The position numbers were made by a program, and so were the translations under genes. The notes beneath the pieces were generated by a model. That model was not told the DNA's origin and did no database searches. It worked only from the letters and a program-made list of their open reading frames with translations. From positions 1-44,936 of the forward strand of contig PCTW01000038.1 of NCBI GenBank assembly GCA_002786715.1: a stretch of DNA of 44,936 bases, read 5' to 3'. The stretch is from Bdellovibrio sp. CG22_combo_CG10-13_8_21_14_all_39_27 (lineage in GTDB: Bacteria; Bdellovibrionota; Bacteriovoracia; Bacteriovoracales; Bacteriovoracaceae). This document shows, piece by piece, positions 1 to 44,936 of this stretch. Position 1 is the stretch's first letter. Each line of letters starts with the position of its first letter.

Positions 1-2
1 TA

Positions 3-494
3 ATTCTTTTTCTTTTTTTGTCATCGCCGCTTTTTTCAGAGCCAACGATGCCACTGTTCCGTTGTGACAGAGGAAATCTAGATAGATCAAGTTCAGACCA
101 ACTTTTGCGAATCGTTAGCAATCACCCATTCTACAGCCTGGCCAATAAGCGTTCGAGTCTTGTTGCTTGTCGTGTTTCTGCAAATAGTGGTGAGTTGAGA
201 TTTAATCTTGGTGATGTCATTAGATTTGATTTCTCAGATGTGTCTCCTGGCGCAGAGATTATTCTCTCAAGCGGCATTCGAGAAAGACGAGCTTACACTA
301 TTGGAATGAGTGCTCTCTCGACATTGACCAATCAACCTTGCGTTGAAAAAAATCAAAAACCTACTCAGACACGCGAAAATAAAGAGATGGAGCAAAAAAC
401 TAAAGTCTACTGGTGTTCTGATCTCGCAGCATTCTCAATTACAATTAATAAAAATGGTCAGGCACAAAACATTCGCGCATGGATGGTTCATTAA
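3..494 (+). CDS. Exported protein of unknown function, 5' end outside the window
   Basis: The reading frame is already open at base 3 and its first codons encode a hydrophobic stretch (ILFLFLSSPLFSEP) that looks like the core and end of a signal peptide. No ribosome binding site precedes the internal TTG at 18, so the true start probably lies upstream of the window. The mature part, about 155 residues, has no motif I recognise; it holds a few cysteines and a polar stretch near residue 110. It ends 39 bases before the ABC transporter genes on the same strand and might share their transcript. The protein is probably periplasmic, but its function is unknown. Confidence 0.6.
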   Translation: MLFLFLSSPLFSEPTMPLFRCDRGNLDRSSSDQLLRIVSNHPFYSLANKRSSLVACRVSANSGELRFNLGDVIRFDFSDVSPGAEIILSSGIRERRAYTIGMSALSTLTNQPCVEKNQKPTQTRENKEMEQKTKVYWCSDLAAFSITINKNGQAQNIRAWMVH

Positions 495-533
495 AAACTT
501 TTCATAAGTCAATTTTCTCTCTAGCATACTAAT

Positions 534-1262
534 GTGATATCAATAACCAATCTTCAGTTTTCTTTTGAGAACCTTGCCGTAATTCATCAGCTGAGTCTCA
601 ATATTAGTGGTAATTCAATTCATGGGCTCATTGGTGCAAGTGGTTCTGGTAAATCAACACTTTTAAGATTAATCGCGGGGCTTCTTCAGCCTAAGCAAGG
701 CGAGATAAGAATCAAATGGCCAAGAGAAGTTGAAGATGCAAAATATCTTTCTCAAAAGTTAGGTTTTGTTATTCAAGATGGGGGACTTTTTCCTCATATG
801 AACGTCGTTGATAATATGACATTAATGGCGACAATGTTGAATTGGAGTTCCGTCGAAATCAAAAATAGGGTTGACGAGCTCATAAGTCTGACTAATTTTG
901 ACACTCAATTACTCACTAAAAAAATAACACAGATTAGTGGGGGGCAAAGACAAAGACTGAGTTTGATGAGGGCCCTCTTTTTAAAGCCTCCTCTCTTATT
1001 AATGGATGAACCTCTTGGTGCTCTTGATCCGTTGCTTAGATCGGAAATTCAGCACGATCTAAAAACTATTCTAAAAAAATTAAAAACAACTGCAGTTCTA
1101 GTGACTCACGACCTCCCAGAGGCTTCATTTCTTTGTGATCAAATTTCTTTATTAAAAGATGGTCAGTTAGAGCAGAGCTGTTCCATTTCAGATTTTTTTT
1201 CGAAGCCAAAAACTGATTATGTAAAAAAATATATCGACTCGCAAAGGATGATTGGATCATGA
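534..1262 (+). CDS. ABC transporter ATP-binding protein, osmoprotectant (OpuCA/OsmV) type
   Basis: This is the cytoplasmic ATPase of an importer, probably for glycine betaine, choline or a related compound. All ATPase motifs are visible in 242 residues: Walker A GASGSGKST at 34-42, Q-loop near 81, signature ISGGQRQR at 134-141, Walker B LLLMDEP at 154-160 and the switch histidine in VTHD at 192. The C-terminal CBS pair of many ProV/OpuAA proteins is absent. The start is GTG at 534, with no clear Shine-Dalgarno sequence. Its stop overlaps the start of the next gene (ATGA, 1259-1262), so the two are translationally coupled. Substrate class is inferred from the partner, which carries the binding domain. 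Confidence 0.9.
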   Translation: MISITNLQFSFENLAVIHQLSLNISGNSIHGLIGASGSGKSTLLRLIAGLLQPKQGEIRIKWPREVEDAKYLSQKLGFVIQDGGLFPHMNVVDNMTLMATMLNWSSVEIKNRVDELISLTNFDTQLLTKKITQISGGQRQRLSLMRALFLKPPLLLMDEPLGALDPLLRSEIQHDLKTILKKLKTTAVLVTHDLPEASFLCDQISLLKDGQLEQSCSISDFFSKPKTDYVKKYIDSQRMIGS

Positions 1263-2689
1263 AAATCCTATTTGCGTTTATCATAAGCTTTGCTTGCATG
1301 GCCCAAGAAGTAAAAGTGGGGTCAAAAGCTTTTACCGAAGGTTATCTACTTGCAGAGTATCTCTCTCAACACTTAGAGATGAGCCATGGTACTAAAGTAG
1401 AACGAAAGTTTGGACTTGGTTCAACTGGTATTGTGGTTGAAGCCATTAACAATAATGAAATTGATCTCTATCCTGAATACACCGGAACTATTACTAAAGA
1501 CATTTTAAAAAGTAAGAAAGCTTTGAGCATTGAGGAGATTAATTCTGAATTAGCTCCGATGGGACTCATGATTTCACAGAGCTTAGGTTTTAATAATACG
1601 TATGCTTTAGCAATGGATCGAACTCTCGCTGAAAAAATGGGCATCCAGAAGCTCAGTCAATTGTCACAATTTAGAAAATTGCGCTTCGCTTTTTCTCATG
1701 AATTTATGGGGAGATCTGATGGTTGGGAAGGGTTAGCGAAAACCTATAAGCTTAAGGGGATTCGACCTGAATCGATGCAGCACAATCTTGCTTATGAAGC
1801 GTTGAAAGAAAAAAAAGTCGATGTCATTGAAGTCTATACGACAGATGCAGCCATTGACCGCATGGATTTAACCATTTTGAAAGATGATCGATCGTATTTT
1901 CCATCCTATCTCGCCGTCATTTTGGCCAGAGTTGAATGGGTAAAAGCTCACCCTCAGCTTTGGGAATTGTTGAAAAATCTCGAAAATAAACTCGATGAAA
2001 GAAAAATGACTTCCCTTAATTCACAGGTTGAAATTGATAAGAAAACTTTTGCTGACGTTATTTCAACTTTCCTTGGAAATAATTCAACCAAGACTCCTGT
2101 GCGAAACATTTTGTGGCAGAAAACGTTAGAGCATTTAGTCTTAGTTCTCATACCGCTCTTTTTCGCTATTATCATCGGAATCCCGCTGGGATTTTGGTCG
2201 TTTCATTCACCAAAGGCATCCCATTTTCTCGTTTCATTAACAGGTATCTTTCAGACCATTCCTTCACTTGCTTTGTTATGTTTTCTCATTCCTCTTTTTG
2301 GAGTGGGATGGAAGCCTGCCTTGGTGGCCCTTTTTCTTTATTCCTTACTTCCAATCGTTTTAAATACGATTGGTGGGTTAAGGGCCATTCCTCAATCTTT
2401 GCATGAGTCGGCGACAGTTCTTGGTCTGAATGGTCGTGAAAAAACGTTGAAAATTGATCTTCCACTCGCTTATCCGTCAATTATGGTGGGAATTCAAAAT
2501 GCTTTGATTACAGGTATTGGCACTGCAACTTTAGCGGCATTGATTGGTGCCGGTGGATATGGTCAATTGATTGTGACTGGATTAGCAGTCAACGATATTT
2601 CAAAAATTATTCAAGGAGCCTGGCCAGCAGCTGCCATGGCCTTAGTTTTTCAAATTTTCTTTTCTCTTATACATAAAATTAAAAAATAG
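1259..2689 (+). CDS. Fused substrate-binding protein and permease of an osmoprotectant-type ABC importer
   Basis: Residues 1-15 form a signal peptide with likely cleavage after CMA. Residues about 17-275 are an OpuAC/OsmF-like binding domain: VKVGSKAFTEGYLLAE at its start and YPEYTGT at 71-77, the hallmark of betaine/choline/carnitine binding proteins. Residues about 290-470 are a permease with five or so membrane helices and the ATPase-contacting loop around 380-405 (ESATVLGLNGREKTLKIDLP). The best-known fused proteins of this family (BilEB, ProWX) carry the permease first and the binding domain last; here the order is reversed, so export of an N-terminal domain must be followed by membrane insertion. 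The stop codon lies within the stem of the terminator used by the opposing gene. Confidence 0.9.
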   Translation: MKILFAFIISFACMAQEVKVGSKAFTEGYLLAEYLSQHLEMSHGTKVERKFGLGSTGIVVEAINNNEIDLYPEYTGTITKDILKSKKALSIEEINSELAPMGLMISQSLGFNNTYALAMDRTLAEKMGIQKLSQLSQFRKLRFAFSHEFMGRSDGWEGLAKTYKLKGIRPESMQHNLAYEALKEKKVDVIEVYTTDAAIDRMDLTILKDDRSYFPSYLAVILARVEWVKAHPQLWELLKNLENKLDERKMTSLNSQVEIDKKTFADVISTFLGNNSTKTPVRNILWQKTLEHLVLVLIPLFFAIIIGIPLGFWSFHSPKASHFLVSLTGIFQTIPSLALLCFLIPLFGVGWKPALVALFLYSLLPIVLNTIGGLRAIPQSLHESATVLGLNGREKTLKIDLPLAYPSIMVGIQNALITGIGTATLAALIGAGGYGQLIVTGLAVNDISKIIQGAWPAAAMALVFQIFFSLIHKIKK

Positions 2690-2711
2690 GACCCGCTATT
2701 CAACGGGTCCT
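2678..2711 (-). terminator. Intrinsic terminator of the DUF1854 operon
   Basis: An 8-bp perfect stem (2688-2695 with 2704-2711, AGGACCCG / CGGGTCCT) has an 8-base loop. Read on the minus strand it is followed by a T-rich run, as in a Rho-independent terminator. On the plus strand no T-run follows, so it serves mainly the minus-strand genes. Its left arm overlaps the TAG stop codon (2687-2689) of the plus-strand permease gene. Confidence 0.85.
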
Positions 2712-2717
2712 AAATGA

Positions 2718-3176
2718 TTAAGCAATGTAAGGCTCTAGGAGCTTGAGACTCTTTCGATCCATGGACTCAAGGTCTTCAATTAAAAAGAGATCGCCCGATA
2801 AATCTTTAATCAAAATTCTTCCGTCATCCATAATATCTGGCCAATCTTCAAGTTTTGTTTGAAAAAGCTTTTTCCCAATATTGGTTTCTACATCAAAATG
2901 TCGCAGCTCCACATCCTCCTCGACGTGATTGACACTCGTAATGCGAATAATAAAGTTACTCATTTTCCAAAACTCTTCGAAAATGGATCTATTCTCAGGA
3001 TCTAAATCATCAAGACTTTCAAGCAAGACCAATTCATTATCCTCACTGTCCCTGATAGAGAAGAATTGCTTATCTTCACTCCAGGGGAAACAGGACTTGA
3101 TATGGGCCTCAATCTCTCGTCCTTCTGTTAAAAGAAAGAGCCGACCTTGGTGTATTTTAAATGTTGCACTCAACAT
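2718..3176 (-). CDS. DUF1854 family protein, partner of the adjacent ABC exporter
   Basis: The 152-residue protein matches the DUF1854 pattern: an acidic block LLESLDDLDPENR, then FIIRITSVNHVEEDVELRHF, and a closing LFLIEDLESMDRKSLKLLEP. I recall DUF1854 proteins being found beside an ABC exporter in cyanophycin-associated gene sets; the biochemical role is not established. I chose ATG at 3176 because AAGGAG lies seven bases before it and it sits one base after the stop of the upstream ABC gene. A longer frame starting at 3248 would overlap the exporter gene by 71 bases and has no such signal. No cyanophycin synthetase gene is in this window. Confidence 0.85.
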   Translation of the reverse strand: MLSATFKIHQGRLFLLTEGREIEAHIKSCFPWSEDKQFFSIRDSEDNELVLLESLDDLDPENRSIFEEFWKMSNFIIRITSVNHVEEDVELRHFDVETNIGKKLFQTKLEDWPDIMDDGRILIKDLSGDLFLIEDLESMDRKSLKLLEPYIA

Positions 3177-3177
3177 A

Positions 3178-5427
3178 CTATTCTCCTTTAACGAACTCGG
3201 CATTGAGTTCGCTCTGCATGTGATGGAGCTTGGCGTATTCTCCATCAACTAATTGTAAAAGTTCCTGATGTGTCCCTGATTCAACGATTTCTCCTTTCTT
3301 GATCACAATCAAGCGATCAGCTTTTTGAAGAGTCGATAATCTATGGGCCACAGCAAAAACGGTTCGACCTTTGGCAAGACGATCAAGGGCCTCTTGTATC
3401 TTGCGTTCAGTTTCTGTATCCACGGCGGAAGTGGCTTCATCTAAGATCAAAATCTTAGGATCGGCTAGAATCGCGCGGGCAATAGAAACTCTTTGGCGCT
3501 CACCTCCAGATAGGGTATGACCCCTCTCTCCAATGACAGTGTCGTATCCAAAGGGTAAGCGCATGATAAAATCATGAGCGTTTCCGTCTTTGGAAGCTGA
3601 GATGATCTCTTTCAAGCTCGCCTCAGGCCTCGCATAGGCAATGTTCTCAGCGATTGATCCGTGAAAGAGGTAAGGTTCTTGAAGAACCATCCCAATTGAT
3701 TTTTTGAGTGATGACGTTTCAATCTCTTTCACATCAACACCATCGATTGTGATTTGACCGTTGGTCACATCATAAAATCGTGCAATCAATTTTGTGATGG
3801 TTGATTTACCACCACCACTTTCACCAACGAGACCAATCATCTCACCCTGCTTAACGCTAAAGCTCATGTTTTTAAGCACTGTACGAACACCGTCGTAGCT
3901 GTAGAACACATTTTTGAATTCAATATTTCCTTTGATGTCACTCAAGACAATGGGAGATTTTGATTCAAAAATTGAAGGCTGTGCATCGAGAATTTCAAAA
4001 ATTCTATAAGCACTTGAGATCGCCCTGTTCAACATTCTCGTCACCTGACCAATGATTTCAATCGGCTGACTGAACATGGTCATGTAAAGGAGAAACGAAA
4101 CAAAAACACCTGCTGTTAAAGTTGGATCACTACTTACAAGTTTTGGAAAGGCCAGCGACCAAGTCAAAACGGTAATGGCGTGAATCCCTAACATCAACTT
4201 TGGCCAAAACTTTGTCCAAGACAAATGAACGTTAAAAAATTCATTTGTCACTCGATCAAGTTTTTGGTGAAAGCGCTTCTTCTCTCGTTCCTCCTGGTTA
4301 AAGGCCTTAACGACCTGAATCCCTGGAATTGTGTCTGACAATACACTCGTTACGTCAGACCACTTTCTCCAACAACGAATGAAAATTCGCTTCATTCGTT
4401 CTCCATGAAAATAGATGGAGATCAAAAGCAGAGGCACCGGTATCGTCATCGTTAAACCCAATAAAGGGTTAAGCGTAATCAATACTATCGCCAAAGAAGT
4501 CAGCATCATGATTGAAACTGAAACTTCGACAATACCAAAAGCAATAAAATCCCAAATCCGATCAGTGTCCGAGCTCACTCGAGTAATGATGGAACCACTG
4601 TGCTTTTTAGCAAAGAAATCCAAACCTAGAGTTTGCAAATGACTATAAAGTTCAATTCGCAAATCATAGGCGACCTTTTCACCTAAAATGCTCATCTTGC
4701 GAAGTCTTATCCACATGAATAATTCCTTCATGGCATAAGATACAGCAAGTGTGGCAATCAATATCCAACCGATCTTCATGGCTTCTGCGAGATCAAGTTT
4801 GCCATCTTGAAAAGGTTTCACCACGTGGTCGATCACCTTTCCTGAAACATAGGGAGGAACTAGACCAATAAGTGTTGCTCCAAAGGCACCACACGCTCCC
4901 CAGGCCAAATCTTTTCGATAAGGCTTGAGATAGGTGAGAAGTCGTCCAAGCGTTTGCCGATCTTCAACTTTCCCAGAGCTTTGAGCTTCGACTACTTTCT
5001 GAGTAATCATTTTCTGGTATTGAGAATCAGCATCGAGCTTGTCCCATAAAGCGTGAGAATTTTTGCTCACAATCTCTTCGAGATAAAACTTAATCTGACT
5101 CAACATTGGTTTTTGTCTCAATGTCGAATTCACTCGCAGGAGAGGCGGGAGATCATGGGCCTTAATAAAAGTAAGGCTGGTGCTACTTAAAGAGTCACTC
5201 TCTTTGATAGAGGCGATCTCAGCGAGCTTGATCTCACGCTCAATGCTTTTGCCTACGATATAGAGGTTGTCCCTGCCAATGACCAACCACTGCTGGTTAG
5301 ATTCATATTGAGAGTCGAGATCGACAAACGAATAAAGAATAATCTTGTCGTTTATAGATTCTCTGATCCATTGGGGGAGCTTTTCCTCCTGTCCTAAAAA
5401 TTGTCTGAAAAATAATTCTGTCTTCAC
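3178..5427 (-). CDS. ABC exporter (fused permease and ATPase) with an extra N-terminal domain
   Basis: The 749-residue protein is a half-transporter of the type-IV exporter fold and should act as a dimer. Residues about 170-465 carry the six-helix membrane domain. The ATPase follows: Walker A GESGGGKST at 535-543, Q-loop VLQEPYLF near 583, signature LSGGERQR at 639-646, Walker B ILILDEA at 659-665 and switch histidine 695. The first 160 residues are unusual for this class; the pattern WLVIGRDNLYIVG followed by EIKLAEIASIKES is reminiscent of a bacterial PH-like domain, which is an inference from pattern only. The start is GTG at 5427 behind AAGGAA. The substrate is unknown; the DUF1854 partner suggests the cyanophycin-associated ABC family. 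Confidence 0.92.
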   Translation of the reverse strand: MKTELFFRQFLGQEEKLPQWIRESINDKIILYSFVDLDSQYESNQQWLVIGRDNLYIVGKSIEREIKLAEIASIKESDSLSSTSLTFIKAHDLPPLLRVNSTLRQKPMLSQIKFYLEEIVSKNSHALWDKLDADSQYQKMITQKVVEAQSSGKVEDRQTLGRLLTYLKPYRKDLAWGACGAFGATLIGLVPPYVSGKVIDHVVKPFQDGKLDLAEAMKIGWILIATLAVSYAMKELFMWIRLRKMSILGEKVAYDLRIELYSHLQTLGLDFFAKKHSGSIITRVSSDTDRIWDFIAFGIVEVSVSIMMLTSLAIVLITLNPLLGLTMTIPVPLLLISIYFHGERMKRIFIRCWRKWSDVTSVLSDTIPGIQVVKAFNQEEREKKRFHQKLDRVTNEFFNVHLSWTKFWPKLMLGIHAITVLTWSLAFPKLVSSDPTLTAGVFVSFLLYMTMFSQPIEIIGQVTRMLNRAISSAYRIFEILDAQPSIFESKSPIVLSDIKGNIEFKNVFYSYDGVRTVLKNMSFSVKQGEMIGLVGESGGGKSTITKLIARFYDVTNGQITIDGVDVKEIETSSLKKSIGMVLQEPYLFHGSIAENIAYARPEASLKEIISASKDGNAHDFIMRLPFGYDTVIGERGHTLSGGERQRVSIARAILADPKILILDEATSAVDTETERKIQEALDRLAKGRTVFAVAHRLSTLQKADRLIVIKKGEIVESGTHQELLQLVDGEYAKLHHMQSELNAEFVKGE

Positions 5428-5448
5428 TTAAAAATTCCTTGTTAAAAA

Positions 5449-5715
5449 TTAAAAAAACCTACTGGGTGGATGCGAGAATGGGAAAGGTCCAACACTAGCT
5501 TGGGGGATTTCAAAATCCTCTCTGTGTTGCGGACTCTTTCTCAAGACAAGCTTGGGCCTCTCTAAAAAGAAGCGCATGATCCACCATCCGAACTTAAGTA
5601 ACTCATTACTGCTTATGTGCAATAACCTGACTAAGTTTCGAGCTGCTCTCAAACTATTTGAGGCCAACTCTTTTGACTCTTGGGCAAGAGCACTCATGAC
5701 TAAAAACTGTTCCAT
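5449..5715 (-). CDS. Small protein of unknown function upstream of the ABC exporter
   Basis: This 88-residue protein starts with ATG behind a clear Shine-Dalgarno sequence (TTAGGAG, about seven bases upstream) and ends 21 bases before the exporter gene on the same strand, so it is very likely a real member of that operon. It has a helical first half rich in Ala, Ser, Leu and Arg, a short hydrophobic patch around FGWWIMRFF (residues 42-50) that may be amphipathic and membrane-associated, and a proline- and phenylalanine-rich tail. I do not recognise the family. A role in regulating or assembling the exporter is only a guess from position. Confidence 0.7.
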   Translation of the reverse strand: MEQFLVMSALAQESKELASNSLRAARNLVRLLHISSNELLKFGWWIMRFFLERPKLVLRKSPQHREDFEIPQASVGPFPFSHPPSRFF

Positions 5716-5853
5716 ATAAAACTCCTAAAAAATTTAAGTTAGTAATTACCCAGAAAATCTGTGGTAAATAGTTGAATGTTGAGACGACAAGACGAACGGG
5801 CGCCTAGGTCAGTCTTGAGACCTCAAACAATCGTAAATGGTGTGATAATTTTG

Positions 5854-5976
5854 TTAGTGTTGCAGCTGATAGCTGAACGTAAACATGCCACGCGGTGGCT
5901 TAATTGTGATCAGTCCGGAGACAACCGCAATAGTATTTACGCCGATCGAAATCAGTGCCGTATTATTACTATTCAT
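5854..5976 (-). CDS. Small membrane peptide, 40 residues
   Basis: A short gene read on the minus strand: ATG at 5976, TAA at 5854-5856. GGAGGT lies six bases before the start, a near-perfect ribosome binding site, and a good promoter lies just upstream. The peptide begins MNSNNTALISIGVNT, has one hydrophobic segment at residues 7-25 that would span the membrane, and ends in a basic/aromatic tail (PPRGMFTFSYQLQH). It lies 138 bases before the 88-residue gene on the same strand, so it may head the exporter operon. No family is recognised. Support comes from promoter, ribosome site and membrane segment together; conservation is untested. Confidence 0.6.
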   Translation of the reverse strand: MNSNNTALISIGVNTIAVVSGLITIKPPRGMFTFSYQLQH

Positions 5977-6015
5977 GGTGCTACCTCCAGTCTTACTATT
6001 AGACTTAATGGTAGC

Positions 6016-6043
6016 AGAATAAACGAAATTAATTTTTTGTCAA
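6016..6043 (-). promoter_or_regulatory. Sigma-70-type promoter for the 40-residue peptide gene
   Basis: On the minus strand TTGACA (6043-6038) is followed after 16 bases by TATTCT (6021-6016). The -35 box is a perfect match and the -10 box matches four of six. The predicted transcript start is near 6009, giving a leader of about 33 bases before the ATG at 5976. Confidence 0.65.
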
Positions 6044-6093
6044 CCCCGGTATTATTTTGTTTTTGTCAGAGGTAAAAAGACATTTCGAATGAG

Positions 6094-7086
6094 TTAGCTC
6101 GCACACATTCCCTGCCAACCTTTAATTTGTTTTTCAACTTTTGACTGAAGAATTTCACAGCGAGGTGTATAAGAATAATAAAGTGAGCCACCTCTAAGAG
6201 TATCGATCACACTTGGAGCAATATCACTTTCAAAGGCAGGACATCCATATGATCTTCCCATAATATCTGAGACATCGTTGTACCAAGCTCCATGCATAAC
6301 GACTCCTTGAGCGAGAGCTTCATCGTTAACTTCAGGAGAGAGCCCAACCATTCTTAGTCCGTTATTTTTATTCGAATCAAGGTACGGCCATTCACGAACT
6401 TGTTTTCCATTAACAGACTTCATTCGTTCATGTTTCTTAGACTTGTAGAGTTCTTTGGTCATAAAGAATCCTGCTCGAGTCATATTTTCACGGCTAGTAA
6501 TATTGTTACCGTGATGACACTTGTCGATCATCCCATCGTGGTCAAGATCTCCAGATTTAGTACCATTTTTGTCTCCACTGCCGTGAGATACCTTTTCTTT
6601 TCGAACTTGCCCTGTTTGCATGTCGAGAATATAAAATCTTTTTTGATTTGATCGTTGAGAATAATCAGCAATTGAAACATATCTTTGCTTATTTAAATCA
6701 CCCTTATTTTTATTATAAAAGAAAAGGGCTTGCTTAAGAGGCTTTTCAGGGACTCCTGCTGATTTGAATTTATTAAAGTGCGTACAGACTGGTGTGTTTA
6801 TTTTGGCGGCTACGGCCTCAGCATCAGAAGCGGCTGGAGGGTGAAGCTCTGAACAGGTCTTGCAAATATCTCTTTGAGGATCAATTGCTCTAACAACTTC
6901 ATCGCTACTTGGAAAAGTTGTGCCATTTTTAGTTAAATTATCTAACTCGCCCTGGATGCGAGGACTTGCGGTGCTTTGGGCCGCCAAAGCGGCATAGTCA
7001 TTGCCCATTTGATCGCCGTCGGTAACACAACCAGCTGAGAACGAAATTATAAATGAAAATAATAAAAAACTTCTTCTTAACACCAT
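6094..7086 (-). CDS. L,D-transpeptidase-like lipoprotein (YkuD_2 type murein enzyme)
   Basis: The 330-residue protein begins with a lipoprotein signal peptide ending FSAGC, so it should be lipid-anchored in the envelope. The catalytic region near the C-terminus shows VMHGAWYND followed by GRSYGCPAF, the His and Cys motif of L,D-transpeptidases of the murein-associated YkuD_2 family; the cysteine of YGCPA is the expected nucleophile. Such proteins act on peptidoglycan stem peptides, although this subfamily is poorly characterised. A DHDGMID segment in the middle resembles a calcium-binding loop. I chose ATG at 7086, with AGGG eight bases upstream, over the GTG at 7095. It is transcribed alone, divergent from the GNAT gene. 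Confidence 0.85.
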   Translation of the reverse strand: MVLRRSFLLFSFIISFSAGCVTDGDQMGNDYAALAAQSTASPRIQGELDNLTKNGTTFPSSDEVVRAIDPQRDICKTCSELHPPAASDAEAVAAKINTPVCTHFNKFKSAGVPEKPLKQALFFYNKNKGDLNKQRYVSIADYSQRSNQKRFYILDMQTGQVRKEKVSHGSGDKNGTKSGDLDHDGMIDKCHHGNNITSRENMTRAGFFMTKELYKSKKHERMKSVNGKQVREWPYLDSNKNNGLRMVGLSPEVNDEALAQGVVMHGAWYNDVSDIMGRSYGCPAFESDIAPSVIDTLRGGSLYYSYTPRCEILQSKVEKQIKGWQGMCAS

Positions 7087-7320
7087 CGTCAACACCCTAA
7101 TAACTTGTCGGAATTTAAGCTCAATACATTTATACCAATGATGAGTATTTTTCCTTTAGTATTATGTGTAAATTGTTGAAATGTTGTGAGTTTAGTAGAA
7201 AGGACTGCCTCAACGAATGGGCAATTTGTGACATTTTTAGAATTTGGATTTATTGGTATTAAACTGTGACAGCAAAAATAATCAAAAAGAATTTTTCCAA
7301 ATATCTTAAGAGAGGTCAAA

Positions 7321-7782
7321 ATGCGTTTAGAGAAAATGAATACCGATCAATATGAGCTTTATATTGAAAGAGAAATTCCACTCTATGCCATTGAGACCGC
7401 AAAAAGTCAGGAAATCGAAATGGAAGTCGCTTTAGAAAATTCTCAAAAATCTTTTCACTCGCTACTTCCAAATGGATTAGAAACTGAAAATCAATTTATT
7501 TTCAATATCATTAATGACGAGGATAAAATTGTAGGCGATCTTTGGTTGAATCTTCGCGGAGATAAAAAAAGACGCGTTTATATTTACAATATTGTGATTC
7601 ATGAAAAATTTAGAGGGCAAGGCTTTGGTAAAAAAGCCATGAGCTTGGTGGAAAAATTTGCGCAAGAAAAAAAATGCGAATCGATAGATCTGCACGTCTT
7701 CGGCCACAATAAAACGGCTCGAAACCTCTATGAGTCCATGGGTTTTGGGCCAATTAGTATCGTTATGAGAAAATCTCTCTAA
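7321..7782 (+). CDS. GNAT family N-acetyltransferase
   Basis: The 153-residue protein has the GNAT fold signature: acetyl-CoA pyrophosphate-binding loop RGQGFG at 98-103 after strand YIYNIVIHE, and the C-terminal motif HNKTARNLYESMGF at 129-142. Its substrate (small molecule or protein N-terminus) cannot be told from sequence. The start ATG is preceded by AGAGGT at a good distance. The last 47 bases of this gene are repeated almost exactly about 980 bases downstream, on the far side of the methyltransferase gene. Confidence 0.9.
   Translation: MRLEKMNTDQYELYIEREIPLYAIETAKSQEIEMEVALENSQKSFHSLLPNGLETENQFIFNIINDEDKIVGDLWLNLRGDKKRRVYIYNIVIHEKFRGQGFGKKAMSLVEKFAQEKKCESIDLHVFGHNKTARNLYESMGFGPISIVMRKSL
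7735..7781 (+). repeat. Direct repeat, copy 1 (3' end of the GNAT gene)
   Basis: These 47 bases match 8718-8764 with a single difference (A here, C in the other copy, changing Ile to Leu). Both copies end at a stop codon in the same frame (TAA here, TAG there). The pair brackets the FkbM methyltransferase gene. Confidence 0.9.
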
Positions 7783-7787
7783 AGAAC

Positions 7788-8639
7788 TTAGCTATTTCTT
7801 TTAAAGAAGCTTACTTCACAGTTCGCGCTGTCGTATATTTTTTCATGGAGTAAGGTAAAACCTATCTCGATCAACTTTGATTTAAATGTATTTCTTTTTT
7901 CAGTATCACCATGAATTTCTATATAGATAAATTTAAATGATAAAAAGGCCTGTGGAGTTTTTTCTAAGATATTAAATTCGGCACCTTCGATGTCTATTTT
8001 TAAAAGATCAACGTTTTCTAAATGATGTTTTTTAAGGAGATCTTCCATGAGAATTGAACTTACTTCAATGGCATCTCCGGAATGATCTTGATTGTCACTA
8101 ATTCCAGAATTCCTATGATCTGCAGACACATTGAATTTAAGGCTTCCTCTTTCTCCATAGATCGCTAAATTTTCAACGCTTATTCTATCGTCTTGAAAGT
8201 GCTCATTAAGTTTTTGGGCCAATGCAGGATTTGCTTCGACTAAAACAATTTTACTAATTTTAAAATTGGCGAGAAAGAAAAGGGAAGCCATTCCTGTGTT
8301 AGCGCCTATGTCACAAACGGTTTGAATATCCTTAATTTTAAGAACCTCACCATATTCGAGACCAAAAAAAATTTCTCTGAAAGACGCCAAATCACTTTGA
8401 TCGAAAGAAAGTGGAATAACTAATTTTTGATTGTTTTTATCGACCATTTTTACATTGATTAAATAGTTCTTAAAAAAGGGATAAAGAATGTCTCCCCATT
8501 TTTTTGTTAGCCCGCGCCCATGTGTTTTATTCCAATTTAGTTTAAAAATGGGGTAGTGAATGAGAATTTTCAATTTCTGAATTGGCCCTAGGTTATAGTG
8601 CTCAGAAAAGTTATTCACATTGTCTAAAAATTGACTCAT
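7788..8639 (-). CDS. FkbM family SAM-dependent methyltransferase
   Basis: The 283-residue protein carries a SAM-binding motif DIGANTG at 110-116, the acidic end of the second strand VLVEANP, and the FkbM hallmark DLLKIDIEGAE at 211-221. FkbM-type enzymes O-methylate sugars, polyketides and other metabolites; the substrate here is not predictable. The first 100 residues contain the usual FkbM lead-in with a phenylalanine-rich segment. The start is ATG at 8639 behind TTAGGATG. The gene lies between two copies of the GNAT 3' end and converges on the intact GNAT gene with only 5 bases between stops, which suggests it arrived by insertion or by duplication and rearrangement. Confidence 0.9.
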   Translation of the reverse strand: MSQFLDNVNNFSEHYNLGPIQKLKILIHYPIFKLNWNKTHGRGLTKKWGDILYPFFKNYLINVKMVDKNNQKLVIPLSFDQSDLASFREIFFGLEYGEVLKIKDIQTVCDIGANTGMASLFFLANFKISKIVLVEANPALAQKLNEHFQDDRISVENLAIYGERGSLKFNVSADHRNSGISDNQDHSGDAIEVSSILMEDLLKKHHLENVDLLKIDIEGAEFNILEKTPQAFLSFKFIYIEIHGDTEKRNTFKSKLIEIGFTLLHEKIYDSANCEVSFFKRNS

Positions 8640-8690
8640 AGATCATCCTAATCAAAAAATTTATTTGTTTATTTTATATCATTAAAGAAA

Positions 8691-8765
8691 TTACTCAAAA
8701 TCGAATTGCGAGAGGAATCCATGGGTTTTGGGCCACTTAGTATCGTTATGAGAAAATCTCTCTAG
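8691..8765 (+). pseudogene. Remnant of a second GNAT gene (3' end)
   Basis: In frame, this stretch reads LLKIELREESMGFGPLSIVM followed by RKSL and a TAG stop. The last 16 residues equal the C-terminus of the GNAT protein encoded at 7321-7782 except for one Ile-to-Leu change. The preceding KIELR resembles the strand that precedes the NxxAxxLYExxGF motif in GNAT enzymes, with about 14 codons missing between. No start or ribosome site belongs to it. It also contains copy 2 of the 47-base direct repeat (8718-8764). Confidence 0.75.
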
Positions 8766-8870
8766 CGTTGCGACAAAAATACTGGCCTGAAATCATCTTA
8801 CAGGGCCTTCTCAAAGCAAAAATTCAGTTGTACAACTCAGAGGGCCTGTGTCACGATTAATGAGGTTTAC

Positions 8871-8921
8871 ATGACCGACATACACACACTAGTAATTTTA
8901 CGGCAAAGGGATGGCCAGTGA
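8871..8921 (+). CDS. Possible 16-codon leader peptide overlapping the smc start
   Basis: ATG at 8871 is preceded by TGAGGT at five bases, a good ribosome site, and the frame (MTDIHTLVILRQRDGQ) stops at TGA 8919-8921, overlapping the GTG start of smc by two bases. Such an overlap would couple smc translation to the leader. It may equally be chance, since smc has its own AAAGGG seven bases before GTG. Confidence 0.35.
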   Translation: MTDIHTLVILRQRDGQ

Positions 8922-11900
8922 AGTTAAAACGTTTAATTATTCAGGGCTTTAAGTCCTTTAAAGATCGTTCTGTTATTCATTTTGATGATGGGATCACCGG
9001 TATTGTTGGACCTAATGGTTGCGGCAAGTCAAATATCGTTGATGCTTTATTCTGGGTAATGGGAGAGCAATCAGCAAAGCACCTTCGTGGTTCAACCATG
9101 AAAGATGTGATTTTTTCTGGTTCTTCTAAGTACACTCCGGGCGGCTTCGCTGAAGCGACTCTGGTTTTGGAAAACACGAACGGTAAACACATTCACATTA
9201 ACAACAAAGTTTCTTCACCAACTGAAATTCAATTAACTCGTAAGCTTTATCGCAACGGTGAGACTGAATATCGTATCAATGGTGAGCCTTGTCGTCTGAA
9301 AGACATTCAAGAAGTCTTCATGGACACAGGGGCGGGTGCTAAATCTTATTCAATTATCGCTCAGGGTGAGATCAACCGGTTGGTTCAGGCCAAGCCGGAA
9401 GAGCGTCGGATGATGATTGAAGAAGTGGCAGGAATTACGAAATTTAAACTTCGTAAGCGTGAGTCGATGAAAAAAATCGAACAAACGCAAGCGAACCTCG
9501 CTCGTCTTCAAGATCTTCAACAAGAAATTGAGAAAAATCTTAAGTCACTTGAGAAGCAAGCTGAAAAAGCTGAGCGTGCTCGTACTTTAAGAGAGAAAAT
9601 TCAGCGAAATGAATTGGTAGTTACTTCTCATCGCGTTTTTGAAGCACTCAAAAATTTCAGAGAGGGACGCAATCGAATTAATGAACTCACGTTAGAAGTT
9701 GAAAATTCAAAAATTGCTAAAGATGCACTTGAGATTTCGTTGGAAGACGAGAGAATTCAAAGAGAAGACAAAACAGCGAAGCTGGATGACCTTCAAAAAG
9801 AATACAACGAAGTTTCAAAGAAATTAGCGGCTGCTGAAGAGCGCCTTAATTATCTTGCCAAGTCGCTTACAGAAAAAGAGAAGCAAGCAGACGCCAAAGC
9901 TCGTGAAAACGAAGAAATTCTTCAAGAAATTGAGAATAGAAAACTTCGTCTTCAAGAACTTGAAGCTGAAAAAGAGCGTCTTGTCTCTCAAAATGAGGAA
10001 GCTCAAGACTTATCAGATCTCGAAGATCGCGTGACGATGCTCAAGGATCAAATCGAATCAAAAGATGAAGATTCGAGAAGCAAAGAAGCTGAACTGCTTG
10101 ACCTCAAAAAAGAGTGGCAAGAGCTTGATCAACTTCTTTTCAGAAATAATTCAAAGCTCGAAGAGTACTCAGCACAGCTTCAAGATTTAACGACAGAAGT
10201 TGAAGCGCTCGAAAAGCAATATTCAGGTGTTTCTGGTCAAATGCAAAAGGAACGCGAAATCGTTCAAGCGGCAGAAGTCAAAACATCTGAGCTGATGGAA
10301 AAAGAATCTGAACTTAAATTGAGCCTTCACGAGAACGAAGCAGCTCTTAAAGAATCAGAAGATAAGTCTAAGAATCTTTCTCGTTCACTTATCCAAACGG
10401 AATCAAAGATTTCTTCTTTGAAAGAAATCAATGCCTCTCTTGAAGGAGTGAAGTCTGGAACCAAAGATTTCTTAGAAGAAAATGGAACTGAAAACTTTAA
10501 TTTATTGGGCCAACTCTTGCACTGTGAGTCTCAATACTCAAAAGCAGTAGAGGCTTTATTAAAAGATTGGATTGATTATTTAGTATCTCTGAACGGCGAG
10601 TACCAAACTTTATTTTCATGGATCGAAGGCAAAGATTCGGGACTCGACGTTCTCATACCTCATAACAAAGGAATGAGAGCATCGGAAGCGCTTGAACGTC
10701 TCCGCGTTAATGGATGTACTGATATCATTTCACTCAAAGATATTTTAAAAATTGAAGGTGCTGATATGAGTCGCTTTGAGCTTATGCTCGAAGGATTCTA
10801 TATTGTTCCAGATTTAACACGTGAATTGGCCGAGTCTTTGAATACTGATATTCAGTTTAAAGCAATCTGTAATACAGACGGCACGATTATGGTTAAGCAT
10901 ACTGCTGGTTCAAAAATACTTTCAGTCAAAGGCACTCAAGACCAAGGTCTTGGAGTTGTTGAAAGAACAGCACATATCACAGAGCTTGAAGAAACCCTTA
11001 TTTCTCTCAAAGCAGAAAATGAGCTTGTTCAAACAGAACTTGATCGTTTAGCTGAAGTTGTTCAGACTCAAAGAGTTGAGTTGGAGCAAGTTAGAACTGA
11101 ATTGATTGAATCAAAGTCGTTATTAGCTTCTAAAAAATCGGCTATGGAATCAAAACTTCAAAGTTTTGAAACGGCCAATTCACGCCTCAATATACTTCAA
11201 AATAGAAAAACTGAAATTTCTAAGCAACGCCTTGAAATTTTGGAAAGTGAAGATAAGCACAATAAACATGCTGATAGCCTAAAGTCTCAAATTGAAGAGA
11301 TGGATGCTGATCTTGAAACATTGAAAGAAGATCTTTCAATGTTGCGCGACCAATATTCTCAAGATCGTGAAGAACTTGTGGCCAAGCAAATGGCGCTTAA
11401 GAGCTTTGAAGATCGCATGAAGTCAATTGACTCCCAAATGAGTGATGTTGATGGAGTGATCGCTCGTCAAGACCAAAGAAGATTGGCGAATATTCAAGCG
11501 ATTGAAACTTTTAATACTGAAATTGAGCAAACTGAAACTGATCTTAAGGATCTTGAAGAACAAAATCGTCAGTCAGCCTCAGAGCTTTCTGACCAAGAAG
11601 AAGTTCTCAGCATGCTTAAGGATGATCTTGTTCAACTCTTGCATCAGATGCAAACTAGAGAAGATCAAGTTAAAGACCTTAATCAGAGAGTTAATAAAGC
11701 CGAAAAAGAGAAAGTTGAGATCGAAGGAAAGCTTGGCCATTATCTTGTTGAAGAAGAGCAAGTGGTTAAAGATATTTTTGAGAAATATCAAATCGATTTA
11801 CGTCAATCTCTTGGTGGATTCCTTGAGTATTCAGAAGATGAGTATCTTGAACTGAGAGATGTGTCTTCAATGTACACAATCTTAACTGAAGATGGGACAA

Positions 11901-12595
11901 AGGAAATTGTTAAGATCCCTTATGAATTCCACCGTCGTTATGGTCAAGATCTTAAGGAATGTGAGCATAAATTTAAGAATTATAAGACAGAGCTCGCTCG
12001 TATGGGTGAGATCAATTGGCAAGCGATTGAAGATTACGAGAGACAAAAGCTTCGCTTTGATTTCTTGAGTATTCAGGAAACTGAGCTTAAGCAATCTCTT
12101 GAGGATCTCAATCGCGCCATCAGTCACATTGATGAGAAGTCGAAAATTAGATTTAAAGGTGCCTTTGAAGAAGTGAATACTCGCTTTGAAAAAGTATTCC
12201 CAATTATTTTTGGTGGTGGTTCAGCAAGACTCAATATCGTAGGTGACTTAAATGATGCCGATTGCGGAATTGATATTATCGCTCAACCTCCTGGCAAGAA
12301 AATGCAAAATATCAACCTTATGTCTGGTGGAGAGAAAGCTCTTACTGCTGTAAGTTTGATCTTCTCTATTTTCTTAGTGAAGCCATCTCCTTTCTGTCTT
12401 CTTGACGAAGTTGATGCTCCACTTGATGACGCCAACGTTGGTCGCTTTAACGAGCTTTTAAGAGAAATGAGTAAGGAATCACAATTCATTCTCATTACTC
12501 ACAATAAAAAGACAATGGAATTGAACGACACTTTATACGGTGTCACAATGCAAGAGCCTGGTGTTTCTAAGGCCGTTTCTGTTCAGCTTCACTAG
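8918..12595 (+). CDS. smc: Chromosome segregation protein SMC
   Basis: SMC forms the ATP-driven condensin ring that compacts and separates chromosomes. The 1225-residue protein has the full layout: N-terminal Walker A GPNGCGKS at 31-38, a long coiled coil (about 165-500), a hinge at roughly 510-680, the return coiled coil to about 1000, and the C-terminal half of the ATPase with signature MSGGEKALTA starting at 1135 and Walker B LLDEVDAPLDD from 1161. It is slightly longer than typical bacterial SMC (about 1150-1190). The start is GTG at 8918. lolA follows after seven bases. scpA and scpB, its partners, are not in the window. Confidence 0.98.
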   Translation: MKLKRLIIQGFKSFKDRSVIHFDDGITGIVGPNGCGKSNIVDALFWVMGEQSAKHLRGSTMKDVIFSGSSKYTPGGFAEATLVLENTNGKHIHINNKVSSPTEIQLTRKLYRNGETEYRINGEPCRLKDIQEVFMDTGAGAKSYSIIAQGEINRLVQAKPEERRMMIEEVAGITKFKLRKRESMKKIEQTQANLARLQDLQQEIEKNLKSLEKQAEKAERARTLREKIQRNELVVTSHRVFEALKNFREGRNRINELTLEVENSKIAKDALEISLEDERIQREDKTAKLDDLQKEYNEVSKKLAAAEERLNYLAKSLTEKEKQADAKARENEEILQEIENRKLRLQELEAEKERLVSQNEEAQDLSDLEDRVTMLKDQIESKDEDSRSKEAELLDLKKEWQELDQLLFRNNSKLEEYSAQLQDLTTEVEALEKQYSGVSGQMQKEREIVQAAEVKTSELMEKESELKLSLHENEAALKESEDKSKNLSRSLIQTESKISSLKEINASLEGVKSGTKDFLEENGTENFNLLGQLLHCESQYSKAVEALLKDWIDYLVSLNGEYQTLFSWIEGKDSGLDVLIPHNKGMRASEALERLRVNGCTDIISLKDILKIEGADMSRFELMLEGFYIVPDLTRELAESLNTDIQFKAICNTDGTIMVKHTAGSKILSVKGTQDQGLGVVERTAHITELEETLISLKAENELVQTELDRLAEVVQTQRVELEQVRTELIESKSLLASKKSAMESKLQSFETANSRLNILQNRKTEISKQRLEILESEDKHNKHADSLKSQIEEMDADLETLKEDLSMLRDQYSQDREELVAKQMALKSFEDRMKSIDSQMSDVDGVIARQDQRRLANIQAIETFNTEIEQTETDLKDLEEQNRQSASELSDQEEVLSMLKDDLVQLLHQMQTREDQVKDLNQRVNKAEKEKVEIEGKLGHYLVEEEQVVKDIFEKYQIDLRQSLGGFLEYSEDEYLELRDVSSMYTILTEDGTKEIVKIPYEFHRRYGQDLKECEHKFKNYKTELARMGEINWQAIEDYERQKLRFDFLSIQETELKQSLEDLNRAISHIDEKSKIRFKGAFEEVNTRFEKVFPIIFGGGSARLNIVGDLNDADCGIDIIAQPPGKKMQNINLMSGGEKALTAVSLIFSIFLVKPSPFCLLDEVDAPLDDANVGRFNELLREMSKESQFILITHNKKTMELNDTLYGVTMQEPGVSKAVSVQLH

Positions 12596-12602
12596 AGGCA
12601 AA

Positions 12603-13208
12603 ATGAAGAAACTTCTTTTTTTAATTTCTCTACTTTTATCTGCGGCTACTTTTGCCGCAGATTCTTTTCTCCCTTTGAGCTTTGAAGCCCAGTTTACTCA
12701 AATCTATATTAGCGCCAAATCTGGAGCTGAGAAAAAAAGCACTGGAGTTCTTCAGTATAAATATCCTGGGCGCATATATTTTGAGGTGAAAGAGCCCGAT
12801 CAAGTTCTCTTTATTTCTAATCTAGAGCGTTCTTGGTATTACACCCCTCCTCCAATTCCAGGGGAGTCTGGAGAAGTGACGATCAGTAAAAGTACAGACA
12901 ATCCATTGCTTAAGTTTTTAGATAGTCTTAAGTCTGGCTTGAAGAATGGAAAACTCTACAACGTTGTTGAAGAAAAGAATAAAGTTCAACTGACCTTCCA
13001 TGAGCAACCTCGCAAGGACATCGGCATTAATCAGGCCCAGATGTTTTTTGGAAAAGCGATAAACTTCTCGGATCTCCAGGAGTTATTGCTAGTCTATCCC
13101 TCAGGAAAAAGAGTTACTTTTAAGCTTACAAAAATTAACACAAAACCAGCTTTTAAAGATGAAAGCTTCGTCTTTAAGATTCCTGAAAACACAAGAATAT
13201 CTCGTTAA
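12603..13208 (+). CDS. lolA: Outer membrane lipoprotein carrier protein LolA
   Basis: LolA shuttles lipoproteins across the periplasm from the LolCDE transporter to the outer membrane. The 201-residue product starts with a signal peptide ending ATFAA, followed by a LolA-like body: FEAQFTQIYISA, STGVLQYKYPGRIYFEV, then LLKFLDSLKSGLKN and a C-terminal VTFKLTKINTKPAF. ATG at 12603 is preferred; AGAGG overlapping the smc stop codon is its ribosome site. A longer frame from 12540 would run into smc and lacks a signal peptide at its start. It is probably cotranscribed with smc. Its stop codon directly abuts the stop codon of the opposing transglycosylase gene. Confidence 0.88.
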   Translation: MKKLLFLISLLLSAATFAADSFLPLSFEAQFTQIYISAKSGAEKKSTGVLQYKYPGRIYFEVKEPDQVLFISNLERSWYYTPPPIPGESGEVTISKSTDNPLLKFLDSLKSGLKNGKLYNVVEEKNKVQLTFHEQPRKDIGINQAQMFFGKAINFSDLQELLLVYPSGKRVTFKLTKINTKPAFKDESFVFKIPENTRISR

Positions 13209-15296
13209 TTATTTAACATGAATGAGTTGTTGCAGAGTCGTTTTAAACTTCTTTTTGGCATCAATTCTCTTATAGACCATTAAATTGCGTAGAATCAATT
13301 TCACGTAGGTTTTTGTTTCTTCATAGGGAATAGATTCGATAAATTCCAGATAATCGCCATCAAACCGAGACTTTAGCCAATTTTTAACGACATTCTCTCC
13401 AGCATTATAACTCGCGGCCGTGATGATAATATTATTATCATAGTCAGAGAGATGATCTTTTAAGAGCGCACAGCCAAGGGGAAGATTGATGCTTGGATCG
13501 TAGAGATCTTGAAACTTTTTATAGGGAATTTTAAGCCCGCGAGAAAGTTGAGCAGCTTTTTCTGGAATCATTTGCATCAATCCAAAAGCATCAGCACTAC
13601 TTCTTATATAAGTATTAAAAGCAGATTCCTGACGAATGATGGCCTTAACTAGAGCTGGCTCGACACCAAAACGTTCACCACAATGAGTAGCGATTTCCGA
13701 TTGATAAGCAATTGGAAAAACCGTTTCAATATGATCTTCAAGAAAATCGTTTCTCTTGTCACTGGGGATTTTAAAGAATTGTGTCATTCCCCCGTCATAG
13801 TGTTGAGCACGACGGTAAAGAGGAAGGAGATCTTTAATTTTTGAATAATCCGACACATTTTGAAAAAGATAATCAAGATAGTTGCGAGCGAGATCGCGCT
13901 CACCTGTCACGATTAGCCAATCCAATGTTGTATCTTCAAGGCCATCATCTTTACTATCGCGAATGGGCTCAAGTTCTAAGCCACTTTCAATTGAACCTAT
14001 CAGTCCGTAAAAGCCGTAGGGATCAGTTTCTTGGAGCTTTTCGTAGATGCGATTGGCATCGGAGCGAAGCTTCTGCTGATCGAGAGATTTTGCCCACCAG
14101 AAAAGAGTCTTAATTTTAAAGTAGTAATCATCTGTCGTGTTGGAGTAGAGCGAGAATTTTTCAGTCGCCTTCTTATAGTCTTTATTTGTGTAAGCAATCC
14201 AGCCAATATTCCAAAGAATATTGTTCTTGAGATCTTTATCTTTAATATCGAGATCTTCAACTTTTGAGAAATAAGTGAGAGCTTTCGCGGATTGTTTCTT
14301 TTCAAGCTCCATAGAGCCGAGAACGAAATAGGTTAAAGCTTTTTGATCGAGACTGAAATTATTTTCTTTTATCAGTTGGAGCAGAATTTTTTCACCTTCA
14401 TTTCTTTGATTCTTAGTCCAAACGGCCCTCGCATGAGCTATGGCGGCATCAATTTTGTAAGAGTTCCAAGTTGAAAAATCTTTCTTTGACCACTTTTTAA
14501 GAATGGAATACATGGCCCAAGATTTTTTGAGATAATTGGCCGTATCTCTATCGAGTTTGTAGGTATTTTTCCATCTTTCAAAAGCATCATAGCGTTGAGA
14601 GGCGTTTAAATTGTCATTATTTGCAGTTTTCCAATAGTACTTACGGGCATTGCTAAATTCTCGCATTTTCTCAAAGTCTCTTCCCATGGCAAACCAATCT
14701 TCAGGCTGAGAACTCGACTTAAACCTTGGCGATAAAGCGAGGTTGAGCTGAGAGATATTGTTTATGAGCTCTTGGTTTTTTGTTCTCTGTGCACTGGCGA
14801 CTGCTAAGGCCATGTACTTTTCTTGATCCATCTTAATTTTTTTATTTTGAGAGAGAACTAAAGCAGCTTTTGTTATTTCTTCATAGAGATTATTTTTTTG
14901 AGCGAGCGGAAGAATTATATTTGAAAGTTCTTCAGCCAACCATTGTGGTGAAGTTTCAAAGAGATTATTCATTCTTGTTTTAAGCTCATCTCTAGAGAAA
15001 GAGCAAACTTTCAAAGATTGAGCAGCGGCCAGATCTTTCAAGGGAAAGTTATTGTAACTCGCCAGATATTTAAAGCGCGCACAGGCGTGGAAGAAGTTCT
15101 TCTCCTGAGTAAAGAGCTTGGCTTTAGTGTAACTTGAGGCCAGCCTTTCGCCTTCAGTAAGATCTTGGCGCTCAACTTGTTCCTTATTATGGATAGAGAC
15201 TTCACTAATAAAATCTTTTTGTGGAGGGCGAACAAGTGAGCTGCTTTGGCAGGCCACAAGGGCAATAAGTAGTGGAAAATATTTATTGTATTTCAT
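13209..15296 (-). CDS. slt: Soluble lytic transglycosylase-like lipoprotein (Slt type)
   Basis: This enzyme cleaves the glycan strands of peptidoglycan to give 1,6-anhydromuramyl ends. The 695-residue protein has a lipoprotein signal peptide (IALVAC), a long helical repeat region (about 60-520) with TPR-like pairs such as NARKYYWKTANNDNL, and a C-terminal SLT domain: VKAIIRQESAFN with catalytic Glu near 556, SSADAFGLMQMIPEKA, and AAASYNAG-type motif TAASYNAGENVVKNW. The architecture matches Slt70. The lipid anchor would tie it to the membrane rather than leave it soluble. It is divergent from rimO and converges, with no spacer, on lolA. Confidence 0.93.
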   Translation of the reverse strand: MKYNKYFPLLIALVACQSSSLVRPPQKDFISEVSIHNKEQVERQDLTEGERLASSYTKAKLFTQEKNFFHACARFKYLASYNNFPLKDLAAAQSLKVCSFSRDELKTRMNNLFETSPQWLAEELSNIILPLAQKNNLYEEITKAALVLSQNKKIKMDQEKYMALAVASAQRTKNQELINNISQLNLALSPRFKSSSQPEDWFAMGRDFEKMREFSNARKYYWKTANNDNLNASQRYDAFERWKNTYKLDRDTANYLKKSWAMYSILKKWSKKDFSTWNSYKIDAAIAHARAVWTKNQRNEGEKILLQLIKENNFSLDQKALTYFVLGSMELEKKQSAKALTYFSKVEDLDIKDKDLKNNILWNIGWIAYTNKDYKKATEKFSLYSNTTDDYYFKIKTLFWWAKSLDQQKLRSDANRIYEKLQETDPYGFYGLIGSIESGLELEPIRDSKDDGLEDTTLDWLIVTGERDLARNYLDYLFQNVSDYSKIKDLLPLYRRAQHYDGGMTQFFKIPSDKRNDFLEDHIETVFPIAYQSEIATHCGERFGVEPALVKAIIRQESAFNTYIRSSADAFGLMQMIPEKAAQLSRGLKIPYKKFQDLYDPSINLPLGCALLKDHLSDYDNNIIITAASYNAGENVVKNWLKSRFDGDYLEFIESIPYEETKTYVKLILRNLMVYKRIDAKKKFKTTLQQLIHVK

Positions 15297-15377
15297 AGTA
15301 AAAAGTCTAACAGACCCCGTACTATTGTCAACCTATTGAAATTACAAGAAAAGCTAGACAGTTTGATTTGAGCATTT

Positions 15378-15407
15378 TTTACACAAGCCTTTGAAATAAC
15401 ATATCTT
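15378..15407 (+). promoter_or_regulatory. Candidate promoter for rimO
   Basis: TTTACA (15378-15383) is followed after 18 bases by TATCTT (15402-15407), matching five and four of six consensus positions. It lies about 43 bases before the rimO ATG at 15450, in the divergent region shared with the transglycosylase gene. Confidence 0.4.
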
Positions 15408-15449
15408 TCGCGATAAGAATCCCCATTCAATTTTAAGGGGTCTTAGCCA

Positions 15450-16844
15450 ATGCAAGTCGAAACAACAGGTCGAAAAAAAGTTTTTCTCAATCGCTCAGTT
15501 TTTTTCACGTCCCTCGGATGTTCTAAGAACTTAGTAGATTCTCAAGTCATGCTTGGTTACTTAGGCCTAGATGGTTTTAGTGTTGTGAAAGAACCTCAAG
15601 AAGCAGAAGTGATCATCGTTAATACCTGCTCATTTATTGAAGCCTCAAAAAAAGAATCCATTGATACTATTTTAGAATTGTCGGAAAACAAAGATCCTGA
15701 AGTCGGAAAATGCCAAGCCTTAGTTGTTTCAGGATGTATGGCGCAGAGATATACAAATGCACTTGAGGAAGAAATGCCTGAGGTTGATTTGATTATAGGC
15801 ACAGGCGAGTACAATAAAATTGTAACACTCTTAAAAGCTTTTGAAGAAGGATCTCTCAAAGTAAAAAGTCATGTAGAAATTCCAAAATTTATTCACACTG
15901 AATACGATCCGAGACTTAACACTTCTCCATCTTATATGGCGTGGTTGAAAATTTCAGAAGGCTGTAATCGCAACTGTACCTTCTGTATTATTCCAACCAT
16001 TCGAGGACGCTTAAGATCGCGTTCTGTCGATTCGCTCGTCGCAGAAGCCCAAAATTTGGCCGTTTCGGGAGTGAAGGAACTCAATATTATCTCGCAAGAT
16101 CTCTCTGATTACGGAGTAGACCTTTCAGAAGAGAATAATCTTTTTCAACTTTTAAGCAAGCTTGAAGCAGTTGAAGGGATTGAATGGGTTAGACTTTATT
16201 ATTATTACCCAGATGAATTGACTAATGAAGTGATCGACTTGATCGCACGTTCTAAAAAAATTGTTCACTACCTTGATATGCCCGTTCAGCATTTCGCCAA
16301 CAATGTTTTAAAGCGCATGAATAGAAAAATCACAGGTGAAAAAATTCACGATAGGATTGCACGCTTGAGATCGACTATACCTGAAATGGTTATTCGCACA
16401 TCTATCATCGTCGGTTTCCCCGGCGAAACAGAAGAAGATTTTGAAGCTTTGCTTGAAGGTGTGAAAACGGCTCGCTTTAATCATTTAGGTATCTTTAGAT
16501 ATTCTGATGAAGAGGGAACTCCTGCCTTTAAGCTTAATCCAAAAGTTCCTCAGGAACTTATTGAGGAACGCTTTGATCGTCTCTATGAAGTGCAAAAAGA
16601 AATAGCTCGTGAATTGAATCAACAAATGGTTGGCAAAATTTTTGATGTTGTCATTGAGGGCGAGCACGAAGAAACTGATCTTCTCATCAAAGCGAGACAT
16701 GCTGGCCAGGCACCAGATATTGATGGAAATGTTTTAATCAATGATACCAACGGGGCCATCTTAAAAGTTGGGGATTTCGTGAAAGTACGAATTACTGAAT
16801 CCTTAGACTTTGATCTGGTGGGCAAGGTCGAGCTCGCTCAATAG
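15450..16844 (+). CDS. rimO: Ribosomal protein S12 methylthiotransferase RimO
   Basis: RimO adds a methylthio group to an aspartate of ribosomal protein S12 and is a radical-SAM enzyme with two 4Fe-4S clusters. The 464-residue protein shows the N-terminal cluster cysteines C24 (in LGCSKNLVDSQ, the RimO-type motif), C60 and C96, the radical-SAM CxxxCxxC at C172, C176 and C179 (EGCNRNCTFC), and a C-terminal TRAM domain from about 400. GCSKNLVDS distinguishes it from MiaB. AAGGGG lies about ten bases before the ATG. It is probably a single-gene unit. Confidence 0.95.
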   Translation: MQVETTGRKKVFLNRSVFFTSLGCSKNLVDSQVMLGYLGLDGFSVVKEPQEAEVIIVNTCSFIEASKKESIDTILELSENKDPEVGKCQALVVSGCMAQRYTNALEEEMPEVDLIIGTGEYNKIVTLLKAFEEGSLKVKSHVEIPKFIHTEYDPRLNTSPSYMAWLKISEGCNRNCTFCIIPTIRGRLRSRSVDSLVAEAQNLAVSGVKELNIISQDLSDYGVDLSEENNLFQLLSKLEAVEGIEWVRLYYYYPDELTNEVIDLIARSKKIVHYLDMPVQHFANNVLKRMNRKITGEKIHDRIARLRSTIPEMVIRTSIIVGFPGETEEDFEALLEGVKTARFNHLGIFRYSDEEGTPAFKLNPKVPQELIEERFDRLYEVQKEIARELNQQMVGKIFDVVIEGEHEETDLLIKARHAGQAPDIDGNVLINDTNGAILKVGDFVKVRITESLDFDLVGKVELAQ

Positions 16845-17038
16845 TCTCAATTGTAAAGAAATGTAAACATCTGAAAACAGGTTAATCACTAGTTAACTTC
16901 TAGCTGCCATTGATCGTTGCCACCTTTAAACTATGGTTTAAGGGACTTGCACCGGCAAAAATTACCTATCTGACTGATTTTATTCAAATAACAACAAAGC
17001 CATAAAAATTTAAATTAAACGACCGATAATAGGAAAGT

Positions 17039-20000
17039 ATGAATACGAACAAACTATTCACATTTGCGCTTTCTTTATTCCTCTTAGCTGGCTGTATGCC
17101 GGATTCCTTTACTAAATTTAAAGAGAATCCACCTGCCAAGAAGACAACGAGTGGAGGTACGACAGGCTCGTCCTCATCGTCTTCGTCTTCTTCTTCAGGC
17201 ACAACAGTCGTTAATACCGTTTGGACAGAGTTTGCTTATAAGCAAACAGACAACGATGAAATTATTATTAAGGTTTTAGATGCAACTGGCTTTAGCGCAG
17301 GCCAAATGGTTTATTCTTCAAAAGAGATTTATCAACCAGTCGCTTATACAGGAAAGGGCTTCGCTACTGTTTCTCAAGTGGATACAACAAATAAGTTAAT
17401 CGTTTTAACCGTTAATGGCACGCCAGCAGTTTATGGAAGTTATTTTGAAGCCAATGATTATATCAATGCTTGCAATAGTGGTTATAACGGTTGTGGAGTA
17501 GGAACGACAAGTGCAACTCAAGTTGTCGATGTCTGGTTTAACTTAGATTCAACAGGATTTAACAGAGCTCCAAGTGAAATTACAAATGGCATAGGGACAA
17601 TCACTTATTTAGCTCCGGACTTGCCGCCAGGAATTCGTATTGATGCCACCACAGGTGTGATTTACGCTCCAGCTCCACCATTTACAGTTCCTGAATTATC
17701 AGAAACTTCCTATACGATTTCATCATATCAAACAGATTATGTTACAGACGGTTATGAAGACAATTTTATCACTACGAACCTGAAGTTCTCTTCTTTTAAC
17801 TTCACTCAAACTTATAATTATGATGTTTACTATGAAATTGCCGACAACTCACTTATTCGCTTAGAAGTCGGTAGTGTCACGGGTTTAAACATTGGTGATA
17901 GTGTTCAAATTTGTCCTAGTGCTTTATATGCAAGTTGTGATCAAGATTCAGAAATAAATGCAAGAGGCCTTGTCTATTTTGTTGATTCTGCGAAGAGATA
18001 TGTTTATTTAACCATGCAAAATGCAATCAATACAAATCTTGGAACACATCATAGAATTAGACGAACTGATTATATCCATAAGAACGATGGCTCTTTTAGT
18101 ACTGTGCAAATTAATTATCCAACTCGGCTTTACACACTCCAAAGTGCTCCGGTTTTAACTCGTAATTACGGCACAGGGAACATTCCCGTCAGTCCTGCCA
18201 CAGAATATTTTGATTTGAAAGACTCATCAATTATACCTGCGGGTGTTCTCAACCCAACAAACGGCACAATGACTTTCCCAGTGATGTCGAGTCTTGAAAC
18301 GACTGACATTGAAGTTCTTCTTTATGAATCTGCTGGTGGGGCTACGGCAGGTAAAGAAGTAATCAGAATTGCATTTACCCAAGCTCCAACGGCTTCTCAA
18401 TATGGTGTCTCCGCTCTCAACTTAAGAATTGGCGAAGATCCAGTTACCCTAAGCACTCAAATTCTAGGGGGAACTTCGGGGACTTTTAAATTTAGTTTAT
18501 GTCCGACACTTACAGGTAGTTGTTTAACAACTCTACCGGCAGGTTTAAGTCTTGATTCCAACACTGGCGAGATGACAGGTATTGTCGCAGCTTATGATTC
18601 AGGAACAAATTACACCGTTTATTCTTATCACCCCGATACCACAAATACTTATTTTGATTCTTATACAATCAATATCGCTTCAGCCACTGCTTTTGATAAT
18701 TTCTATTATCAACAATCAAGCGGGACCAAACTTATCATCACTGTAGACGATGCTTCAGCCTTTAGCGCCGGGGACGATCTCACTAACGAAAGTGGTGGTG
18801 TGGCTTCGATTGATTATGTCGATGTTAATAACAATGAGCTCTTTGTTACAATTGGTGCTACCAATTTAACAGGTAAATTAGTCTTTAAAGATACTGACAA
18901 CTTGGATAATTCACTTGTTTATGCTTTTCAAAAAGCAAAAATTGTCGGAAATGTGACTCACATATTTGATAAGTCGACAGATTTAACAGGTGGTATACCG
19001 GTAGCTCTTTATCGCAATGGTTCTCCTGTAAGTGTCGCTGCGGGTGAATCACTCAATTTCATTATTAGTCCAACTTTAAATCCGGATATGTCATTTAGTA
19101 CAACAACAGGTGCAATTGCCGGAACTTCAGCTTCAGGGATTACTCCCTTTGACAAACGTAGCTATAGAATAACGGCCACCAACAGTATTGGAACAGTTGT
19201 TCAGACAACATATGATTTGTCAGTGGTTGAAAATCCATCAGATTTGGCACTCGGTTTAATGCAAATTCTTCGCGTTGGAGCCACTTCAAGATTTAATATC
19301 GGTCAACGGATTGCCACAAGCTCTGGAACAAAAGGCCGAGTGCTTGATATTGTCTCTGGTCAGGCATTAGTTGTTTCTGCAGAGAGTTTAGTTAATGACG
19401 GAGAAGGAATTGATAACGTTGCTTTTTACGTCGCTCCAGAAACAACAAAACAGAATTATACTTTTTTGTATGTGGATGATACTCCTGGTGTGGCAGCTGT
19501 TGGTTATATTGCAACTCCAGCTGGAGCAAAAGGTTATGTTGAGTCGGTTTATTCTGGTGGAACTTACAAGAGATTATACGTAAGAGTCATTTCGGGATCT
19601 TTCTCAGAAGGTGAGTTGGTTGATTATCCAGGGGTTTCTCCTTATATCTACGCCACGAAAAAAGGGACGATTACCAATGTCAATAGAAGACAATTTGCTA
19701 GTACCATTTTAAATTTGGGCACAGCTGCTGCATTTGAAATTGGAAGTTACATCACATCTCAAACAACTTCAGGTGTCGGCTTAGTTGTCTTTAAAGATTC
19801 TAATAAAGTTTATGTTCAGGTTATCTCGGGTTATTTCTCTCAAGGTGATAGCGTTGATAATGCAAATCCTTTTGTTGCAAGTGAAACGACCGTTTCCAGT
19901 GTCAAAGGACCAAATGTAAAAGTGGCAACAACCGGAGCCCACGGGTTTGTTGAAGGATCCAATTTAACTGCTTTTAACGGAACTTACCAAGCTGCCGGTA

Positions 20001-21847
20001 CGGTGCTGACAGGTTCTACAGGTACGACTCTTTATACTTCACTTGAAGATGGAATCATTGAGTCTGGTGATGGACTTGATGACGTCAATCCTTTTGTCGC
20101 TTCAGCCGCAACTGTCGCTGGTGGTATCAATAGTGTTAACAGTGATGCAACATTATACCTCTATTCAGGTGAGCAATATTATTTCCCAATTTATTTAAAA
20201 GGGACTTATACAAACATTACAATCGATCCTGATCTTCCGCTAGGTTTAAGCATTGATAAAACAACAGCTGTCATTTCAGGAATTCCAACAGAGCCACAAC
20301 CGCGCACGACCTACACATTAACGGCCAGAAATGGGGGATCATTTCAAAGTTATGCTTTTGATATTGTCGTAAATGCTCAATTTAGAGTTATTCAATCAAC
20401 TGCGCAGGCATCCAGTTATCTAATGCACAAAGAAGGGCAAGGTTTCAAAACGACGGCTTGTCGAATTACTTCTGATCAAATTGACAATTTTTCTTCGGCT
20501 ACTGATGGAGTTAATAATATTAACTGCCGCTTAGAAGCTGAAGAAAACGATTTAAATTTCTATGGTGCTACTTTCACCGCCGTAACAAGTCCGGGTATGT
20601 GTGAGTATGTTCGCTATAAGCCTTTCGCTTATTATGCAAAACCTGCAGGTACAACTCGAGCTTTCTTCTCAAACTATACTTTCACTGGTGATCCGACGTT
20701 ATGTTCTGCTGCACCAACTGATGCTGAAGTATCTACTCCTTCTGGTGCCGCTCCCTATACATGGGTTCCGACTGAGGGAACTGGCGGGGGATTTGTTAGA
20801 AACTGGGGAGAGACCTATTGTACTGGTGGAGATTGTTTTAACGGGGGAGATCTCGATAATATCACTACTCCAGGTTGTGGTTTTAACTATGACGACGGAT
20901 TAAAATGTGATGACGGGTACAATCTTGTAAAGAATGTAACGTGTACTGAAGCATCAGGCGTTTGCTCATGTATTGTGACGGAAGACACTGTCTCGTGCGG
21001 TGGTAGTAAAGAAGCCTGTATCGATGGGCCAAGAAACGATTTAAATAAAGACAAAACCTATCCTCTTACAAATACAGGTGAAATCACGGATACTTTCGCA
21101 GGGACTTCGTTAACTTACATTCTGAAAGATAAGGGGAGTAATGTTCCAAGTACTGGTTCTAAGGATAATAACGTCTACCACTCAAATTGGGTTAGTGGCA
21201 ATCAATGTATAAATGCAGATGGTTACACATATAACTCGAATACTTGGTCGACCTATGTCGACGAGGAATATTTACCATCGGGCTTTCCGTACCCAGTATC
21301 TCCTTATAGTGAAGTATCAAAATACTACACCTTCGAATGTTTAGATGCTGCTCAAGATGTGAAAGCGAGAATTAATATTCAGATCAGAGATTGGGATAGA
21401 AAATTTACCACTTCAAATAGCATTGATTTACTCAACGTTGGTTCGCCGATGGATGATCTAACAACTTCGTGCTTTGGATCTTTATGCGACAACGCAAGAG
21501 ATGGGGATGCTATTTCTCGAAGCCAAGACGATACGACTTCACTCGTGAGTTATTCAAGCTGTGGCACTCCTACAGCGGGCAACACGAGTATTGGTACGAG
21601 CCCAACTATTCAAATTAGAAGAGGTTTTAACGGAGCAGCTACAAACGAAGACCTAAGAGGACAATTGGGACCAGGCTCATTGCTCTTCTGTAATGATACT
21701 ACAGGCTTGGGAACAACTTATGAACCGTTTGTTGTCCGTGAAGTTTTAGCTGGAGTGATCTTTTTTGAAACTACCGCTAGAGCTGATATGGATTGCGATG
21801 CCCCGTATATTAAAACAGGCAGACACACCTTCTTTATTAATCCATAA
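17039..21847 (+). CDS. Very large repeat-rich lipoprotein with Ig-like modules
   Basis: The 1602-residue protein starts with a lipoprotein signal peptide (SLFLLAGC), then a Ser/Thr-rich linker with a run of ten serines at about 45-55. At least four or five He_PIG-like Ig modules are visible by their LPxGLxxDxxTGxxxG pattern, near residues 195, 399, 499, 684 and 1066. Between them lie about seven copies of a roughly 75-residue module of the form FxxGDxx...V.V.SG, four of them in tandem at about 737-1030. The last 500 residues are cysteine-rich, with CTGGDC, CGFNYDDGLKCDDGYN and CSC. It is probably a surface-exposed adhesin-like or structural lipoprotein. A strong terminator follows. Its function is unknown. 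Confidence 0.85.
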   Translation: MNTNKLFTFALSLFLLAGCMPDSFTKFKENPPAKKTTSGGTTGSSSSSSSSSSGTTVVNTVWTEFAYKQTDNDEIIIKVLDATGFSAGQMVYSSKEIYQPVAYTGKGFATVSQVDTTNKLIVLTVNGTPAVYGSYFEANDYINACNSGYNGCGVGTTSATQVVDVWFNLDSTGFNRAPSEITNGIGTITYLAPDLPPGIRIDATTGVIYAPAPPFTVPELSETSYTISSYQTDYVTDGYEDNFITTNLKFSSFNFTQTYNYDVYYEIADNSLIRLEVGSVTGLNIGDSVQICPSALYASCDQDSEINARGLVYFVDSAKRYVYLTMQNAINTNLGTHHRIRRTDYIHKNDGSFSTVQINYPTRLYTLQSAPVLTRNYGTGNIPVSPATEYFDLKDSSIIPAGVLNPTNGTMTFPVMSSLETTDIEVLLYESAGGATAGKEVIRIAFTQAPTASQYGVSALNLRIGEDPVTLSTQILGGTSGTFKFSLCPTLTGSCLTTLPAGLSLDSNTGEMTGIVAAYDSGTNYTVYSYHPDTTNTYFDSYTINIASATAFDNFYYQQSSGTKLIITVDDASAFSAGDDLTNESGGVASIDYVDVNNNELFVTIGATNLTGKLVFKDTDNLDNSLVYAFQKAKIVGNVTHIFDKSTDLTGGIPVALYRNGSPVSVAAGESLNFIISPTLNPDMSFSTTTGAIAGTSASGITPFDKRSYRITATNSIGTVVQTTYDLSVVENPSDLALGLMQILRVGATSRFNIGQRIATSSGTKGRVLDIVSGQALVVSAESLVNDGEGIDNVAFYVAPETTKQNYTFLYVDDTPGVAAVGYIATPAGAKGYVESVYSGGTYKRLYVRVISGSFSEGELVDYPGVSPYIYATKKGTITNVNRRQFASTILNLGTAAAFEIGSYITSQTTSGVGLVVFKDSNKVYVQVISGYFSQGDSVDNANPFVASETTVSSVKGPNVKVATTGAHGFVEGSNLTAFNGTYQAAGTVLTGSTGTTLYTSLEDGIIESGDGLDDVNPFVASAATVAGGINSVNSDATLYLYSGEQYYFPIYLKGTYTNITIDPDLPLGLSIDKTTAVISGIPTEPQPRTTYTLTARNGGSFQSYAFDIVVNAQFRVIQSTAQASSYLMHKEGQGFKTTACRITSDQIDNFSSATDGVNNINCRLEAEENDLNFYGATFTAVTSPGMCEYVRYKPFAYYAKPAGTTRAFFSNYTFTGDPTLCSAAPTDAEVSTPSGAAPYTWVPTEGTGGGFVRNWGETYCTGGDCFNGGDLDNITTPGCGFNYDDGLKCDDGYNLVKNVTCTEASGVCSCIVTEDTVSCGGSKEACIDGPRNDLNKDKTYPLTNTGEITDTFAGTSLTYILKDKGSNVPSTGSKDNNVYHSNWVSGNQCINADGYTYNSNTWSTYVDEEYLPSGFPYPVSPYSEVSKYYTFECLDAAQDVKARINIQIRDWDRKFTTSNSIDLLNVGSPMDDLTTSCFGSLCDNARDGDAISRSQDDTTSLVSYSSCGTPTAGNTSIGTSPTIQIRRGFNGAATNEDLRGQLGPGSLLFCNDTTGLGTTYEPFVVREVLAGVIFFETTARADMDCDAPYIKTGRHTFFINP

Positions 21848-21854
21848 ATTATCG

Positions 21855-21886
21855 AAATATCCCGACCTACGCGGTCGGGATATTTT
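21855..21886 (+). terminator. Intrinsic terminator after the large lipoprotein gene
   Basis: A 13-bp perfect stem (21855-21867 with 21873-21885, arms AAATATCCCGACC and GGTCGGGATATTT) closes a five-base loop (TACGC). It lies just after the TAA at 21845-21847. Only a short T-run (four T) follows; the strong stem may compensate. Confidence 0.8.
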
Positions 21887-21953
21887 AATACTTTCATCTC
21901 ATATCGCTAGAGTTTAGAATAATTAAAAATTAATTATAAATTGGAGAGTTTAA

Positions 21954-22748
21954 TTGAATCAAATTAAGCGAGTAATCATTATTTCACTTTTAATCTATTC
22001 TTCGAATTCATTCGCCTTTGATCAAAAAGAAATGATGTCAGAGTTGCGAAATTTTGTAGAAAAAATTGTGGGAAGTGAATTGGCGACCAAAATTTTTGGA
22101 CCTACTGATGACATTCTTTTACCAATAATTCCGAAAGTTGAGAAAGACGCCAAGAAAGCAACAGTTGAGAGAAAAGAAAATCAAGGCAAGAAGCTTGAGC
22201 CTGAAAAGGAAAAGGCCCTGAACTATTCTTTTGTGATGGAGCTCTTTGATGTTACTCGTAAGTCAAAACCGAGTAAGGATGAAGTTTCAAATTGGATGAA
22301 TGTCTTAGGTCAGGGAGCCACAAGGGAAGGAGTCTATCGTGCCCTCGTTCTTGATCAAACATATTATGGTTTAGAAAACTTTAGAAAACCAGTAAGTGAT
22401 AAGCTCGCCGAATTTGCAGCTCGTTACATGCCTACATATTTAGGGCAAGGTTCAGAGATGGCTAAATTAAAAGAGGCCAATTTCTTCACTCTCAAGAGAA
22501 TTCTCACCGAGCGTTCTTTAGAAATTTTTGATGAGTTGATGAGCAAAAATGTTGAAGATGGATATAATTGGTACGCCGTTTTTTCTGCTGATTTGGCCAA
22601 TTCGATTCCAAAAGCGTGGGAAAATGAAATTAGAAAATCAAATAACAAAAAAGCTCATAAGCAATGGGCAATGAAAGTTCCTGAGCAACAAGTGAAATCA
22701 GAAATTATTATTAAGCTTCACAAAACTTTTAATTATCTTCAAGAGTAG
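21954..22748 (+). CDS. Exported protein of unknown function
   Basis: The 264-residue protein has a signal peptide ending near NSFAF, then a lysine- and glutamate-rich, mainly helical body. The central part (LGQGATREGVYRALVLDQTYY) looks like a compact helical domain. The start is TTG at 21954 with GGAGAG about six bases upstream. The family is not recognised. Its 3' end overlaps the convergent epmA gene by 20 bases. It is separated from the large lipoprotein gene by a strong terminator, so it probably has its own promoter in the AT-rich 21890-21950 stretch. Confidence 0.75.
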   Translation: MNQIKRVIIISLLIYSSNSFAFDQKEMMSELRNFVEKIVGSELATKIFGPTDDILLPIIPKVEKDAKKATVERKENQGKKLEPEKEKALNYSFVMELFDVTRKSKPSKDEVSNWMNVLGQGATREGVYRALVLDQTYYGLENFRKPVSDKLAEFAARYMPTYLGQGSEMAKLKEANFFTLKRILTERSLEIFDELMSKNVEDGYNWYAVFSADLANSIPKAWENEIRKSNNKKAHKQWAMKVPEQQVKSEIIIKLHKTFNYLQE

Positions 22749-23706
22749 GCCAGAAGACATTCGTCTCACCGGTCAGGGCCATTAATAAGCGCTCAACGCC
22801 TAAGGCGATTCCTGCAGAAGCGGGAAAGCCTCGCTGCATGGTTTGATAAAACTGAGATGGTTCAGGCAGTTTGTAGTGATAAAGAGATTCTTTTAAAAGG
22901 GCCTGATCTAGAAAACGTTTTCTTTGCAATTCAAGCTGAGTCAGTTCGTTATAACAATTGGCAATTTCCACACCATTTAAATATATTTCAAATCGCTCAC
23001 AAACTTCGGGTTGATCTTTTTTGAGCGTCGAAAGAGCGGCCATCGAAGCGGGATATTCTTTAAGCACGCAACAGGGAATAAATTTTAATTGAGGTTCAAT
23101 TTCATTGAGAAAAAGCAGAAAGAAATAATCATCCCATGAGAGTATTTCTTTTGGCATCGGAACTTGAGGACGATGGGTTTCAATCCATTTTTTTAATTCT
23201 TCAGCTGATTTTACTGTGGCCAAATCAAGTCCCACAAACTTTTTGAAACACTCATGAATAGTCATGATTTGTGGTTTAAGATTTTTCATTTCATCAAGAA
23301 TAGGAATTTGTCTTCGTTGAAGTTCTTCAGCACAAAACTGAATGAGTGCAATCACATCTTTTTCAATCGCCGAGTAATGAGAATTGAGGCGATACCACTC
23401 CAGCATAATAAATTGCGGACGATGTAAGCGAGAGTGGGGTTCATCTCTAAAGCAGTAATTGAGTGTAAATATTTTTTCAAAACCATAAGAGAGAAGCTCT
23501 TTCATATGAAACTCGGGAGAGGTATGAAGATACGCAGCACTTTTCTGCTCTGGATAAGCGCTCGTGACGAGGAAGGGATGAATATGAGGCTCCATTCCGG
23601 GGTTTTCGACCATTGGGGGAGTTAAAACATCAATGAAGTCCTGACGATTAAAAAAATCGCGAATGGCCTGTAATAAAAGGAATTGACGCTTCAGATAATG
23701 AGTCAT
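22729..23706 (-). CDS. epmA: EF-P beta-lysylation protein EpmA (GenX/PoxA)
   Basis: EpmA is a truncated class II lysyl-tRNA synthetase that attaches beta-lysine to elongation factor P, which rescues ribosomes stalled at polyprolines. The protein is 325 residues, the length usual for the family, and lacks the anticodon-binding domain. Class II motifs are visible: motif 1 region DVLTPPMVENPGMEPHI, motif 2 FRDEPHSRLHRPQF, and motif 3 GIALGVERLLMAL near the C-terminus. The partner genes epmB and efp are not in the window. It is transcribed convergently with the exported-protein gene, with a 20-base 3' overlap, and divergently from ftsY. Confidence 0.93.
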   Translation of the reverse strand: MTHYLKRQFLLLQAIRDFFNRQDFIDVLTPPMVENPGMEPHIHPFLVTSAYPEQKSAAYLHTSPEFHMKELLSYGFEKIFTLNYCFRDEPHSRLHRPQFIMLEWYRLNSHYSAIEKDVIALIQFCAEELQRRQIPILDEMKNLKPQIMTIHECFKKFVGLDLATVKSAEELKKWIETHRPQVPMPKEILSWDDYFFLLFLNEIEPQLKFIPCCVLKEYPASMAALSTLKKDQPEVCERFEIYLNGVEIANCYNELTQLELQRKRFLDQALLKESLYHYKLPEPSQFYQTMQRGFPASAGIALGVERLLMALTGETNVFWPTLEDN

Positions 23707-23741
23707 GGAAATTTATTACCACTAGTGCCAACATATGGCAT

Positions 23742-23769
23742 TTGATTTTTTGCTGCCGACGAGTAATAT
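23742..23769 (+). promoter_or_regulatory. Candidate promoter for the ftsY gene block
   Basis: TTGATT (23742-23747) is followed after 16 bases by TAATAT (23764-23769), each matching four of six consensus positions. It lies about 33 bases before the ftsY start. Confidence 0.4.
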
Positions 23770-23802
23770 GACCCTTTCAATGACTAATTTTAGAGGAAAC
23801 CC

Positions 23803-24948
23803 ATGGAAATTTTGAATTCACTACATACTCTTTTAGGCATGAGCGGTCCCGCCAATTTTGGTGATGTCATGGGCGTCTCAATTGCATTATTTATTTTTAT
23901 TGCAGGTCTTCTCAATTATTTAAGAAATGATAAAAGCGTCGCTCCCCCTGTGCAAAAAATTGAAGTTAAAAAAGAATCTATTGCTCCCAAAGTTGAAGCT
24001 CCGAAAAAAGTCGAGACCATCTCTTGGAATGATCGCCTTAAAAAAGGTTTAGGTCGTTCTCGTTCAGAAGTATGGGGCAAGATTCATGGGTTGTTTAATG
24101 CGAAAGCTTTATCTGGCGACATGCTGGATGAAATCGAAGAGCTTCTTTACACTGCAGATATTGGACCGAAGGCCGTGCAAGATTTGATTGATCACCTAAA
24201 TGTCAGTCTTAAAAATAAAACCTTAAACGAGTCCGAGTTTAAAAAAGAATTGTATTCTTATCTGCATGGGCAAATGGATTCCGTTCAAGCAAAAGTGGAT
24301 AGCAAACTTTTTCAATACAGCGATGACAATAAAAAAATGCAAGTGATCATGATCGTAGGCGTGAATGGTGCTGGAAAAACGACGACGATTGGAAAGCTCG
24401 CCACTAAGCTTACTCGTCAAGGAGCTAAAGTCGTGGTTGGAGCTGGCGATACTTTTAGAGCAGCGGCCGTTGATCAGCTTCAGGTTTGGTGTGATCGTTC
24501 AGGGGCTCAAATGGTGAGAGCAAAAGAAGGAAGTAATCCAAGTGGCGTCGCCTTTGAAGCACTTCAAAAAGCAGTCAACGAGCGGGCCGATTATTGTATT
24601 TTGGATACGGCCGGACGATTGCACACCAAAGAAAATTTGATGGATGAATTAAAAAAATTCAAAAATGTTTTGAAGAAAATTGATGCAGATGCTCCCCATC
24701 ATACGCTTTTAGTTATCGATGCCATTACTGGCCAAAACGCAGTCCGTCAGGCGCAAGAATTTAATCAAGCACTTGAACTCACTGGCCTGATCTTCACAAA
24801 ATGTGATGGTTCATCAAAAGCGGGTAGCGCCATTTCTATCGTGCAGCAATTACAAGTGCCAATTGCCTATATTGGAGTTGGCGAAGATGTTGAAGATTTG
24901 AACATTTTCAATCTCGATGAATACCTCTCGGCGCTGCTTGATGCCTAA
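23803..24948 (+). CDS. ftsY: Signal recognition particle receptor FtsY
   Basis: FtsY receives ribosome-SRP complexes at the inner membrane. The 381-residue protein has an N-terminal membrane helix at about 20-40, a short acidic/basic linker (residues 45-75), then the NG domain: G1 loop GVNGAGKTT at 186-194, the SRP-GTPase insert DTFRAAAVDQL, G3 DTAGR at 268-272 and G4 TKCDG at 332-336, where many homologues have TKLDG. The N-terminal helix replaces the long acidic A domain of E. coli FtsY. The ribosome site GAGGAA precedes ATG. It probably begins a cluster with zapA, fau and rny. Confidence 0.96.
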   Translation: MEILNSLHTLLGMSGPANFGDVMGVSIALFIFIAGLLNYLRNDKSVAPPVQKIEVKKESIAPKVEAPKKVETISWNDRLKKGLGRSRSEVWGKIHGLFNAKALSGDMLDEIEELLYTADIGPKAVQDLIDHLNVSLKNKTLNESEFKKELYSYLHGQMDSVQAKVDSKLFQYSDDNKKMQVIMIVGVNGAGKTTTIGKLATKLTRQGAKVVVGAGDTFRAAAVDQLQVWCDRSGAQMVRAKEGSNPSGVAFEALQKAVNERADYCILDTAGRLHTKENLMDELKKFKNVLKKIDADAPHHTLLVIDAITGQNAVRQAQEFNQALELTGLIFTKCDGSSKAGSAISIVQQLQVPIAYIGVGEDVEDLNIFNLDEYLSALLDA

Positions 24949-24996
24949 TCAGTTCATTGACTGAAACTAAAATCAGGCTTAATCTAACAACTATAT

Positions 24997-25299
24997 ATGA
25001 CTAGAAATGAACTAGAATTTGACGTATTGGGTTATAAAGTAAGAATGAAAGATGACGGTTCAGATCGTCGGACTTCACCTTCAAAAGCCGTTGAACTGGT
25101 GCTTGAAAGAGCGCGCAGTATTCTCGATAGATATCCATCACTTGATCGTGGAAAGGTTGCCGTCCTGGTTGCACTTGAACTTGCAGCAGATAAGCTTGAT
25201 CTAGAAAACGAATATCGTGAAGACATTGAGAAACTGCACCAAACAACGACCGAAGCGATTCAATTTATTGAAGATCTTGCACCTCCTACGCTTTCATAG
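24997..25299 (+). CDS. zapA: Cell division protein ZapA
   Basis: ZapA binds and bundles FtsZ filaments at midcell. The 100-residue protein has the ZapA layout: a short N-terminal beta part (ELEFDVLGYKVRM), then the two-helix region with AVELVLERARSILDRY and KVAVLVALELAADKL, followed by a coiled coil. It sits 48 bases after ftsY and 35 before fau. No strong ribosome site is visible before the ATG. The position next to fau and rny matches an order known from several delta-type proteobacteria. Confidence 0.85.
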   Translation: MTRNELEFDVLGYKVRMKDDGSDRRTSPSKAVELVLERARSILDRYPSLDRGKVAVLVALELAADKLDLENEYREDIEKLHQTTTEAIQFIEDLAPPTLS

Positions 25300-25334
25300 T
25301 TCGTCGATATCTTTGATTTGAAAGTGAGCGGTAG

Positions 25335-25901
25335 ATGATAAAGTCCGATCTGCGAAAGCGAGTCAGGCAAAATCTGGCGACTCTTAGTGAAGAACATATT
25401 CAATCAAAAAGTCGAAGCCTTGTTGAGAACCTCATTCAATGGCTCAGACAAAATCCCTCTAGTCATAAATTAGTCATTGGTGGTTTTTATCCGCTCAATG
25501 ATGAGCCTCAATGGTTGAGCTTAACTCAACAAATTGAAGCTGATTGGTGCTGGCCAGTTTTCGAAGCCGAGCAGCAGGTGATGACTTTCGCCCAATGCTC
25601 TCAAAAGGATTTAGAAATAAAGTCCCTTTTTGGCCGAGAGTTTAGACAGCCACCAAAAGCGGCACCGATAAAAGTGCCTGATCTTTTACTTATTCCAGGA
25701 TTGGCCTTCACAAACGAGGGGCATCGACTGGGAAGAGGAAAAGGATATTACGATCGTTATTTAGAAAAGTTTAGTGGTACCAAAATAGGAATTTGTTTTG
25801 AGGAGTCGATACTCGAATTAATACCAGTAGATCCCCATGATGTTGTGATGAACTATGTTGTAAGTGATTTGGGAATCAAAAGAGTAAACGGCCTCAGTTA
25901 A
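25335..25901 (+). CDS. fau: 5-formyltetrahydrofolate cyclo-ligase
   Basis: The enzyme converts 5-formyl-THF to 5,10-methenyl-THF with ATP and so recycles folate. The 188-residue protein shows the family features: an N-terminal KSDLRKRVRQNL, the central DEPQW, the substrate-side PGLAFTNEGHRLGRGKGYYDRYL with its GRGKGYYDRYL phosphate loop at about 134, and a C-terminal PHD segment. It is often found next to zapA, with the 6S RNA gene between; here only 35 bases separate them, too little for 6S RNA. Confidence 0.93.
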   Translation: MIKSDLRKRVRQNLATLSEEHIQSKSRSLVENLIQWLRQNPSSHKLVIGGFYPLNDEPQWLSLTQQIEADWCWPVFEAEQQVMTFAQCSQKDLEIKSLFGREFRQPPKAAPIKVPDLLLIPGLAFTNEGHRLGRGKGYYDRYLEKFSGTKIGICFEESILELIPVDPHDVVMNYVVSDLGIKRVNGLS

Positions 25902-25916
25902 AATAGGAGCAGGAAA

Positions 25917-27476
25917 ATGGATATGACAGTTATTTTAGCATCAGTCCTTTTCTTAATTGTCGGAGCAGGCGTGGGCTATTTTGTTCGCCACAAAGCCTAC
26001 CTCGCCGAAGTTAAGGAAAAGCAAGGCAAGGCCGATGAGATCATTGAGAAAGCAAAAGATGCTGCCAATGACATCAAGTACAAGGCAAGAAAAGAAGCTA
26101 AGGAACAAGCTCGCGAAGAAAAAGAGCAATTTGAGAAGGAAGTACGCAAGCGCGAAAACGACCTTAAATCTCAAGAGAAAGATTTAGCAACTAAAGAAGC
26201 TAAGCTCGATACAAAGTTGGAAGAGCATCAAGCGGCCATGGAAAAAATCAAAGCACGTGAAGAAGAGATCACGCTTTCAATTAAAAAAGTAGAACTAGAA
26301 GTCGAGAAATATAAAAATAAGCAAGCTGAGATTTCTGAAAAACTTACTCAAGTGGCCAGTTTGACTCGTGATGAGGCTAAAGCTGAGCTGATGAAAGTGA
26401 TGGAAGAAGAAGCGAGAGTTGATTTTTCTAAAGAACTCACACGCATTGAATCTGAATACAAAGAACAAGCAGAAGAGAAATCTAAGCGCATTGTTGGTGT
26501 TGCTATTCAACGTTTTGCCGGTGAGTACGTGGCTGAAAAAACTATTTCAACAGTCGATCTCCCATCGGATGATTTGAAAGGTCGTTTGATTGGTCGTGAA
26601 GGCCGTAACATTCGTGCTTTCGAGCAGATTTGTGGTGTCGACTTGATTATTGATGATACGCCAGAGATCGTAGTGGTTTCTTCGTTTAACGTGATTAGAC
26701 GTGAAATCGCTCGTAGAACAATTGAAAAATTGATTTCTGACGGTCGTATTCACCCAGCTAAAATTGAAGAATTTCATGACAAGTCTAAGACTGATATGGA
26801 AAAGCATTTGCTCGACCTTGGTCAAAAAGCTCAAATGGAAATTGGCGTTCACGGTATCCACCCAGAAGTATTAAAACTTGTTGGTGCCTTGAATTTCAGA
26901 ACTTCATACACTCAAAACCAATATCAACATGCGCTAGAAGCCGCCTTTATTTGTGGCGCCATGGCAGCTGAAATGGGATTGAATGTGAAACAAGCTCGTC
27001 GTGCAGGTCTTCTTCACGATATCGGTAAAGTTCTCGATGCTTCGGCAGAAGGTTCTCACGCAGTAATCGGTGCTGACTTTGCTAAGAAATATGGAGAGTC
27101 TCCTGATATCGTTCATGCGATTCGTGCTCACCATGATGATGAAAAACCAGAATCAATCCTCGCTCACTTAGTAGCTGCTTCGGATGCCCTATCAGGTGCT
27201 CGTCCAGGTGCGCGTAAAGCGATGATGGAATCTTATGTTTCTCGTTTAACGGACATCGAAGAAATCGTGAACTCTTTTGAAGGGGTAACGAAATCTTACG
27301 CCATCTCTGGTGGTCGTGAAGTTCGTGTATTCGTTGAAAACGATAGAGTTACTGACGAGCAAACCGTTATGCTCTCTCGCGATATCGCCAAGAAAATTGA
27401 AGAAGAAATGTCATACCCTGGAACTATCAAGATTACCGTGGTTCGGGAGACTAAAGCTGTCGGGGTTGCACGCTAA
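25917..27476 (+). CDS. rny: Ribonuclease Y
   Basis: RNase Y is a membrane-anchored endoribonuclease that starts mRNA decay. The 519-residue protein has one N-terminal membrane helix (TVILASVLFLIVGAGVGYF), a long charged coiled coil to about 200, a KH domain with GREG in RLIGREGRNIRAFE near 222-236, and an HD domain with metal-binding His367-Asp368 in RAGLLHDIGK. ATG is preceded by AGGAGCAGG. It ends in a clear terminator. Length and order match the family exactly. Confidence 0.97.
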   Translation: MDMTVILASVLFLIVGAGVGYFVRHKAYLAEVKEKQGKADEIIEKAKDAANDIKYKARKEAKEQAREEKEQFEKEVRKRENDLKSQEKDLATKEAKLDTKLEEHQAAMEKIKAREEEITLSIKKVELEVEKYKNKQAEISEKLTQVASLTRDEAKAELMKVMEEEARVDFSKELTRIESEYKEQAEEKSKRIVGVAIQRFAGEYVAEKTISTVDLPSDDLKGRLIGREGRNIRAFEQICGVDLIIDDTPEIVVVSSFNVIRREIARRTIEKLISDGRIHPAKIEEFHDKSKTDMEKHLLDLGQKAQMEIGVHGIHPEVLKLVGALNFRTSYTQNQYQHALEAAFICGAMAAEMGLNVKQARRAGLLHDIGKVLDASAEGSHAVIGADFAKKYGESPDIVHAIRAHHDDEKPESILAHLVAASDALSGARPGARKAMMESYVSRLTDIEEIVNSFEGVTKSYAISGGREVRVFVENDRVTDEQTVMLSRDIAKKIEEEMSYPGTIKITVVRETKAVGVAR

Positions 27477-27508
27477 TATTTGCTCCTGATTTGAAACTCG
27501 ATTAAACT

Positions 27509-27537
27509 AAAAGGGAGCCTATGAGCTCCCTTTTTTT
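27509..27537 (+). terminator. Intrinsic terminator after rny
   Basis: A near-perfect stem (27509-27518 with 27525-27534, core AAGGGAGC / GCTCCCTT) has a six-base loop and runs into seven T. It ends the ftsY-zapA-fau-rny run. Confidence 0.9.
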
Positions 27538-27545
27538 GTAACGAG

Positions 27546-28238
27546 ATGAAGCCTATGAGAAAACAATTTGCATTAGTTACAGGTAGCTCTTCTGGTTTAG
27601 GCCTTGAGATGTCCCATTATCTCATCGAAGAAGGTTATACCGTTTTTGGGGCCAGCCGCTCAGGCACAGATATCGATCACGAAGACTTTATTGATCTCGA
27701 AGTAGATGTGCGAGAAGAAGAATCAGTCATGGCGATGTACGACTCCATTGGTGAGACTACCTTTGGTTTGAATCTCATTGTTAATAATGCCGGTATTTAT
27801 GAAGTCTCTCCCATGGTTGAAACCAGTAGCGAAGATTTTATGAATCACTTGGTGACAAATATCATGGGCCCTTTTCACGTACTCAAACACGGCCATGCGT
27901 TTCTGATTGAAAACATCACCCACGTGGTAACTATTTCAAGCATTGCTTCTCAGCGAGGATTCGAAAATACTTCAGCCTATTGTGCTTCAAAATTTGGTCT
28001 CAATGGAATGATTGAAAGTGTACGCGAAGAATGGAAATCTCTCGGCATTCGCTTTACTTCGCTCATGCCGGGCGCGATCGATACTCCATTATGGAGCAAT
28101 CTCAGTTCTGACTTTGAAAGAAGTAAGATGCTTGATCCTGAAGACTTCATTCACGTTTTCGATATGGTGGTGAAAGCACCACCGAACATGCAATTTAAAG
28201 GCATTTCTTTTCTGCACAAAAGTGGAGTGATCATTTGA
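27546..28238 (+). CDS. Short-chain dehydrogenase/reductase (SDR)
   Basis: The 230-residue protein is an NAD(P)-dependent oxidoreductase of the classical SDR family: TGSSSGLGLEM as the nucleotide-binding TGxxxGxG motif near residue 13, NNAG at about 80, the catalytic Ser in TISSIASQRG and YCASK as the YxxxK motif. Substrate is not predictable. ATG at 27546 has no strong ribosome site; the in-frame ATG at 27555 is an alternative. The gene starts only a few bases after the rny terminator. The next gene begins within its stop codon. Confidence 0.9.
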   Translation: MKPMRKQFALVTGSSSGLGLEMSHYLIEEGYTVFGASRSGTDIDHEDFIDLEVDVREEESVMAMYDSIGETTFGLNLIVNNAGIYEVSPMVETSSEDFMNHLVTNIMGPFHVLKHGHAFLIENITHVVTISSIASQRGFENTSAYCASKFGLNGMIESVREEWKSLGIRFTSLMPGAIDTPLWSNLSSDFERSKMLDPEDFIHVFDMVVKAPPNMQFKGISFLHKSGVII

Positions 28239-28666
28239 TACCGATGAAAGAGCGCAGCCAATTTTACTTTTACTGGGTAGGGCCGCTGTTTCTCTTGGTT
28301 TTTCTCATTGCTCTTCTGCCCATAAGTGCCAGTTATCCACTGAATCTGATGTGTGGTTATCTTTGGGTGATGGCGCTGCGATCGACGGAGTTAAAAGAGA
28401 AAACGCTCGATCGGCAATACCGCATGTCCTTTATTAAATTTATTTTTAAAATTCATGAATATTCAAAACTGGTTTATATCCCGGAAAAGCTCAACAGATA
28501 CAAAGAGAGTCTTCACCGAATGCTAGGCCCTTTTGTCTTTGCTCTCCTCCTTTTTATCATTAGTCTGTCATTTGCTTCAGTTTTAATGCTATTGGGAGCG
28601 ATACTTTTTGAGTGGATTTGGGTTCGCTATACTTTGTTAGGCGTAGACACTGGCCCGCTGAAGTGA
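28235..28666 (+). CDS. Small membrane protein of unknown function
   Basis: The 143-residue protein has about four hydrophobic segments: near residues 10-28 and 30-45, and a long pair at 96-125. TTG at 28235 overlaps the stop of the SDR gene (TTGA), with GGAG seven bases upstream, which points to coupled translation; the in-frame ATG at 28244 is an alternative. Its last 30 bases overlap the 3' end of the opposing dihydrouridine synthase gene. No family is recognised. Confidence 0.6.
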   Translation: MIPMKERSQFYFYWVGPLFLLVFLIALLPISASYPLNLMCGYLWVMALRSTELKEKTLDRQYRMSFIKFIFKIHEYSKLVYIPEKLNRYKESLHRMLGPFVFALLLFIISLSFASVLMLLGAILFEWIWVRYTLLGVDTGPLK

Positions 28667-29647
28667 CTCGAGATTCGCTTTAAATTCGGAAAGCTCACGC
28701 GAGCGCAAAAATAAACTTCGAATACTTTCGGCACCAAAAAAATCTTCAAAAATAAATTGGCACAAACCTTTGAAGCGCTTCAAGATGACTTCTTCTCGAT
28801 AACCATTTTTGCGATAATGCTTTTCGAGAAAATGAAAATAGAGATCAATCTGTTCAGCTCGAGTACGATTGAGCATTTCTTGATTGATCATGTGAATGCG
28901 TCCCACATTTTCTTTATAAAGACCGGCCATCCACGGAGTTTTCAAAGCGCCGCGAGCACACATGACAGCATGGCATCCTGTTTCATGAAAACAATTTTCT
29001 ATATCTTCAACGGTCCAAATGTCACCATTGCCAATCAAGGGAATGTTGACTGTTTTAACAGCTTGCTTGATGTATTTCCAATCGGCACGACCGAGGTAGA
29101 GCTGATCGCGAGTTCTCGCGTGCAGAGTAATGGCCTCGACTCCGCAATCTTCAATTAACTTTAAGGTTTCAGTAAAAAGCAAATCGTCGCGATAACCAAT
29201 GCGAATTTTTACGCTAAAAAATCCTGAGAATGTATCTCTAATAGATAAGAGAATTTTTTTAAGGGCCGCATGATCGCTCAAAAGATAAGCTCCGCCTTTG
29301 TGCGAATTGACCTTCTTAGAAGGACAACCAAGATTAAGATCGAGCTTATCAATGCCCAAATCTTTGATGCTGGTGACGGATTCAATAATATGAGAACTCT
29401 CAGAGGCCAGAATTTGAAAAATGGTTTTATCATTTTGCCGTTTCGAATTGAAAACCTCCGAACCCAAATGTTCCAAGATTTTGCTTTTAGTATAAAGGCC
29501 CTCGGAGGGAATTCTTAGAAAGTCGGTATAAAATAAATCCCACTCTGGGTAGAGCTCTTGCATGGCCATGCGATAGGCCTGGTCGGTAATGCCTTCCATG
29601 GGTGCAAAAAGAAGGGCATTTTTTTTAATAAGGTTTCGAGAATTCAT
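28637..29647 (-). CDS. dus: tRNA-dihydrouridine synthase (Dus family)
   Basis: Dus proteins reduce specific uridines of tRNA to dihydrouridine with FMN and NADPH. The 336-residue protein has the family opening FAPMEGITD, NLGCPS with the conserved catalytic Cys at 108, Lys147 in VKIRIGYRD, THARTR-type LHARTRDQLYLGRADW and IGNGDI, all in a TIM barrel. The APMEG opening recalls DusC, but the exact target uridine is uncertain. It is monocistronic by position, and its 3' end overlaps the neighbouring membrane-protein gene by 30 bases. Confidence 0.93.
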   Translation of the reverse strand: MNSRNLIKKNALLFAPMEGITDQAYRMAMQELYPEWDLFYTDFLRIPSEGLYTKSKILEHLGSEVFNSKRQNDKTIFQILASESSHIIESVTSIKDLGIDKLDLNLGCPSKKVNSHKGGAYLLSDHAALKKILLSIRDTFSGFFSVKIRIGYRDDLLFTETLKLIEDCGVEAITLHARTRDQLYLGRADWKYIKQAVKTVNIPLIGNGDIWTVEDIENCFHETGCHAVMCARGALKTPWMAGLYKENVGRIHMINQEMLNRTRAEQIDLYFHFLEKHYRKNGYREEVILKRFKGLCQFIFEDFFGAESIRSLFLRSRELSEFKANLESLQRASVYA

Positions 29648-29745
29648 ACAGCTAGCTTTTAGACCAAGAGTGTCAATGTGTCGAGAGCATTTGCAAACAG
29701 CGTAATTTCTGTTACCTAAACGGGATAAATCTTGGGGACTTAATC

Positions 29746-30507
29746 ATGATTGGAACCGTTGCAGAAAGCTTTTTCTACAACTTAGCATTTGGCGTGAGTT
29801 TCTTCACTTTTCTGATTCCGACTCGTTCGACGGGTGCGGGTCTGATGAAAGTCATGTCAACAATATCTGGAATAGCGCTTTTATTCGGCGTCATTCTTCA
29901 TCTCATGTACGCTCCCACTTCTAGCATTCAAGCAATCCTAAGCTTTGCCGCTCTTCTCTCTTTTATTTTTATCTATGTTCTTCATACCGATGAAAAGCAT
30001 TGGAGTATGTGGTTGATGTATGCACTCCACACCCTGGCCTTGGGATTTATTTTTATACCTTTTTATAACGGTGATCTGAAGGCGATGGCCCAAATGATGA
30101 CGGGCTCACTCCTTCTGGGAAATATTACTTTCGCCATGGTTTTAGGCCATTGGTATTTAGTGACGCCAAAGTTGAGCGAGAAACCATTACTGCAAGCAGT
30201 GATGTTGAGCTGGCCGTTATTAGTCGTTAAAACAGTTCTTTCAATGTTTGCTTTTTTTAAGCACGCAGACATGTTTAAAGAGGGAACGACAGAGGGCGGA
30301 GGCTACGCTTTCAACTGGATGATGTTTATCATGCGTGTTGGTTGGGGTTATGTCGTCATCGCAATCATGAGTTATTTTTCTTGGCGCTTAGTAAAAATGA
30401 GAAGCATTCAAAGTGCCACGGGCATTCTTTATGCGCAGACCTTTTTTATTTTAGTCGGAGAGATCATTTCAATTTATTTCTTTCATAGTTTTGGAGCTCT
30501 CATATGA
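29746..30507 (+). CDS. Seven-helix membrane protein of unknown function
   Basis: The 253-residue protein has about seven hydrophobic segments. A conserved-looking loop LGHWYLVTPKLSEKPLL follows the fourth or fifth helix, and several histidines lie near the membrane face (HLMYAPT, HTLALGF, GHWYLV), the type of residue that may bind haem or a metal; that is an inference only. ATG at 29746 has a GGGGAC-like ribosome site. It overlaps the next gene by four bases (ATGA), so the two products are translated together and may form a complex. I do not recognise the family. Confidence 0.7.
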   Translation: MIGTVAESFFYNLAFGVSFFTFLIPTRSTGAGLMKVMSTISGIALLFGVILHLMYAPTSSIQAILSFAALLSFIFIYVLHTDEKHWSMWLMYALHTLALGFIFIPFYNGDLKAMAQMMTGSLLLGNITFAMVLGHWYLVTPKLSEKPLLQAVMLSWPLLVVKTVLSMFAFFKHADMFKEGTTEGGGYAFNWMMFIMRVGWGYVVIAIMSYFSWRLVKMRSIQSATGILYAQTFFILVGEIISIYFFHSFGALI

Positions 30508-30959
30508 TGACGGTGACGTTAACTTGTCCAGAATGTGGATCGGGCATTCACGTTTATCCTAAGGTTGAATCAACTCTGGCCGAATGTGATGTTTGCCAAC
30601 ATCAAGTTCCTCTGCATTTTAATCCAGAACATGAGCAGGCCATTCTCAAAGATTGCCCGTGTTGTGAGCGCAAAGATTTTTATAAGCAAAAGGATTTCAA
30701 TCGCAAGCTCGGTGTAGCGCTTTTTGTGATCGCCGCTATTCTCTCCCTATTCACTTACGGAATTTCGTTTATCGTTCTCTATCTCTTTGACCTTCTCCTT
30801 TTTAGGAAGCTCTCGATGATAGCCGTTTGTTACAAGTGTCAGAGCATATTTAGAAACGTAAGTAATATCGATGAGTTAAGGCCATATGACCACGAAATGA
30901 ATGATCGGATTGTCTATTCTGACCACGATTTCAAGGGTCTTCCGATTGAGAACCATTAG
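30504..30959 (+). CDS. Membrane protein with zinc-ribbon cysteine pairs
   Basis: The 151-residue protein starts with a zinc-ribbon-like motif (CPECGSG near residue 8 and CDVC at about 28), followed by CPCC at about 52 and YKCQ at about 112. A hydrophobic segment, LGVALFVIAAILSLFTYGISF, at about 69-90 should span the membrane, possibly with a second one just after. The four CxxC-type pairs suggest zinc or another metal and a structural or regulatory role. It is coupled by overlap to the seven-helix protein. Function is unknown. Confidence 0.65.
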   Translation: MMTVTLTCPECGSGIHVYPKVESTLAECDVCQHQVPLHFNPEHEQAILKDCPCCERKDFYKQKDFNRKLGVALFVIAAILSLFTYGISFIVLYLFDLLLFRKLSMIAVCYKCQSIFRNVSNIDELRPYDHEMNDRIVYSDHDFKGLPIENH

Positions 30960-30985
30960 TATTTTCAATGGTTTACAAACTCATA

Positions 30986-31014
30986 TAGACAAAATTTAGC
31001 TAATCGCCTATAAT
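30986..31014 (+). promoter_or_regulatory. Strong sigma-70-type promoter before the CorC-like gene
   Basis: TAGACA (30986-30991) is followed after 17 bases by a perfect TATAAT (31009-31014). Transcription would start near 31021, leaving an untranslated leader of about 150 bases before the start codon at 31170. Confidence 0.7.
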
Positions 31015-31020
31015 GTAGAA

Positions 31021-31169
31021 CAGTGAGTCATGCGGAACCATAACGGTTAAACTTTTTTTATTTTACCGCATTAACAAGGATCGGGATCTATCGAACCTCC
31101 GTCTATTAAGGGTCATCAAAGACCCCCATTAAAAAGAATTTCCATTATTCAATCCAAAGGTCGTCAGCA
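31021..31169 (+). promoter_or_regulatory. Long structured mRNA leader of the CorC-like gene
   Basis: The leader has ATGCGG (31030-31035) able to pair with CCGCAT (31066-31071), enclosing a smaller AACC/GGTT stem, then a hairpin GGGTC-ATCAAA-GACCC near 31110-31125. No known riboswitch class is recognised. The downstream gene is of the CorC/CNNM type linked to magnesium or cobalt efflux, so a regulatory leader is possible. Confidence 0.4.
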
Positions 31170-32540
31170 ATGATAACCGGTGGAGATATTTCAACATTTG
31201 AAATTGTGTCTCTTGTTGCGTGTTTTCTCGCTTCAGGATTTTTCTCAGGCTCTGAGGCCGTTTTGATGTCGCTCAATATTGATCGCGCACGCCAATTGAT
31301 GGATGAGGGTGGGACTAAGTCTAAGGCCATGACCTTCATGGTGGAGAAACCCAACGAACTTTTATCGACCATCCTGGTGGGTAACAACATCGTTAATATT
31401 TTAGCGGCGTCTTTAACCACAACCATGTCGGCCCGTTATTTTAAAAGTGACGCTGTTGGTTTTTCTGTAGGTATCACAACCATAGTGATTTTGATTTTTG
31501 GTGAAATTATCCCAAAAGCTTTTGGTCGAAACCACGCCGAAAAATTATCAATCTTCGTGATCCAAATTTTAAGAATGATGTATTACGTTCTCTACCCAGG
31601 CATTAAAGTTTTGGTGTGGATTATTCACGCCGTTCTTGGAAACAATGCCAACCTCGCCGGGAAGATGGTAACGAAAGATGATATTGAGTACATGATCACA
31701 CGTGCGGAAGAGCAACAATCAATGGATTCAAAGCAATTGGATCTTTTAAACTCAATCCTCGAGTTTCCAACTATTAAAGTTAAAGACATTATGATTCCAC
31801 GAAATAAGATTAAACTCTTAAAAGTGGACTCGACCTACCAGGAAGTTATTGAGCACGCCAAAGAAGATGTGCATTCTCGCTACCCTGTGATTGATGGAGA
31901 TCTCGAAAGTGCGGTCGGTATTTTACTCGTAAAAGACTTGGCCTTCATTACTGACGAAGAGAAAGCTAATTTTAAGCTTCGCAATTATATTAAAGAGCCT
32001 TTTCTGGTTTACGATCACATGAAGATTCAGGCGGTCTTTGATTACATGAATCGCAAGAAGGCCCACATGGCCTTAATTCGCAATGAAAGCGGATTGATTG
32101 TAGGTCTGATAACACTCGAAGACATCGTTGAAGAAATCTTGGGAGACATCGTTGATGAGCATGACGATCTCGAAGATATTGAAGCGGCTCCAGAAGAGTT
32201 TATGGCGAAAGAGGGCATCGTGGTCGAAGGATCCATGTCTTTGCGTGAACTTTATAACGATTACGATATTAAGATTCCTCTCAATGATAACTACTCGACA
32301 CTTGCCGGATTTATTCTGGACATGCTTGGAAATAACTTTCCTGAAGATGGGCAGATTATTGTTTGGGAAGGGTATTCTTTTGAACTTGAAAAGGTGATCG
32401 ATTACGAAATTAAAGAAGTTCGTATTCGCGACATCTCAGGTGAGCGCCATATTCAAAATAGACGTGAACCTGAAGAAGAGCCTTCCCGAGAAAAGAGTTA
32501 CGCTGAGCGAGTGCTCGATTATAGTTTCTCGGCCAAATAA
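31170..32540 (+). CDS. HlyC/CorC family transporter (CNNM domain, CBS pair, CorC domain)
   Basis: The 456-residue membrane protein has the CNNM (DUF21) membrane domain with FFSGSEAVLMSL near 25 and FGEIIPKAFGRNHAE near 110-125, then a CBS pair (about 200-325) with IMIPRNKIKLL and the acidic DIVEEILGDIVDEHDD, and a CorC/HlyC C-terminal domain. Homologues are involved in magnesium, sodium or cobalt efflux and resistance. A weak AAAGGT is eight bases before ATG. The next gene starts two bases after the stop, so they are likely cotranscribed. It carries a long leader with a strong promoter. Confidence 0.93.
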   Translation: MITGGDISTFEIVSLVACFLASGFFSGSEAVLMSLNIDRARQLMDEGGTKSKAMTFMVEKPNELLSTILVGNNIVNILAASLTTTMSARYFKSDAVGFSVGITTIVILIFGEIIPKAFGRNHAEKLSIFVIQILRMMYYVLYPGIKVLVWIIHAVLGNNANLAGKMVTKDDIEYMITRAEEQQSMDSKQLDLLNSILEFPTIKVKDIMIPRNKIKLLKVDSTYQEVIEHAKEDVHSRYPVIDGDLESAVGILLVKDLAFITDEEKANFKLRNYIKEPFLVYDHMKIQAVFDYMNRKKAHMALIRNESGLIVGLITLEDIVEEILGDIVDEHDDLEDIEAAPEEFMAKEGIVVEGSMSLRELYNDYDIKIPLNDNYSTLAGFILDMLGNNFPEDGQIIVWEGYSFELEKVIDYEIKEVRIRDISGERHIQNRREPEEEPSREKSYAERVLDYSFSAK

Positions 32541-32542
32541 TC

Positions 32543-33535
32543 ATGGATCAAAAAATCTTTCCAGTGGCAGTTATCGGTGGAGGTTCAGCAGGAACCATGG
32601 CCGTGATGCGCACAGTTCTCAATAACGATGAAACTCTCTTTTTTCCAGGGACTGCAAAAGACAAAAAACGCTCTCGTGCCTTTTGGGTTTCAAAAGTTGA
32701 AAATGTTCCCGGTCACTTGCGCTTTACCAAAGGCATTGAGCAACCCAATCGTGAAAATTTAGATTGGCTAACGGAATGTGATTTAAAAGATAAGTTTCAT
32801 TGGTATCGAAATATTGGAATAACTAAAATCGAAAAACGCGATGATGGAATCTTTGTTCTTACTGATACCAATACCTTTCAGCATCTGGCCCGTCATGTGA
32901 TCTTGTGTACAGGAGCAATGGACATCCAGCCAGAGATCAATGGAACGATTCAAGATATCTTACCTTATGCCAATGTTCAGCTCGCTGATTATTGCCTACG
33001 TTGTGATGGTCATCATGTCTTAGGTAAAAAGACTGCTCTGATAGGTCATGATGATGGCGCTGCTTGGGTCGCGATCATGTTGTATGAACGTTATCAAACA
33101 CCCGAGATGAAAGTTCTGTGCAATGGAGAAAAAGCGCAATTTTCAGAAGAAACTTTAAAATTGATGACGAAGTATAAAATTGAAATTGTTCCGCAAGCCA
33201 TCGTTAAAGTGAAAGGTAATGCTCGCGAGAAAAGACTGGAAGGTTTTGTCTTTGATAATAATCTTGAAACAGAGACAGAGATTTGTTTTATTTCTCTTGG
33301 AATGATTGTTTATAACCAGCTCGCACTCATGCTCAAGGCTGATGTCGATAAACGCGGTTTTGTTGTGACCAATAATAAGGGCGAAACTTCAGTGCCAGGA
33401 CTTTATGTGGCCGGAGATCTTCGTGCCGGAATTAAAAAACAAATTTATACGGCGTGGGATTCTGCTGTCGATTCAGCTGATGATATCAATTACAAGTTGA
33501 GAACTTTAAAAAGAAATTCTAGCCTGGCAAAATAG
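32543..33535 (+). CDS. Thioredoxin-reductase-like flavoprotein with an atypical pyridine-nucleotide site
   Basis: The 330-residue protein has a TrxB-like fold: FAD motif GGGSAG at 12-17, the redox pair CLRC followed by DG at 151-156 (TrxB has CxxCDG) and the C-terminal FAD-binding GLYVAGDLR at about 287-294. The second Rossmann site, where NADPH should bind, reads ALIGHDDGAA, lacking the normal GxGxxA pattern, and the usual HRRxxxR is replaced by CNGEKAQ. That resembles ferredoxin- or otherwise electron-linked reductases (FFTR/DTR class). It follows corC after two bases without its own ribosome site. The electron donor is unproven. A 2Fe-2S ferredoxin gene converges on it. Confidence 0.82.
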   Translation: MDQKIFPVAVIGGGSAGTMAVMRTVLNNDETLFFPGTAKDKKRSRAFWVSKVENVPGHLRFTKGIEQPNRENLDWLTECDLKDKFHWYRNIGITKIEKRDDGIFVLTDTNTFQHLARHVILCTGAMDIQPEINGTIQDILPYANVQLADYCLRCDGHHVLGKKTALIGHDDGAAWVAIMLYERYQTPEMKVLCNGEKAQFSEETLKLMTKYKIEIVPQAIVKVKGNAREKRLEGFVFDNNLETETEICFISLGMIVYNQLALMLKADVDKRGFVVTNNKGETSVPGLYVAGDLRAGIKKQIYTAWDSAVDSADDINYKLRTLKRNSSLAK

Positions 33536-33851
33536 AAATTTTTCCATCGCCAATCACTTTTACCCGACAAGATAATCGCAAGTCACAATCGCTGGGATAT
33601 TTTTTGGCATTCGACATTTTGAGATTTCCAATCGTATCGCTTTCAATCGCGCCTGGAGGAGAGAGGAGTTCACTGCCTTCTGTAACTATCATGCGACAAG
33701 AACCACATGATCCGGCCAAACATCCGTGAGGTAATTTAACGCCTTGAGCATCTAATTGATCAAATAAAATTTGATCTTTCTGAACCTCATATTCACCACT
33801 TGAGACTATTTGTTCTTGATCATTTTTGGTTAAAACTGACACGGTGGGCAT
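33519..33851 (-). CDS. 2Fe-2S ferredoxin (plant/adrenodoxin-type fold)
   Basis: The 110-residue protein has the cluster motif C44-x4-C49-x2-C52 (CLAGSCGSC) and the fourth ligand C95 in RLSCRV, the pattern of a beta-grasp 2Fe-2S ferredoxin. It lacks a signal peptide, so it works in the cytoplasm as an electron carrier. I chose ATG at 33851 with AGAGG about eight bases upstream; the longer frame from 33881 has no better signal. Its last 17 bases overlap the convergent flavoprotein gene, and it is divergent from leucine dehydrogenase. Whether it reduces the flavoprotein is a guess from proximity. Confidence 0.92.
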   Translation of the reverse strand: MPTVSVLTKNDQEQIVSSGEYEVQKDQILFDQLDAQGVKLPHGCLAGSCGSCRMIVTEGSELLSPPGAIESDTIGNLKMSNAKKYPSDCDLRLSCRVKVIGDGKISILPG

Positions 33852-33932
33852 ACTTGAACCTCTCTTGAGTATGTTACTCATTCTAATTCGAAAAGGGATT
33901 TAAGTCACTGATAAGATTCGATAGGGGGAATC

Positions 33933-35039
33933 ATGTTTACGTTTGAAAAACTCTACGCCGAAGGACACGAAGAAGTTGTTTTCTTTAGTGATGCTTCATG
34001 CAATCTCAAAGCAATTATTGCTATTCACGACACAACTCTTGGACCTGCACTTGGCGGAACGAGAATGTGGAATTACAAAAGTATGGATGACGCCATCTAT
34101 GATGTTCTTCGTCTCTCAAAGGGTATGACTTACAAAGCTGCCGTATCAGGGTTAAATCTTGGTGGCGGTAAAGCGGTTATTCTCGGTGACCCAACAAAAG
34201 ATAAATCAGAAGCCTTATTCAGATCATATGGAAGATTCTTAGAGTCTTTGAATGGTCGTTATATCACAGCAGAAGATGTGAACATTGGTGTTGAAGACAT
34301 CGAACATATTTTCACTGAAACAAGTTACGTTACTGGCGTGGCAAAAACTCACGGTGGTTCTGGCAACCCATCTCCTTACACTGCTCGCGGTGTTTTTAGA
34401 GGAATGGAAGCGAGTTGTTCAAAAGTATTTGGAACACGTTCACTTAAGGGTAAAGTTGTTGCTCTTCAAGGTGCTGGATCAGTTGGCCGTCACCTCGGTG
34501 AAATTCTTCACAACAATGGTGCGAAAATTTTCTTCACAGACATCAATGAAAAAAATATCGAACTCTTCAGAGAAGTTGCTCCAGGTGCAGAACTGGTTGG
34601 ACCTGAAGATATTTATGATATCAATTGCGATATCTATGCACCTTGTGCTCTTGGAGCCACTGTGAATGACAATACAATCGATAAGCTTAAAGCTAAAATC
34701 GTTTGTGGTGCTGCAAACAACCAACTTGCAGAACCTCGTCATGGCGATATCTTGATGGAAAAAAATATTTTGTACGCTCCAGACTATTTGATTAATGCTG
34801 GTGGTTTGATGAACGTTTCAATTGAATTTGAAGGTTGGTCAGATACGAAAGCGACTCGTATGGTTGATACAATTTACGATACAACCACGAAGATCTTCAA
34901 ACTCTCTGAAGAGAACAATATCCCAGTTTATAAGGCGACTGACCTTATGGCAGAGAAGAGAATTGATGCCATCAAGAAAATCCAAGGAAGATACCTCGGT
35001 AATATTGGCCATCGTTTTCCAGGCAGAAAGAAGCGTTAA
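33933..35039 (+). CDS. bcd: Leucine dehydrogenase (Leu/Val/Ile/Phe dehydrogenase family)
   Basis: The enzyme reversibly deaminates branched-chain amino acids to 2-oxoacids with NAD. The 368-residue protein has Lys68 (GMTYKAA) and Lys80 (NLGGGKAV), the substrate and catalytic lysines in the numbering known from Bacillus leucine dehydrogenase, then the NAD Rossmann motif GAGSVGRHLG near 180, and NNQLAEP. Phenylalanine specificity is not excluded. The ribosome site is GGGGGA before ATG. A strong terminator follows. The product is the substrate of the fused E1 encoded 2.5 kb downstream. Confidence 0.93.
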   Translation: MFTFEKLYAEGHEEVVFFSDASCNLKAIIAIHDTTLGPALGGTRMWNYKSMDDAIYDVLRLSKGMTYKAAVSGLNLGGGKAVILGDPTKDKSEALFRSYGRFLESLNGRYITAEDVNIGVEDIEHIFTETSYVTGVAKTHGGSGNPSPYTARGVFRGMEASCSKVFGTRSLKGKVVALQGAGSVGRHLGEILHNNGAKIFFTDINEKNIELFREVAPGAELVGPEDIYDINCDIYAPCALGATVNDNTIDKLKAKIVCGAANNQLAEPRHGDILMEKNILYAPDYLINAGGLMNVSIEFEGWSDTKATRMVDTIYDTTTKIFKLSEENNIPVYKATDLMAEKRIDAIKKIQGRYLGNIGHRFPGRKKR

Positions 35040-35066
35040 TTCAGCCAGTTAATGACAATTTTAACG

Positions 35067-35096
35067 AAAGCCCGATTGTAATGATCGGGCTTTTTT
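35067..35096 (+). terminator. Intrinsic terminator after leucine dehydrogenase
   Basis: A 10-bp stem (35067-35076 with 35084-35093, AAAGCCCGAT / ATCGGGCTTT) has a seven-base loop and is followed by a six-T run. Confidence 0.92.
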
Positions 35097-35160
35097 GTTT
35101 TAAAGAGGAAAACCTTTCTCTTTAGAGATTTGCCCCTTTTGAATCCTGTAAAATAAATCA

Positions 35161-36267
35161 GTGAATATGATGCGGCGTTTACTCCCCATTTTCCTTTTAA
35201 TTTTAAGCACAAAGACTTGGGCGAGAATCACTTTTGAAGATGGCGCTTATCCTGAACTCGCAACTTCTTCGCGCGGACTAGCAATGGGTAATGCTTACAT
35301 TTGCAAAGTCGATGATGCCTCTTCGGTTTATTATAATCCTGCCGGCCTAGGAACAGTTCGCTTTCCCCATTTGCATTTATCTAACCTTCATCTCGAGACC
35401 AATCGCGGTTGGCTTCGCATGGGCGGTGGTGGCCCGTTAACGGCAGCTTCAACTAATTTCATGAAAGGTTTTTCACTCGATGGAACGCGCACACTTTTAT
35501 TAAATAATCTCGGAACGCTTTCACATAGTCGCTTTCATTTTCTTCCTAATTTTACTGCTCGCTATATATCGATGGGCTATCTCTACTCAAAACAAACCAG
35601 AGCAACGATCTCGACTGAACCGGGTGCCCTCTTTGAATATGCTGATCGTACCGATCACGGACCTTTTCTCGGTTTAAACATTTCACTCTTTGGTGGCGTT
35701 TTAAAGTTTGGGGCGAGTGCGACTTATCTCTTTCGCTCGGAGGCGATTAATGAAGCTGACGCCAATACTACAATTAAGTTACAATCCTCTGATTATGATA
35801 AAGGAACTATGCTACTCGTGACTTCAGGATTTAAATTAACTATGCCTGTGGCACCATTGCCCATAATCGCCATTAAAATGAACAACGCGACTTCTCAAGA
35901 TTTCTCAGCGTCTGGAACCAATACCAAGCCAACAAAAATCAAACAATCAATTGATGTTGGTTTTTCAATTACACCGCAAATCGGAAAGGGCGTGCGCTTG
36001 CATTTGGAAACGAACTTTAAAGATGCGACCTTTGCTCACAGCGAGCTCTCAACCGCGAGACGTTGGGGCGCAGGAATGGAGCTTGATGTTGCTCGAACCT
36101 TCTTCTTTCGTTTGGGTTATGGCGATGGATTTGGTAGTCTTGGTTTGGGAGTAAAGAGTAAAAAACTAGAGTTTGATCTTACAACATATGCCGTCGATAC
36201 AACGTCATCTCAATATCGCGGAAAAGAAGATCGCCGTTTTGTTCTTTCTCTCTCCAGTGGTTTTTAA
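35161..36267 (+). CDS. Outer membrane beta-barrel protein, FadL/PorV-like
   Basis: The 368-residue protein has a signal peptide ending STKTWA and an opening GLAMGNAYICKVDDASSVYY followed by NPAGLG near residues 38-64, the pattern of the FadL/PorV-related outer membrane proteins. The rest alternates short hydrophobic strands with polar turns and ends in a beta-strand with a C-terminal Phe, as in many barrel proteins. The transported substrate is unknown. GTG at 35161 has no clear ribosome site; ATG at 35167 or 35170 are alternatives. A DegT-like gene follows 18 bases after it. Confidence 0.82.
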   Translation: MNMMRRLLPIFLLILSTKTWARITFEDGAYPELATSSRGLAMGNAYICKVDDASSVYYNPAGLGTVRFPHLHLSNLHLETNRGWLRMGGGGPLTAASTNFMKGFSLDGTRTLLLNNLGTLSHSRFHFLPNFTARYISMGYLYSKQTRATISTEPGALFEYADRTDHGPFLGLNISLFGGVLKFGASATYLFRSEAINEADANTTIKLQSSDYDKGTMLLVTSGFKLTMPVAPLPIIAIKMNNATSQDFSASGTNTKPTKIKQSIDVGFSITPQIGKGVRLHLETNFKDATFAHSELSTARRWGAGMELDVARTFFFRLGYGDGFGSLGLGVKSKKLEFDLTTYAVDTTSSQYRGKEDRRFVLSLSSGF

Positions 36268-36285
36268 AAAAGAGAGGACTCAACT

Positions 36286-37449
36286 TTGTATATCTTAGGC
36301 GATGAAGAACTCCAGGCGATAAAAAGAGTTCTCGATTCAAAAAAACTTTTTCGCTATCAAGGACCTGGTGTCGAAACCGAATGCTTTCTGTTTGAAAAAG
36401 AATTTGCAAGTTATCACAAAACTCAACACTCAGTCGTCATGACCAGTGGAACCAATGCTCTTTTAACAGCGATGGTGTCCTCAGGAATTGGCCCTGGAGA
36501 CGAAGTCATCGTACCTACTTATACTTTCTTTGCCACGGTCGCAGCTGTGGTTCAGCTAGGGGCCGTTCCGGTTATAGTTAATATTGACGATAATCTTGGA
36601 ATTGATCCCGTCGAGTGTTTGAAGAAAATAAATTCAAAAACGAAGGCGATCATCGCTGTTCATATGGATGGCCTCAATTGCAATCTCGAGGCACTTCGGA
36701 AAATTTGTGACGACAAAAAAATTCTTTTAATTGAAGACGTCGCTCAAGCGGTTGGCGGAAGTTACAAAGGAAAACCTTTAGGCTCGATTGGAGAGTGGGG
36801 ATGCTTTTCTTTTAATCAAGATAAAATCATTACGGCTGGAGAAGGGGGCGCTGTTATCACTCAAAACAAAGAGTGGTATCAGAAGGCCATGAATGCTCAC
36901 GATACTTGCAATCAATTCGGACTCACTCTAAAGAGTTGGTACGAGATTCAAACTTTTATTGGTTACTCAACTCGCGTCTCAGAAATCACTGGTGCGATGT
37001 TGCGTGAACAACTGAAACGCTTACCCCATATTATTTCAACTCTGCGTTCGATAAAAAATGATTTAATCGCGCAAGTTCCAGCGCTTCAAGAAAAGTTAGT
37101 CCTAGCTTCAGATCCCGCAGGAGATTGTGGGACAAGCTTACACTTGATGACTCAAGATCCCTTAGACGCTCTTTCAACTTCAAAAAAACTCATTCAAGCT
37201 GGATTGCGAGTGGCACCGATGAGTGCGCGACCCGCTCATTGCGTATGGCAGTGGTTGCACATGTTAAAAGAAGAGCGCACTTGTCATCCCAAACTCAATC
37301 CGCTGGCCGATGCCAATGCTCAGGGCCTCTATGATAAGGCCCATTTCGCGAGCTCTATTGATAAGCTCTCACGCGTGATCAAATTGGAAATAGATATCAA
37401 TTGGGATGCTGAGAAAATCAAATCGGTGGCCCAGTCTTTAAATAACTGA
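36286..37449 (+). CDS. DegT/DnrJ/EryC1/StrS family aminotransferase
   Basis: PLP-dependent aminotransferases of this family act mainly on nucleotide-linked ketosugars in surface polysaccharide or antibiotic pathways. The 387-residue protein shows TSGTNALL at about 53-60, Asp151 in IEDVAQA and Schiff-base Lys180 in SFNQDKIITAGEGG, with HMDGL before them. The start is TTG at 36286 with AGAGG upstream. No sugar dehydratase or glycosyltransferase is nearby, so the substrate is unclear. A hairpin at 37491-37510 may terminate transcription. Confidence 0.92.
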   Translation: MYILGDEELQAIKRVLDSKKLFRYQGPGVETECFLFEKEFASYHKTQHSVVMTSGTNALLTAMVSSGIGPGDEVIVPTYTFFATVAAVVQLGAVPVIVNIDDNLGIDPVECLKKINSKTKAIIAVHMDGLNCNLEALRKICDDKKILLIEDVAQAVGGSYKGKPLGSIGEWGCFSFNQDKIITAGEGGAVITQNKEWYQKAMNAHDTCNQFGLTLKSWYEIQTFIGYSTRVSEITGAMLREQLKRLPHIISTLRSIKNDLIAQVPALQEKLVLASDPAGDCGTSLHLMTQDPLDALSTSKKLIQAGLRVAPMSARPAHCVWQWLHMLKEERTCHPKLNPLADANAQGLYDKAHFASSIDKLSRVIKLEIDINWDAEKIKSVAQSLNN

Positions 37450-37490
37450 TATTTCATCAAAAAATGACCGAATTTTTTACATATGAGAGC

Positions 37491-37510
37491 CACTTTCGAG
37501 AAAGTGTTTT
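37491..37510 (+). terminator. Probable terminator after the DegT-type gene
   Basis: CACTTT-CGAG-AAAGTG forms a 6-bp stem with a four-base loop and runs into four T. It is short and AT-rich, so weaker than the other terminators here. Confidence 0.5.
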
Positions 37511-37583
37511 AGACAAATAAACCAGCTTTCAGTAATCTAGGACGAAATCAATAATTGTATAACGCATTGCAAAGGTGAGACTC

Positions 37584-39800
37584 ATGTTGGAAGAAACCAA
37601 TACCTCTGAAACTGCTTCTGAAACTAAATCTCAGAATCAGAAAAAAAGCATCGATCCTAAAAGACAAAAGTTGATCGAAGACAAATTAAAACTCGCTAAA
37701 AAATATAATTTGAAAAAAGAAGACTTAGTTGGACTTCTTCGCAACGTTTATCTTTCACGTAAAGTGGATGATTTTGAAATTGCGATGAAGATGCAAAGTA
37801 AGGCCTTCTTTCAAATCTCTGGTGCTGGTCACGAAGGGATTTTATCTGCAACAGCAAAAGTGATGAAGCCAGCGCACGATTGGTTTATTGGTTATTATCG
37901 CGATCGCGCTCTTTGCTTAGGTCTTGGAGTCACGCCTTACGAAATGCTTTGTCAGGCCAATGGTAATACTGGCGATACTTCTGGTTACGGCCGTCAAATG
38001 CCTGCCCACTGGGGGAACGTCAAACTCAATATCTTCAACAAGTCTTCATGTACTGGAACTCAGTTTCTTCATGCTTGCGGTCTTGCTGAAGCGGGTATTT
38101 TTTATAAGCAATTAAAAGATCAAGGCGTCGATATTGGTGACGCCAAATATTTTGATGATGAAATTGTTTACGTCTCAACAGGTGATGGTACCACTTCACA
38201 AGGTGAATTTTGGGAGAGTATCACGACAGCTTGTGTGAACTCACTTCCTGTTCTGTATATGGTTGAAGACAATGGCTATGCCATTTCTGTTCCTGTCTCA
38301 GTTCAAACACCTGCAGGATCAATCTCAGAGTGTTTAAAGAATTTTCCTAATCTCAAAATCTTTACTGTTAACGGCAGTTGTCCGATTGAAAGTTATGCCG
38401 TGATGACTGAGGCCACTGAGTATATTAGAAAAAACAGAAAGCCAGTGCTCGTTCACGCTTCTGTCACTCGTCCTTACTCTCACTCTATGTCAGATGATCA
38501 TTCTTTCTACAGAACCAAAGAAGAACTCGATCAAGAAAAAATTGAAGACGTTTTTAACAGCTACCCAAAACTTTTGGTTGATGCTGGCATCATGAGCGAA
38601 GATGAAAAAACCGCGCTCTTAACTGAAGTAACGGAAGAAGTTCGCGAGGCCATGAATCAGGCGATTAAAACCGAATGGCCAGCAGCAGAGACTTCATTAG
38701 ATCATCTTTATTCTGAAGACATCGATATGACAGGATCTGATTTCGCGACTGATCCCAACTTCACTGGTAAAGCTGATGTCGCTCTCGCTTCTGCTATCAA
38801 CACCGTTTTAAAATCAGAATTCGCGAAGAACCCAATGCTTCGTATGTTCGGCGAAGACGTTGCCGACTTCACAGATAAAGCCAAGCTTTGCAACCCTGAC
38901 CTCAAAGGCAAGGGCGGCGTGTTTAAAGTGACTCACGGAGTTCAGCGCGTTTCTAAAGAAGGACAAGTTTTCAACTCACCCCTTGCTGAAGCTAACATCA
39001 TTGGCCGCGCCATCGGTATGGCCGCTCGTGGAATCAAGCCCGTGGTTGAAATTCAATTCTTCGATTATATCTGGACTGCGTACATGCAACTGAAAAACGA
39101 AATGGCGACCCTTCGTTACCGCTCAGGCGGCGATTATAAATGTCCAATGGTAGTGAGAGTTCCGATCGGTGGTTACCTTCGCGGTGGAGCGATGTACCAC
39201 TCACAAACCAGTGAATCACTCTTCACTCATATCCCAGGTATTCGCGTCGCTTTCCCAAGTAATGCCGCAGACGCCGCAGGACTTTTAAGAACAGCAATCA
39301 GAGGTGATGACCCAGTGATGTTCTTAGAACACAAACATCTTTACTATCAAGGTTATAATCGCTCCGCTGATCCAGGCGAAGAATATATGATTCCGTTTGG
39401 TAAAGCTCGCAAGGTTCAAGAGGGAACAGACGCAACTATCGTGGCGTGGGGAGCCTTGGTTCAAAAATCAATTGAAGCCGCTAAGAAGCTCGCAGAGGAA
39501 GGCCATAGCATCGAGATCCTCGATCTTAGAACGGTAGCGCCTTTTGATATGGAAGCGATTAAAGAATCGTTGCAAAAAACTAATCGTATTCTTATCTGTC
39601 ACGAAGAGACAAAAGCTTCAGGCTTTGCCGGTGAGATCGCCGCTCGCATTAACGAAGAATGTTTTGAAGCTCTGGATGCCCCAATCCTTCGGATCGCCGC
39701 TAAGGATTGTCATATTCCTTATTGTCCATCAAATGAAGAATACATCTTACCTCAGACCGAAGACATCGTTGCTGAGCTGAGAAAACTTTTAAATTACTAA
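37584..39800 (+). CDS. 2-oxoacid dehydrogenase E1, fused alpha and beta subunits (branched-chain type)
   Basis: This is the thiamine-diphosphate decarboxylase component of a branched-chain 2-oxoacid (or related) dehydrogenase. In 738 residues, the first half is an E1-alpha: after a lysine-rich, low-complexity N-terminus, GAGHEGILSA, YRDRALCLGLG and the ThDP motif GDGTTSQGEFWES at about 199, ending with NGYAIS. The second half (from about 385) is E1-beta: RMFGEDVADF, NSPLAEANIIG, QFFDYIW and RSGGDYKCPMVVRVPIGG. Such fusions are common in Bacteroidetes and some delta-type bacteria. The start is ATG at 37584, with AAAGGTGAG upstream. E2 and E3 genes are not in the window. Confidence 0.93.
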   Translation: MLEETNTSETASETKSQNQKKSIDPKRQKLIEDKLKLAKKYNLKKEDLVGLLRNVYLSRKVDDFEIAMKMQSKAFFQISGAGHEGILSATAKVMKPAHDWFIGYYRDRALCLGLGVTPYEMLCQANGNTGDTSGYGRQMPAHWGNVKLNIFNKSSCTGTQFLHACGLAEAGIFYKQLKDQGVDIGDAKYFDDEIVYVSTGDGTTSQGEFWESITTACVNSLPVLYMVEDNGYAISVPVSVQTPAGSISECLKNFPNLKIFTVNGSCPIESYAVMTEATEYIRKNRKPVLVHASVTRPYSHSMSDDHSFYRTKEELDQEKIEDVFNSYPKLLVDAGIMSEDEKTALLTEVTEEVREAMNQAIKTEWPAAETSLDHLYSEDIDMTGSDFATDPNFTGKADVALASAINTVLKSEFAKNPMLRMFGEDVADFTDKAKLCNPDLKGKGGVFKVTHGVQRVSKEGQVFNSPLAEANIIGRAIGMAARGIKPVVEIQFFDYIWTAYMQLKNEMATLRYRSGGDYKCPMVVRVPIGGYLRGGAMYHSQTSESLFTHIPGIRVAFPSNAADAAGLLRTAIRGDDPVMFLEHKHLYYQGYNRSADPGEEYMIPFGKARKVQEGTDATIVAWGALVQKSIEAAKKLAEEGHSIEILDLRTVAPFDMEAIKESLQKTNRILICHEETKASGFAGEIAARINEECFEALDAPILRIAAKDCHIPYCPSNEEYILPQTEDIVAELRKLLNY

Positions 39801-39805
39801 TCTTT

Positions 39806-39833
39806 AAAGCCCCGCTTGTCGGGGCTTTTTTTT
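39806..39833 (+). terminator. Intrinsic terminator after the fused E1 gene
   Basis: A 9-bp stem (39806-39814 with 39820-39828, AAAGCCCCG / CGGGGCTTT) has a five-base loop and is followed by eight T in total. It lies 6 bases after the stop codon. Confidence 0.93.
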
Positions 39834-39841
39834 GAAGACTG

Positions 39842-40480
39842 ATGAATAAACAAATCCTATACCTCGCTTTCGCTTTTGTACTGACTTTTTCTGCCGGTGC
39901 TTACTTGGGCTCACGCTTTGAAGTAAAAAATCAAACAAACACTAAACGCCAAAAAATAAAGCACAAAGCCCTTTCAACTAAAGCTCAATTAACTGCCCAA
40001 AAATCCACTGTTCAAAAAGAAGCGAATAAGGACAAGAATCTTTCGCAAGTTGAAGAAGTCGCCTCTGATTGTTACTACGACTCAGACTTTGATGCTCAAG
40101 CTTTCAATGAACTGTACGAAGAAGAGGAAGTGAAATGGGATCAATCTCTGAAGGAGCTCTTCACTGAAAAAACCGCTTATCCTGAGCGCATGCTAGAGGA
40201 CTATAAAAAATTAAAAATTCAGCGCGATCAGGCCCATCAAAAAGTTTGGGAAAAAAATAAAGAGAGAAGTAAAATTAATGACAAAACTTACGGCTATTTT
40301 CCAAGCTGGGAAGAAGACCAAGAACGCTTTGCCATCGATCGCAAATTTCACGAAGATCTCAAAAAATTCTTAGGCGAAAATCTCTACCAAAAATACCAAC
40401 AAAAAATTAATGCCCAATACGAAATCCAAATCAAAAAGGCCCGCAATGGCGAGCCTTATGTTTCGGGCTTTGATTACTAA
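39842..40480 (+). CDS. Membrane-anchored or exported lysine-rich protein of unknown function
   Basis: The 212-residue protein has an N-terminal hydrophobic segment (LYLAFAFVLTFSAGAYLG) that could be an uncleaved anchor, then a lysine-rich and glutamate-rich soluble part that is mostly helical, with repeated KK and EE patches. No family is recognised. The start is ATG eight bases after the previous terminator's T-run, with a GAAGAC-type weak ribosome site. The next gene follows 23 bases later, on the same strand. Confidence 0.65.
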   Translation: MNKQILYLAFAFVLTFSAGAYLGSRFEVKNQTNTKRQKIKHKALSTKAQLTAQKSTVQKEANKDKNLSQVEEVASDCYYDSDFDAQAFNELYEEEEVKWDQSLKELFTEKTAYPERMLEDYKKLKIQRDQAHQKVWEKNKERSKINDKTYGYFPSWEEDQERFAIDRKFHEDLKKFLGENLYQKYQQKINAQYEIQIKKARNGEPYVSGFDY

Positions 40481-40503
40481 CGGGTTATGTTACGGGAGCA
40501 AAC

Positions 40504-41130
40504 ATGTCAAAAAAATTAATAATCATATTACTTTTTCTTCCTTTCTTTCTTTCTTGCGATTTGCTTAAAAATTTTCATGTTGTCGATTCTGGTAAGCTCA
40601 TGCGATCGGCGCAGTTAGATGCCAAGGGTTTTGAAGGAATTATTAAGGCCTATGGAATTAAGACAATTATTAATTTACGGGGAGAGAATTTGTCTGCCGA
40701 TTGGTATAAAGATGAGATAGAGGTGAGCGCTCGCTATGGCGTTCATCATGAAGATATTGGAATGTCGGCAAAGCGGTTACCTCATCGTGAAGATTTGATT
40801 AAGCTGCTTGATCTTTTTGCATCAGCAGAGCGTCCTATTCTTATTCATTGCCAAGGTGGAGCTGATCGAACAGGTGAAGCTTCGGCCATTTATCAGATGC
40901 TTTATATGAATAAGAGCAAAAAAGAAGCGCTCAAAATGCTTACTCTTAAATATTTTCATCTCGCTAAAAAAATGCCTGCCAAGCGCTATTTTATTAAGGA
41001 ATTATGGCAAGGCGAAGATTGGGCGAGAAATGAATACGATCCGTGTGCGGGTCAATATCGCTACTACGATTCATCCACTGGCCATTGCCAAGGTGAGCTC
41101 GAAGTCTTAAGTGCGGATGACGACACCTAA
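40504..41130 (+). CDS. Dual-specificity-type protein phosphatase, probably exported
   Basis: The 208-residue protein has the phosphatase loop HCQGGADRTGE at 115-125, with Cys116 as nucleophile and Arg122 for phosphate binding. It carries an N-terminal signal (IIILLFLPFFLSC) whose cysteine at 18 could be lipidated, although the residues before it are a weak lipobox. Upstream GIKTIINLRGE (residues 51-61) fits the conserved strand of atypical dual-specificity phosphatases. Localisation outside the cytoplasm is notable. A GGGAG ribosome site lies before the ATG. Substrate unknown. Confidence 0.8.
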   Translation: MSKKLIIILLFLPFFLSCDLLKNFHVVDSGKLMRSAQLDAKGFEGIIKAYGIKTIINLRGENLSADWYKDEIEVSARYGVHHEDIGMSAKRLPHREDLIKLLDLFASAERPILIHCQGGADRTGEASAIYQMLYMNKSKKEALKMLTLKYFHLAKKMPAKRYFIKELWQGEDWARNEYDPCAGQYRYYDSSTGHCQGELEVLSADDDT

Positions 41131-41198
41131 ATAGTTCCAGCACCTTTTTCCTTAAACACCGCTTCAACGAATTGATCCAGGAACTAAGCGTTTAAAAA

Positions 41199-41483
41199 TT
41201 AAGTACTTCGATACATCCTCCTCAGAGTGTGATGATTAGAAAAGCGATGGGCCTTGGGATGAGAGCCTTGGAGCTTCAGCCGCTTATTTCGATAGCGAAT
41301 CCTAGGCCTATACTTGGAGTTGTTATAGCGGCGACGTTTGCGCTTAACTCGCTGGCGTTGATCATCGATTTCATGCTCGATGAAAGATTCATGACTAAAG
41401 ATATTTTCGCGCGAGCGAAATAAATGTCGACTATAGAGCACAAAGCTCCCCACCATCATCAAGATGGCGACAAGGTTTTTCAT
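41199..41483 (-). CDS. Small exported, very basic protein
   Basis: The 94-residue protein starts with a hydrophobic signal or anchor (MKNLVAILMMVGSFVLYS) and is followed by a strongly basic body: about 23 Lys/Arg and several His in the last 75 residues, with clusters such as RVKRKRRRY and RPRIRYRNKRLK. AGAGGT lies just before the ATG at 41483, which supports it as a real gene. No family is recognised. A role in binding nucleic acid or cell-wall polymers, or as a cationic peptide, is a guess from composition. Confidence 0.6.
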   Translation of the reverse strand: MKNLVAILMMVGSFVLYSRHLFRSRENIFSHESFIEHEIDDQRQRVKRKRRRYNNSKYRPRIRYRNKRLKLQGSHPKAHRFSNHHTLRRMYRST

Positions 41484-41629
41484 AAGACCTCTGGGCTTTT
41501 AAATAAATGTTAGGAAAATAAAAGATTGGGAATGATTATATATTCATGATGACGCTATAGTAGCAGAATTATGCATTTTGATCAAGACTCGGGAGAAGAA
41601 TGGATATTGATAGCATCATCTTGAAAATA

Positions 41630-42652
41630 CTAGTTATCAAAGTATTTTTTATCTGAAAATTTTAATTCAGTTTTACTCTCAAGAAAGTCTGCAAAATGCT
41701 TTTCTCTAACAGAGCCTTCGGAAATATGATCCTTTGAAAGCCAGAGGAATCCGTCACTAAACTCAATGATAAAATGAGGATGATAGACAGGCTTTCCATT
41801 TGGAGCATTAAAAAACTTTACATTCGTTAATGATTTAATTTCATTAAAAGTATAGTTTTTGCTTATTCGATCCACGCCAGATTGAATAACTATTTTTTCA
41901 TTTGAAAATATAGAGTACTCAAAATAAGAGTAGAGAATAAAACAAAAACCTAAAATTGAGGTTAATCCAAAAACAAAGCTTAATAAAATTTGAGACCATT
42001 TTTTTGAGAAGCCCCATATTCTTTCCGTAGAAGCAAAGAGGAGTTCCATCTTTTCGGAACTCATTTTCCTTTGCGCGTATTTATAGACAATAACCATAGT
42101 GGGAAAAAGAAAAAGTAATAAATGCATAAAGAAATTTAAAATAAATTCATCTTGATAGAAAAAGAATGTAGAGGTTTGATCAAATTGTGAAAAGATGTAC
42201 TTAAAGTATAATTCTTGAAGATATGTCCCTGCCAAGGCAAGCGGCACTAATAAAGCTCCTGTCATGAGGGTAAGTTTTGCTTCAAATTTAGTCGCAGATT
42301 TTAAATCATTAATTTGCTTCAACGCTTTCGGATCAGGCGGGAGGTTTGTCCAAAAGGGTGTTCTCTCTTTTTTCTGCCAGTTGTAGTAGTTGTAGATGAT
42401 TTGGGGAACTCCAAACACCGGAAAAAGAAAAATATAGTATTTGTATTTGAATTGAGAAAAGTAAGTGATAATTGCAATCAGCAAAGATATACCAATGACA
42501 TAGAAATCTCTGATCAGTCTTCTGCGAAAACTCAATTGCCAGTAAAAGAGGCAAGGTCCTTGATCAATAAGTTCGTCATCTTTATCTTCATCTTCAAATT
42601 TTTTATTTTTAATGTTTAATCCTTTTTTAGCTTCAATAAATTTTAATTGCAT
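41630..42652 (-). CDS. Multi-pass membrane protein of unknown function
   Basis: The 340-residue protein has about five to six hydrophobic segments (near 46-63, 70-88, 128-148, 171-190, 220-245) and a soluble C-terminal part from about 255 that, with IVIQSGVDRISKNYTFNEIK and a following HFIIEFSDGFLWLS strand pattern, resembles a PH-like domain of bacterial membrane proteins. This resemblance is an inference. Only a weak ribosome site is visible. It is divergently transcribed, with only 32 bases between starts, from the neighbouring membrane protein gene. Confidence 0.65.
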   Translation of the reverse strand: MQLKFIEAKKGLNIKNKKFEDEDKDDELIDQGPCLFYWQLSFRRRLIRDFYVIGISLLIAIITYFSQFKYKYYIFLFPVFGVPQIIYNYYNWQKKERTPFWTNLPPDPKALKQINDLKSATKFEAKLTLMTGALLVPLALAGTYLQELYFKYIFSQFDQTSTFFFYQDEFILNFFMHLLLFLFPTMVIVYKYAQRKMSSEKMELLFASTERIWGFSKKWSQILLSFVFGLTSILGFCFILYSYFEYSIFSNEKIVIQSGVDRISKNYTFNEIKSLTNVKFFNAPNGKPVYHPHFIIEFSDGFLWLSKDHISEGSVREKHFADFLESKTELKFSDKKYFDN

Positions 42653-42684
42653 TTATACTCTACATACAACAGGGAGAATTATAA

Positions 42685-43455
42685 ATGATTGAAGGTGCAA
42701 TTTTTGGTGGAATAATTGGCTTTTTTGCTTGGTTAATAGGGATTGGAATTGCAAAGGTTTTTGTAAAGGATAAGAAAAGAGCAAAAAAAGTTGGTCAATT
42801 TATATTTATTATTCTCTTATCGAGTGGAATTACGATCATAAATAATCCCAATATTAAGCAAAAACTTGCGGTATTGATTAATCCTGATTTAGCAATAATG
42901 GCCGAGGAAGAGGATAAGCTTATCAATTTGATAAGTGATCCAAAGTTGCAAGAAGAAGCTCGAAATCTATCAAATTTAGATCGCCAAAAGTTTGTCATGC
43001 GAGGTCTTGGAAAACTAAGTGATGAAGAGTTGATTGGTTGGAATAGTGTTCGTATAAATATGGCAAACTATAGTCCTGATCTTTGCTCGGGCCTTTGGAC
43101 GGGTGATATGTCTGGGGTTGATTTAGTAGATATCTTAAAAAATTTAAGTGAAGCTGATAAATTGGGATGGTTGAAAATCAGTGCATCTGCATTAGAATAC
43201 GAACTCACTGATAAGCCACCCTTTGAATTTAAGCAAGAAATGGTTCAACCCTCTATATCTCATCTCGTTTCTACTTTTTCAGATGAAGAAAAATCTCGTG
43301 CTCAACTTGTTTTTTCTCAAGGTCAATCAGCCGATAAAACGGATGCTTGTTGGATGATAAAGCAAATGATGGGGCTCGTTAACACTGAGAAATCACATGG
43401 AATTAATATTATAAAATACCTAGCCTGGGTTTCTGCTCAAGCTGGTGCGAAGTAA
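42685..43455 (+). CDS. Membrane-anchored protein of unknown function
   Basis: The 256-residue protein has two N-terminal hydrophobic segments (about 3-27 and 37-52) and a soluble, mainly helical C-terminal part of about 200 residues, rich in Asp, Glu and Leu. AGGGAG precedes the ATG at a good distance, so the gene is credible. It is divergent from the multi-pass membrane protein gene, sharing a 32-base intergenic region, which may indicate coordinated expression. No known domain was recognised. Confidence 0.65.
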   Translation: MIEGAIFGGIIGFFAWLIGIGIAKVFVKDKKRAKKVGQFIFIILLSSGITIINNPNIKQKLAVLINPDLAIMAEEEDKLINLISDPKLQEEARNLSNLDRQKFVMRGLGKLSDEELIGWNSVRINMANYSPDLCSGLWTGDMSGVDLVDILKNLSEADKLGWLKISASALEYELTDKPPFEFKQEMVQPSISHLVSTFSDEEKSRAQLVFSQGQSADKTDACWMIKQMMGLVNTEKSHGINIIKYLAWVSAQAGAK

Positions 43456-43487
43456 TCTGGGTTTCGTTAGACATTCAACGATGTTTG

Positions 43488-43505
43488 TATTCTTTTAAAA
43501 GAATA
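43488..43505. repeat. Perfect 18-bp palindrome
   Basis: TATTCTTTTAAAAGAATA reads the same on both strands. It lies between the membrane-protein stop and the second GNAT gene, just upstream of a possible short leader. It could be a binding site for a dimeric regulator or a chance AT-rich palindrome. Confidence 0.6.
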
Positions 43506-43526
43506 GTTAATAATAAAAGGGCTATT

Positions 43527-43604
43527 ATGATGGCAAATAATTGCTTTCGTGAATCTGAGCTTCTTATTAATTTCAGTACTAAATCTGGAACAATCCTTTC
43601 ATGA
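43527..43604 (+). CDS. Possible 25-codon leader overlapping the GNAT gene start
   Basis: ATG at 43527 has AAAAGG six bases upstream, and the frame (MMANNCFRESELLINFSTKS, then GTILS) stops at TGA 43602-43604, overlapping the ATG of the GNAT gene as ATGA. The GNAT gene has no ribosome site of its own, so coupled translation through this leader is plausible. Confidence 0.4.
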   Translation: MMANNCFRESELLINFSTKSGTILS

Positions 43605-44125
43605 AAATAATCGCCTTTGATCCCACGAACGACGAGCACATCAACGGACATCTTCGTTGGAACAATGATCCCGAGCTCTATGCGCTGACTGTTCCGGTGC
43701 GCAAGGCGGAGAGTGTTCGTCCGATTGAAACGTTCGAGAGCGTGCGTGCGCGCTACCTTGAAAACCTCACTCACGCCGCCACTGTTTTCATGATCTATGA
43801 TGGCGACTTTTTAGTTGGCTTCTATTCACTGCAAATGAACCCACCGCAGGCCATGCGAAAAGAAGTCCCCACTGCTTGGCTGGGTCTCACCATCGGCGAG
43901 CGTTCCCATTGGGGCAGCGGCATCGCCACCTCCGCTATGGGCCACTTCGAATCCTGCGCCCGAGCCCTCGGCGCCCAACGCATCGAACTCGGCACTTTCG
44001 AATTCAACTTCCGCGCCCAAAACTTCTACACCAAACTCGGCTACCGCGAATTCTCACGGTTAAAAAACTTTACCTTCTTTGATGGACGGTTTTGGGATGA
44101 TTTGAGGATGGAGAAGATTCTTTAA
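43601..44125 (+). CDS. GNAT family N-acetyltransferase, GC-rich
   Basis: The 174-residue protein is a RimJ/RimL-like GNAT: RSHWGSGIA at 101-109 is the acetyl-CoA loop, and NFRAQNFYTKLGYREF near 136-151 is the C-terminal motif. Substrate is unknown. The stretch from about 43880 to 44040 is clearly richer in G and C (codons GCC, CGC, CTC, TAC, GGC) than neighbouring genes, which fits recent transfer from a GC-rich source. The ATG lacks its own ribosome site and overlaps the stop of a possible short leader. Confidence 0.88.
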   Translation: MKIIAFDPTNDEHINGHLRWNNDPELYALTVPVRKAESVRPIETFESVRARYLENLTHAATVFMIYDGDFLVGFYSLQMNPPQAMRKEVPTAWLGLTIGERSHWGSGIATSAMGHFESCARALGAQRIELGTFEFNFRAQNFYTKLGYREFSRLKNFTFFDGRFWDDLRMEKIL

Positions 44126-44228
44126 ATTCAGTTTTGAAAAATACTCATCAACAATTTAATTCATTAGTTGTTTTCTTAATCAGCTCTTTTCCTTTTTGTT
44201 AAATTGCTCCTCTTTTGAGGAGGTCCAC

Positions 44229-44753
44229 ATGCATTCAAATTCCGTCATCGTTCACATTGATAAAATGATTTACAACATTCGAGGGCAAAAAGTGATGATT
44301 GATTCTGACTTGGCCCAGATTTATGGAGTAGTTACAAAAGCCTTCAATCAGGCCGTTCAAAGGAATAGGGACAGATTTCCTGAAGACTTTATGTTTCAAT
44401 GTACTTTAAGTGACTTAGACGATTTGCGGTCACAAATTGTGACCGCAAACTCGCTAAATACCTTAAATTACAAAAGAAGAAACCTTCCTTATGTCTTCAC
44501 TGAAAATGGCGTCGCGATGCTCTCGAGTGTGCTCAATTCCAAGGAAGCGATTCAAATCAATATTGCTATTATGCGTATCTTCACCAAGCTTCGAAGCTTT
44601 CACGCTTTGGAATCTCAAACAGACAAAAGAGTTGATCGCTTAGAAAAGGAGACTCATCATCTGTTTAAAACTGTCTTTAAAAAATTAGATGAACATGAAA
44701 AATTAATCACTCCGCACTTACCAAAGAATCGAGAGAAGATTGGGATAAAATGA
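44229..44753 (+). CDS. ORF6N domain-containing protein
   Basis: The 174-residue protein matches the ORF6N domain over about residues 7-123: MIDSDLAQIYGVVTKAFNQA, then RFPEDFMFQ, LRSQIVTAN and the RRNLPYVFTENGVAMLSSVL segment. ORF6N proteins are DNA-binding-like domains often found in phage antirepressors and mobile or abundant bacterial loci. The tail is a charged coiled coil. ATG at 44229 is preferred because GAGGAGGT precedes it; an upstream TTG at 44196 would extend it by 11 residues without support. No integrase or phage structural genes are nearby, so it stands alone here. Its role is unknown. Confidence 0.9.
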   Translation: MHSNSVIVHIDKMIYNIRGQKVMIDSDLAQIYGVVTKAFNQAVQRNRDRFPEDFMFQCTLSDLDDLRSQIVTANSLNTLNYKRRNLPYVFTENGVAMLSSVLNSKEAIQINIAIMRIFTKLRSFHALESQTDKRVDRLEKETHHLFKTVFKKLDEHEKLITPHLPKNREKIGIK

Positions 44754-44936
44754 GGAACTGCAATGGTTAATCGATTTGATTCGGGAGAGTTAGTTTTGGG
44801 GAAATTGGTAAAAAATTAAATCAAAAAAGTCTGTTAAGTTTATTCTTCTAATATCAGGGTTAAAATTGGGTTAAGAATGACGATTGTTTTTGTCGGATGA
44901 GAGGCAAAAATGATTATTGTTTGACGTAAATTCTGC
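44754..44936. other. Terminal non-coding stretch
   Basis: About 180 AT-rich bases follow the ORF6N gene to the end of the window. Only very short reading frames are present, and no convincing terminator, promoter or repeat was seen. Confidence 0.4.

Follow-up and report, generated by a model that had tools for sequence, protein, structure and literature searches.

Amino-acid attenuators of the trp/his type use mutually exclusive 1:2 and 2:3 pairings that overlap a leader ORF. In Bacillus subtilis, the leader ORF BmrB forms three alternative stem-loops upstream of the multidrug ABC exporter BmrCD. An intrinsic terminator lies within the BmrB coding region, the system responds to ribosome-targeting antibiotics and control needs translation of the ORF (PMC4191407). 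In Sinorhizobium meliloti, the ribosome-binding site (RBS) of the upstream ORF (uORF) of a DUF1127 gene folds with codons 1-10; attenuation has been attributed to Rho, and the proposed downstream Rho-dependent attenuation senses inhibition of translation (PMC12218461). Arrest peptides of the RAPP and Pro-stop types are encoded upstream of sec and yidC genes, and NAP-stop and NSP-stop peptides stall with the stop codon in the A site (PMC10987492).

The window analysed here (the whole stretch of 44,936 nucleotides from Bdellovibrio sp. CG22_combo_CG10-13_8_21_14_all_39_27) carries a 40-codon ORF ahead of genes for an 88-aa protein, an ABC exporter and a DUF1854 protein. This ORF is probably the uORF of a translated, attenuator-type RNA switch that controls the operon. 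The features are as follows (SD, Shine-Dalgarno sequence).

6038..6043, minus strand: -35 box TTGACA of the leader promoter (site scan; TTGAC kept in orthologous leaders)
6016..6021, minus strand: -10 box TATTCT, with a spacer of 16 nt to the -35 box
about 6009, minus strand: predicted transcript start of the leader, placed from the promoter position
5980..5990, minus strand: strand 1, the SD of the short ORF, core GGAGGTAGC at 5988-5980 (transcript fold, covariation, swap tests)
5988-5983, minus strand: GGAGGT of this SD, six bases 5' of the ATG at 5976
5854..5976, minus strand: leader ORF (uORF), ATG start, 40 codons, peptide MNSNNTALISIGVNTIAVVSGLITIKPPRGMFTFSYQLQH (ORF list, frame conservation in orthologues)
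5915..5931, minus strand: strand 2, codons around residues 16-21 (A-V-V-S), core 5925-5917 (covariation, swap tests)
5859..5896, minus strand: predicted strand 3, in the downstream part of the uORF, alternative partner of strand 2 (swap test)
5716..5853, minus strand: remaining leader, structured, with an internal hairpin conserved in the family (folding, half:half swap)
5449..5715, minus strand: 88-aa gene (ORF; family ending ...HPPS)
3178..5427, minus strand: ABC exporter gene, 749 aa, GTG start (Pfam and NCBIfam profile matches)
2718..3248, minus strand: DUF1854 gene (PF08909, profile match)
2687..2712, minus strand: intrinsic terminator at the operon end (terminator prediction)

Like the trp/his attenuators, the family of the window has exclusive 1:2 and 2:3 pairings overlapping a leader ORF; unlike them, it has no run of codons for one amino acid, and no 3:4 terminator was identified. 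BmrB is resembled in that a short ORF and alternative stem-loops precede an ABC exporter. In contrast to BmrB, no U-tract terminator was found in the window's leader, the short ORF's own SD is a pairing strand, an 88-aa gene intervenes and the exporter is of another type. As in the DUF1127 leader, the RBS of the uORF pairs with early codons of that ORF (supported by covariation, swap tests and the fold), but the partner is codons ~17-30 rather than 1-10, it covaries in 26 species and there is a second alternative partner. Resemblance to NAP-stop and NSP-stop peptides is confined to distant homologues of the exporter, whose uORFs end in Pro-stop (27/27); the window peptide has no such ending, and what would be regulated is an exporter gene rather than sec or yidC.

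Promoter and genes of the exporter operon

A sequence-only reading had placed the -35 and -10 boxes, their 16-base spacer and GGAGGT six bases from the ATG, and all are present on the minus strand as placed. It had also put the 88-residue gene, the ABC exporter, the DUF1854 gene and one terminator behind the ORF on the same strand, and all four are confirmed. Taken alone, the promoter match in the window is at chance level (9 promoter-like sites against 9.8 ± 2.7 expected from shuffles). However, TTGAC lies upstream of the orthologous short ORFs in 24/26 cases, mostly with a TA...T hexamer 16 nt further on, and it is this conservation across orthologues, rather than the match score, that makes the leader promoter credible. 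Upstream, a YkuD_2 (L,D-transpeptidase-like) gene of the same orientation ends at 6094, leaving ~50 nt to the -35 box. No terminator is predicted in the intervening 6044-6093 and read-through from the YkuD_2 gene into the leader is possible.

The exporter has ABC_membrane and ABC_tran domains by Pfam, which detected no C39 peptidase domain. Its best NCBIfam match is NF052233 (CphA_assoc_ABC), at 634.8 bits, below the cut-off of 880. NF052233 and NF052234 describe a cyanophycin metabolism-associated ABC transporter and a DUF1854 protein, a gene pair shared with the window and its best family match; in contrast to that pair, the window's two proteins score under both curated cut-offs. As no cyanophycin synthetase (TIGR02068) scored above cut-off in any of 39 genomes (the window's own and 38 relatives), a link of the operon to cyanophycin was rejected. 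The literature searched contained no paper on DUF1854.

The 88-aa gene (5449-5715) belongs to a conserved unnamed family with 20 aligned members and a C-terminal HPPS motif. An AlphaFold2 model of the protein comprises one long helix (2-51), a small beta hairpin and a low-confidence tail (mean pLDDT 84). The protein has no Pfam or NCBIfam match.

Conservation of the short ORF

Searches with the 40-aa peptide, covering 129 genomes of the class as well as phages and plasmids, gave no credible relative; peptide homology was absent even beside exporters that are 58-60% identical. DNA similarity searches likewise gave nothing in E. coli genomes or elsewhere in the window's genome. Orthologues of the exporter are present in 28/129 genomes of the class. 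Two of these (G140 and G069) were left out of the leader counts, their upstream DNA being unusable, which gives 26 leaders with that of the window included. In all 26 of these readable loci the exporter is preceded by a short ORF (23-54 codons) that has a strong SD, mostly lies 350-700 nt upstream and is usually followed by the 88-aa gene. At one locus (L004, in G022) the short ORF is just 229 nt upstream of the exporter and the 88-aa gene was not found.

The proposed conservation of the peptide in relatives that keep the exporter was therefore borne out only in part: the peptide search came back empty, while the ORF, its SD and the RNA pairing described below occur in all readable orthologues. 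The proposal of a genuine small gene with its own promoter, heading the operon, holds well, with promoter, SD and ORF all conserved before orthologous exporters.

All 26 orthologous leaders keep frame 0 open from the start codon as far as an internal motif; the other frames are open in 2 and 3. The site that pairs best with the SD falls in frame 0 in 23/26 leaders (p = 9e-9), 12 to 30 codons from the start and mostly at 17-21. Past the motif, the 26 peptides share neither length nor C-terminus. Close pairs of leaders had no clear excess of synonymous changes, and so gave no sign of selection on the whole peptide. The open frame and the in-frame pairing site indicate, on evolutionary grounds, that the short ORF is translated, and the 40-codon gene is evidently real and easily missed. 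More generally, short genes that lack sequence homologues can be supported as real through RNA covariation and a conserved frame, without recourse to peptide similarity.

The window peptide (ending QLQH) has no C-terminal RAPP-like motif or Pro-stop, and its family has no common ending. No peptide stall motif was evident among the 26 orthologous peptides.

Base pairing in the leader RNA

The minimum-energy fold of the window's predicted leader transcript is the 1:2 form, in which GGAGGUAGC is paired to GUUGUCUCC. For the single window leader, the fold is just modestly better than those of shuffles (z -1.50 and -1.26). In the family, strand 2 is typically GTG-ACC-TCN and pairs with the SD (strand 1), as in G060, where the SD GGAGACGAAC pairs with CTCGTCTC. 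A further example is G016 (GAGGTAACC/GGTGACCTC) set against G063 (GAGGTAACT/AGTGACCTC).

With strands 1 and 2 held in a fixed register in 24 distinct leaders, 79.2% of cells were paired (70.7 ± 1.8 when shuffled), 29 were double-change cells (12.6 ± 2.6) and the covariation score was 0.330 (0.198), values matched in 0/500 shuffles in each case; anchors in ~five divergent leaders were picked with pairing in view, making the covariation counts slightly favourable. Sliding the register lowered pairing to 33-48%. The mean folding z of the 1:2 segment was -2.67; where the 88-aa gene starts it was -0.02, and within the exporter -0.62. In addition, 1:2 pairing exceeds that of synonymous-codon shuffles (mean z -1.85).

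Swap tests support two mutually exclusive hairpins that overlap the ORF. Exchanging the 1:2 arms between species, in a version free of anchors, gave 0/20000 swaps as good as the native combination. For 2:3, with strand 3 located within 65 nt after strand 2 across the family, the leaders' own energy was -347.9 (-286.0 ± 13.0 for swaps, 0/20000); the anchor bias also touches part of the strand-2 windows in the 2:3 tests and leaves the anchor-free 1:2 swap unaffected. When leaders were reduced to 19 representatives, the corresponding figures were 0/20000 for 1:2 and 2/20000 for 2:3. Four control comparisons gave no signal: the gap paired neither with strand 1 (p = 0.68) nor with strand 2 (p = 0.24), strand 2 did not pair with the 88-aa gene's SD (p = 0.90), and equal geometry inside the exporter gene was likewise empty (p = 0.39). 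Pairing of strand 3 with the remainder of the leader was unsupported.

RNAalifold found no structure on a MAFFT alignment, in which the arm was misaligned owing to the variable spacing of the SD; the swap tests and the fixed-register count were used instead. Rfam gave no meaningful match at 11 loci, including that of the window.

Between the uORF and the 88-aa gene, the remaining leader is also structured (mean folding z -1.51; half:half swap p = 5e-5 across the family). Scans detected no U-tract intrinsic terminator in the window leader, nor in most of its family. In many leaders an A[CA]ATTTA-like box was seen by eye 20-50 nt past the uORF stop, usually before the next hairpin.

Computational support thus extends to the conserved promoter, the SD, the ORF, the constraint on translation as far as the motif and both exclusive pairings. 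Comparison of the orthologous sequences indicates that the conserved feature is RNA base pairing, as in an RNA switch, rather than the peptide.

Distant homologues and control of the operon

Exporters ~50% identical to that of the window occur in Gemmatimonadota and Myxococcota, with DUF1854 after them and without the 88-aa gene (loci L171-L197, L091, L094 and L097, from Gemmatimonadota and Myxococcota/Deltaproteobacteria MAGs). Here the order is short ORF, intrinsic terminator, exporter, DUF1854. A plausible terminator lies directly 5' of the exporter in 24/28 Gemmatimonadota loci, and its stem is strong and GC-rich in nearly all of them. The short ORF of 27 leaders (24 from a phylum-wide scan, plus L091, L094 and L097) stops 28-34 nt ahead of the intrinsic terminator, and its last residue is invariably proline (AP in 20, EP in six and SP in one), with varied proline and stop codons. 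These Pro-stop uORFs are, by analogy, candidate stop-codon arrest peptides controlling the exporter. Differences by codon position in the distant uORFs carry no coding signature, and their start codons are uncertain. An antiterminator in Gemmatimonadota, formed by the end of the uORF and the 5' arm of the terminator, was considered and is unsupported by the swap test (p = 0.97).

Three roles had been put forward for the peptide from the window alone: a leader peptide, a membrane partner of the exporter or the product of the lead gene of a small-peptide export system. The first is the best supported, by the conserved ORF and SD and the exclusive pairings. That the product is a functional small membrane protein, a partner or part of the exporter, is highly unlikely. 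The short ORF is co-directional with the exporter, and the transmembrane segment that had been described is present in the window species as a single hydrophobic stretch (best 19-residue Kyte-Doolittle mean 2.05). However, only 3/26 orthologous peptides, the window's counted, reach a 19-residue mean of at least 1.6, peptide lengths range from 23 to 54, C-termini are wholly different and exporters as much as 58-60% identical come without homologous peptides. Moreover, the constraint on the RNA persists given the peptide, as the synonymous-codon shuffles revealed. It is barely credible that the peptide is cargo, secreted by the exporter. The ORF heads an ABC exporter operon and diverges fast, as secreted peptides may, but the exporter is without the C39 peptidase domain in Pfam matches and the peptides have no conserved leader-core layout. 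Neither protein-based role is supported: the transmembrane-like stretch and the C-terminus are not conserved, and the sole conserved part is explained by its pairing with the SD.

Other readings accept the hairpin and differ over what it does. It might control the short ORF alone, as an RNA thermometer or by self-limiting initiation, leaving the peptide or its translation with a separate role. The hairpin directly masks the ORF's own SD, and strand 2 does not pair with the SD of the 88-aa gene; nevertheless this is unlikely, since a simple thermometer would not need the conserved second pairing 2:3, the peptide is not conserved outside the pairing region, and the strict tie to one operon, together with the short ORF and terminator of the distant homologues, points to exporter control. 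Alternatively, the leader could be a purely structural, riboswitch-like RNA in which the ORF is incidental. Strong covariation and folding, and the further structured RNA past the ORF, would suit such an element, but it is very unlikely in view of the SD, start codon and frame open to the motif in every one of the 26 leaders (2 and 3 for the other frames) and of a pairing site that stays in frame despite the variable length of the loop.

In the translated attenuator-type switch that is preferred here, RNA starting at ~6009 would present a strong SD, held in the 1:2 hairpin by ORF codons near position 20. This hairpin would form first, co-transcriptionally, and hide the SD. Strand 3, transcribed slightly later, would compete for strand 2, and the resulting 2:3 pairing would free the SD. 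How ribosomes load onto the short ORF and advance along it would decide between the hairpins. The ORF would thereby act as a translation sensor, setting the amount of RNA, or of ribosome traffic, that arrives at the 88-aa gene, the exporter and DUF1854. The output may be premature termination, which would probably be Rho-dependent in the window because no U-tract terminator was found there, and presumably intrinsic in the distant homologues. The switch would work like the BmrB and DUF1127 leaders; it is not assigned to the terminator-type attenuators, because scans for such a terminator were negative for the window's leader and most of its family. The operon would be turned on when a ribosome stalls or is missing, as expected when translation is impaired.

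Whether these leaders form an unreported class of switch can be put only tentatively. In such a class, the SD of a leader ORF would be alternately hidden and released by an in-frame coding stretch, controlling an uncharacterised exporter/DUF1854 system in Halobacteriovorax-type bacteria, and the same exporter family would again be under short-ORF attenuation, with Pro-stop and intrinsic terminators, in Gemmatimonadota/Myxococcota. A literature search for Halobacteriovorax together with leader peptide found no paper. If such a class is real, the pump would be induced when translation falters across several phyla. Through the leader one can begin to ask when the conserved exporter is produced, and an orphan 40-aa 'membrane peptide' becomes a testable regulatory element, with the prediction that the exporter responds to changes in translation.

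To look for other copies of the switch, 129 genomes were searched with a narrow pattern, which gave 9 matches. Five are leaders of the exporter family (four known and one new, in G071) and four look like chance. At the G071 locus (L207, on C164, near 1478 of the reverse complement), the exporter is missing, and DUF1854 was not found in this genome (83% complete). The leader, with SD and motif, is retained there along with the 88-aa gene, and the uORF is truncated, with 24 codons and a stop about six codons beyond the motif strand.
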